Assembly: GCF_002198735.1 (NCBI RefSeq)
Contig: NZ_MWLO01000068.1
Coordinates: 1-42,142 of the forward strand
Length of the DNA stretch: 42,142 bases
Source: Ideonella sp. A 288
GTDB lineage: Bacteria; Pseudomonadota; Gammaproteobacteria; Burkholderiales; Burkholderiaceae_C
Direction of reading: 5' to 3'
Below are positions 1 to 42,142 of the stretch, piece by piece. Every line of letters starts with the position of its first letter. Within the stretch, counting starts at the first letter, position 1. Made by a program: the position numbers and the translations under genes. The notes under the pieces are model-generated. The model searched no databases, had not been told where the DNA came from, and saw only the letters and a list, made by a program, of their open reading frames with translations.

Positions 1-26
1 GCCCATCCCACCCGAGGACCCACGCC

Positions 27-578
27 ATGGAAATGACCCGCGAAGGCAGCCGCATCGCCCAACAAGACGCCGTCCGGCAAGGGCGCCCCATGGGCAGCCC
101 GGCCCCCGCCACCGGCCACCAGGCCCGCCACGGCGAGTACCTCACCTTCCGACTCGGCAGCGAGGAGTACGGCATCGACATCCTGCGCGTGCAGGAGATC
201 CGCTCCTACGAGCAGCCCACGCGCATCGCCAATGCGCCGGCCTTCCTGAAGGGCGTGGTCAACCTGCGCGGCGTGATCGTGCCGATCATCGACCTGCGCC
301 TGAAGCTCAACTGCGAGACGGCCGAGTACAACCACTTCACCGTGGTCATCGTGCTCAACGTGCGCAGCCGCGTGGTGGGCGTGGTGGTCGATTCGGTGTC
401 CGACGTGCTGCAACTCGGCGGCGACACCATCCGCCCGGCCCCGGCCACCAACGCGTCGATCGACACGTCCTACATCACCGGCATCGGCAGCGTGGCCGAC
501 CGCATGCTGATCCTGATGGACATCGAGGCCCTGATGAGCAGCGCCGACATGGGGCTGATCGAGGCCGACGACTTCTGA
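27..578 (+). CDS. cheW: CheW-like chemotaxis adaptor protein
   Basis: A 183-residue protein made of one CheW domain (about residues 36-172) after a non-conserved, Ala/Pro-rich N-terminal tail of about 35 residues. The family couples chemoreceptors to the CheA kinase in the cytoplasm. Family hallmarks visible are the segment [18 protein letters not shown], the [13 protein letters not shown] strand and the [12 protein letters not shown] strand. The start at 27 is supported by a GAGGA ribosome-binding site eight bases upstream; an alternative ATG at position 90 would remove most of the tail. No other chemotaxis gene is visible, so any cluster partner lies to the left of the window. It converges on the ABC permease gene. 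The family assignment is firm; whether it serves flagellar or another chemosensory array is unknown. Confidence 0.93.
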
Positions 579-587
579 CCGGTCCGG

Positions 588-607
588 GGGCCGGGCGCGC
601 CCGGCCC
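588..607. terminator. GC-only palindrome between convergent genes
   Basis: A perfect 20-base palindrome (GGGCCGGGC arm, two-base centre) sits in the 36-bp gap between the convergent cheW and ABC permease genes. It could fold in either transcript. There is no T tract, so a classical intrinsic terminator is not demonstrated. Confidence 0.35.
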
Positions 608-614
608 GCCCCCC

Positions 615-3158
615 TCAATCTGCCGCGCGGCGCAGCGTCTCCATCACCGGCCTGCGCAACACGCCGCGCAGGCCCCACCAGCCGGCGGCCAGCGCCAGCG
701 CCGCGCCCACCGCGCTGCCGATGGCCGGCACCCAGGGCGACGGCGCCCAGGTGAACTCGAACACCAGCCGCGCCAGCAGCCCGCCCACGGCGATGGCCGC
801 CCCCGAGGCCAGCAGCCCGGCCAGCGCGCCCACCCCCAGCAGTTCGGCGCGCTGCACCTGCCGCAGCAGCGCGCTGCCGGCCCCCACCGCCCGCATCACC
901 GCGTACTCGCGCGCCCGGTTCTCGCGCGTCGCGCTCACCGCGGCGAACAGCACCACCAGCCCGGCGGCCAGCGTGAAGCCGAACAGAAACTCTACCGCCC
1001 GGATCACCTGGTCGAGCACGCGCTGGATCTGCGCCACCGAGGCCGACACGTCGACGTTGGTGATGTTGGGAAACTGCCGCGTCAGCGCGCTGTCGAAGCC
1101 CGGCGTGGTCGGCGCGCGGAAGGCGCTGATGTAACTCACCGGCAGGCCCTCAAGCCGGGTCTGCGGGAACATCACGAAGAAGTTGACGCGCATCGAGCCC
1201 CAGTCGACCTTGCGCAGGCTGGTGATGCGGCCCTCGCGCGGGATGCCGGCGATGTCGAAGCGCAGCCGGTCGCCCAGCTTCAGGCCCAGCGTCTGCGCCA
1301 GGCCGTCTTCCACGCTCAGCGCATCGGGTTCGTCGGGCGTCCAGTAGCCGGCCGACACGGTGTTGTGGCCCGGCAGCACGCTGCCATGGCTGAGGTTGAA
1401 CTCGCGCTCCACCAGGCGCTGCGCGCGCCCCTCGGCGAACTGCGTCGGCCCCACCTCCTGGCCGTTGATGGCCAGCAGGCGGCCGCGGATCATCGGGTAC
1501 CAGTCGAACCGGGCCACGCCCGCGGCTTTCAGCGCGGCCTGGAACGGCTCGCCCTGCTCGGGCTGCAGGTTGATGACGAAGCGGTTGGGCGCATCGGGCG
1601 GCGTGGCGTTGCGCCAGGCCGAGATCAGGTCGGTGCGCAGCAGCACCAGCAGCACCAGCGCCAGCAGCCCCACCGACAGCGCCGAGATCTGCAGCACCGC
1701 ATAGCCCGGCCGCGCCGACAGCTGCCGCGTGGCCAGCGTCAGCCAGCGGGGCGCGTTGATGCGCGGCACCACGCGGCCCAGCAGCAGCACGGCGGCCCAG
1801 GCCAGCAGCGCGAAGACGACGATGGCCGCGGCAAAGCCGCCGACGGCCAGCAGGCCCATGCGCAGGTCGGACGAAGCCGCCACCAGCAGCGCGCCGAAGC
1901 CCACGGTGCCGGCGGCCAGCACGCCCAGCGACGCGGCCTTGAGACCGCCCACGTCGCGCCGGATCACGCGCAGCGGCGGCACGCTGGCCAGTTGCAGCAC
2001 CGGCGGCAGGCCGAAGGCGGCCAGCAGCGTCAGGCCCACGCCCAGGCCGAACAGCGCCGGGCCGAAGGTGGCCGGCGGCAGCGCCGCGTCGACCAGGCCG
2101 GCCAGCAGCGAGACGAAGACGAAGTGCACCGCGAAGCCCAGCGCCACGCCGGCGGCGCTGGCCAGCAGGCCCACCGCGCCGAACTCCAGCGCGTAGGCGC
2201 CGGCAATGGCCCGCTGCGGCGCACCCAGCACGCGCAGCATGGCGCAGTCGTCCAGGTGGCGCTGCGAGAAATCGCGCGCGGCGATGGCCACCGCCACCGC
2301 CGACAGCAGCGCCGCCAGCAGGGCCACCAGGTTGAGGAAGCGCTGTGCGCGGTCCAGCGTCTGGCGCATCTCGGGCCGGCCGGCCTCGAAGGATTCGATG
2401 CGCACGCCGCGCAGCTTGCGCGCCTGGATCTCGGCCTCGGCCCAGCGCACGAACTCGGCCACGGCCGTCTGGCGTGCATCGGGCGCGGCCACGGCCAGGC
2501 GGTAGGTCACGCGGCTGGCCGGCTGCACCAGGCCGGTGGCGGGCAGGTCGTCGGCGTGCAGCATGGCCCGCGGGGCGAAGCTCATGAAGCCGGCGCCGCG
2601 GTCGGGCTCCTGCACGATGACCTGTGCGATGCGCAGCGACCGGTCGCCCAGCCACAGCGCGTCGCCGATGGCCAGTTGCAGGGCGTCGAGCAGGCCGGCG
2701 TCCACCCACACCGTGCCGCGCGCCGGGCCGCTGGCCAGCGATTGCTCGGCCGCCGCGGCGCCGGCCTGCACCCGCATGCGGCCGCGCAGCGGGTAGCCGT
2801 CGCCCACCGCCTTGACCGCCGCCAGGCGCACGCCGCCGCCCTTGTCGTCGTGCGCGCGGGCCATGCTGGGGAAGCTGGTGCTGGTCACCTGCTGCAGGCC
2901 CAGGGCGCGCGCCTTGTCGACGAAGCCGGCCGGCGGCGGCTGGTCGCTGGCCACCACGGCGTCGCCGCCCAGCAACTGGCGCGCATCGCGCGACAGCGCC
3001 GCGTCGAGCCGGCTGGCGAAGAAGCCCACCGCCGTCAGCGCGGCCACGGCCAGCATCACCGCCACCATCAGCAGGCGCAACTCGCCGGCGCGGAAGTCGC
3101 GCCACATCTGGCGCCAGGCCAGCGAAACCATCGAAACGGGCAATCGGTGCTCAGCCAT
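615..3158 (-). CDS. FtsX-like ABC transporter permease (YbbP type)
   Basis: An 847-residue inner-membrane protein of the FtsX/MacB permease superfamily, close in length and style to YbbP, whose E. coli neighbours include the ATPase YbbA. It has an N-terminal membrane segment (about 26-48, RLLMVAVMLAVAALTAVGFF), a large extracytoplasmic region, a central cluster of hydrophobic helices, a second soluble domain (RFVINLQPEQGEPFQ) and three C-terminal helices carrying the FtsX signature RENRAREYAVMRAVGAGSA. Start chosen at the ATG for MAEHRLPV because the family begins with SLAWRQMWRDFRAGELR; a second ATG nine codons later is possible, and neither has a good ribosome-binding site. The reading frame is open for a further 389 codons upstream, but that stretch lies antisense to the dioxygenase and is not coding. 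No ATPase subunit is adjacent, so the partner must be encoded elsewhere. Confidence 0.88.
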   Translation of the reverse strand: MAEHRLPVSMVSLAWRQMWRDFRAGELRLLMVAVMLAVAALTAVGFFASRLDAALSRDARQLLGGDAVVASDQPPPAGFVDKARALGLQQVTSTSFPSMARAHDDKGGGVRLAAVKAVGDGYPLRGRMRVQAGAAAAEQSLASGPARGTVWVDAGLLDALQLAIGDALWLGDRSLRIAQVIVQEPDRGAGFMSFAPRAMLHADDLPATGLVQPASRVTYRLAVAAPDARQTAVAEFVRWAEAEIQARKLRGVRIESFEAGRPEMRQTLDRAQRFLNLVALLAALLSAVAVAIAARDFSQRHLDDCAMLRVLGAPQRAIAGAYALEFGAVGLLASAAGVALGFAVHFVFVSLLAGLVDAALPPATFGPALFGLGVGLTLLAAFGLPPVLQLASVPPLRVIRRDVGGLKAASLGVLAAGTVGFGALLVAASSDLRMGLLAVGGFAAAIVVFALLAWAAVLLLGRVVPRINAPRWLTLATRQLSARPGYAVLQISALSVGLLALVLLVLLRTDLISAWRNATPPDAPNRFVINLQPEQGEPFQAALKAAGVARFDWYPMIRGRLLAINGQEVGPTQFAEGRAQRLVEREFNLSHGSVLPGHNTVSAGYWTPDEPDALSVEDGLAQTLGLKLGDRLRFDIAGIPREGRITSLRKVDWGSMRVNFFVMFPQTRLEGLPVSYISAFRAPTTPGFDSALTRQFPNITNVDVSASVAQIQRVLDQVIRAVEFLFGFTLAAGLVVLFAAVSATRENRAREYAVMRAVGAGSALLRQVQRAELLGVGALAGLLASGAAIAVGGLLARLVFEFTWAPSPWVPAIGSAVGAALALAAGWWGLRGVLRRPVMETLRRAAD

Positions 3159-3293
3159 GGGCGCGACGGTACACCAGCGGCCGTGGCCGGTCTGTGCGCG
3201 GGGCCATGCCGCACGTCGCCGCGGGTGGCGGGCCATCGCGGGCGCTGAACCCTGCATGCAGCCCGATCGAACGATGGCCCGCCGGGCCGCTGC

Positions 3294-3299
3294 TGTAAT
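3294..3299 (+). promoter_or_regulatory. -10-like hexamer six bases before the start codon
   Basis: TGTAAT followed by six bases and then the ATG of the dioxygenase gene. There is no purine-rich ribosome-binding site. This fits a leaderless or near-leaderless transcript; no convincing -35 box was found. Confidence 0.35.
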
Positions 3300-3305
3300 G
3301 AGTCC

Positions 3306-4175
3306 ATGACCACGATCGCCCCGCTCTTCCTGTCCCACGGCTCGCCGATGACGGCGCTCGAACCCGGCGCGGCCGGCGCCTTCCTCAGCGCGCTGGGCCC
3401 GGCCATCGACGCCGCCAGCGGCCACCCCAAGGCGATCCTGGCCATCTCGGCGCACACGCTGACGCGCGAGCCGGTGCTGCTGGCCGCGCCACGGCACGAC
3501 ACGGTGCACGATTTCTACGGCTTCCCGGACGCGCTGTACCAGCTGCGCCACGACAGCCCGGGCGAGCCTGCGCTGGCGCAGCGCGTGGCCGGCCTGCTGT
3601 CGGCGGCCGGCATCGCCGTGCACACCTCGCCCGAGGGCGGGCTGGACCACGGCATCTGGACGCCACTGCGCTTCGCCTGGCCGGCGGCCGACGTGCCCAT
3701 CGTGCCGCTGGGCTTTCCGCCCTACTGGTCGCCCGAGCGGCTGTTCGCGCTGGGCCGCGCGCTGGCGCCGCTGGCCGACGAGGGCGTGCTGGTGATGGCC
3801 AGCGGCAGCATCACGCACAACCTGCGGCTGGTCTTCGGCGGCGCCCGCCCGGCGCTGGACGCGCCCGAGATCGCCACCAGCGCCGCCTTCCGTAACTGGT
3901 TCGCGCAGCGCAGCGCCGCGGCCGACTGGCCGGCGCTGTTCGACTACCGCGCGCAGGCGCCCAACGCCGTGCTGATGCACCCCACCGACGAGCACCTGCT
4001 GCCGTTCTACGTGGCCGCCGGCGCCGCGGGCGCGCATCCGGCCGGTCGGCGCCTGCACGACAGCATCACCTACGGCTGCCTGGGCATGGATGCCTATGCC
4101 TTCGGCAGCGCGGCCGACGGGCTGGCCGAGGCGCTCGTTCAGGTTGCGGCCGGCGCCCCCGTGGCGGCGCCTTAG
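3306..4175 (+). CDS. ygiD: DODA-type extradiol ring-cleavage dioxygenase (YgiD family)
   Basis: A 289-residue protein of the class III extradiol dioxygenase family that includes plant DOPA 4,5-dioxygenase and E. coli YgiD. The metal ligands of the family are visible: His11 in the opening FLSHGSPM, His50 in AISAHT, and histidines in GLDHGIWTPL and HPTDEHLLPFY. The family opens catechol-type rings beside the hydroxyls using a divalent metal and O2; the physiological substrate in bacteria is not settled. The length matches the family. The start is the first ATG in frame with the conserved TTIAPLFLSHGSP opening. It ends ten bases before the GNAT gene, and its TAG stop forms part of a TAGACT hexamer. 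Family certain, substrate unknown. Confidence 0.9.
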   Translation: MTTIAPLFLSHGSPMTALEPGAAGAFLSALGPAIDAASGHPKAILAISAHTLTREPVLLAAPRHDTVHDFYGFPDALYQLRHDSPGEPALAQRVAGLLSAAGIAVHTSPEGGLDHGIWTPLRFAWPAADVPIVPLGFPPYWSPERLFALGRALAPLADEGVLVMASGSITHNLRLVFGGARPALDAPEIATSAAFRNWFAQRSAAADWPALFDYRAQAPNAVLMHPTDEHLLPFYVAAGAAGAHPAGRRLHDSITYGCLGMDAYAFGSAADGLAEALVQVAAGAPVAAP

Positions 4176-4178
4176 ACT
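4173..4178 (+). promoter_or_regulatory. -10-like hexamer six bases before the start codon
   Basis: TAGACT, overlapping the stop codon of the preceding dioxygenase gene, then GGGCCC, then the ATG of the GNAT gene. No ribosome-binding site is seen. It is a candidate internal leaderless promoter, though simple read-through from upstream is equally possible. Confidence 0.3.
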
Positions 4179-4184
4179 GGGCCC

Positions 4185-4781
4185 ATGCCCGCACCGTTGC
4201 TGATCGACACGCCGCGCCTGCAACTGCTGGCCACCCACACCGGCCTGGCCAGCGAGGTGGCCGCGTTCTACCAGCGCAACCTGGCGCACTTCGCGCCCTG
4301 GGATCCGCCGCTGCCGGCCGACCATGCCGAGGTCGACGCCATCACGGTGTCACTGGCCGAGGGGCGCGACGCCTTCGAGTCGGGCCGCGGCTTCCGCTGG
4401 TGGCTGGTGCGGCGCGACCGGGCGCACCACGTGATCGGCTCGGTGCACCTGTCGCAGGTGGTGCGCGGCGCCTTCCACAGCTGCCACCTCGGCTACTCGC
4501 TCGACGCGCGGGCGCAGGGCCATGGGCTGATGCACGAGGCACTGCAGGCCATCATCGGCGTGGCCTTCGCACCCGACATCGGCCTGCACCGGCTGCAGGC
4601 CGCGGTGCGGCCCGAAAACCTGCGCAGCACCTCGGTGCTGCAGCGCCTGGGCTTTCGCCAGGAAGGCCTGGCGCGCGACTACCTCTACATCGACGGCGCC
4701 TGGCGTGACCACCACCTCTTCGCCCTCACCCACGCCGGCTTCGAGATCCCACCCCACTGGCCCCGCAAGGACACCCGATGA
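4185..4781 (+). CDS. GNAT N-acetyltransferase, RimJ/RimL type
   Basis: A 198-residue protein with a single GNAT fold. It opens with the RimJ-like IDTPRLQLLATH strand, has the acetyl-CoA binding loop in LDARAQGHGLMHEAL (the R/Q-x-x-G-x-G/A motif), and ends with the typical RPENLRSTSVLQRLGFRQEG segment. Members acetylate alpha-amino groups of proteins such as ribosomal proteins S5 or L7/L12, or small molecules; the substrate cannot be read from sequence. The start at 4185 matches the family opening. Its last four bases (ATGA) overlap the start of the DsbA-family gene, so the two are probably translated together. Confidence 0.88.
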   Translation: MPAPLLIDTPRLQLLATHTGLASEVAAFYQRNLAHFAPWDPPLPADHAEVDAITVSLAEGRDAFESGRGFRWWLVRRDRAHHVIGSVHLSQVVRGAFHSCHLGYSLDARAQGHGLMHEALQAIIGVAFAPDIGLHRLQAAVRPENLRSTSVLQRLGFRQEGLARDYLYIDGAWRDHHLFALTHAGFEIPPHWPRKDTR

Positions 4782-5428
4782 CCACGCCCCGCACCCTGAA
4801 GATCGACCTCGTCTCCGACGTGGTGTGCCCCTGGTGCGCCATCGGGCTGAACGGCCTGGAGATCGCGCTGGACCGCCTGAAGGGCGTGGTTCAGGCCGAG
4901 ATCCACCTGCAGCCCTTCCAGCTGAACCCGGCGACGCCACCCGAGGGCGAGGACATCGTCGAGCACCTGTCGCGCAAGTACGGCATGAGCGCCGAGCAGG
5001 TGGCGGCCAACCAGGAGGCGATCCGCCAACGCGGGCGTTCGGTGGGTTTCGAGTTCCGCATGGACCGCCGCGGCCGCACCTGGAACACCTTCGACGCGCA
5101 CCGCCTGCTGCACTGGGCCGAGGTGCAGGGCCGCGGCCTGGCGCTGAAGCACGCGCTGCTGTCGGCCTACTTCACCGACGGCGAGAACCCCGGCGACCAC
5201 GCCGTGCTGGTGCGCCGCGCCACCGACGTCGGGCTGGACCCGGTGGCGGCGCAGGCGGTGCTGTCCAGCGGCCAGTACGCCGCCGAGGTGCAGGAAAAGC
5301 TGTCGCTGTACGCCGGCCTGGGCATCCGGTCGGTGCCGTCGTTCATCGTCGATGACCAGCACCTGATCGAAGGCGGCCAGCCGCCGGAACTGTTCGAGCA
5401 GGCCTTGCGCCAGCTTGCAGCAAACTGA
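4778..5428 (+). CDS. DsbA-family oxidoreductase, FrnE-like
   Basis: A 216-residue thioredoxin-fold protein of the DsbA/FrnE type. The redox motif C17-P-W-C20 follows the first beta strand (IDLVSDVVCPWC), an all-helical insert occupies the middle, and the cis-proline loop SVPSFIVDDQHLIEGGQ is near the C terminus. No signal peptide is visible, so it probably works in the cytoplasm, as FrnE proteins do, rather than in the periplasm. The family catalyses disulfide exchange and is linked to oxidative stress; polyketide-associated members gave the name. Its ATG overlaps the GNAT stop (ATGA), indicating translational coupling. Family clear, client proteins unknown. Confidence 0.9.
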   Translation: MTTPRTLKIDLVSDVVCPWCAIGLNGLEIALDRLKGVVQAEIHLQPFQLNPATPPEGEDIVEHLSRKYGMSAEQVAANQEAIRQRGRSVGFEFRMDRRGRTWNTFDAHRLLHWAEVQGRGLALKHALLSAYFTDGENPGDHAVLVRRATDVGLDPVAAQAVLSSGQYAAEVQEKLSLYAGLGIRSVPSFIVDDQHLIEGGQPPELFEQALRQLAAN

Positions 5429-5552
5429 CATACAGCGGCCACGAGTGCCAACAAGATCACGCTGGCGCCGAACCGAGACAACACAGGGCATTGTTCGCGG
5501 CGCACGATAGGCCGAAAGGGAAAGCATCCTCCGTCAACCTGCGTGACCGGCC

Positions 5553-5924
5553 ATGACGATCCGACTGCCCGACTACACCCCGCCCAACACCCAGCGCGCC
5601 AACGTCGCCGTCGGCGCCTCGCCCCTGCTGGTGCTGCTGGCCTTCACGCTGCTGGTCATCCGGGTGATTGACCCCGACACCGGCTTCGCGATCCTGCTGG
5701 CCTGCACCGTGTGGGTGGCCTACGAGATGCACGACTACCAGAAGTCCATCGACGACTACAACAGCGAGTACGCGTCGCGCCACCTGGTCTGGCGCTCGTC
5801 GGACACGCTGGAGGCCATGGTGGCCGGCAGCGACACCCACGGGCCGACCCGCGAGTTCGTGCTGCGCTACCTGAGCGCTGGCCGCGTGGTGCTGCTGGAC
5901 GGCGTGCTGCCCCGCGTGCACTGA
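5553..5924 (+). CDS. small membrane protein, unknown function
   Basis: A 123-residue protein that I do not recognise. It has an N-terminal polar stretch, two adjoining hydrophobic segments (about 22-38, GASPLLVLLAFTLLVIRV, and about 44-58, GFAILLACTVWVAYEM) and a soluble C-terminal half rich in charged residues. This suggests an inner-membrane hairpin with a cytoplasmic tail. Codon use and third-position GC match the neighbours, supporting a real gene. No clear ribosome-binding site precedes the ATG. It stands 124 bp after the DsbA-family gene and converges on the BMP binding-protein gene. Confidence 0.7.
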   Translation: MTIRLPDYTPPNTQRANVAVGASPLLVLLAFTLLVIRVIDPDTGFAILLACTVWVAYEMHDYQKSIDDYNSEYASRHLVWRSSDTLEAMVAGSDTHGPTREFVLRYLSAGRVVLLDGVLPRVH

Positions 5925-5969
5925 CGTCGCCGCTCTGCAGGCTCGTCGGCGCGTCGCCCGTCGACGCGT

Positions 5970-7085
5970 TCAGCGCGCCCCGGGCACGGTGCCGACCACA
6001 CCCTGCACCAACCAGTCCATCGCGGCGATGCCCGCATCGTCCAGCGTGCCCGATGCCAGGCGCTCGCGGCCGGTGTTGTCGACCAGCCGACCCGAGAACG
6101 GCGCCAGGCGCCCTTCGACGATGGCCTTGCGGCGGGCGGCGAGCTCGTCCTTCACCGCGGGTGGCACGCCCGCGCCGATGGCCGACAACTGCACCAGCCC
6201 GTCCTTCATGCCGCCCCACACCGGCTGCGGCGTCCAGCGGCCGTCCAGCACCGATCGCACCACCTGCGTGTAGCGGCCGCCCCAGTGGTGCGTCACCGCG
6301 GCCAGTTGCGCCCGGGGCGCAAAGCGCGACATGTCGCTCTGGTAGGCGATGGCCGACACGCCCTTCTCCTCGGCCGCCTGCGGCACCGCGGGCGAGCCGC
6401 TGTGGTTGGTCAGCACGTCGGCGCCCTGCCCGATCAGGCTGAGCGCGGCCTCGCGCTCGCGGGTGGGGTCGAACCAGGTGTTGAGCCACAGCACGCGCAC
6501 CTCGGCCCGCGGGTTGGCCGCACGCATGCCCAGCGTGAAGGCATTGATGCCCTGCACCACCTCGGGCACCGGGAAGCCGGCCACGTAGCCTGCCACGCCA
6601 CTGCGGCTGCTGCGCCCGGCCAGCCAGCCGGCGAGCCAGCGTGCCTCGTAGTAGCGCGCGTTGTAGGTGGCCAGGTTGGGCGCGGTGCGGTAGCCGCCGG
6701 CATGCTCGAACTTCACTGCTGGAAACTCCGCCGCCACCCGCAGCGCGGGCTCGAGGTAGCCGAAGCTGGTGGCGAAGACGATGCCGCAGCCGTCGCGCGC
6801 CAGGTCGCGCATCACGCGCTCGCTGTCCGGCCCCTCGGCCACCGACTCCACCACACGGGTGGTCACGCGGTCGCCCAGCGCCTTCTGCATCTCGAGCCGG
6901 CCCTGGTCGTGCTGGAAGCTCCAGCCGGCCTGGCCGATGGGGCTGACGTACACGAAACAAGCCTGCAGTGCCGCTGGCCTGGCGCCTGCGGCGGCGGGCG
7001 GCTTGTCGGGTGGATTGGCCAGGGTGGCGCCGGCAGCCGCCATCGAGAGCGCCGCCAAGGCGGCGCGCCGGAGGTTTTTGAGCAT
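5970..7085 (-). CDS. BMP-family ABC transporter substrate-binding protein
   Basis: A 371-residue periplasmic binding protein of the Bmp/Med (basic membrane lipoprotein) family, whose members bind purine nucleosides or related ligands. A signal peptide is clear (LRRAALAALSMAAAGATLANP) with an AxA-like cleavage site. Family segments visible are VYVSPIGQAGWSFQHDQGR, GCGIVFATSFGYLEPALRVA, RSGVAGYVAGFPVPEVVQGI and GADVLTNHSGSP. No lipobox cysteine is present, so it is probably soluble. The start at 7085 is chosen because GAGGA stands at the right distance; an ATG five codons further upstream (7100) lacks a ribosome-binding site. The usual permease and ATPase genes are absent on both sides. Confidence 0.9.
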   Translation of the reverse strand: MLKNLRRAALAALSMAAAGATLANPPDKPPAAAGARPAALQACFVYVSPIGQAGWSFQHDQGRLEMQKALGDRVTTRVVESVAEGPDSERVMRDLARDGCGIVFATSFGYLEPALRVAAEFPAVKFEHAGGYRTAPNLATYNARYYEARWLAGWLAGRSSRSGVAGYVAGFPVPEVVQGINAFTLGMRAANPRAEVRVLWLNTWFDPTREREAALSLIGQGADVLTNHSGSPAVPQAAEEKGVSAIAYQSDMSRFAPRAQLAAVTHHWGGRYTQVVRSVLDGRWTPQPVWGGMKDGLVQLSAIGAGVPPAVKDELAARRKAIVEGRLAPFSGRLVDNTGRERLASGTLDDAGIAAMDWLVQGVVGTVPGAR

Positions 7086-7116
7086 GGTTGTCCTCGACAT
7101 GGCCCCGTGAATGGAA

Positions 7117-7146
7117 ACGCCGGCTTCGGGGGCACGAAGCCGGCGT
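7117..7146 (-). terminator. hairpin terminator after the S4-domain gene
   Basis: A perfect 12-bp stem (arm ACGCCGGCTTCG when read on the plus strand) with a six-base loop. On the minus strand it lies between the S4 gene stop and the BMP gene start and is followed by a short TTT, consistent with a weak intrinsic terminator. Confidence 0.6.
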
Positions 7147-7193
7147 GTGTGGAGGCCATTGTCTCAGGACGGCGCCGCCGGGACGGCGCGGGC

Positions 7194-7460
7194 TCAGTCC
7201 GCGGGCGGCGGCTCGGGGTCGGCCGCCGGCCCGGTGTCGGGGTCGACGGCGACCACCCGGATGCGCAGGCCATGCACCGCGACCACCTGCCCGGCGCGGA
7301 TCTGCGCCGTCTTGCGCAGTTCCTCCTGGCCATCGACCTGCACGCGGCCCTCGGCCACCATCAGCTTGGCGGCGCCGCCGCTGGGGGCCAGGCCGACGGC
7401 CTTGATCAGGCGGTCGAGGGTGATGACCTCGCCGCGCAGTTCGAAATCGATGGTCTTCAT
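7194..7460 (-). CDS. S4-domain RNA-binding protein, YbcJ-like
   Basis: An 88-residue protein consisting of one S4 domain. The run GEVITLDRLIKAVGLA, then GGAAKLMVAEGRVQVDGQ and VVAVHGLRIRVV, is the S4 fold used by YbcJ-type proteins and ribosome-quality-control relatives to bind structured RNA. The C-terminal tail is acidic and proline-rich. The start is the ATG for MKTIDFELRG, which matches the family opening; the longer open frame upstream lies antisense to nagA and is not coding. It is divergent from nagA with 81 bp between, and a strong hairpin follows its stop. RNA target unknown. Confidence 0.85.
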   Translation of the reverse strand: MKTIDFELRGEVITLDRLIKAVGLAPSGGAAKLMVAEGRVQVDGQEELRKTAQIRAGQVVAVHGLRIRVVAVDPDTGPAADPEPPPAD

Positions 7461-7525
7461 GGCAGGCGGTGGCAACAGGCCGGGGTCGGCGCGGGGAGCG
7501 GCGACGGCGGCGGGGTCGCGGGCGA

Positions 7526-7531
7526 TATATT
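7526..7531 (+). promoter_or_regulatory. -10-like TATATT upstream of nagA
   Basis: TATATT ten bases before the GTG chosen as the nagA start, with no ribosome-binding site between. Transcription would begin at or just before the start codon. Confidence 0.35.
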
Positions 7532-7541
7532 GGCCCCCATT

Positions 7542-8669
7542 GTGAGCCCGCCCCATGCACTGACCGGCGACATCCTCACACCCGAGGGTTTCGTGCACGG
7601 CCGCCTGTGGGTGGCAGACGGCCGCATCGCGGCCATCGACGGCACCGCATGCGACGAGGCGGCGGTGCGCGCGCGGGGCGGCGCCCTGGTGCTGCCGGGC
7701 TTCGTCGACCTGCACGTGCACGGCGGCGGCGGCGCCGACACGATGGACGGCGGCGATGCCGTGGCGAGGATGGCACGCCTGCACGCGTGCCATGGCACCA
7801 CCTCGATGCTCGCCACCACGATGACGGCGCCGCGGGACGAGATCGAGACCGCCTTGCGCGCACTGGCACCGGTGTGCCGCCAAGCGCAGCCCGACGGCGC
7901 ACGCGTGCTCGGCGTGCACCTCGAAGGCCCCTACCTCGACCCGCGCCGGCTGGGCGCCCAGCCCGACTTCACCGCGCCGGCGTCGGTCGACGAGGTGCTG
8001 GCGCTGCATGCGCTGGCACCGATCCGGCTGGTGACGCTGGCGCCGGGCCTGCCGGGTGCGTGCGTGGCCATCGAGGGGCTGCGGCGCCACGGCTTCGTCG
8101 TGCAACTGGGTCACAGCGAGGCCACTTACGAGGACGGCGTGGCCGCGCTGCGATGCGGCGCCACCGGCTTCACCCACCTGTTCAATGCGATGTCGGGCCT
8201 GCACCACCGCGCGCCGGGCCTGGTGGGCGCGGCGCTGGCGCATGCGCAGCACGCCGAGATCATCCCCGACCTGCTGCACGTGCACCCGGGCGCCATCCAC
8301 GTCGCGCTGCGCGCCATCCCCGGGCTGTACTGCGTCACCGACGCCACCGCCGCCGCCGGTGGCCCCGACGGCCCGTACAGGCTGGGGCGCCAGACCGTGC
8401 ATCGGTGCCAGGGCGGCGTGCGCCTGGCCGACGGCACGCTGGCGGGCAGTGCCCTGACGATGGACCAGGCGCTGCGCAACCTGGTGGCCATCGGCCTGCC
8501 GTTGGCCGAAGCCTCGCGACGCACCGCCACCTTCGCAGCCGACTTCATCGGCCTGGCCGACCGCGGCCGGCTTTCGCCGGGCGCCTGGGCCGACCTGGTG
8601 GTGCTGGATGCCGCCCTGGCGGTGCAGCAGGTGTGGGTGGAGGGCCGGCCCGTCGTCGGCGCGACATGA
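7542..8669 (+). CDS. nagA: N-acetylglucosamine-6-phosphate deacetylase
   Basis: A 375-residue amidohydrolase-superfamily enzyme that removes the acetyl group from GlcNAc-6-phosphate in amino-sugar and cell-wall recycling. Seen in order: LPGFVDLHVHGGGG (metal-site HxH), VHLEGPYLDPRRLGAQ (active-site Glu), QLGHSEATYEDG, GFTHLFNAMSGLHHR and the catalytic Asp in YCVTDATAAAGG. The length is right only if translation starts at GTG 7542; the first in-frame ATG would be inside the domain. A TTG at 7530 is an alternative. The residue after LGA is Gln where E. coli NagA has His. No nagB, nagE or regulator is nearby. Its stop overlaps the ferredoxin start (ATGA). Confidence 0.9.
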   Translation: MSPPHALTGDILTPEGFVHGRLWVADGRIAAIDGTACDEAAVRARGGALVLPGFVDLHVHGGGGADTMDGGDAVARMARLHACHGTTSMLATTMTAPRDEIETALRALAPVCRQAQPDGARVLGVHLEGPYLDPRRLGAQPDFTAPASVDEVLALHALAPIRLVTLAPGLPGACVAIEGLRRHGFVVQLGHSEATYEDGVAALRCGATGFTHLFNAMSGLHHRAPGLVGAALAHAQHAEIIPDLLHVHPGAIHVALRAIPGLYCVTDATAAAGGPDGPYRLGRQTVHRCQGGVRLADGTLAGSALTMDQALRNLVAIGLPLAEASRRTATFAADFIGLADRGRLSPGAWADLVVLDAALAVQQVWVEGRPVVGAT

Positions 8670-8965
8670 CGGCGCCCGCCAGCCTGCGCATCGAGCCCGG
8701 GGGCTGGTGCGTGCCGCTGGCGCCGGGCCAGTCGCTGCTGGAGGCTGCGCTGCGCGCCGGCATCCGCCTGCCCAGTTCGTGCCGCAATGGCACCTGCCGG
8801 GCCTGCATGTGCCGGCTGCGCGAGGGCTCGGTGCACTACCGCATCGAGTGGCCCGGCCTGCTGGCCGAAGAAAAGGCCGAGGGCCTGATCCTGCCCTGCG
8901 TGGCGTTGGCCACGGAGCCGGTGGTGATCGACGCACCGGCGGCGTTCCGCGAGTCGGGCGGCTGA
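8666..8965 (+). CDS. 2Fe-2S plant-type ferredoxin
   Basis: A 99-residue protein with one plant/adrenodoxin-type 2Fe-2S domain. The four cluster ligands are visible: Cys39, Cys44 and Cys47 in SSCRNGTCRACMCRL, and Cys78 in LILPCVALA. An extra cysteine (Cys49) follows the third ligand. It carries electrons at low potential for an oxygenase, reductase or desaturase that is not encoded nearby. The start at 8666 gives an ATGA overlap with nagA, so the two genes are probably translated together even though no functional link is known. Confidence 0.9.
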   Translation: MTAPASLRIEPGGWCVPLAPGQSLLEAALRAGIRLPSSCRNGTCRACMCRLREGSVHYRIEWPGLLAEEKAEGLILPCVALATEPVVIDAPAAFRESGG

Positions 8966-9053
8966 GGCGCCGGCACGGCCACCCGCCAGCATCCGGCCCG
9001 CCCTCCCGACAGCGACGTTTCTTTACCGAAACCCGGGCGCGGGTTGCACACTC

Positions 9054-9070
9054 CAACTGTGGACCAGTTG
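9054..9070. promoter_or_regulatory. short inverted repeat upstream of the DUF3016 gene
   Basis: CAACTG and CAGTTG arms separated by five bases, 22 bp before the start codon, in the 126-bp gap after the ferredoxin gene. It could be an operator or a 5' UTR hairpin. No regulator is assigned. Confidence 0.25.
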
Positions 9071-9091
9071 CTCTCGCCCGAAGGAGTTTCC

Positions 9092-9589
9092 ATGCGCCGT
9101 CTCGCCATCATCGCCCTGGCTGTTCTCACGGCCGGTGGGGCCCACGCCGCCTCCGCAGAGGTCCGCTACGTCGACCCCGACCAGTTCAGCGACGCGGGCC
9201 AGGACCCGCGCACGCGCGAGGAGGTGCGACTGGGCCTCACCGCGCACCTGCAGAAACTGGCTGGCCAGCTGCCCGCCACGCAGTCGCTGGAGTTCGAGGT
9301 GCTGGACATCGACCTGGCCGGCGAGATGAAGCCGTTCCACCGCGCCGGGCCCGACGTGCGGGTGATGCGTGGCACGGCCGACTGGCCGCACGTCAAGCTG
9401 CGCTACACGCTGCGGGAGGGCAACCGGGTGGTGACCACCGGCGAGGAGCGCGTGTCGGACATGAACTACCTGATGTCGCGCCACTTCGTCGATGCTCGCG
9501 AAGGCGACGCGCTGCGCTACGAGAAGCGCATGCTGTCGACGTGGTTCCTCGAACGCTTCGGCCTGCAGTCGCGCAGCGCGAAGCGTTGA
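9092..9589 (+). CDS. DUF3016 family exported protein
   Basis: A 165-residue protein with a signal peptide (MRRLAIIALAVLTAGGAHA, cleaved after AHA) followed by a DUF3016 domain. Typical family features are EVRYVDPDQFSDAG at the start, a central LEFEVLDIDLAGEMKPF strand, and the C-terminal SRHFVDAREGDALRYEKRM with WF near the end. It should be periplasmic; its function is not known. The start is fixed by a strong AAGGAG site seven bases upstream of the ATG; the open frame before it has no signal peptide. It is monocistronic by spacing. Confidence 0.88.
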   Translation: MRRLAIIALAVLTAGGAHAASAEVRYVDPDQFSDAGQDPRTREEVRLGLTAHLQKLAGQLPATQSLEFEVLDIDLAGEMKPFHRAGPDVRVMRGTADWPHVKLRYTLREGNRVVTTGEERVSDMNYLMSRHFVDAREGDALRYEKRMLSTWFLERFGLQSRSAKR

Positions 9590-9907
9590 CCCCCCGGCCC
9601 ACGGCGCCACCCGGCCTGTGAACTGAGGGCAGATGCGATGCCTGTTCCATCGATCGCCAGCGTGGCACGGTCGCACAATGGCACCTGTGCAAGGCGAAAA
9701 CCGACCGCACCAATGGGCGGATGCCGGAACCCGTCACCGGCGCCATGAACCGTTCGCAGCGTGCTGCGGGCGTGCGCAAGAGGGCCACCCCAGGGTGGCC
9801 CTCTTGCATTGCACGCACCATTCGCGCGCGCTTCCGCATGACGTATGCTTTGCACCGGCTCGAGCGCACGCGACTGTCGCGTGGCGCACCCCACCAGGAG
9901 CACCGCA
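9590..9907. other. 318-bp intergenic region with one strong hairpin
   Basis: No convincing gene is seen here on either strand; the short open frames have no ribosome-binding site or family resemblance. The stretch contains the 15-bp hairpin at 9776-9807 and, at its right end, the AGGAG ribosome-binding site of the next gene. A small RNA cannot be excluded. Confidence 0.5.
9776..9807. terminator. perfect 15-bp hairpin
   Basis: Arms GCAAGAGGGCCACCC and GGGTGGCCCTCTTGC with only two bases between, extended by a further GCGTGC/GCACGC pairing outside. It has the shape of a bidirectional terminator without a T tract, or of a stable RNA stem. Confidence 0.5.
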
Positions 9908-10087
9908 TTGGCGACCCCGAACTACTCTTACGAGAAACGTCAGCGCGAGCTGGCCAAGAAGCGCAAGGCCGAAGAAAAGCGCCAGAAGAAGGTGCAGCGT
10001 CCCGAGGACGGTCCCTCCGACGACACCAGCGAGGGGGACAGCGCGCCCCAGCCCCCGGGCACGCCACCCGCGCCGCCTGCCGGCTGA
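9908..10087 (+). CDS. small basic protein with TTG start, unknown function
   Basis: A 59-residue protein: a conserved-looking N-terminal half (ATPNYSYEKRQRELAKKRK, then AEEKRQKK) that is lysine/arginine-rich and helical, and a low-complexity acidic and proline-rich tail. Similar short proteins are annotated as hypothetical in many Burkholderiales (from memory). The TTG at 9908 is chosen because AGGAG stands eight bases upstream and the family opens with ATPNYSYEK; the upstream ATG at 9845 would add 21 unrelated residues. It is convergent with phaB. The basic helix could bind nucleic acid, but this is only inference. Confidence 0.72.
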   Translation: MATPNYSYEKRQRELAKKRKAEEKRQKKVQRPEDGPSDDTSEGDSAPQPPGTPPAPPAG

Positions 10088-10142
10088 CCACGAGGCGACG
10101 AGGCCGTCGCCCTGAGCGCCACGCTGCCGTGGCGCACCCATG

Positions 10143-10176
10143 AAAAAACGGCCGGATGCACAGGGCGTCCGGCCGT
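10143..10176 (-). terminator. intrinsic terminator of the pha operon
   Basis: On the minus strand a 9-bp stem (ACGGCCGGA/TCCGGCCGT, 11-base loop) is followed by six T residues, about 40 bases after the phaB stop. It is a classical rho-independent terminator and marks the end of phaC-phaA-phaB. Confidence 0.88.
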
Positions 10177-10218
10177 CTCTGTCGAATCGGCGTGGGGCGC
10201 CAGGCCCCATGCACGCGG

Positions 10219-10956
10219 TCAGCCCATGTGCAGGCCGCCGTTGCAGCTGAAGTCGGCACCGGTTGTGAAGCCGGAATCCTCACCCGCCAGCCAGGCGCAG
10301 ATCGAGCCGATTTCATCGGGCGTGCCCAGGCGCTTGACCGGGATGGTGGCGACGATCTTCTCGAGCACTTCAGGCTTGATCGCACGGACCATGTCGGTGC
10401 CGATGTAGCCCGGGCTCACGGTGTTGACCGTCACGCCCTTGCTGGCCACTTCTTGTGCCAGGGCCATCGTGAAGCCGTGCATGCCGGCCTTGGCGGCCGA
10501 GTAGTTGGTCTGGCCTGCCTGGCCCTTTTCGCCGTTGACCGACGAGATCTGGATGATCCGGCCCCAGCCCCGCTCGACCATGCTCGGCACCACCTGCTTG
10601 GTGACGTAGAACATGCTGTTGAGGTTGGTGTCGATGACGGCCTTCCAGTCTTCAGGCGTCATCTTCAGGAACATGCGGTCCTTGGTGATGCCGGCGTTGT
10701 TCACCAGCACGTCGATCGGGCCGTGTTCGGCCACGGCCTTCGAGAAGGCGTCGACCGTCGACTGCCAGTCGGCGACGTTGCCCACCGAGGCGTAGAACGT
10801 GTAGCCCAGTGCCTTCTGCTCGTCCAGCCACTTGACGAAATCACGGCTCGGGCCGCAGCCGGCGATGACCTTGAAACCTTCCTTGTGCAGACGCTGGCAG
10901 ATCGCGGTACCGATTCCGCCCATGCCGCCCGTCACGTACGCTACTTTTTGTGTCAT
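10219..10956 (-). CDS. phaB: acetoacetyl-CoA reductase (NADPH)
   Basis: A 245-residue short-chain dehydrogenase that reduces acetoacetyl-CoA to (R)-3-hydroxybutyryl-CoA, the second step of polyhydroxybutyrate synthesis in the cytoplasm. Seen: the Rossmann glycine motif VTGGMGGIGTAICQRL, NNAGITKD, the catalytic serine in IIQISSVNG, and the YSAAKAGMHGF active-site Tyr-Lys. The C terminus (TGADFSCNGGLHMG) is the PhaB ending. Length equals that of the Cupriavidus enzyme. Start supported by GAGGAGC upstream. It is last in the phaC-phaA-phaB operon, 75 bp after phaA, and is followed by a strong terminator. Confidence 0.97.
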   Translation of the reverse strand: MTQKVAYVTGGMGGIGTAICQRLHKEGFKVIAGCGPSRDFVKWLDEQKALGYTFYASVGNVADWQSTVDAFSKAVAEHGPIDVLVNNAGITKDRMFLKMTPEDWKAVIDTNLNSMFYVTKQVVPSMVERGWGRIIQISSVNGEKGQAGQTNYSAAKAGMHGFTMALAQEVASKGVTVNTVSPGYIGTDMVRAIKPEVLEKIVATIPVKRLGTPDEIGSICAWLAGEDSGFTTGADFSCNGGLHMG

Positions 10957-10981
10957 TGCTTGCTCCTCTTCAGTTGAATGA

Positions 10982-11003
10982 CGGCCCGGTTGTCTCCGGG
11001 CCG
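10982..11003 (-). other. hairpin in the phaA-phaB spacer
   Basis: A perfect 8-bp stem (CGGCCCGG/CCGGGCCG) with a six-base loop lies 26 bases upstream of phaB. There is no T tract. It may stabilise or process the polycistronic mRNA. Confidence 0.35.
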
Positions 11004-11031
11004 GTGGTGGTGTCTCGACTCTCTCGACGTG

Positions 11032-12213
11032 TCAGCGCTCGATGGTGAGCGCCACGCCCATGCCGCCGCCGATGCACAGCGAGGCGATGCCCTTCTTCGC
11101 GTCGCGCTTCTGCATCTCGTGCAGCAGCGTGACCAGGATGCGGCAACCGGAGGCGCCGATCGGATGGCCGATGGCGATGGCGCCACCGTTGACGTTGACC
11201 TTCGATGTGTCCCAGCCCATTTCCTGGTGCACGGCGCAGGCCTGGGCCGCGAAGGCCTCGTTGATCTCCAGCAGGTCCAGGTCCTGCGGCTTCCAGCCGG
11301 CGCGCTCGAGCGCGCGGCGGGCGGCGGGCACCGGGCCCATGCCCATGATGGCGGGGTCGAGGCCCGCGCTGGCGTAGCTGGCGATGCGACCCAGCACCTT
11401 CAGGCCCAGCGAGGCGGCGGTGGCCGCGCTCATCAGCATGACGCCGGCGGCGCCGTCGTTGATGCCCGAGGCATTGCCGGCGGTGACGCTGCCGGCCTTG
11501 TCGAAGGCGGGGCGCAGGCCGGCCAGCGCGTCGGCGTTGGTCTTCTTGTTGATGAACTCGTCGGCCGCGAAGACGACCGGATCGCCCTTCTTCTGCGGGA
11601 TCACGACCGGGACGATCTCGTCCTTGAAGCGGCCACCTTCCTGCGCGGCGGCGGCCTTCTGCTGCGAGGCCAGCGCCATGGCGTCCTGCATCTCACGGGT
11701 GATGCCGTACTTCTTGGCCACGTTCTCGGCCGTGATGCCCATGTGGTACTGGTTGTAGACGTCCCAGAGGCCGTCGGTGATCATGGAATCGACGAGCTTC
11801 CAGTCGCCCATGCGCTGGCCGTCGCGCGAGCCGGCCAGCACGTGCGGCGCGAGGCTCATGTTCTCCTGGCCGCCGGCGATGATGATCTCGCTGTCGCCGT
11901 CGCGGATGGCCTGTGCGCCCAGCATCACGGCCTTCAGGCCGGAGCCGCAGACCTTGTTGATGGTCATGGCCGGCACGGCTTGCGGCAGGCCCGACTTGAT
12001 GACGGTCTGGCGCGCCGGGTTCTGGCCCGAACCGGCGGTGAGCACCTGGCCCAGGATGACCTCTCCGATGCGCTCGCCGGCCACGCCAGAGCGCTCGAGC
12101 AGGGCCTTGACGACGGTGGCGCCCAACTCGGGGGCGGCGGTCTTGGCGAGCGATCCGCCGAATTTGCCGACGGCCGTGCGGGCGGCGGCGACGATGACGA
12201 TGTCCATGGTCAT
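11032..12213 (-). CDS. phaA: acetyl-CoA C-acetyltransferase (beta-ketothiolase)
   Basis: A 393-residue thiolase that condenses two acetyl-CoA to acetoacetyl-CoA, the entry step to polyhydroxybutyrate. Catalytic residues are visible: the nucleophilic Cys in KVCGSGLKAV, His in GGAIAIGHPIGASG and the second Cys in CIGGGMG. Full family length. The first ATG is chosen because GGAGA stands eight bases before it; the second ATG two codons later is too far. It is the middle gene of phaC-phaA-phaB, 107 bp after phaC. As biosynthetic thiolases are inhibited by free CoA, its position downstream of pyruvate dehydrogenase flux is meaningful. Confidence 0.97.
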   Translation of the reverse strand: MTMDIVIVAAARTAVGKFGGSLAKTAAPELGATVVKALLERSGVAGERIGEVILGQVLTAGSGQNPARQTVIKSGLPQAVPAMTINKVCGSGLKAVMLGAQAIRDGDSEIIIAGGQENMSLAPHVLAGSRDGQRMGDWKLVDSMITDGLWDVYNQYHMGITAENVAKKYGITREMQDAMALASQQKAAAAQEGGRFKDEIVPVVIPQKKGDPVVFAADEFINKKTNADALAGLRPAFDKAGSVTAGNASGINDGAAGVMLMSAATAASLGLKVLGRIASYASAGLDPAIMGMGPVPAARRALERAGWKPQDLDLLEINEAFAAQACAVHQEMGWDTSKVNVNGGAIAIGHPIGASGCRILVTLLHEMQKRDAKKGIASLCIGGGMGVALTIER

Positions 12214-12320
12214 GAGGGGTCTCCAGGCTGTGAAACGCGCGAGAAGGAATCAGCGCTGGCCCGATTCTCGCAGCCAGCGGGCGCCGGCTCCAGCCTGCCC
12301 CGCCACCACACTGCGCCTGA

Positions 12321-14018
12321 TCAGGCCTTCTGCTTGACGTAGCGGCCCGGGGCCGGCTCGATGGCCTTGTACTCGCGGCTGCCGTAGCCCTTGGGCGCGG
12401 CCACCTGCTTGCCGCCCTGGGGCTTGAGCCAGGCGGTCCAGTCGTTCCACCAGCTGCCGGGCTTGTCGGTGGCCGAATCGAACCAGTCCTGGGCCTTGGC
12501 CGGCAGCGCGTCGTTGACCCAGTAGTTGCGCTTGTTCTTGGCGGCCGGGTTGATCACCCCGGCGATGTGGCCCGACGCGCCCAGCACGAAGCGCTTCTTG
12601 CCCTTGAGCAGCGCGGTGCTGCGGAAGGCGGCGTCCCAGGGCACGATGTGGTCTTCGCGCGAGGCATACAGGTACACCGGCGCCTTGACCGACCCCAGGT
12701 CGACCTTCTCGCCACAGACCGTGAGCTTGCCGGGCTGCTTGAGCTCGTTCTGGAGGTAGGTGTGGCGCAGGTACCAGCAGTACATCGGGCCCGGCAGGTT
12801 GGTCGAGTCGCCGTTCCAGTACAGCAGGTCGAACGGCGGCGGGGCCTCGCCCTTCAGGTAGTTGCCGACCACGTAGTTCCAGACCAGGTCGTTCGGCCGC
12901 AGGAAGCTGAAGGTGGTGGCCAGTTCCTTGCCCTTGAGCAGCGCAGGGCCGTTGGGCGCGTTCTCGCCCAGGGTCATGTCGCGCAGCTTGACCGACGATT
13001 CGTCGACGAAGACGTCGAGCACGCCGGTTTCGGTGAAGTCGAGCAGCGTGGTCAGCAGCGTGACCGAGTTCGCCGGCTGCTCGCCACGCGCGGCCAGGAC
13101 GGCCAGCGCCGTCATCAGGATCGTGCCGCCGACGCAGAAGCCCAGCGTGTTGATGGTGGGCTCGCCGCTGATGGCCTGCACCACCTCGATGGCCTTGATG
13201 GGGCCGTCGGCGATGTAGTCGTCCCAGGTCTTGTTCACCAGCGAGTTGTCGGGATTGCGCCAGCTGACGACGAAGACGCGGTGGCCCTGCTCGACGGTGT
13301 AGCGGATGACCGAGTTCTCGGGCTGCAGGTCGAGGATGTAGTACTTGTTGATGCACGGCGGCACGAACAGCATCGGCCGCTCGAACACCTTGCCGGTGAG
13401 CGGCTTGTATTCGATGAGCTGGAACAGCTCGTTCTCGAACACCACGGCGCCTTCGCTGGTGGCGACATTGCGGCCCACCTCGAACACGCTCTCGTCGGTC
13501 TGGGACATGTGGCCCTTGCCGATGTCCTTCAGCAGCAGCTGCATGCCCTGGGCGATGCTCTCGCCGCGGGTGTCGAGCGCCTTCTTCAGGGCCTCGGGAT
13601 TGGTGGCCAGGAAGTTGGCGGGGCTGGCGGCGTCCACCCACTGCTGCACGGCGAAGCGCACGCGGGCCTTGGTCTTGGCGTCGGCGTTCACCGACTCGGC
13701 CATCTGCATCAGCGTGCGGGCGTTCAGCAGGTAGGCCTGCGCGGCCAGCGCGGCGGCAGGGTTCTGCGCCCAGGCATCGGCCGAGAAGCGCTTGTCGGGC
13801 ACCGGCTTGCTGTCGGCACCCTTGCCAGCCATGGTGGCCAGCGAACTGTTCCACAGCTGCGAGGCTTGCGAGACATAGTCGGCCTGCAACTTGGACAGGG
13901 TGTCCATCGGCACACTCAGGCCGGAAATGGACTTCATGGCGTCATTGAGGGCGGTGCCGAAGGCCTGCGCGTTGGCGCCCATGGATTCCAGACCGGGAAC
14001 GGTCGGCTGCGTTGTCAT
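12321..14018 (-). CDS. phaC: class I poly(3-hydroxyalkanoate) synthase
   Basis: A 565-residue class I PHA synthase that polymerises (R)-3-hydroxyacyl-CoA on the granule surface. The N-terminal region (about 1-190) is the variable PhaC_N part; the alpha/beta-hydrolase catalytic domain follows. The catalytic triad is visible: Cys295 in the lipase-like box GFCVGG, Asp456 in SREDHIVPW and His484 in GASGHIAG. The start is supported by TAGGAGA upstream of the ATG. It is first in the phaC-phaA-phaB operon; I find no phaR gene after phaB. Upstream is a TTGAAA box and a 9-bp inverted repeat that may be an operator. Confidence 0.97.
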   Translation of the reverse strand: MTTQPTVPGLESMGANAQAFGTALNDAMKSISGLSVPMDTLSKLQADYVSQASQLWNSSLATMAGKGADSKPVPDKRFSADAWAQNPAAALAAQAYLLNARTLMQMAESVNADAKTKARVRFAVQQWVDAASPANFLATNPEALKKALDTRGESIAQGMQLLLKDIGKGHMSQTDESVFEVGRNVATSEGAVVFENELFQLIEYKPLTGKVFERPMLFVPPCINKYYILDLQPENSVIRYTVEQGHRVFVVSWRNPDNSLVNKTWDDYIADGPIKAIEVVQAISGEPTINTLGFCVGGTILMTALAVLAARGEQPANSVTLLTTLLDFTETGVLDVFVDESSVKLRDMTLGENAPNGPALLKGKELATTFSFLRPNDLVWNYVVGNYLKGEAPPPFDLLYWNGDSTNLPGPMYCWYLRHTYLQNELKQPGKLTVCGEKVDLGSVKAPVYLYASREDHIVPWDAAFRSTALLKGKKRFVLGASGHIAGVINPAAKNKRNYWVNDALPAKAQDWFDSATDKPGSWWNDWTAWLKPQGGKQVAAPKGYGSREYKAIEPAPGRYVKQKA

Positions 14019-14074
14019 GTGTGTCTCCTATGCGCTCGAGGCACCGGTCGGTCGCCGGAATGGCCTGCGGGTGC

Positions 14075-14108
14075 GCTGTGCAGTGCTTCACGTTGTACGC
14101 TGCACAGC
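14075..14108. promoter_or_regulatory. inverted repeat in the phaC leader/promoter
   Basis: Perfect 9-bp arms GCTGTGCAG and CTGCACAGC separated by 16 bases. One arm overlaps the proposed -10 box of phaC. The half-site contains TGCAGTGC, the same core as the palindrome at the phasin promoter, so the same regulator may bind both. Confidence 0.4.
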
Positions 14109-14135
14109 TTACCCCAGCATGACTCAATTTTTCAA
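14106..14135 (-). promoter_or_regulatory. candidate phaC promoter
   Basis: TTGAAA (14135-14130 on the minus strand) and TAAGCT (14111-14106) separated by 18 bases, about 90 bases upstream of phaC. The -35 is good, the -10 weak. The region is AT-rich compared with its surroundings. Confidence 0.4.
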
Positions 14136-14152
14136 TACGCGATATTACGCAC

Positions 14153-14158
14153 CATAAT
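14153..14158 (+). promoter_or_regulatory. -10-like CATAAT five bases before the start codon
   Basis: CATAAT preceded by TTCAAT 16 bases upstream (14131-14136) and followed after five bases by the ATG of the small membrane protein. This predicts a leaderless transcript divergent from phaC. Confidence 0.4.
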
Positions 14159-14163
14159 TCGAA

Positions 14164-14436
14164 ATGCACATCGTCGCCGTGGCCTGGATCTTCGTCGTGT
14201 TGCTGATGTCGCTGGCCGAGGCCACGTCGACGCAAGGCAGCGTCCTGGGCGCCGCCTTCACGTTCCTGCTGTACGGCGTGCTGCCGCTGTCGATCGTGCT
14301 GTACGTGATGGGCACGCCGCTGCGCCGACGCAGCCGGCTGGCACGCGAGCGCGCCGAAACTGCCTCAGCGTCGCAGGGCGATGGCCGCAGCCATGCGTCC
14401 GGTGCGGCCGTCGCGGCGGAACGAGAAGAACCCTGA
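14164..14436 (+). CDS. small two-helix membrane protein, unknown function
   Basis: A 90-residue protein with two hydrophobic segments (about 3-19, VAVAWIFVVLLMSLAE, and about 29-49, GAAFTFLLYGVLPLSIVLYV) followed by an arginine-rich cytoplasmic tail. I do not recognise a named family. Codon use fits its neighbours. No ribosome-binding site precedes the ATG, but a CATAAT hexamer does. It is divergent from phaC and its last 72 bp overlap the 3' end of pgeF on the opposite strand. Confidence 0.72.
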   Translation: MHIVAVAWIFVVLLMSLAEATSTQGSVLGAAFTFLLYGVLPLSIVLYVMGTPLRRRSRLARERAETASASQGDGRSHASGAAVAAEREEP

Positions 14437-15201
14437 TCGGTCTTCGACGGTGCAACAGGTGCCACCGCTGACCTGACGCACGCCCGCGCGCGCCAGGCGA
14501 TCGCGCGCGAGCCCGGGCAGGTCGGCCAGCCAGCGCGGCGAGCCATCGGCGCCACGGCGCGGCACGAAGCGCGCCGACGGCTGCGCGCCCGGGTCGGCCC
14601 CGAAGGCCCGCAGCACATCGGCACCCACCTCGAATTGCCGCGGCCCGATGCAGGGGCCCAGCCACGTCAGCACCTCGGCGGGCGCGCACCCGGCCGCGTC
14701 GCACAGCGCGGCCAGCGTGTGCTCCAGCACCCCCGCAGCCAGTCCGCGCCAGCCGGCATGCGCCGCGCCGACCGCGCGGCCGTCCACACTGCACATCAGC
14801 ACCGGCAGGCAATCGGCCACGAGCACGGCGCAGGCGATGCCGGGCTCGGTGGTCACGCTGGCATCGGCCCGCGGCAGGTCGGCGCCCGCCCGGGTGGCCG
14901 CCAGGTGCTGCGGGCCGAGCCGCACGACCTCGGCGCCGTGCACCTGGTCCAGCCACACCGGCGCCGCGCCCAGAGCGGCGGCGAAACGGCGCTGGTTCTC
15001 GAACACCGCCTCGGGCTGGTCGACGGCGTCACCACGCAGGCCGGGCGGCCGCAGGTTCAGGCTGTCGAAGGGTGCGGCACTGACCCCGCCCCGGCGGGTG
15101 GACATGGCCGCGACGATGCCGGCCGGCGCCGGCCAGTCGGGCCGGATCAGCTCGGGCCGGATCAGCCCGGGCACCTTGCCCGCGCCGCCCTCAGGCCGCA
15201 T
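14365..15201 (-). CDS. pgeF: PgeF/YfiH family Cu-Zn purine nucleoside phosphorylase/laccase-like protein
   Basis: A 278-residue protein of the YfiH/DUF152 family, named polyphenol oxidase in older annotation, peptidoglycan editing factor (PgeF) in E. coli, and shown in some bacteria to act on purine nucleosides. The metal-binding triad is visible: His88 in LDQVHGAEV, Cys131 in LVADCLPVLM and His148 in AAHAGWRGL. The N terminus contains a short tandem repeat (LIRPE LIRPD) from a 15-base duplication near 15140-15170. The start overlaps the maiA stop by 11 bp, making it the last gene of a three-gene operon. Its 3' end overlaps the convergent membrane-protein gene. Confidence 0.92.
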   Translation of the reverse strand: MRPEGGAGKVPGLIRPELIRPDWPAPAGIVAAMSTRRGGVSAAPFDSLNLRPPGLRGDAVDQPEAVFENQRRFAAALGAAPVWLDQVHGAEVVRLGPQHLAATRAGADLPRADASVTTEPGIACAVLVADCLPVLMCSVDGRAVGAAHAGWRGLAAGVLEHTLAALCDAAGCAPAEVLTWLGPCIGPRQFEVGADVLRAFGADPGAQPSARFVPRRGADGSPRWLADLPGLARDRLARAGVRQVSGGTCCTVEDRSGFFSFRRDGRTGRMAAAIALRR

Positions 15202-15823
15202 CCGGGCAGGCCGACGGCTGGGTCTTGTCGAAGGCCTCGAGCGCCATGCAGGCGTCGAACACCCGCATCACCTGGGGCACATGGTCGAGCCGGCAATCGA
15301 AACGCTTCGCATTGAAGATCTGCGGCACCAGCGTGCAATCGGCCAGCGTGGGCGTGTCGCCGTGGCAATAGCGCGCAGGCGACGCAGCCAGCTGGCGCTC
15401 GACGACCTCGAGGCCGGTTTCGACCCAGTGGCGGTACCAGCGGTCCTTGTCGGCGTCGGCCACCTCGAGCGGCCCCACCAGGTAGCGCAGCACGCGCAGG
15501 TTGTTGAGCGGGTGGATCTCGCAGGCGATGTCCAGCGCGAGCGCGCGCACGCGGGCACGACCCAGCGGATCCTTGGGCAGCAGCGGCGGCTCGGGGTGGG
15601 TCTCGTCGAGGTACTCGATGATGGCCAGAGACTGCGTGACGACCGCGTCGCCATCCTGCAGCAGCGGCACCAGGCGCGACGGCGAGACGGCGCCGTAGCC
15701 CTCGCCGAGCTGCTCGTTCTTCTGCAGGTGCACCGGCATGTAGTCGTAGGCCAGGCCCTTCAGCGCCAGCGCGATACGCACGCGGTACGAGGCCGACGAG
15801 CGAAAGTAGTTGTAGAGCTTCAT
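15191..15823 (-). CDS. maiA: maleylacetoacetate/maleylpyruvate isomerase (zeta-class GST)
   Basis: A 210-residue zeta-class glutathione transferase. The N-terminal thioredoxin-like domain carries the active-site loop FRSSASYRVRIALALKG and the glutathione-binding VTQSLAIIEYLDE; the C-terminal helical domain includes IHPLNNLRVLRYL and GDTPTLADCTLVPQIFNA. The family isomerises maleylacetoacetate (tyrosine/homogentisate route) or maleylpyruvate (gentisate route) with glutathione as cofactor. The upstream partner is a short FAH-family hydrolase only seven bases away, which suits either route. The SSAS loop is nearer MaiA than the maleylpyruvate isomerase NagL, as far as I recall. Upstream ring-cleavage genes are not in the window. 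Confidence 0.92.
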   Translation of the reverse strand: MKLYNYFRSSASYRVRIALALKGLAYDYMPVHLQKNEQLGEGYGAVSPSRLVPLLQDGDAVVTQSLAIIEYLDETHPEPPLLPKDPLGRARVRALALDIACEIHPLNNLRVLRYLVGPLEVADADKDRWYRHWVETGLEVVERQLAASPARYCHGDTPTLADCTLVPQIFNAKRFDCRLDHVPQVMRVFDACMALEAFDKTQPSACPDAA

Positions 15824-15830
15824 GGCGGCC

Positions 15831-16523
15831 TCACTCGACCTTCACACGCAGGGTGCCCAGGCCCTCGATCGAGCCCTCCATCACGTCGCCGCGCACCACC
15901 GCGCCGACACCGGCCGGCGTGCCGGTGAAGATCAGGTCGCCAGGCTGCAGGGTCCAGGCGGCCGACAGCGTGGCGATGGTCTCGGCCACGTTCCAGATCA
16001 GTTCGGACAGGTCGCCCTTCTGCCGCAGCTGGCCGTTGACCGACAGCGTGATGGCGCCGCGCAGCAGCTCGCCGGTGGATGCGATCGGCCGAAGCGGCGC
16101 GATCGGGGCCGACTCGTCGAAGGCCTTGCCGATGCACCAGGGGCGACCCTGCTTCTTCATGTCGTTCTGCAGGTCGCGGCGGGTCATGTCCAGCCCCACG
16201 GCATAGCCCCAGATGTGCCGCGCGGCATCGGCCACGGCGATGTCGCGGCCGCCCGTGCCGATGGCCACCACCAGCTCGATCTCGTGGTGCAGGTTGGCCG
16301 TCTGCGGCGGGTAGTGCATGGTGCCGACGCTGCCGTCGGCCACGGGCAGCACGGCATCGGCCGGCTTCATGAAGAAGAACGGCGGCTCGCGGCCGGTGAA
16401 CCCCATCTCCTGCGCATGCTCGGCGTAGTTGCGGCCGACGCAGTAGATGCGGCGCACGGGGAACAGGCCACCGCCCTGGACAGGCACGCAGGCGGGCGGG
16501 GCGGCAGGGATCACGAGGCTCAT
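15831..16523 (-). CDS. fumarylacetoacetate hydrolase family protein (fumarylpyruvate hydrolase-like)
   Basis: A 230-residue enzyme of the FAH family, much shorter than true fumarylacetoacetase (about 420 residues) and similar in size to fumarylpyruvate hydrolases and YcgM. Seen: IYCVGRNYAEHAQEMG, PFFFMKPADAVLP, the metal-binding acidic cluster in HHEIELVVAIG, the GYAVGLDMTRRDLQ loop, and FTGTPAGVGAV. The family cleaves a carbon-carbon bond in beta-diketo acids using Mg or Mn. The ATG at 16523 is chosen because GGAG precedes it; an ATG 18 codons upstream (16577) is in frame but falls in the promoter of the divergent Nudix gene. It is first in the operon with maiA and pgeF. Confidence 0.9.
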   Translation of the reverse strand: MSLVIPAAPPACVPVQGGGLFPVRRIYCVGRNYAEHAQEMGFTGREPPFFFMKPADAVLPVADGSVGTMHYPPQTANLHHEIELVVAIGTGGRDIAVADAARHIWGYAVGLDMTRRDLQNDMKKQGRPWCIGKAFDESAPIAPLRPIASTGELLRGAITLSVNGQLRQKGDLSELIWNVAETIATLSAAWTLQPGDLIFTGTPAGVGAVVRGDVMEGSIEGLGTLRVKVE

Positions 16524-16580
16524 CGGGGCGGTCTCCGGCGGAAGGAACGGGGCAGCCGCTGATGATGCCATGCGCACCGC

Positions 16581-16586
16581 TACACT
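16581..16586 (+). promoter_or_regulatory. -10-like TACACT eight bases before the start codon
   Basis: TACACT, eight bases, then the Nudix ATG, with no ribosome-binding site. It is a candidate leaderless promoter inside the divergent gap with the FAH gene. Confidence 0.35.
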
Positions 16587-16594
16587 TTGCGCCC

Positions 16595-17140
16595 ATGCTG
16601 GAGACGCACCGAATCAAGCACTGCCGCCGTTGCGGCACCGCGGTGGAGTACCGCGTCCCCATCGACGACAACCGCGAGCGCGCGGTCTGCCCGGGCTGCG
16701 GCGAGGTGCACTACGAGAACCCGCTCAACGTCGTCGGCACGGTGCCGGTGTGGGGCGAGCAGGTGCTCCTGTGCCGCCGCAACATCGAACCGCGCTACGG
16801 CCTGTGGACGCTGCCCGCGGGCTTCATGGAACTGGGCGAGACGGTCGCCGACGGCGCGCTGCGCGAGACGGTCGAGGAAGCCGGTGCCCGCATCGAGTTG
16901 CAGGGCCTGTTCACGATGCTCAACGTGGTGCGCGTGGGCCAGGTGCACCTGTTCTACCGCGCCCGCATGCTCGACACCTCGCTCGACCCGGGGCCCGAAA
17001 CCATCGAGGCCCGGCTGTTCCTCGAGCACGAGATCCCCTGGGACGAGATCGCCTTCCGCACCGTGCGGGTGACGCTGAAGCACTTCTTCGACTGCCGCCG
17101 GGCGGGCGGCTACCCGCTTCACTGCGGCGACATCGACTGA
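16595..17140 (+). CDS. Nudix hydrolase with N-terminal zinc ribbon
   Basis: A 181-residue protein. A zinc ribbon (Cys10, Cys13, Cys32, Cys35) is followed by a Nudix domain whose box runs from Gly76 with Glu82, Arg90-Glu91, Glu94-Glu95 and Gly97, all catalytic positions present. Such proteins hydrolyse nucleoside diphosphates linked to another group, such as ADP-ribose, NADH or FAD; the exact substrate is not predictable. The ATG at 16595 matches the family opening (HRIKHCRRCG); an ATG 11 codons upstream falls before the -10-like hexamer. Its last 22 bp overlap the convergent GGDEF-EAL gene. Confidence 0.9.
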   Translation: MLETHRIKHCRRCGTAVEYRVPIDDNRERAVCPGCGEVHYENPLNVVGTVPVWGEQVLLCRRNIEPRYGLWTLPAGFMELGETVADGALRETVEEAGARIELQGLFTMLNVVRVGQVHLFYRARMLDTSLDPGPETIEARLFLEHEIPWDEIAFRTVRVTLKHFFDCRRAGGYPLHCGDID

Positions 17141-19212
17141 TGGCGCTTGAGCACGGCGGGGCCGGTGGCCGCGTCGAAGCCCAGCGCCCACACCATCGTC
17201 AGGTCACCGGCCGCCGACACCCCTTCGGCGGAGATGGTCAGCCCGGCATCGTGCGCCAGGCGCACCATGCCCTGCAGGTGGCGGCGCACCGTGCCGGATT
17301 CCGGGCCGGTGATGCCGCGCAGGAAGCGGCCGTCGATGCGCACGCAGTCCACGCCGAGCTGGTTCAGGTGATCGATGCGGGCCAGGTTCTCACCCGCATG
17401 CTCCAGCGCCAGGCGCACGCCCAGCGGGTTCCAGCGGCGCGCCGCCTCCCGCACCAGGGCAGGACGGTCCAGGGCCAGTGATTCGGGCAGGTCGATCCAC
17501 AGGCGTCGCGCGGCGTCAGGCGCGGCCTCCAGGTCTTGCGTCAATCGCACCATGAACTCGCTGGACGCCAGCGATTGGGCCGACATGTTCACGCATCGCG
17601 CCTGGCCGTCGTGGCGGATCGCCTCGAGCGCCATCTCGACGACGCGCCGGTCGATCTCTGGTCCCATGTGGCCTCGCGCCGCAGGCGCCAACCAGCGCCA
17701 GGCCGATTCATAGGGGCCGCCCTCGTCGAACTGCACCCGCATCGGACAGTCGAGGTGCAGCACGCGGTCATCGCGGCCGCACACGGGGTAGGCACCGAGC
17801 ACCGTGCGGCGGTGCGCCAGAGCATCGGCCAGGCGCTGCTGCCAGACCGCATCGCCGAAGGCCGGCTGATCGGCCGAATTGCTGCCACTGGCCACGGCGT
17901 ACAGCGAGTCCGACTCGGCACTCGCCAGCGCCTCGTCGGCCAGCGCCAGGGCCTGCTTGACAGTGACCCGGCCGCGCAGGTTCACTGCACCGATGGCCAG
18001 TCCGCCGACCGGGTCGAGGCTGACCAGGGCCTGCCGCAGCGTCACCAGCAGGGCATCCGCCGTCTTGCGCGCCACGCCGTCGGACGGCATCAGCAGCGCG
18101 AAGTCCGACCCGTTGAGCCGGCCGGCCGCGCTGTGCGGCGTGGCCTCGTGGAGGGCGCGCAGGGCCTGCGCCACGCGCTGCAGCACCTGGTTGGCCGCGC
18201 TGTGCCCGACGCGCCGGTTCACGCCGATCAGGTCGCGCACCCGCACCAGCAGCAGTCCGGCGGCCGGCAGGGCGTCCTCGCCTTCGAGGGCCTGCTCGAG
18301 GCGCGCAATGAAGCTGGCCCGCTTGGCCAAGCCGGTCAGGGTGTCGACATGGGCCGCCAACCGGGCTTCCTCGATCACCCGGGCCTGCTGGCTCAGGGCC
18401 GTCTTCATCAGGGCGATCTGCTTCAGGTGCTTTTCCTTCGGCAGCTTGGGTGGAGGCTCCTGGGCCGGCGGCGCCACCGACGCGATCGTTGCCGGACCGT
18501 CGGCCACCAGTGGCCCCGGCTGCTGTGACGGCGACCGGCTCGCCGTGGCCGACCACTGGCTTTCCATCGCCGACACCGACATCGACGCCGACCGACGGCC
18601 CCCCTGGACCGAGTCGCTAGCGGCGGCCCTGTCGCCCCAGGCCAGCATCTGCTGGCCCAGCAGGCCGAGCCGCCAGCGGCCGACCAGCCCCACGACGAGC
18701 AGCGTCAAGGCCATCCCCAGCAGGAACTTCAGCGACAGCCTGCCGGCCCAATCGGTGGACTCGGCCCCGGCCGCCTCGATGCGCAGGCCGGCGGCCGCGC
18801 CGATGGGCTGGCGCAGCGCCACTTCCACAGCCTGGGGGGCGGGCACCAGCAGCCGCTCGATGGCGGCGCTGGCGTTCGCGGCAGCGGCCGGCGCAACGCG
18901 GCTGAACAGCAGCGCGCCACTGGCATCGACCACGTCGAGCCGCTGCAGGCGGTGTTCGTCGAAGTACTGCAGCAGGGCGGCGTCGCGCCGCTGCGGCTGG
19001 GGTCCGACGCGCTCCAGCACGGCCGCGATGCGGCGGCCGTGGTCCTGGGCCTGGCGCTCGGCGAGTTGGACGGTCGCCTCGCGCACCGTCCATTGCTGCA
19101 ACCCGATGGCGGCCAGCACGCACACGGCCATGCCGACCCAGAAGGTGCGGGCCATGCTGACGTGCAAGGCGCTGGCGGCCTGCCGAACCGAACGGGTGAC
19201 CAGGCTCAACAT
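17119..19212 (-). CDS. LapD-like membrane protein with degenerate GGDEF and EAL domains
   Basis: A 697-residue protein with the LapD layout: membrane helix (about 23-40), a periplasmic LapD/MoxY-type sensor (41-160), a second helix (162-178), a Pro-rich linker, a GGDEF domain (about 285-440) and an EAL domain (about 455-690). GGDEF is replaced by NGSDF (367-371). The EAL motif is replaced by LHLDCP, the DDFG motif reads EHAG (604-607) and VKID reads VRID, although VN and AEGV are kept. It should neither make nor break c-di-GMP, but could bind it and signal across the inner membrane. The start at 19212 has GAAGGGG upstream; an ATG 30 codons earlier has no support. No lapG is nearby. Confidence 0.88.
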   Translation of the reverse strand: MLSLVTRSVRQAASALHVSMARTFWVGMAVCVLAAIGLQQWTVREATVQLAERQAQDHGRRIAAVLERVGPQPQRRDAALLQYFDEHRLQRLDVVDASGALLFSRVAPAAAANASAAIERLLVPAPQAVEVALRQPIGAAAGLRIEAAGAESTDWAGRLSLKFLLGMALTLLVVGLVGRWRLGLLGQQMLAWGDRAAASDSVQGGRRSASMSVSAMESQWSATASRSPSQQPGPLVADGPATIASVAPPAQEPPPKLPKEKHLKQIALMKTALSQQARVIEEARLAAHVDTLTGLAKRASFIARLEQALEGEDALPAAGLLLVRVRDLIGVNRRVGHSAANQVLQRVAQALRALHEATPHSAAGRLNGSDFALLMPSDGVARKTADALLVTLRQALVSLDPVGGLAIGAVNLRGRVTVKQALALADEALASAESDSLYAVASGSNSADQPAFGDAVWQQRLADALAHRRTVLGAYPVCGRDDRVLHLDCPMRVQFDEGGPYESAWRWLAPAARGHMGPEIDRRVVEMALEAIRHDGQARCVNMSAQSLASSEFMVRLTQDLEAAPDAARRLWIDLPESLALDRPALVREAARRWNPLGVRLALEHAGENLARIDHLNQLGVDCVRIDGRFLRGITGPESGTVRRHLQGMVRLAHDAGLTISAEGVSAAGDLTMVWALGFDAATGPAVLKRHQSMSPQ

Positions 19213-19581
19213 CCCCGCAGCCCCTTCGGGTCGACCAAGATGGCCTGGCCCCGGCCAACGCCGACGCCCCGGCGACCACCCGCCGCCCGCCAGCCGTGCC
19301 ACGCCTGCACTTCGAACCCCATCACGCTACAGCCTTGTCACCGATCGGCGCTCCGTCTCCGCGGATTGCGGCCCGATTCACGCCCGACTCGGATGTTCAC
19401 ACACCGACACCCCCCAGGCGTGAGGACAAATACCGGACTGCACCGCGGCCGCATGATGGCCCCGCGAGTGGGGCCCCGCGGCGCACGGCGCGGTCGGCAG
19501 ACGGGCTTGCGCGGCACAGCCGCGACCGCTGCAGCGATCGCAGCCCGGCCACCCGGGTGGCACGGGCCTGCGACCGGTGTG
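19213..19581. other. 369-bp intergenic region, no gene seen
   Basis: Between the end of lpdA and the GGDEF-EAL gene, both on the minus strand. It holds a GGCCCC/GGGGCC short hairpin near 19456-19473 and a GCCACCCGGGTGGC palindrome near 19549, neither followed by T residues. The second may end the pyruvate dehydrogenase operon. No open frame has a family resemblance. Confidence 0.5.
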
Positions 19582-21360
19582 TCAGCGCTTCTGCGGCGGC
19601 AGGTCGGTGCAGGTGCCGTGGGCCACTTCGGCGGCCATGCCGATGCTCTCGCCCAGCGTCGGGTGCGGGTGGATGGTCTTGCCGATGTCCACCTCGTCGG
19701 CGCCCATCTCGATGGCCAGGGCCACCTCGCCGATCATGTCGCCGGCGTGGGTGCCGACGATGCCGCCTCCGACGATGCGGTGCGTCTCGGCATCGAACAG
19801 CAGCTTGGTGAAGCCTTCGTCGCGGCCGTTGGCGATGGCCCGGCCCGACGCGGTCCAGGGGAAGTGGCCCTTCTTGACCTTGATGCCGCGCACCTTGGCA
19901 TCGTCCTCGGTGAGGCCGACCCAGGCCACCTCGGGGTCGGTGTAGGCCACCCCGGGGATGACGCGGGCGTCGAACTGCGCCTTGGTGTCGCCGGCCGCCA
20001 CCTCGGCGGCCACGTGGGCCTCGTGCACCGCCTTGTGCGCCAGCATCGGCTGGCCGACGACGTCGCCAATGGCGAAGATGTGCGGCACGTTGGTGCGCAT
20101 CTGCACGTCCACCGGGATGAAGCCGCGGTCGGTGACGGCCACGCCGGCCTTGTCGGCGGCGATCTTCTTGCCGTTGGGCGTGCGGCCGACGGCCTGCAGC
20201 ACCAGGTCGTAGACGCCGTCGCTCTTGGTGCCGTCGAGCCCTTCGAACATCACGCGGATGCCGTCGGCCGTGGCCTCGGCGCCCACCGTCTTCGTCTTCA
20301 GCATGATCTTGTCGAAGCGGTGGGCATTCATCTTCTGCCACACCTTGACCAGGTCGCGGTCGGGGCCCTGCATCAGGCCGTCGAGCATCTCGACCACGTC
20401 GATGCGGGCGCCCAGCGTGGAGTACACCGTGCCCATCTCCAGACCGATGATGCCGCCGCCGATGACCAGCATCTTCTTCGGCGTCTGGCGCAGCTGCAGC
20501 GCCCCGGTGCTGTCGACGATGCGCGGGTCGTCCGGCAGGAAGGGCAAGCGCACCGCCTGCGAACCGGCGGCGATGATGCACTGCTTGAAGCGGATCGTCT
20601 GGGTCTTGCCGGTCTTGTCCTGCCCGTCACCGGTGGTCTCTTCCACCGTCACGTGGTGCGGGTCGGCGAAGACGCCGTAGCCGCGCACCACCGTCACCTT
20701 GCGCATCTTGGCCATCGCCGCCAGGCCGCCGGTGAGCTTGGTGACCACCTTGTTCTTGTGCGCCAGCAGCTTGGGCAGCTCGACCTTGGGCGGCGCGAAC
20801 TCGACGCCCAGGTCGGCGAAGTGCTTGACCTCGTCCATCACCGCCGCCACGTGCAGTAGCGCCTTCGACGGGATGCAGCCGACGTTCAGGCAGACGCCGC
20901 CCAGCGACGCGTAACGCTCGACGATGACGGTCTTCAGCCCCAGGTCGGCGGCGCGGAACGCGGCCGAGTAGCCGCCGGGGCCGGCGCCCAGCACGAGCAT
21001 GTCGCATTCGATGTCGGCGCCACCGGCGAAGCTGGCGGCCACGGGGGCGGTGGCCACGGGCGCGGCCGCCGAAGACGGCGCGGCGGCGGCCGGGGCGGCC
21101 TGGGCCGGCGCGGCGGCGGCACCGGTGGCCTCGAGCAGCAGCACCACGCTGCCCTCGTTGACCTTGTCGCCGATGGCGACCTTCAGTTCCTTCACGACGC
21201 CGGCGGTGCTCGACGGGATCTCCATCGAGGCCTTGTCCGATTCCACGGTGACCAGGCTCTGGTCCACCGCGATGGTGTCGCCGGGCTTGACCAGGATCTC
21301 GATCACCGCAACGTCCTTGAAGTCGCCGATGTCGGGCACCTTCACTTCGATGAGGGCCAT
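19582..21360 (-). CDS. lpdA: dihydrolipoamide dehydrogenase (E3) with N-terminal lipoyl domain
   Basis: A 592-residue flavoprotein, the E3 subunit of pyruvate dehydrogenase, which reoxidises dihydrolipoamide with NAD+. It has an N-terminal lipoyl domain (1-80, lipoyl Lys43 in ESDKAS), an Ala/Pro linker (81-116) and a complete E3: FAD-binding GAGPGG (125-130), redox cysteines Cys157 and Cys162 in [12 protein letters not shown], and the C-terminal HPHPTLGES His-Glu pair. The lipoyl extension is typical of betaproteobacterial PDH E3 and absent from E. coli Lpd. AAGGTAG precedes the start. It is the last gene of the aceE-aceF-bph-lpdA operon, 42 bp after bph. Confidence 0.97.
21121..21360 (-). 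repeat. lipoyl-domain coding repeat, copy in lpdA
   Basis: This segment encodes a lipoyl domain almost identical to the first one of AceF (shared [16 protein letters not shown] and [14 protein letters not shown]). With the AceF copies at 23480-23719 and about 23132-23365, it gives three direct copies within 2.6 kb. Confidence 0.8.
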
Positions 21361-21402
21361 GGTGTGTCTACCTTTCGTCTTGTCTCGTTGTGCCGCGTCG
21401 AC

Positions 21403-21975
21403 TCAGTCGCGCAGCTTCAGTGTGTGGGCCTTGATCGGCCCGGCTGAGTTCTTGTCGAATTCGCATCCCGCGCGCACGCCGCACTCGACCACCTCGCGCG
21501 CCGTCTTCGACTTGTCGAAGGTGGCGAACATCGCACCCAGCGCGAAGGCGCGGCCCGAGCCGATGGCCCAGAAGCGGTCGAACTCGAAGACCTCGCGGTA
21601 CGAGTACACGCCGAAGATGCCGCTCGCGTTGGCGATCAGCACCGTGAACTGGCTGCTCTCGTACGGGTCGGCGTCTTCTTCCTTGGTGTTGAGGAAGAAG
21701 TGCTCCTTCAGCCTGGGGTGCAGCTTCAGGAAGGTGTCGAACACCTCGTCGCGCGAATGCAGCTTCAGCTCGTCGGCGGGCAGGCTGCCCAGCGCCTTGC
21801 GCAGCACAGGGAAATGCGCCGTGGTGCCAGCCATGCCGACCCACGAATCGCCGATGCGGAAGACCTTGTCGTTGGCCTCGTAGCCATGCGCCAGGCGGGT
21901 GTCGCCGAAGGTCACCAGCGCGTCGGCGGCAATGGCCACCTGCCCGCCCTTGCGGGCGACGGCGATGGTGGTCAT
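21403..21975 (-). CDS. HslV/proteasome beta-like Ntn hydrolase (betaproteobacterial proteasome homologue, BPH)
   Basis: A 190-residue protein that after removal of Met begins with Thr-Thr, as do HslV and proteasome beta subunits. Catalytic positions by comparison: Thr1, Asp17 in IAADALVTFGD, a lysine in EANDKVFRIGD (Lys36, equivalent to Lys33), and the serine of AIGSGRAFALGAMF, matching AIGSGG of HslV. The size fits the family described as BPH, which forms double heptamer rings; many databases mislabel it as an MFS transporter, although no membrane helix is present. Start fixed by GGGAGG seven bases upstream. It sits inside the pyruvate dehydrogenase operon between aceF and lpdA. No HslU-like ATPase is nearby. 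Protease activity and substrate are inference. Confidence 0.85.
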   Translation of the reverse strand: MTTIAVARKGGQVAIAADALVTFGDTRLAHGYEANDKVFRIGDSWVGMAGTTAHFPVLRKALGSLPADELKLHSRDEVFDTFLKLHPRLKEHFFLNTKEEDADPYESSQFTVLIANASGIFGVYSYREVFEFDRFWAIGSGRAFALGAMFATFDKSKTAREVVECGVRAGCEFDKNSAGPIKAHTLKLRD

Positions 21976-21985
21976 CGCGCGGCCT

Positions 21986-22016
21986 CCCGCCCGCCGGCCC
22001 GCAAGCCGCGGGCGGG
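21986..22016 (-). promoter_or_regulatory. hairpin overlapping the bph ribosome-binding site
   Basis: A 9-bp perfect stem (plus-strand arms CCCGCCCGC and GCGGGCGGG, 13-base loop) lies in the aceF-bph spacer. Its downstream arm covers half of the GGGAGG ribosome-binding site, so folding could lower translation of bph. Confidence 0.45.
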
Positions 22017-22042
22017 TGCCTGGCCCGCTGCGGTGGCCCGGC

Positions 22043-23719
22043 TCACAGCAGGATGCGCCGGAAGTCGGTCAGCAGGCTGCCGAAGTACACGTTGAAGCGC
22101 GCGGCCGCCGCACCGTCGATGACGCGGTGGTCCCAGCTCAGGCTGAGCGGCAGGATCAGCTTCGGCACGAACTGCTTGCCATCCCAGCGCGGCTCGGTCG
22201 TGCTCTTGCACACGCCCATGATGGCCACCTCGGGCGCGTTGATGATCGGCGTGAAGTAGCGCCCGCCGATGCCGCCCAGCGAGCTGATCGAGAAGCAGCC
22301 GCCGCTCATGTCGGCCGGCCCCAGCTTGCCGTCGCGGGCCTTCTTGGCCAGCTCGCCCATCTCGGTGCTGATCTGGAACACGCCCTTCTTGTCGGCGTCC
22401 TTGATCACCGGCACGACCAGCCCGTTGGGCGTGTCGGCGGCAAAGCCGATGTGGAAGTACTGCTTCAGCACCAGCTGGTCGCCGTCGAGCGAGGCGTTGA
22501 ACTGCGGGAACTTCTTCAGTGCCGCCACGGCCGCCTTGATCATGAAGGCCAGCATCGTGACCTTGACGCCGGATTTCTCGTTCTCCTTGTTCAGCTGCAC
22601 GCGGAAGGCCTCGAGGTCGGTGATGTCGGCATCGTCGTGGTTGGTGACGTGCGGGATCACCACCCAGTTGCGGTGCAGGTTGGCGCCGCTGATCTTCTGG
22701 ATGCGCGACAGGTCTTTCCGCTCGACGGGGCCGAACTTGGTGAAGTCCACCTGCGGCCAGGGCAACAGGCCCGGGAAGGCACCGCCGGCCGCCGCGGGCG
22801 CCGCCGCCGGCGCCTTGGCCTTCTGGGCGGCGGTCTGCACCGCACCGGCCATCACGCGCTTGACGAAGCCCTGCAGGTCGTCCTGCGTGATGCGGCCCTT
22901 GGGCCCTGAGCCGGCCACTTCGGCCAGCGGCACGCCGAGGTCGCGGGCGAAGCGTCGGATGGTGGGCGACGCATGCGGCAGCGCGCCCTTTGGCGCGGTC
23001 GGCTCATGCGCCGGCAGGGCCGGGGCAGCCGAGGCGACCGTCACGGGCGCGCTGGCCGCAGCGGGCGCAGGCGCTGCAGCCGCCGCGGCCGCTGGCGCCG
23101 CGGCCGGTGCGGGCGCCGGCGCACTGCCGCCGCCCGAGGCCTCGACGATCGCCACCAGCGTGCCCTTGGACACCTTGTCGCCGAGCTGGACGCGAAGCTC
23201 CTTCACCACGCCGGCGTGCGAGGACGGGATCTCCATCGAGGCCTTGTCGCTCTCGACGGTGATCAGGCTCTGCTCGACCTTGATGGTGTCGCCGACCTTG
23301 ACCATCACCTCGATGACGGCCACCTCGGCAAAGTCGCCGATGTCGGGCACCAGCACCTCGACCGGGCCGGACGCCGCGGGCGCCGCCGCCACCGCCGCCG
23401 GGGCGGCAGTGGGCGGCGAGATCGCCTCGGTCAGCGTCGGCAGCTCGGCCTTGGCCGGCGGCTGCGGCGATGCGGCACCGGCCTCGGCCTCGAGCACCAG
23501 CACCACGCTGCCTTCGTTGACCTTGTCGCCGAGGCCGACCTTCAGCTCCTTGACGACGCCGGCGTGCGACGACGGGATCTCCATCGACGCCTTGTCCGAC
23601 TCGACGGTGAGCAGGCTCTGCTCGGCCTTGACCACGTCGCCCGGCTTGACCAGCAGCTCGATGACGGCCACGTCCTTGAAGTCCCCGATGTCTGGGACCT
23701 TCACTTCAACCAATGCCAT
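22043..23719 (-). CDS. aceF: dihydrolipoamide acetyltransferase (E2) of pyruvate dehydrogenase
   Basis: A 558-residue E2 that moves the acetyl group from lipoyl arms to CoA and forms the core of the complex. Order: lipoyl domain 1 (1-80, Lys43), Ala/Pro linker, lipoyl domain 2 (119-196, Lys159), a long Ala/Pro linker, the E1/E3-binding domain (about 248-285, [13 protein letters not shown]), and the catalytic domain ending with the active-site His531 and Asp535 in [11 protein letters not shown]. Two lipoyl domains are typical of betaproteobacteria (E. coli has three). GGAGA precedes the ATG. It follows aceE by 22 bp and precedes bph by 67 bp. Confidence 0.97.
23132..23365 (-). repeat. lipoyl-domain coding repeat, second copy in aceF
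   Basis: Second AceF lipoyl domain (residues 119-196), a diverged copy of the first; the lipoyl-lysine segment [17 protein letters not shown] is the same in both. Confidence 0.8.
23480..23719 (-). repeat. lipoyl-domain coding repeat, first copy in aceF
   Basis: First AceF lipoyl domain (residues 1-80). It is closer to the LpdA copy than to the second AceF copy, which suggests domain swapping between the two genes. Confidence 0.8.
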
Positions 23720-23741
23720 GTTCTTGTCTCCGTTTGCCGCG

Positions 23742-26450
23742 TCAGGCGTACAGCGGGTTGATCTTGTCGACCGAGAGGCCGTACTTCGCGATGGCCTCGG
23801 CCGCCCGGCTCGCCGGCACCAGGCCGTCGTCGGCCAGCGACTTCAGGGCCGCCACCACGACGTAGTGGCGGTTGACCTCGAAGTGCTCGCGCAGCTTGCT
23901 GCGGAAGTCGCTGCGGCCGTAGCCGTCGGTGCCCAGCACCTTGAAGGTGCGGCCCTTGGGGATGTACGCGCGGATCTGTTCGCAATAGCTCTTGATGTAG
24001 TCGGTGGAGGCCACCACCGGGCCGGCATGGCCGCCCAGTTGCTGCGCCACGAAGGGCACGCGCGGCGCCTCGGTCGGGTGCAGCAGGCTCCAGCGCTCGG
24101 CGTCCTGGCCATCGCGCGCCAGTTCGTTGAAGCTGGGGCAGCTCCACACCTTGGCCGCCACGCCCCAGTCGGACTCGAGCAGCTGCTTGGCCGCCATCGA
24201 TTCGCGCAGGATGGTGCCCGAGCCCAGCAGGTTCACCTGCGGCCGGCCGGCCGCGTCGGCGTCTTCCAGCAGGTACATGCCCTTGATGATCTGCTCTTCG
24301 GTACCCGCCTTCAGCCCGGGCATCGGGTAGTTCTCGTTGAGCAGGGTGAGGTAGTAGTAGACGTTGTCCTGCTTCTCGACCATGCGCTTCAGGCCGTGGT
24401 GCAGGATCACGCCGACCTCGTGCGCGAAGCTCGGGTCGTAGCTGACGCAGTTGGGGATGGTGCCGGCCAGGATGTGGCTGTGGCCGTCCTCGTGCTGCAG
24501 GCCTTCGCCGTTCAGCGTGGTGCGCCCCGACGTGCCGCCCAGCAGGAAGCCGCGCGCCTGCATGTCGCCCGCCGCCCAGGCCAGGTCGCCGATGCGCTGG
24601 AAGCCGAACATCGAGTAATACACATAGAACGGCACCATGATGCGGTTGCTGGTGCTGTAGCTGGTGGCCGCGGCGATCCAGCTGGCCATGCCGCCGGCCT
24701 CGTTGATGCCTTCCTGCAGGATCTGGCCGGCCTTGTCCTCGCGGTAGTACATCACCTGGTCCTTGTCGACCGGGGTGTACTGCTGGCCTGCCGGGTTGTA
24801 GATGCCCACTTGCCGGAACAGGCCTTCCATGCCGAAGGTGCGGGCCTCGTCCACCAGGATGGGCACCACGCGCGGGCCCAGGGCCTGGTCGCGCAGCAAC
24901 TGGGTGAGGAAGCGCACGTAGGCTTGCGTGGTGGAGATCTCGCGCCCCTCGGCGGTGGGCTCGATCACGCTCTTGAAGTTCTCCAGCGCCGGCACGGTGA
25001 AGCTCTCGTCGGCCTTGGTGCGGCGGTGCGGCAGGTAGCCGCCCAGCGCCTGGCGGCGCTCGTGCAGGTAGCGCATCTCCGGCGTGTCGTCGGCCGGCTT
25101 GTAGAACGGCAATGCGGCGAGCTGGCTGTCGGGAATGGGGATGTTGAAGCGGTCGCGGAACAGCTTGATGTCGTCGTCGGTGAGCTTCTTGGTCTGGTGG
25201 ACGTTGTTCTTGCCCTCGCCGGCCTTGCCCATGCCGAAGCCCTTGACGGTCTTGATCAGCAGCACCGTGGGCTGGCCCTTGTGGTTGACCGCCTTGTGGT
25301 ACGCCGCATAGACCTTCTGCGGGTCGTGGCCACCGCGGCGCAGGTTCCAGATGTCGTCGTCGGACATCTTGGCCACCATCTCCAGCGTGCGCGGGTCGCG
25401 GCCGAAGAAGTGCTTGCGGACGAACGCGCCATCGTTGGCCTTGAAGGCCTGGAAGTCGCCGTCCAGCGTGTCCATCATGATCTTGCGCAGGGCGCCATCC
25501 TTGTCGCGCGCCAGCAGCGCGTCCCAGTTGGCGCCCCACAGCAGCTTGATCACGTTCCAGCCCGAGCCGCGGAACTCACCCTCGAGCTCCTGCACGATCT
25601 TGCCGTTGCCGCGCACCGGGCCGTCCAGGCGCTGCAGGTTGCAGTTGACGACGAAGATCAGGTTGTCCAGGTTCTCGCGGGCGGCCAGGCCGATGGCGCC
25701 CAGCGATTCCACCTCGTCCATCTCGCCGTCGCCGCAGAACACCCAGACCTTGCGGTTGCTGGTGTCGGCGATGCCGCGCGCGTGCAGGTACTTCAGGAAC
25801 CGGGCCTGGTAGATCGCCATCAAGGGGCCCAGGCCCATCGACACCGTGGGGAACTGCCAGAACTCGGGCATCAGCTTCGGGTGCGGGTAGCTCGACAGGC
25901 CCTTGCCGGCCACTTCCTGGCGGAAATGCAGCAGCTGTTCCTCGGTGAGGCGGCCCTCCAGGTAGGCGCGCGCGTAGACGCCGGGGGCCACGTGGCCCTG
26001 GATGTAGAGGCAGTCGCCGCCGTGGTCCTTGCTCTCGGCGTGCCAGAAGTGGTTGAAGCCGGCGCCGAACATGTGCGCCAGCGAGGCGAACGAGCCGATG
26101 TGGCCGCCCAGGTCGCCGCCGTCCTCGGGGTTGTGGCGGTTGGCCTTGACCACCATGGCCATCGCGTTCCAGCGCATGTAGGCGCGCAGGCGCTCCTCGA
26201 TCTCGATGTTGCCGGGGCAACGCTCTTCTTCGTCCGTGGGGATCGTGTTGACGTAGGCCGTGTTGGCCGAGAAGGGCTGGTCGATGCCGGACTGGCGCGC
26301 TTCGTCGAGCAGCTTTTCCAGCAGGAAGTGGGCGCGCTCAGGGCCTTCGTTGGCAATGACGGCGTCTAGCGCCTCGAGCCATTCGCGGGTTTCCTGCGCG
26401 TCGGCATCGTTGGCGGCGACGCCAGGAAAGGATTGGGGCACGGCGGACAT
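23742..26450 (-). CDS. aceE: pyruvate dehydrogenase E1 component, homodimeric type
   Basis: A 902-residue thiamine-diphosphate enzyme that decarboxylates pyruvate and acetylates the lipoyl arms of AceF. The cofactor motif is clear, from GDGEMDE to FVVNCN. Other AceE features are [37 protein letters not shown], and the C-terminal [20 protein letters not shown]. The length is that of the single-chain alpha2 type of proteobacteria, not the split alpha/beta type. GGAGA stands before the ATG. It opens the operon aceE-aceF-bph-lpdA and is divergent from a sensor kinase/regulator pair across a 155-bp AT-rich gap. Confidence 0.98.
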
Positions 26451-26605
26451 CGGTTGTCTCCTGATTTCCGGTTGTGGTGGATGGAACGTCTGGCTCGAAG
26501 TTTGGCACAGCTTTGGTCAAATTTCAAATAGCGCGAGTTGATTTCTTATTGTGGAATGTACGTATCGCCTCCTGAGGCTGCCGCAGCGACCCGGATAATC
26601 GAGCC
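26451..26605. promoter_or_regulatory. divergent promoter region, aceE and sensor kinase
   Basis: A 155-bp gap richer in A/T than the flanking genes, especially about 26505-26555. On the minus strand TTGAAA and TTGACC stand near 26525-26510, about 60-75 bases before aceE, as possible -35 boxes, but no good -10 is found at standard spacing. On the plus strand GATAAT lies at 26594-26599. Confidence 0.45.
26594..26599 (+). promoter_or_regulatory. -10-like GATAAT six bases before the start codon
   Basis: GATAAT, then CGAGCC, then the ATG of the sensor kinase. There is no ribosome-binding site. It is one of the best examples of the leaderless-type arrangement in this window. Confidence 0.45.
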
Positions 26606-29197
26606 ATGAACCCCCGCAAGCCCGGACTGGTCACCCATGCCACGGAGGCCGGCCGGCGATTGCTCGGCCGCTGGTGGCGACGCCAATCGCCGGCCCGGCA
26701 GGACCGCTTCGCCACGCTGGGTCCGCTGGTGTCGGTGCTGCTCTTCCTGGCGGCGATCATCTCGGCCTTCTGGTACCTGCGCAACGAGGAGGTTGAACGC
26801 GAGGCCGAGGCCGTCAAGCGCGACGTCGAGATCGCGCAGCAGCAGATCCGCCTGCGGCTGATCGAGAACCAGGAACAACTGGTGCGACTGGTGCGCGAGA
26901 ACCTGACCCGCGAGCAGGACACCGCCGACTTCCAGCGCCTGGCCGCCAGCTTCGCCGCCGAGCGCCCCGAGGTGCTCAAGCTCACCTGGTTCGACGCACA
27001 GAAGAACGTGCGCGGCCAGTACGCGCTGTACGACTCACGCGACGAGAGCAGCCCCGTGGCAGGCAGCGCCAGCGCACCGCCCGCCGCCTCGGGGGTGCGC
27101 ACGGAATCGGACTGGGCCTTCATCACGCTGCGCGACCTGCGCCAACCGGTGTACTCGCGGCCCTTCCAGAACGCCGAGCGGGCCATGGTCTTCCAGGTGC
27201 ACGTGCCATTGATCGAGCGCGGCCACTTCGGCGGCGCCCTGGTGGCCGACATCGGCATCGACGCGCTGCTGCGGCACCTGGTGCCGGTGGACGTCACGCG
27301 CCGCCACCCGGTGGCGGTGATCGACGAGCGCGAGCAGTTGCTGGCCAGCTCGGTCACGCCGATGCCGGGGCCCCGGACTCGGCGCGCTTCCATCGTCCAC
27401 GACGTACCTCTCACCCCCGCGGCCAACGGCCTGGTGCTGCGCGGCACCGGCTACCGCACCTCGGCCGGCCTGGTCGGCAACACGCTGTTCTGGATGGTGG
27501 TGGCGTTGTCGGCGCTGACCGTGTGGATGCTGCTGGGCACCTGGCGGCACATGCGCCGGCGCTCGCAGATCCAGGGCGCGCTGGTGCAGGAGACCAACTT
27601 CCGCCGGGCGATGGAGAACTCCATGCTCACCGGCATGCGCGCGCTCGACCTCGAGGGCCGCGTGACCTACGTCAATCCGGCGTTTTGCGCGATGACCGGA
27701 TTCACCGAAGGCGAGCTCATCGGCCGCCTACCGCCCTACCCCTACTGGCCGCACGACCGCATCGACGAGAACGCCCGGCTGCTGCAGCAGGAACTGCAGG
27801 GCCGCAGCCCGGCCGGCGGCATCGAGGTCAAGGTGATGCGCAAGAACGGCACGCTGTTCGACGCCCGCATGTACGTGTCGCCGCTGGTCGATTCGCGCAG
27901 CCAGCAGACCGGCTGGATGACGTCGATGACCAACATCACCGAGGCCAAGCGCATCCGCGACCAGCTCTCGGCGTCGCACGAACGCTTCACCACCGTGCTG
28001 GAGGGCCTGGACGCCGCGGTGTCGGTGCTGTCGGTGCAGCATGGCGAACTGCTGTTCGCCAACCGCTCGTACCGCCTGTGGTTCGGCGCCGATTCGCGCG
28101 GCCACGCGCTGCTGGCCAGCGGCACCGGCCCGGCCCTGCCGGTGGCCACCGACCGCGACGAGTCGGTCGACGGCCTGTCGGGCCTGCCCACGCAGGAACT
28201 CACCGCCATGGGCGCCAACCCCCGTGAGATCTATGCCCATGCGCTGGACAAGTGGTTCGATGTGCGCTCGCGCTACCTGCAGTGGACCGACGGGCGGCTG
28301 GCGCAGATGCTGATCGCCACCGACGTCACCGCCCGCCGCCGCGCCGAGGAGCAGGCCGCCCAGCAGGCCGAGAAGGCGCAGGTGTCGAGCCGGCTGATCA
28401 CCATGGGCGAGATGGCCTCGTCGGTGGCGCACGAGCTGAACCAGCCGCTCACCGCCATCACCAACTATTGCAGCGGCATGGTCTCGCGCGTCAAGGCCGA
28501 GACGATCGACCGCGACGCGCTGATCACGGCGCTGGAGAAGACCGCCCGCCAGGCCGAGCGCGCCGGGCAGATCATCCACCGCATCCGCGCCTTCGTGAAG
28601 AAGAGCGAACCGCAGCGCCAGCCGGCCCATGCGCACGACATCGTCGAGGACGCGGTCGAACTCGCCAGCATCGAGCTGCGCCGGCGCAACGTGGCCATCC
28701 ACCAGTACGTCGCCCAGCACCTGCCGCAGCTGCGCTGCGACCCGATCCTGGTCGAGCAGGTGCTGCTCAATCTCCTGAAGAACGCCGCCGAGGCCATCGA
28801 CAGCGCCAAGCTGCCGCCGTCGCGCCGGCACATCGAGCTGCGCGTGATCCCGAGGCACACCCCGGATGAGGGGGGCGTGATCGAGTTCAGCGTCACCGAC
28901 ATGGGCCCCGGGCTGCCCGAAGAAGTGCTGGCGCGCCTGTACGAGGCCTTCTTCTCGACCAAGGCCGAGGGCATGGGCATCGGCCTGTCGCTGTGCCGCT
29001 CGATCATCGAGTCGCACCGGGGCCGGATCAGGGGCCAGAACCTCTACAATGGCGACACCGTGGCGGGGTGTCGTTTCGCCTTCACCCTGCCCGTTGAAAC
29101 CCACGCGCGGCACGAGGAGACCACGCGGCCCGCAGCAGTACACAACGAGGCCGCGCTCGACGCCGATAACACCCCCGCAGCGAAGACCACCCCATGA
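26606..29197 (+). CDS. PAS-domain membrane sensor histidine kinase
   Basis: An 863-residue kinase. Helix 1 (about 39-58, GPLVSVLLFLAAIISAFWYL) and helix 2 (about 290-312) enclose a periplasmic sensor domain of about 230 residues; two PAS domains follow (about 330-450 and 455-570; the first has YVNPAFCAMTGFTEGELIG). The phospho-acceptor is His609 in SVAHELNQPLTAI, and the ATPase has the N box LLKNAAEAI and the G box EGMGIGLSLCRSI. The layout resembles FixL/DctB-type kinases. No haem-binding residues were identified. Its stop overlaps the regulator start (ATGA). Its place divergent from aceE suggests it senses a carbon or redox signal for pyruvate metabolism, which is inference. Confidence 0.93.
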   Translation: MNPRKPGLVTHATEAGRRLLGRWWRRQSPARQDRFATLGPLVSVLLFLAAIISAFWYLRNEEVEREAEAVKRDVEIAQQQIRLRLIENQEQLVRLVRENLTREQDTADFQRLAASFAAERPEVLKLTWFDAQKNVRGQYALYDSRDESSPVAGSASAPPAASGVRTESDWAFITLRDLRQPVYSRPFQNAERAMVFQVHVPLIERGHFGGALVADIGIDALLRHLVPVDVTRRHPVAVIDEREQLLASSVTPMPGPRTRRASIVHDVPLTPAANGLVLRGTGYRTSAGLVGNTLFWMVVALSALTVWMLLGTWRHMRRRSQIQGALVQETNFRRAMENSMLTGMRALDLEGRVTYVNPAFCAMTGFTEGELIGRLPPYPYWPHDRIDENARLLQQELQGRSPAGGIEVKVMRKNGTLFDARMYVSPLVDSRSQQTGWMTSMTNITEAKRIRDQLSASHERFTTVLEGLDAAVSVLSVQHGELLFANRSYRLWFGADSRGHALLASGTGPALPVATDRDESVDGLSGLPTQELTAMGANPREIYAHALDKWFDVRSRYLQWTDGRLAQMLIATDVTARRRAEEQAAQQAEKAQVSSRLITMGEMASSVAHELNQPLTAITNYCSGMVSRVKAETIDRDALITALEKTARQAERAGQIIHRIRAFVKKSEPQRQPAHAHDIVEDAVELASIELRRRNVAIHQYVAQHLPQLRCDPILVEQVLLNLLKNAAEAIDSAKLPPSRRHIELRVIPRHTPDEGGVIEFSVTDMGPGLPEEVLARLYEAFFSTKAEGMGIGLSLCRSIIESHRGRIRGQNLYNGDTVAGCRFAFTLPVETHARHEETTRPAAVHNEAALDADNTPAAKTTP

Positions 29198-29820
29198 GCC
29201 TGATCCCCAAGAAAGGCACGGTCTACGTCGTCGACGACGACGAAGCCGTGCGCGACTCCCTGCAATGGCTGCTGGAGGGCAAGGACTACCGCGTCAAGTG
29301 CTTCGACTCGGCCGAATCCTTCCTCTCGCGCTTCGACCCTCGCGAGGTCGCCTGCCTGATCGCCGACATCCGCATGGACGGCATGAGCGGGCTCGAACTG
29401 CAGGACCGCCTGCTCGAGCGCAAGAGCCCGCTGCCGGTGGTCTTCATCACCGGCCACGGCGACGTGCCGATGGCCGTCACCACGATGAAGAAGGGCGCGA
29501 TGGACTTCATCGAGAAGCCCTTCAAGGAAGACGACCTGCTCGGCCTCGTCGAGCGCATGCTCGACCAGGCCCGGTCGGCCTTCAGCCAGCACCAGGAGCA
29601 GGCCAGCCGCGACGCCCTCTTGTCTCGCCTGACCACCCGCGAGGCCCAGGTGCTCGAGCGCATCGTGGCCGGCCGGCTGAACAAGCAGATCGCCGACGAC
29701 CTGGGCATCAGCATCAAGACGGTCGAGGCGCACCGCGCCAACATCATGGAAAAGTTGAACGCCAACACCGTGGCCGACCTGCTCAAGATCGCGCTCGGCG
29801 CCAACACCGCCAAGGCCTGA
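29194..29820 (+). CDS. FixJ-type response regulator (receiver + LuxR HTH)
   Basis: A 208-residue regulator. The receiver domain (1-125) has the acidic pocket VVDDDEAVR, the phospho-acceptor Asp58 in [12 protein letters not shown], the threonine in VVFITGHGD and the lysine in [10 protein letters not shown]. The LuxR/FixJ helix-turn-helix occupies about 143-200 ([15 protein letters not shown], then [18 protein letters not shown]). It should be activated by the kinase whose gene overlaps it by four bases and bind promoter DNA as a dimer. A strong terminator follows. Likely targets include the divergent aceE promoter or its own, but no binding site was identified. Confidence 0.95.
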
Positions 29821-29843
29821 CCCGACACCCCCTGCCCTGCCGA

Positions 29844-29870
29844 GGCCGCTGCCGTTCCAGCGGCCTTTTT
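29844..29870 (+). terminator. intrinsic terminator of the two-component operon
   Basis: GGCCGCTG and CAGCGGCC arms with a six-base loop, followed by five T residues, 24 bases after the regulator stop. The folD start codon is only 17 bases further on. Confidence 0.9.
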
Positions 29871-29887
29871 CGTTTGTGGAGATCCCG

Positions 29888-30745
29888 ATGCCTGCGCAAT
29901 TGATCGACGGCACCGCGCTGTCGAAGAAGATCCGATCCGAAGTCGCTGTCCGTGCGGCCGCCCTCACCGCCCGCGGCGTCACGCCGGGGCTGGCCGTGAT
30001 CCTGGTCGGCGAAGACCCGGCCTCGGCGGTGTACGTGCGCAACAAGGTCAAGGCCTGCCAGGAGCACGGGCTGCATTCGGTGTTCGAGAAGTACGACGCC
30101 AGCCTGCCCGAGGCCGACCTTCTGGCCCGGCTGCACGCGCTCAACGTCGACCCCGCCATCCACGGCATCCTGGTGCAGATGCCGCTGCCCCGGCACATCG
30201 ACCCGCACAAGGTCATCGAGACCATCTCCACCGACAAGGACGTCGACGGCTACTCGGTGCGCAGCGCCGGCGACCTGATGGCCGGGCTGCCGGGCTTCCG
30301 CCCCTGCACGCCCTACGGCTGCATGAAGCTGATCGAGTCCACCGGCGTGCCGCTCAAGGGCAGGCACGCGGTGGTCATCGGCCGCAGCAACACCGTGGGC
30401 AAGCCGATGGCCCTGCTGCTGCTGCAAGCCAATGCCACCGTCACCGTGTGCCACAGCGCCACCGCCGACATCGGCGCCCACACGCGGCAGGCCGACGTGG
30501 TGGTGGTGGCCGTGGGTCGCCGCAACACGCTGACGGCCGACATGGTCAAGCCCGGCGCCATCGTCGTCGACGTCGGCATGAACCGCGACGACGCCGGCAA
30601 GCTGTGCGGCGACGTGGACTTCGCCGCCGTGCGCGACGTGGCCGGCTGGATCACCCCGGTGCCCGGTGGGGTCGGGCCGATGACGATCACAATGTTGCTC
30701 GTCAACACCCTCGAATCCGCCGAGCGGGCGGCAGGTCGGGCGTAG
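29888..30745 (+). CDS. folD: bifunctional methylenetetrahydrofolate dehydrogenase/cyclohydrolase
   Basis: A 285-residue FolD, which interconverts 5,10-methylene-, methenyl- and 10-formyl-tetrahydrofolate using NADP. Family signatures: [19 protein letters not shown] with the catalytic YVxx[43 protein letters not shown] (NADP binding) and the C-terminal [12 protein letters not shown]. Full length. The ATG at 29888 has GGAGA upstream; an ATG four codons earlier lies inside that site. It stands directly behind the terminator of the two-component operon, so its promoter must overlap that terminator or the regulator gene, or it depends on read-through. Confidence 0.96.
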
Positions 30746-30780
30746 CCCGCCGCCACCACGCCACCATCACTGCCGCGACG

Positions 30781-32856
30781 ATGAACAACCCCCTGCTGAC
30801 CGCGCTCGAACTGCCGGCGTTTTCCGACATCCGGCCCGAGCACGTCACCCCGGCACTCGACGTGCTGCTGCCCGAGGCACAGGCCGCGGTGGAGCGCGCC
30901 GTCGGTGCCGCCGTCCCCGCCGAGTACGAGCCGCTGTCGGCCGCGCTCGACGTGCCGCTCGAGCGGCTGTCGCGCGCCTGGCGCGCGGTGTCGCACCTCA
31001 ACGCCGTGGCCAACACGCCCGAACTTCGCGAGGCCTACAACGCCAACCTGGCGCGGGTCACCGAGTTCTACACCACGCTCGGTGCCGACGAACGGCTCTA
31101 TGCCAAGTACAAGGCCGTGGCGCAGCAGGGCCAGGGCCTGAGCGCCCCGCGCCGCCGGGCGCTGGACAACGCCATGCGCGACTTCGTGCTGTCCGGGGCC
31201 GAGCTGCAGGGCGCCGCACGCGAGCGCTTCGCGGCCATCCAGGCGCGCAGCGCCGAAGTGACGCAACGCTACTCCGAGCACGTGCTCGATGCCACCGATG
31301 GCTTTGCGCTGATCGCCACCGACGCGCAGATGGCCGGCGTGCCCGCCGACGTGCGCCAAGCCGCCCGCGCGGCCGCCGAGGCCGCGGGCGCCGAGGGCTA
31401 CAAGCTCACCCTGCACATGCCCAGCTGGATGCCGGTGATGCAGTACGCCCACGACCGCGGCCTGCGCGAATCAATGTACCGCGCCTACTTCACCCGCGCC
31501 AGTGAACAAGGCCCTGCCGAGCACGACAACAGCCCGCTGATGAGCGAGATCCTGCTGCTGCGCCAGGAAGAGGCCGCGCTGCTGGGCCACGCCAGCTTCG
31601 CCGAACTGTCGCTGGTGCCCAAGATGGCGCAGTCGCCCGCGCAAGTGACCGAGTTCCTGCGCGACCTGGCACGCCGCGCCCGGCCACACGCCGAGCGCGA
31701 CTTCGACGAGATGCGCGCCTTTGCCGCCGAGCGCCTGGGCCTGGCCGACCTGCAGCCCTGGGACCTGTACTACGTCTCCGAGAAGCTCAAGGAAGAACGC
31801 TACGCCTTCAGCGAGCAGGAGGTGAAGCAGTACTTCACCGAGCCGCGCGTGCTCGAGGGCCTGTTCCGTCTCATCGAGACGCTGTTCGAGGTGAGCATCC
31901 GCCCCGACAGCGCCTCGGTGTGGCACGACTCGGTGCGCTTCTACCGCATCGAGCGCAGCCAGGGCGGCGGCCTGCCGCCGCAGCTGGTGGGGCAGTTCTA
32001 CCTCGACCCGCATGCCCGCCCGGGCAAGCGCCCCGGCGCCTGGATGGACGAAGTGCGCAGCCGCTGGCTGCGGCCCGACGCCCCCGCCATGCCGGGCCGC
32101 GCGGTGCAGACGCCAGTCGCTCAGCTGGTGTGCAACTTCGCACCGCCGGTGGTGCAGGCCGACGGCGCCGAACGGCCGGCCCTGCTGACGCATGACGACG
32201 TCATCACGCTGTTCCATGAGTTCGGCCACGGCCTGCACCACCTGCTCACGCAGGTGGACGACCTGGCCGTCTCCGGCATCTCGGGCGTCGAATGGGACGC
32301 CGTCGAGCTGCCCAGCCAGTTCATGGAGAACTTCGCCTGGGAATGGGAGGTGATCTCGCGCATGACCTCGCACGTCGACACCGGTGTGCCGCTGCCCCGC
32401 GAACTGTTCGACCGCATGCTGGCCGCGCGCAACTTCCAGAGCGGCCTGCAGACGCTGCGGCAGATCGAGTACGCGCTGTTCGACATGCGCCTGCACAACG
32501 AGGCCGATGCGCCCGGGCGCATCCAGGCCGTCGTCGACGAGGTGCGGGCCGAGGTGGCGGTGATCGTGCCGCCGCCGTACAACCGCTTCCAGCACACCTT
32601 CTCGCACATCTTCGCCGGCGGCTACGCGGCCGGCTACTACAGCTACAAGTGGGCCGAAGTGCTGTCGGCCGATGCCTATGCCGCCTTCGAGGAGGCCGGC
32701 GTGTTCGACGCCGAGACAGGGCGCCGCTACCGCCGCGAGATCCTCGAGGCCGGTGGCAGCCGCGCGGCGATGGACAGCTTCAAGGCGTTCCGGGGCCGAG
32801 AGCCGCAGATCGACGCGTTGTTGCGCCACCAGGGCATGAGTGCGATCGTGCCTTGA
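30781..32856 (+). CDS. prlC: M3 family oligopeptidase A
   Basis: A 691-residue zinc metallopeptidase of the thimet oligopeptidase family that degrades short cytoplasmic peptides, including cleaved signal peptides. The zinc motif HEFGH is at 479-483 (LFHEFGHGLHHLL), with the third ligand in the following ELPSQFMENFAWE helix. The N terminus (NPLLTALELPAFSDIRPEHV) and C terminus (SRAAMDSFKAFRGREPQIDALLRH) are those of OpdA/PrlC. The start at 30781 matches the family; there is no clear ribosome-binding site. It lies 35 bp after folD and is probably co-transcribed with it. Confidence 0.95.
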   Translation: MNNPLLTALELPAFSDIRPEHVTPALDVLLPEAQAAVERAVGAAVPAEYEPLSAALDVPLERLSRAWRAVSHLNAVANTPELREAYNANLARVTEFYTTLGADERLYAKYKAVAQQGQGLSAPRRRALDNAMRDFVLSGAELQGAARERFAAIQARSAEVTQRYSEHVLDATDGFALIATDAQMAGVPADVRQAARAAAEAAGAEGYKLTLHMPSWMPVMQYAHDRGLRESMYRAYFTRASEQGPAEHDNSPLMSEILLLRQEEAALLGHASFAELSLVPKMAQSPAQVTEFLRDLARRARPHAERDFDEMRAFAAERLGLADLQPWDLYYVSEKLKEERYAFSEQEVKQYFTEPRVLEGLFRLIETLFEVSIRPDSASVWHDSVRFYRIERSQGGGLPPQLVGQFYLDPHARPGKRPGAWMDEVRSRWLRPDAPAMPGRAVQTPVAQLVCNFAPPVVQADGAERPALLTHDDVITLFHEFGHGLHHLLTQVDDLAVSGISGVEWDAVELPSQFMENFAWEWEVISRMTSHVDTGVPLPRELFDRMLAARNFQSGLQTLRQIEYALFDMRLHNEADAPGRIQAVVDEVRAEVAVIVPPPYNRFQHTFSHIFAGGYAAGYYSYKWAEVLSADAYAAFEEAGVFDAETGRRYRREILEAGGSRAAMDSFKAFRGREPQIDALLRHQGMSAIVP

Positions 32857-32914
32857 GGTCGGTCCCCGGCTGCTCTACATTCAGTCCACGCCGCCCGATC
32901 TGTCTCCCCGCCGA

Positions 32915-33556
32915 ATGACCACCGCCCGCCGCCTCCAGTACCGATCCCTGCTGCTTGCACTGGCCCTGGGTGCCGGCGCCTTCGCGGCGCAGGCCCAGTA
33001 CAAGGTGGTCGGACCCGACGGCAGCGTCACCTACACCGACCGGGCGCCATCGCCGTCGGCCGGCGGCAAGGTGTCGACCGTGCGGCGCGATGGCACCGTG
33101 GTGGCGGCACCGTCAGCGGTGGCCCAGGCGCCGCTGCCGCTGGAACTGCGCCAGGCTGCGGCGCGCTTCCCGGTCACCCTCTACACCTCGGCCGATTGCG
33201 CGCCCTGCGACAGCGCCCGCCGCCTGCTGCGCACGCGCGGCATCCCCTTCACCGAACGCACCGTTTCCGACGACGCCGACGGCGAGGCATTGGCACGTCT
33301 CAGCAACGGACGCACCGTGCCCACGCTCACCGTCGGTGCCCAGGTGCTGCGGGGCTACGCCGAGACCGAGTGGCAATCCACCTTCGACCTGGCCGGCTAC
33401 CCGCGCGAGTCGCGCCTGCCGCGTGACTACGCGCCGCCGTCGCCGACGCCGCTGGTGGCCAAGGCGCCCGACGCGCCACCCACCGTGGTCGTGTCGCCCG
33501 AGCCGCGGCCGGTGGCCGAGCCACCCCCGCCCGCCGAACCAGCCATCCGGTTCTGA
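32915..33556 (+). CDS. exported DUF4124-glutaredoxin fusion protein with proline-rich tail
   Basis: A 213-residue protein: signal peptide (1-28, LLLALALGAGAFAAQA), a DUF4124 segment (YKVVGPDGSVTYTDRAP), a glutaredoxin domain (about 88-165) with Cys-Ala-Pro-Cys in TSADCAPCDSARRLL and the cis-Pro loop TVPTLTV, and a Pro-rich tail ending in PEPAIRF-like residues. It should be a periplasmic or envelope thiol-disulfide protein. Glutaredoxin domains are normally cytoplasmic and glutathione-dependent, so an exported one is unusual. The ATG at 32915 starts the signal peptide; the earlier in-frame codon does not. It is 58 bp downstream of prlC. Confidence 0.87.
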   Translation: MTTARRLQYRSLLLALALGAGAFAAQAQYKVVGPDGSVTYTDRAPSPSAGGKVSTVRRDGTVVAAPSAVAQAPLPLELRQAAARFPVTLYTSADCAPCDSARRLLRTRGIPFTERTVSDDADGEALARLSNGRTVPTLTVGAQVLRGYAETEWQSTFDLAGYPRESRLPRDYAPPSPTPLVAKAPDAPPTVVVSPEPRPVAEPPPPAEPAIRF

Positions 33557-33569
33557 CCGGGCGCCGGTC

Positions 33570-33588
33570 GCGCCGGCTCAGCCGGCGC
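33570..33588. terminator. palindrome on the MFS stop codon, between convergent genes
   Basis: GCGCCGGC and GCCGGCGC arms around TCA, which is the MFS stop codon on the minus strand. A hairpin in either transcript is possible. There is no T tract. Confidence 0.3.
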
Positions 33589-34801
33589 TGTCGTGCGGCC
33601 GCTCGAAGGCCCGCTTCAGCCCACGCGCCGGCCAACTGCCCGCGCCCACCGCTGCGCCCATGATCCAGAACATGACGCCCGGCCCCAGCGCGGTGCCGGC
33701 CAGTCCGAAGGCCAGCGGCATGATGCTGCTCGAGGCATTGATGGCCATCGAGCGGAAGGCGATCACCTCGCCGTGGCGGTTGTCCGGCGTGAGCTGGTGC
33801 AGCGTCGACATGATCATCGGCTGCACCGCCCCCAGCGTCAGCCCCAGCAGCGTGGCGCACAGCCCCATCAGCCAGGGCGTGCCGGCGAACGGGTAGGCGG
33901 CAAACACCAGGCCGGTCAGCACCATGGCCGTGCGCAACACCGCCACCTCGTCGAGCCGGTGCGCGAGCAGCGGGATGACGAAGCGCACCAGCGTCACCGC
34001 CAGCGTGAAGGTGCCCAGCACCAGGCCGATCGTCGACGCCGGGTAGCTGCGCGCATGCCCCAGCACCGGCACCGCGAAGCTGTGCACGTCCCAGCTGGCC
34101 GACAGCAGCCAGTTGACGAACAGCAGGCGCTTCAGGCCAGGCACGGCCAGCAGGTCCCAGGCCCGGCCGCGCGGCGCGGCCTGCGCGGGGTCGACCCGCC
34201 CGGCCTCCTTCGGCACCCCGCGCGCGAAGACCAGCGAGGTGAGCGGCAGCACCATCATCACCGCATAGGCCCAGGCATAGCCGGCGCCGTCGATGACGAA
34301 GCCAGCCACCACCGGCCCCACCACGTTGGCGAGCGAGGGCGCCATGCCCAGCCAGCTGAACACGCGCAGCCGCTCGGTGGACGTGGTGACCAGTTGCCCG
34401 GCGGTGCGCTGGATGGCGATGAGACCGACATTGGTGCCCACGCCCGACGCCGCCGCGCCCACGCACAACAGGCCAAAGCGCCACGGGTCGGGCAGCCAGC
34501 AGGCCACCACCGCCAGCGCGGCGCCGCCTGTCGTCAGCGCCACGGCCAGGTGCACCGGGCGGTGGTAGCCGTGGCGGTCGGCCATGCGGCCGGCGCCCAT
34601 CGCGGTGAGCACCGGCAGCGCCGCGAACAGCGCCAGCAGCAGACCCACGGCCCAAGCCTCGTGGCCCGCCTGCAGGGCCTGCAGCGGTGCCGCCATGCGC
34701 TGCCCGGCCATGGCCGAATGCAGCATCAGTTGGCCGAAGATCAGCGACAGCAGCAGCCGCCGACCGCCCCCCGCGCGGGGCGCCGCCCATGGCTCAGCCA
34801 C
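33578..34801 (-). CDS. major facilitator superfamily transporter
   Basis: A 407-residue inner-membrane transporter with about 12 hydrophobic helices and the loop 2-3 motif GAGRMADRHGYHRP typical of MFS proteins (GxxxDRxGxR). Substrate unknown; the style is that of a drug or metabolite efflux proton antiporter. The GTG at 34801 is chosen: its first eight bases overlap the rmuC stop (GTGGCTGA), GAAGG precedes it, and translation from an upstream codon at 34891 would add 30 hydrophilic residues that lie within rmuC. It is the second gene of an rmuC-MFS unit and convergent with the glutaredoxin gene. Confidence 0.88.
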   Translation of the reverse strand: MAEPWAAPRAGGGRRLLLSLIFGQLMLHSAMAGQRMAAPLQALQAGHEAWAVGLLLALFAALPVLTAMGAGRMADRHGYHRPVHLAVALTTGGAALAVVACWLPDPWRFGLLCVGAAASGVGTNVGLIAIQRTAGQLVTTSTERLRVFSWLGMAPSLANVVGPVVAGFVIDGAGYAWAYAVMMVLPLTSLVFARGVPKEAGRVDPAQAAPRGRAWDLLAVPGLKRLLFVNWLLSASWDVHSFAVPVLGHARSYPASTIGLVLGTFTLAVTLVRFVIPLLAHRLDEVAVLRTAMVLTGLVFAAYPFAGTPWLMGLCATLLGLTLGAVQPMIMSTLHQLTPDNRHGEVIAFRSMAINASSSIMPLAFGLAGTALGPGVMFWIMGAAVGAGSWPARGLKRAFERPHDSAG

Positions 34802-36188
34802 GGGCGCCTTCGGCCTCGTCGTCAAGCGCGGCGGGCTCGTCCAGGCCCGGCAGCAGCGCCTGCGCGCGGTGCTCGGGCAGGGCCTCGACACCGCGCAGCT
34901 GCCGGGCCATCGCCCGCGTGCGCACGGCCGCCGAATCGATGGTGCTGCTGGCCTCGTCGAGCTTCTTCTTGGTCTTGGCCAGCACGTCGCCGAACTTGGC
35001 GAACTCGGTCTTCACCGCGCCCAGCACCTGCCACACCTCGGCACTGCGCTGCTCGAGTGCCAGCGTGCGAAAGCCCATCTGCAGGCTCGACAGCGTGGCC
35101 AGCAGCGTGGTCGGGCCGGCCAGCATGATGCGGTGCTCGCGCTGCAGCGCCTCGACCAGCCCCGGGCGGCGCAGCGCCTCGGCGTACAGGCCCTCGGTGG
35201 GCACGAACAGGATGCCGAAGTCGGTGGTGTGCGGTGCGGCAACGTACTTTTCCTGGATGCTGCGGGCCTCGGCGCGCAGCCGCACCTCGATGGCCTTCGC
35301 GGCCAGTTCGGCGGCGGGCGCATCGGCGCGCTCCTGCGCGTCGAGCAGGCGCTCGTGGTCCTCGCGCGGGAACTTGGCATCGATCGGCAGCCACAGCGGC
35401 GCACCGTCGTCGCGCCGGCCCGGCAGGCGGATGGCGAACTCCACCCGCTGGCCGCTGCCCGGCACGGTCTCGACGTTGCGCGCGTACTGGTCTGGCGTGA
35501 ACACCTGCTCCAGCAGCCCGGCCAGCTGCACCTCGCCGTAGATGCCGCGTGACTTGACGTTGGTGAGCACGCGGTGCAGCGAACCCACGTCGCGCGCCAG
35601 CGCCTGCATCTCGCCCAGGCCCTTGTGCACCTGCTCCAGCCGGTCGGCCACCTGCTTGAAGCTCTCGCCCAGGCGCTGCTCGAGCGTGGCGTGCAGCTTC
35701 TCGTCCACCGTGGCACGCATCTGCTCGAGCTTCTTCTCGTTGCCCTCCTGCAGCGCGGCCAGGCGCCCTTCCACCGCCACGCGCACCTCGCCCAGACGGC
35801 GTTCGTTCGATTCGGTCAGCGTGCGCAACTGCTCGGCCAGCTGGGTGGTGGCCGTGTGCAGCGACTGCGCCACCACCTGCTGCATCGTGGCCAGCTGGGT
35901 GCGGAAGGAATCGATCTGCTCGTTCTGCGTGCGCGCCACGTCGCCGCTTTGCGTGAGCAGCGACTGCTGCATCAGTGTGAGCGCCGCAGCCAGCTCCTGG
36001 CGCGTGCCGCGGGCGCTGTCCTGCAGGTCACGCTGCAAGCGCTCGGCCTCGCGTCGCGAACCCTCGGCCAGCGAATCGCCCAGCGCGCGCAGTGCGTCGG
36101 CGGTGGCCCGGTCGGGCCGACGCAGCAGCAGCCACAGCAACAGCACCACGATGAGCACCAGCAGTGCCGGCACGAGCCATTCGACCAT
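34794..36188 (-). CDS. rmuC: RmuC family DNA recombination-limiting protein
   Basis: A 464-residue RmuC: an N-terminal membrane anchor (4-23, WLVPALLVLIVVLLLWLLL), a long coiled coil (about 35-200) and the RmuC nuclease-like domain (about 205-430; SRGIYGEVQLAGLLEQVF, LPIDAKFPREDH, FGILFVPTEGLYAEAL). The family limits DNA inversions and is predicted to have a restriction-endonuclease-like fold. The start has no ribosome-binding site, but GACAAT stands six bases upstream. It overlaps the MFS gene downstream and is divergent from the MFS remnant. Confidence 0.95.
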   Translation of the reverse strand: MVEWLVPALLVLIVVLLLWLLLRRPDRATADALRALGDSLAEGSRREAERLQRDLQDSARGTRQELAAALTLMQQSLLTQSGDVARTQNEQIDSFRTQLATMQQVVAQSLHTATTQLAEQLRTLTESNERRLGEVRVAVEGRLAALQEGNEKKLEQMRATVDEKLHATLEQRLGESFKQVADRLEQVHKGLGEMQALARDVGSLHRVLTNVKSRGIYGEVQLAGLLEQVFTPDQYARNVETVPGSGQRVEFAIRLPGRRDDGAPLWLPIDAKFPREDHERLLDAQERADAPAAELAAKAIEVRLRAEARSIQEKYVAAPHTTDFGILFVPTEGLYAEALRRPGLVEALQREHRIMLAGPTTLLATLSSLQMGFRTLALEQRSAEVWQVLGAVKTEFAKFGDVLAKTKKKLDEASSTIDSAAVRTRAMARQLRGVEALPEHRAQALLPGLDEPAALDDEAEGARG

Positions 36189-36194
36189 TGGCCG

Positions 36195-36200
36195 ATTGTC
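36195..36200 (-). promoter_or_regulatory. -10-like GACAAT six bases before rmuC
   Basis: On the minus strand GACAAT, six bases, then the rmuC ATG. It mirrors the TTCAAT-six-bases-ATG arrangement of the divergent MFS remnant 60 bp away. Confidence 0.4.
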
Positions 36201-36258
36201 TCAGCAGGCCGCGCACCGGCCGGCCCGGCCGGGCCATCGGATCGTCGGCCGGCGCAGG

Positions 36259-36264
36259 TTCAAT
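36259..36264 (+). promoter_or_regulatory. -10-like TTCAAT six bases before the MFS remnant
   Basis: TTCAAT, GGCGCC, then the ATG of the MFS remnant, with no ribosome-binding site. Confidence 0.3.
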
Positions 36265-36270
36265 GGCGCC

Positions 36271-36602
36271 ATGGTCGACACCGACATGCCGCGCCGCCCC
36301 TCACCGTCGGCAGCCACCATTGCGCTGGCCGGCCTGCTCGCGCTCGCGGTGGCCATGGGCATCGGCCGCTTCGCCTTCACGCCGTTGATGCTGCTGATGA
36401 TGCGCGATGGCCTCATCGATGCCCATGGCGGCGCGCGGCTGGCGGCGGCCAACTGCGCCGGCTACCTGGTGGGCGCCCTCACCGCCGCCGCGGCCTGGGC
36501 GGCATCGACACCGCGCTGGCGCTGGCCACCGCGCTGCTGCTGGGCCCCGCCGCCTGGCTGTGGCAAAGCCGGTTCCCTGCGCCCGCCGCCCGCCCGGGCT
36601 AA
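36271..36602 (+). pseudogene. remnant of a YbfB/YjiJ-type MFS transporter with internal deletion and frameshift
   Basis: The first 76 or so codons read like the N terminus of a YbfB/YjiJ-family MFS transporter: GLLALAVAMGIGRFAFTPL, MLLMMRDGLIDAHGGARL and AAANCAGYLVGAL. Near 36500 the frame becomes nonsense, while another frame opens with LGGIDTALALATALLLGPA, then AWLWQSRFPAPAARPG and TAA at 36600, which looks like the last helix and end of the same family. About 280 codons of the usual 390 are missing. The surviving TAA overlaps the TAG of the convergent dehydrogenase gene, so both gene ends are in place. It is not a functional transporter. Confidence 0.75.
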
Positions 36603-37606
36603 GGCGTCGGCGCCGACAACACCTGCGGATTCAACGCCGTCGGCGGCCGCCCGGCGTGCGGACCGCAGCCCAGGGCCGCGATCAGGTTGTCGGCCGCCAG
36701 GTCGGCCATCGCGCGCCGAGTGGCGACGCTGGCGCTGGCGATGTGCGGCGTGAGCACCACGTTGGGCACGGTGAGCAGGTCGGGGTGCAGTTTCGGCTCG
36801 CCCTCGAACACGTCGAGGCCGGCCGCCGCGATGCGTCCCGCCCGCAGCGCCGCAGCCAGCGCCGCGTCGTCGACCACGCCGCCACGGGCGATGTTGGTCA
36901 GCGTGGCGGTGGGCTTCATCGAGGCCAGTTCTGTCGCTCCGATCAGGTGATGGGACGCGGGCGAGTACGGCACCACGATCACCAGGTGATCGCACTCGCG
37001 CAGCAGCGTCGCCTTGTCCACCCAGCGCGCGCCGAGCTGCTGCTCGATGGCCGCGTCGAGCCGCGACCGGTTGTGGTAGAGCACCGGCATGCCGAAGCCC
37101 AGCGCGCCGCGCCGCGCGATGGCCTGGCCGATGCGGCCCATGCCCAGCACGCCGAGCGTGGCGCCGTGCACCTCGGCACCGGCGAACATGTCGAACGACC
37201 ACTTCGTCCACCGGCCGGCGCGCAGGAAATGCTCGCTCTCGGTGATGCGCCGGGCCGTGGCCATCATCAGCGCAAAGCCGAAGTCGGCGGTGGTCTCGGT
37301 GAGCACGTCGGGCGTGTTGCTGGCCAGCACGCCGCGGGCGGTGCAGGCGTCGAGGTCGATGTTGTTGTAGCCCACCGCCATGTTGCAGACGGCGCGCAGC
37401 TGCGGGTGGGCGTCGAGCAGCGCGGCATCGATGCGCTCGCTGCCCGTGATGAAGGCCCCGGCCTTGCCCTGCAGGCGGGCCGACAGTTCGGCCGCCGACC
37501 AGACGGTGTCGTCGGGGTTCGACTCGACCTCGAAGTGCTGCGCCAGGCGGGCCAGCACCTCCGGGAACACACCGCGGGCAACGAGGACAGCCGGACGCGT
37601 CGTCAT
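36599..37606 (-). CDS. D-2-hydroxyacid dehydrogenase, glyoxylate/hydroxypyruvate reductase type
   Basis: A 335-residue enzyme of the D-2-hydroxyacid dehydrogenase family. NAD(P)-binding motif LGVLGMGRIGQAIARRG in the middle, catalytic Arg in NIARGGVVDDAAL, Glu in GLDVFEGEPKLHP and His in LTPHIASASVATR. Closest in style to GhrB (glyoxylate and hydroxypyruvate reductase), but other 2-keto acids are possible. The ATG at 37606 overlaps the stop of the upstream antiporter gene (ATGA), so the two form one translationally coupled operon. Full length. The much longer open frame upstream is antiporter sequence out of frame. Confidence 0.92.
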   Translation of the reverse strand: MTTRPAVLVARGVFPEVLARLAQHFEVESNPDDTVWSAAELSARLQGKAGAFITGSERIDAALLDAHPQLRAVCNMAVGYNNIDLDACTARGVLASNTPDVLTETTADFGFALMMATARRITESEHFLRAGRWTKWSFDMFAGAEVHGATLGVLGMGRIGQAIARRGALGFGMPVLYHNRSRLDAAIEQQLGARWVDKATLLRECDHLVIVVPYSPASHHLIGATELASMKPTATLTNIARGGVVDDAALAAALRAGRIAAAGLDVFEGEPKLHPDLLTVPNVVLTPHIASASVATRRAMADLAADNLIAALGCGPHAGRPPTALNPQVLSAPTP

Positions 37607-38967
37607 GGCTTCGCTCCCGCCGCCGGCGCCACCATGGCCGCTGGCGTGGCGGACGCCGCACCCGGCTTGATCGGGTGCGGATGCCAGCCCACCAGCGCCA
37701 CCATCACCAGGTAGCCGACGACGTAGCCCACCACCACGTGCCAGCCGCCCTTGATCCAGGCGCCGACCGACCGCGCCTCGGGGTACATGTTCGACAGCGC
37801 CACGCCGGCCGACGAGCCGAACCAGATCATCGAGCCACCGAAGCCGACGGCGAAGGCCAGGAAGCCCCAGTCGTAGCCGTCCTGGCGGATCGCCAGTGCC
37901 GTGAGCGGGATGTTGTCGAACACCGCCGAGACGAAACCCAGGCCCATGGCCGTGGGCCACGACGGCGACGGCAGCTTGTCCACCGGCATCAGCGAGGCAC
38001 ACCACACCAGCGACAGCAGGAAGATGCTGCCCTTGAAGGCGCCGGGCAGCAGGCTCCACTGCGGCGCGCGGATCGGCGCACTGGCCAGCAGCGCCAGCAT
38101 CACCGCGGTGCCGATGACAGGGAAGTGGTCGAGCATCGCCACGTTGTTGAGGTTGAACCAGAGGTTGGCGCCGACGGCCGACGCCAGGATGATGCCCACC
38201 ACGGCCAGGCGGCCATACTCGACGTGCACGCCGGGCGTGTCGTCTTTCTGGATCGGCTGGAACGCATGCTGCTGCTTCGCCGCAAAGTAGCCGAAGATCA
38301 TCAGCGCCACGATGCCACCGACATAGGCCTCCAGCACCCACAGCGGGCTGGCGCCGGCGATCCACATCATCGTGGTCGTGGTGTCGCCGACCACGCTGCC
38401 GGCGCCGCCGGCATTGGACGCGGCGACGATGGCCGCCAGGTAGCCGATGTGCACGCGGTGCTGGAACAGCACGCCGGCCATCGTGCCGCCGATCATCGCG
38501 GCGGCGATGTTGTCGAGGAACCCGGACATGATGAACACGCCGACCAGGAGCACGAAGCCCCCTTTCCAGTCGTCGGGCAGCAGGTGCGGCAACACCTCGG
38601 GCAGGCGGCTTTTCTCGAAGTGGTCGGCCAGCAGCGCAAAGCCCAGCAGCAGGCCCAGCAGGTTGGCCAGCGTCACCCACTCGTGGCCAAAGTGGCCGGC
38701 CAGGCCGGCCAGCCCCGGGCCTGCCTTGAAGCCAGTGAACAGCAACTGGTAGATCGAGATGACCACGGCACCGGTCAACGCCACCTTGAGCGTGTGGTGG
38801 TGGAACAGCGCCACGCCCAGCAACACCAGCGCGAAGAGCATGAAGTCGACCGGTACGCCGGCCACCGCGGGCCCGGACACCGAGGCGCCCGCCGCGAGGG
38901 CCAGGCCCGGCTCGGCCGCGGCCAGCAGGCACAGGCCGCGCGCGGCCCGACGAATGGATGCGTTCAT
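37603..38967 (-). CDS. NhaD-type Na+/H+ antiporter (ion transporter superfamily)
   Basis: A 454-residue inner-membrane protein with about 11-13 helices. Family signatures of the ArsB/NhaD group are present: GVFIMSGFLDNIAAAMIGG and SNAGGAGSVVGDTTTTMMW, with the second half repeat FVSAVFDNIPLTALAI and GGSMIWFGSSAGVALSNMYP. NhaD-like proteins exchange Na+ or Li+ for protons; related members carry citrate, so transport of an organic anion is an alternative. The N terminus may be a cleavable or signal-anchor segment. GAGGAGA precedes the ATG. It is coupled to a 2-hydroxyacid dehydrogenase, which makes a carboxylate substrate worth considering. Confidence 0.88.
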   Translation of the reverse strand: MNASIRRAARGLCLLAAAEPGLALAAGASVSGPAVAGVPVDFMLFALVLLGVALFHHHTLKVALTGAVVISIYQLLFTGFKAGPGLAGLAGHFGHEWVTLANLLGLLLGFALLADHFEKSRLPEVLPHLLPDDWKGGFVLLVGVFIMSGFLDNIAAAMIGGTMAGVLFQHRVHIGYLAAIVAASNAGGAGSVVGDTTTTMMWIAGASPLWVLEAYVGGIVALMIFGYFAAKQQHAFQPIQKDDTPGVHVEYGRLAVVGIILASAVGANLWFNLNNVAMLDHFPVIGTAVMLALLASAPIRAPQWSLLPGAFKGSIFLLSLVWCASLMPVDKLPSPSWPTAMGLGFVSAVFDNIPLTALAIRQDGYDWGFLAFAVGFGGSMIWFGSSAGVALSNMYPEARSVGAWIKGGWHVVVGYVVGYLVMVALVGWHPHPIKPGAASATPAAMVAPAAGAKP

Positions 38968-39024
38968 GGTCTCCTCTGTTGGTCTTCGCGACGGCGCGCT
39001 GGTGGGCCCGTCGGGTGGCGGATT

Positions 39025-39030
39025 CTAGGC
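39025..39030 (-). promoter_or_regulatory. candidate -10 box of the antiporter operon
   Basis: TAGAAT on the minus strand, about 58 bases before the antiporter ATG, in the 95-bp gap after the thioesterase gene. No clear -35 box was found. Confidence 0.35.
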
Positions 39031-39062
39031 AGCCGTGCCTGAGGAAAGCCTGAAGATCCTCA

Positions 39063-39506
39063 CTATGCGCCGGGGCCCAGCACCCGCAGCGCCTCGAGCA
39101 GCGCGGCCGGCAGTGGCACCGGTTTGCGCGTCGAGCGATCGACGTACACGTGCACGAAATGCCCCGCTGCCGCAGACTGCGCCTGGCCCGGCGCGAACAG
39201 GCCGACCTCGTAGCGCACGCTCGACGAGCCGACATGGGCCACGCGCAGGCCCGCCTCCACGTCCTGTGGAAAGGCCAGGGGCGCGAAGTAGTTGCAGTGG
39301 GTTTCGACGACCAGGCCGATCACCGCGCCGCCATGGATGTCCAGCGCGCCCGCACCGATCAGGTAGGCGTTGACGGCGGTGTCGAAGAAGCTGTAGTACT
39401 GGACGTTGTTGACGTGGCCATAGAGGTCGTTGTCCATCCACCGTGTGGTGATGGTCGAGAAGCGGCGGTAGTGCGCTCGCGATTCGGGGCGGGGACGGTG
39501 GCTCAT
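39063..39506 (-). CDS. hotdog-fold acyl-CoA thioesterase (YbgC/FcbC-like)
   Basis: A 147-residue single-domain hotdog thioesterase. The family active-site region is visible as [20 protein letters not shown], with the catalytic Asp in [10 protein letters not shown], and is followed by the helix [13 protein letters not shown] and the strand [10 protein letters not shown]. It hydrolyses acyl-CoA thioesters in the cytoplasm; chain length is not predictable. The ATG overlaps the stop of the deacetylase gene (ATGA), so they are coupled, and the promoter lies upstream of the deacetylase gene. Confidence 0.92.
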
Positions 39507-40498
39507 CGCGCGGATTGTTCCAGCGCCGCTGGGCCGGCACTGTCACCCAGGCGCCCGCCGGCCCAGGCCTGCCACGCCGCCTGCGCCAGCTGCACCGTGC
39601 GCAGTTGCACCGCCACGGTGGTGGCGATGTCGCGGCCGTAGCCGCCGGCCATGGTCACCGCCACCGGCACGCGCCAGTGCCGCAGCGCCTCGAAGACGCG
39701 GCGGTCGCGCTCGGCCAGGCCGGAATCGGTCAGGCGCAGTCGGCCGAGCCGGTCGGCTTCGTGGGGGTCGGCCCCGGCCAGGAAGAAGGCCAGGCCGGGT
39801 GCGCCGTCCGCCTGCTGCCGCGCCCAGCCCTCGGCCAGCGCGGCCTCCAGCGCCGCCAGGTAAGGCGTGTCGGTGCAGCCGTCGGGCAGTTCGACGTCGA
39901 GGTCGCTGGCTTCCTTGCGGAAGGGAAAGTTGCGCGCGCCATGCAGCGACAGGGTGAACACCGTCGGGTCGTCGCGGAAGATGGCCGCGGTGCCATTGCC
40001 CTGGTGCACGTCCAGGTCGATCACCCACACCCGCAGCAGCCGCCGGTCGCGCCGGTGGCTCTCGGCCTGCATCAGCCGCGCGGCCACGGCCACGTCGTTG
40101 AACACGCAGTAGCCCGAGCCCTTGTGGGCGTAGGCGTGGTGGGTGCCGCCGCCCAGTTGAGTGGCCACGCCCTCGACCATCGCCGCCCGCGCCGCGGCAA
40201 TGGTCGCGCCCACCGACCGCCGCGAGCGCTCGACCATGCGCTCGGACCACGGAAAGCCGATCTCTCGCAGCGCGGCCTCGGACAAGGTGCCCTCGGTCAC
40301 GTCGGTCACGTAGTCGGGTACATGGGCCAGGGCCAGTTCGCCGTCCGTGGCCGGCTCGGGCTCCACCAGGCGCAGCCCGGTGCATTCGGCCATCACCCGC
40401 TCGCGCAGCAACTGGTACTTGGGCATCGGAAAGCGATGGCCGGCCGGCAGCGTCGGGGCAAATCGGTCGTGGCAGTACACCAGCATCGTGACGGGCAT
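39503..40498 (-). CDS. histone deacetylase superfamily protein
   Basis: A 331-residue protein of the class II-like bacterial deacetylase family (acetylpolyamine amidohydrolase and acetoin-utilisation relatives). Zinc ligands and catalytic residues: paired histidines in [16 protein letters not shown], the [11 protein letters not shown] ligands Asp and His, and the Asp in [14 protein letters not shown]. The C-terminal TMAGGYGRD loop is also typical. It should deacetylate acetyl-lysine proteins or small acetylated amines. The start at ATG 40498 is chosen; ATG 40486 and GTG 40510 are alternatives and none has a good ribosome-binding site. It is divergent from the phasin gene and coupled to a thioesterase. 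Confidence 0.9.
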
Positions 40499-40545
40499 TC
40501 TGCCGAGCACGGCCGTACAGCGCGTTCTAGGAGCCCACCCCTATG

Positions 40546-40562
40546 TTGTTGCAGCGCAGCAA
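40546..40562. promoter_or_regulatory. PhaR-like palindrome upstream of the phasin promoter
   Basis: TTGTTGC-AGC-GCAGCAA, a 17-bp palindrome with one mismatched pair, directly upstream of the -35 box of the phasin promoter. It resembles the second site at 40605-40621. Confidence 0.55.
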
Positions 40563-40569
40563 AAACCGC

Positions 40570-40597
40570 TTGAAATCTTCCGCGAGGGGCCTATACT
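40570..40597 (+). promoter_or_regulatory. sigma-70 promoter of the phasin gene
   Basis: TTGAAA, 16 bases, TATACT: the best promoter match in the window. Transcription should start near 40604, leaving a leader of about 60 bases before the phasin ATG. Confidence 0.8.
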
Positions 40598-40604
40598 TCG
40601 CCTC

Positions 40605-40621
40605 ATGTTGCAGTGCAACAT
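40605..40621. promoter_or_regulatory. PhaR-like perfect palindrome at the phasin transcription start
   Basis: ATGTTGCA-G-TGCAACAT, a perfect 17-bp palindrome beginning at about +1. A protein bound here would block initiation. The TTGCA/TGCAA core is of the kind bound by the PHB-responsive repressor PhaR. Confidence 0.65.
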
Positions 40622-40663
40622 AACTGCAGAGAGCACCAACCCACTCATTCATTGGAGATCACC

Positions 40664-41218
40664 ATGTCCTTCCTGACCCCCGAGCAAATCGCCGCCGCCA
40701 ACAAGGCCAATCTGGAAACCCTGTTCGGCCTGACGAACAAGGCCTTCGAAGGCGTGGAAAAGCTGGTCGAGTTGAACCTGCAAGTCGCCAAGGCCGCCCT
40801 GGCCGAGACCGCCGAGAACACCAAGGCCGTTCTGGCCGTCAAGGACGCGCAAGAACTGCTCGCCCTGCAAGCCAGCCTGCTGCAGCCGTCCGCCGAGAAG
40901 GCCGCTGCCTACAGCCGCCACGTGTACGACATCGCCGTGTCCACCAACGCCGAAGTCACCAAGGCCGCCGAGCAGCAACTCGCCGACCTGCAGAAGAAGT
41001 TCATGTCGGCTGTCGACACCGCCGTCAAGAACGCCCCGGCCGGCAGCGAGAACGCCGTCACGTTGGTCAAGTCGGCCATCAGCGCCGCCAACAACGCCTA
41101 CGAGAGCGTGCACAAGGCTGCCAAGCAAGCCGCCGACATGGCCGAAGCCAACTTCAACGCCGTGACCACGACCGCCGTCAAGGCCGCTGCCCCGAAGTCG
41201 TCGCGCCGCGCCGCCTGA
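40664..41218 (+). CDS. phaP: phasin family protein (PHB granule coat)
   Basis: A 184-residue phasin of the phasin_2/TIGR01841 type. It starts [20 protein letters not shown], typical of betaproteobacterial PhaP1, is helical throughout, alanine/lysine-rich, with an amphipathic core (about 20-140) that coats polyhydroxybutyrate granules, and a Lys/Ala-rich C terminus ([12 protein letters not shown]). GGAGA stands upstream of the ATG. It has its own strong promoter with two flanking palindromes, is monocistronic and ends in a strong terminator. It lies 26 kb from phaC in the same window; the PHB link is firm from the family. Confidence 0.95.
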
Positions 41219-41315
41219 TCTTTCGAACACCGTCGGCCGGGGCGCCCTGTCGGGGCCGTGGCCGACCACAAGTTGTCTCCTCGGTACCTCTCGAAATTCG
41301 TTTCAAGGTACCTTC

Positions 41316-41344
41316 AGCCCGGTGGCTTGCCATCGGGCTTTTTT
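41316..41344 (+). terminator. intrinsic terminator of the phasin gene
   Basis: AGCCCGGTGGC pairs with GCCATCGGGCT (11 bp, one G-T pair, two-base loop) and is followed by a T tract. About 100 bases after the phasin stop. Confidence 0.92.
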
Positions 41345-41391
41345 CATTTCTGACCCGCCGATGGCTGCGGGCCGGGTGGCAGCCCCGCCGT

Positions 41392-42142
41392 TCAGTGCGA
41401 CAGCGCCGCCAGCCGCTGGCGCAGCAGCGGCAGCGCGGCCAGCGCCGCCTCGCGGCCGGCCTCGATGGCGCGCTTGCGCTGGCTGAAGTCGGCGCTCGAC
41501 AGCCCGGCCAGCCGCGGCCGCACCACCACGTCAGCGTCCTTCAGTTCCAGGCGGTTGATGCTGCGTCCCATGATCGCGAAGGTCTGCAGCAGCATGCGCA
41601 TGGCGTCGCCCGTGGGGTTGCCGTCGGGCGCGGTCGAGATGTCCACCGCCAGCACCAGTTCGGCCCCCATCTGCCGCGCAAAGCGCACCGGCACCGGCGA
41701 CACCAGGCCGCCATCGACATACTCGCGCGCGCCAATGCGCACCGGCTGGAACACCGCCGGCACCGCGCTCGAGGCCCGCACCGCCGCCCCAGGGTCGCCG
41801 CGCTGGAACAGCACGGCCTCGCCGCTGTCCAGGTCGGTGGCCACGATGCCCAGCGGCAGGGGCAACTGCTCGATGGTGCGGCCGCCGGTCTGGTCCCGCA
41901 CGTAGCGGGCCAGCGCCTCGCCACGGATGACGCCTCGGCCGGGGAACGACCAGTCGGTGATCGCCGACTCGTCCATGGCCAGCGCCACCCGGGCCAACTC
42001 GTCGCCGCCCTTGCCCGCGGCATACATCGCCGCCACCAGGCTGCCGGCCGAGGTGCCGACGACCAGGTCGGGCCGGATGCGGGCCTCCTCCAACACCTGG
42101 ATGACGCCGATGTGGGCAAAGCCCCGGGCGGCGGCACGGGGA
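41392..42142 (-). CDS. patatin-like phospholipase, RssA type (N terminus beyond the window)
   Basis: Partial: 249 residues to the right edge, where the frame is still open and the extreme N terminus is missing. The patatin features are visible: an oxyanion-type stretch ARGFAHIGVIQVLEEA, the serine nucleophile in VVGTSAGSLVAAMYAAG and the catalytic Asp in YVDGGLVSPVPV. Bacterial patatins act as lipid acyl hydrolases, at the membrane or as effectors; RssA-like members have unknown substrate. It converges on the phasin gene across 170 bp containing the phasin terminator. Confidence 0.92.
   Translation of the reverse strand, partial: PRAAARGFAHIGVIQVLEEARIRPDLVVGTSAGSLVAAMYAAGKGGDELARVALAMDESAITDWSFPGRGVIRGEALARYVRDQTGGRTIEQLPLPLGIVATDLDSGEAVLFQRGDPGAAVRASSAVPAVFQPVRIGAREYVDGGLVSPVPVRFARQMGAELVLAVDISTAPDGNPTGDAMRMLLQTFAIMGRSINRLELKDADVVVRPRLAGLSSADFSQRKRAIEAGREAALAALPLLRQRLAALSH

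Follow-up and report, generated by a model that had tools for sequence, protein, structure and literature searches.

A Betaproteobacterial Proteasome Homologue encoded in the pyruvate dehydrogenase operon of Ideonella sp. A 288 and many of its relatives

Why should a gene for a proteasome-like peptidase lie inside the operon of a metabolic enzyme, and does its position say anything about its function? The question is raised by Ideonella sp. A 288 (NCBI RefSeq assembly GCF_002198735.1), specifically by contig NZ_MWLO01000068.1, whose positions 1 to 42,142 are referred to here as the window, meaning the whole stretch of 42,142 nucleotides that was analysed. A preliminary description of this DNA had placed a complete proteasome-like gene between aceF and lpdA of the pyruvate dehydrogenase (PDH) operon, on one strand and with short spacers, and this placement is confirmed (Table 1). 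The open reading frame of the gene, bph, is intact, starts with ATG and encodes a product beginning MTTIAVARKGG. AceE, AceF and LpdA each pass one NCBIfam equivalog cut-off, and the E2 model TIGR01348 also matches LpdA over residues 3-115. A second aceE-like gene, located elsewhere in the genome on contig C2 (G000:C2:960-3626, minus strand), has 55% identity to the window AceE. Divergent from aceE, the window carries at 26606-32856 (plus strand) a PAS histidine kinase, a LuxR-type response regulator, a FolD-like gene and an M3-family oligopeptidase, the last of which puts another peptidase gene close to the PDH operon.

Table 1. Genes and spacers of the PDH operon in the window, listed in the direction of reading
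Feature	Coordinates	Strand	Length	Basis
aceE, PDH E1, first gene of the operon	23742..26450	(-)	902 aa	TIGR00759, 1426.6 bits (cut-off 859.9)
aceF, PDH E2, upstream neighbour of bph	22043..23719	(-)	558 aa	TIGR01348, 718 bits (cut-off 552.1)
aceF-bph spacer	21976..22042	(-)	67 nt	GGGAGG ribosome-binding-like stretch ahead of the bph ATG, read from the sequence
bph, proteasome-family subunit	21403..21975	(-)	190 aa	PF00227 above cut-off; matches to PDB 5ovu and 5ovs; catalytic residues conserved
bph-lpdA spacer	21361..21402	(-)	42 nt	
lpdA, dihydrolipoyl dehydrogenase with N-terminal lipoyl domain, downstream of bph	19582..21360	(-)	592 aa	TIGR01350, 483.8 bits (cut-off 408.8)

The product of the window gene is a Betaproteobacterial Proteasome Homologue (BPH), and both this identity and its membership of the operon are solid. 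It passes the gathering score of the Pfam Proteasome family PF00227 (30.3 bits, cut-off 22.4), and in a search against the PDB its best solved chain is 5ovu (E 3.5e-75, 255.1 bits), followed by 5ovs and 5ovt (E 4.6e-36, 127.6 bits), with the best HslV chain reaching only 29.2 bits. In the available text of PMC5777263, 5ovu is the BPH of Cupriavidus metallidurans (Rmet_1198), and 5ovs and 5ovt are that of Thiobacillus denitrificans. The closest sequence relatives in the PDB search are therefore characterised BPHs, not HslV or proteasome subunits; the family membership anticipated at the outset holds, and an unrelated family is not indicated. The window BPH matches the C. metallidurans protein over its full length and shares with it the catalytic residues, the acidic pore loop and, by the published account, the PDH operon setting (PMC5777263, available text); we found a difference of species and none in kind, the window protein being known from its sequence. 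The T. denitrificans BPH, judged by sequence, matches in family and fold, but its setting in the same source is an argG operon, not PDH.

HslV (TIGR03692, NF003964) has its Pfam family in common with the window BPH, and is described in the available text of PMC5777263 as the ancestor from which BPH descends. The genome contains an HslU, and the HslV models align with the N-terminal part of the window BPH, as would be expected if the protein were a divergent HslV partnering the cell's HslU. We regard this as hardly credible. The window protein falls far short of the HslV equivalog cut-offs (28.2 against 157.75 bits, and 30.5 against 137 bits, respectively), and hslU, above its own cut-off on contig C64, already adjoins the genome's other PF00227 match; on these two grounds the divergent HslV was rejected. 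Additionally, the available text of PMC5777263 reports no HslU in a C. metallidurans BPH pull-down, the loss in BPH of the residues that form the HslU interface in HslV, and a longer acidic pore loop in BPH, such as is present in the window protein. No unfoldase gene stands beside bph in the open reading frames read, the neighbours being aceF and lpdA, in agreement with the preliminary description; as far as their available text goes, PMC5777263 found no partner unfoldase for BPH and PMC8665760 likewise knows of none.

The catalytic residues named in that description are all present. In mature numbering, with the initiator Met as 0, the window BPH bears Thr1, Asp17, Lys36, Gly49 and Ser139 of the GSG motif, and Thr1 follows immediately upon the start Met, with no propeptide. 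In an alignment of 141 rows (140 fetched BPHs and the window), Lys36 and Gly49 are invariant (141/141 each), and Asp17 is conserved in 138 rows, Thr1 in 134 (Ser in six, a gap in one) and Ser139 in 128. The acidic loop of the window BPH, FLNTKEEDADPYESSQ, contains five Asp/Glu, close to the mean of 5.1 across the 76 PDH-type rows. The six rows with Ser at residue 1, all of this order, are L099, L142, L147, L149, L152 and L155; L099 belongs to the window's own genus, lies in a PDH operon and sits on a long branch of the BPH tree.

The BPH family, its structure and its PDH arrangement are already known. The window locus adds one more case to an arrangement already in print, since PMC5777263 (J Biol Chem, 2018) reports, in its available text, the family, two structures and the PDH operon setting, naming argG, PDH (in C. 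metallidurans) and Hsp33 as the operon settings. The preliminary description knew of no PDH-linked role from the literature, yet a link to PDH is in print: the same text discusses carbonylated PDH subunits as possible BPH substrates. It describes a tetradecamer in solution, a tetradecameric double ring, and covalent binding of epoxomicin or MG132 at Thr1. Its functional results leave the proposed degradation or maturation of PDH subunits unsupported: pull-downs with C. metallidurans BPH brought down no PDH subunit and no HslU, various peptides as well as casein stayed uncut with no protease activity, and carbonylation patterns under oxidative stress were unchanged with BPH. No later functional study of BPH was found in the literature searched. 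What is added here are the counts of PDH-type loci, their single tree branch, the patchy presence and loss of bph, and the start/stop overlaps of aceF and bph.

These overlaps bear on how bph is expressed. The end of aceF could be placed in 75 of the 76 PDH-type loci, the window included. In 17 of the 75, bph starts before aceF has ended (an overlap of 4 nt in 16, of 1 nt in one); a gap of 0-50 nt separates the two in 39, and the gap is longer in 19, among them the window. The overlaps in relatives support a single aceE-aceF-bph-lpdA transcript, and constitute good indirect evidence, drawn from gene spacing, that PDH-type bph shares one transcript, with probable translational coupling in some relatives. 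The aceF-bph spacer of the window holds a perfect 9-bp inverted repeat (21986-21994 / 22008-22016) just 5' of the bph start. A conserved regulatory hairpin was rejected, as shuffled sequences of the same base composition fold as well as the spacer does (z -0.3) and the aceF-bph distance varies among the 75 PDH-type loci between an overlap of 4 nt and a gap of 258 nt. The spacers of a few relatives, such as L051, L078, L079 and L082, fold better than shuffles. Scans for promoters and terminators are uninformative in this GC-rich genome: no sigma-70-like site was found in 19200-26800, and terminator-like sites numbered 4 against 4.2 in shuffles, with 0 on the operon strand.

How widely is the arrangement shared? 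Of 250 genomes sampled from the order, 96 have a BPH match, as do 76 of 299 genomes of the family (the window's genome included; five matches are partial, and that in G384, E 5.2e-4, is doubtful) and 6 of 21 genomes from the genus. We fetched 140 matches, each with up to about 10 kb around it. The family contributed 65, out of 75 matching genomes besides the window's own; the genus search added one (G257); and the order supplied 74 loci, which come from 73 of its 95 other matching genomes. The set leaves out 10 family genomes (five with partial or doubtful matches), 22 order genomes, and the second match that G157 and G219 each contain. Settings were counted by tblastn with named references, because the ORF caller used for neighbours may pick shadow ORFs in GC-rich DNA.

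The order aceF-bph-lpdA on one strand, whose conservation had been proposed as a check on the arrangement, recurs in 75 of the 140 fetched loci, and is not peculiar to this genome. It is found in all 66 fetched loci of the window's family and in 9 of the other 74, these nine being spread over four other families. Against three near relatives, the window bph has a dN/dS of about 0.09, 0.13 and 0.18 (dN 0.049, 0.061 and 0.082; dS 0.525, 0.484 and 0.454); such low ratios, with the recurrence in 75 loci, make the arrangement more than chance. Among the 80 closest of 182 named loci, 79 have the order aceF-bph-lpdA, and in the remaining one (L251) bph lies at a contig end with lpdA downstream; the nearest named species in this set are Aquabacterium terrae (93% identity) and A. 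humicola (92%).

The other 65 fetched loci have non-PDH settings. In 28, argG lies upstream and yajQ downstream of bph, yajQ being within 200 nt in 27 and 2.8 kb away in the exception, L159. These argG-type loci are L143-L173 except L145, L147 and L152, with yajQ on the same strand as bph, and the YajQ of L146 passes NF003819, 'YajQ family cyclic di-GMP-binding protein'. In 25 loci hsp33 lies downstream of bph, and 12 have another setting. In four of these twelve (L118, L122, L124, L134) bph is followed immediately, on its own strand, by an Hsp15-like (hslR) S4-domain gene, recognised in L118 by NF007673 (110.8 bits, under the cut-off of 148), in L122 and L134 by the S4 domain, and in L124 by tblastn only. 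L126, L132 and L135 also have an Hsp15-like gene, some 1 kb beyond bph, along with an hsp33 downstream; the available text of PMC5777263 names Hsp33, not Hsp15, as a BPH setting.

The history of the arrangement was read from two trees. In the BPH tree (141 rows), the 76 PDH-type rows, the window plus 75, carry five family codes and lie on one side of a single branch, and the settings as a whole require 5 changes, where shuffling gives a mean of 58.9. This one branch and the 5 changes of setting suggest that bph moved into the PDH operon once, a reading weakened by a branch support (SH-aLRT 94) just under the starred level and by a quick, midpoint-rooted tree. Distances between BPHs and between LpdAs correlate (Mantel r 0.706, n=70; none of 999 permutations reached this value), as vertical descent predicts; the two trees disagree in some details within the window's genus.

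For the absences, 26 genomes (25 without a BPH match, and G384) were searched with LpdA, which gave 26 orthologous lpdA loci, G265 giving none that was usable. aceF lies directly upstream of lpdA, with 0-47 nt between aligned ends, in 23 of these 26 loci without a clear bph; another gene occupies the slot in two (L192, L197), and no aceF end was seen in one (L183). In the first of the two the occupant encodes a DUF4253 protein (L192:3396-4091, minus strand); in the second it is a 294-aa ORF that matches nothing in Pfam (L197:3468-4352, minus strand). When mapped on a tree of LpdA with 73 rows that have bph and 26 that lack it, the presence of bph changes about 10 times, at least 3 of the changes being forced by starred branches. 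The patchiness of bph, with aceF directly upstream of lpdA in most bph-less loci, points to repeated loss from the operon. It appears that bph entered the PDH operon once, and has been lost many times since.

PDH does not need bph, since aceF adjoins lpdA without it in 23 of 26 loci. Degradation or maturation of PDH subunits by BPH is unsupported, and 65 of 140 loci lie elsewhere. A stronger tie would be a peptidase dedicated to PDH, which trims or clears its subunits, such as E2/E3 chains that bear lipoyl groups and have been damaged, or their flexible linkers. The constant place between aceF and lpdA in the family and in nine loci from four others, the 17 start/stop overlaps and the BPH-LpdA distance correlation are all consistent with such a role, yet we consider it unlikely. 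The published pull-downs contained no PDH subunit (PMC5777263, available text), bph is lost while PDH stays, and nearly half of the loci lie in other settings. Nor does the length of LpdA differ usefully with the presence of bph, the medians of full-length rows being 606 aa with it (n=69) and 611 aa without (n=19). What remains of the preliminary reading is the BPH identity, the want of an adjacent unfoldase and the conserved place in the PDH operon; the processing of PDH subunits is not supported, and a PDH link is not new to the literature.

With a PDH-specific role opposed by pull-downs, absence in relatives and other operons, we prefer a different reading, held with little better than even confidence: BPH is a dispensable, ATP-independent quality-control peptidase, for which the PDH operon is an expression host. 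By homology, the window protein would shed its initiator Met, exposing Thr1, and would form a two-ring, 14-subunit barrel with Thr1 inside, the nucleophile being activated by Lys36 and Asp17 and the acidic loop NTKEEDADPYESSQ lining the pore. The aceE-aceF-bph-lpdA transcript would yield the protein, as the overlaps in relatives support. Most likely it would cut, independently of ATP, a limited range of polypeptides that are damaged or loosely folded; this would be a proteostasis function that the cell can do without, with the PDH operon as one of several hosts that give bph steady expression.

Quality control is favoured because the hsp33 and Hsp15-like neighbours outside the PDH branch have heat-shock functions, because the nearest solved relatives are two BPHs and no unfoldase is adjacent, and because of the one PDH branch, the start/stop overlaps and the roughly 10 changes of presence. 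Against it stand the uncut peptides and casein and the unchanged carbonylation with any BPH tested (PMC5777263, available text), the 28 argG loci, mostly with yajQ close by, which are not an obvious proteostasis setting, and the constant place within the PDH branch, which could equally mean a PDH-specific role. It is also possible, though doubtful, that the operon supplies expression only and that the position is functionally meaningless, bph having arrived once and then been inherited in place or lost. The single branch followed by patchy presence fits with this, as do the unrelated genes in the same slot of two bph-less relatives; however, purifying selection on the window bph and retention over five family codes argue that the protein is useful, which does not extend to its position.

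The structure of BPH, a barrel resembling that of a protease, is solved. That in one betaproteobacterial branch BPH has come to serve PDH alone, as a peptidase that removes or trims lipoyl-bearing E2/E3 chains once they are damaged, seems to us rather improbable; if true, the operon of a metabolic enzyme would contain its own quality-control component in the form of a proteasome relative. The many natural absences of bph among close relatives are ready-made comparisons. If the PDH-operon home, stable and often translationally coupled, reflects function, BPH would be an unusual case of a proteasome relative bound to a single metabolic complex.
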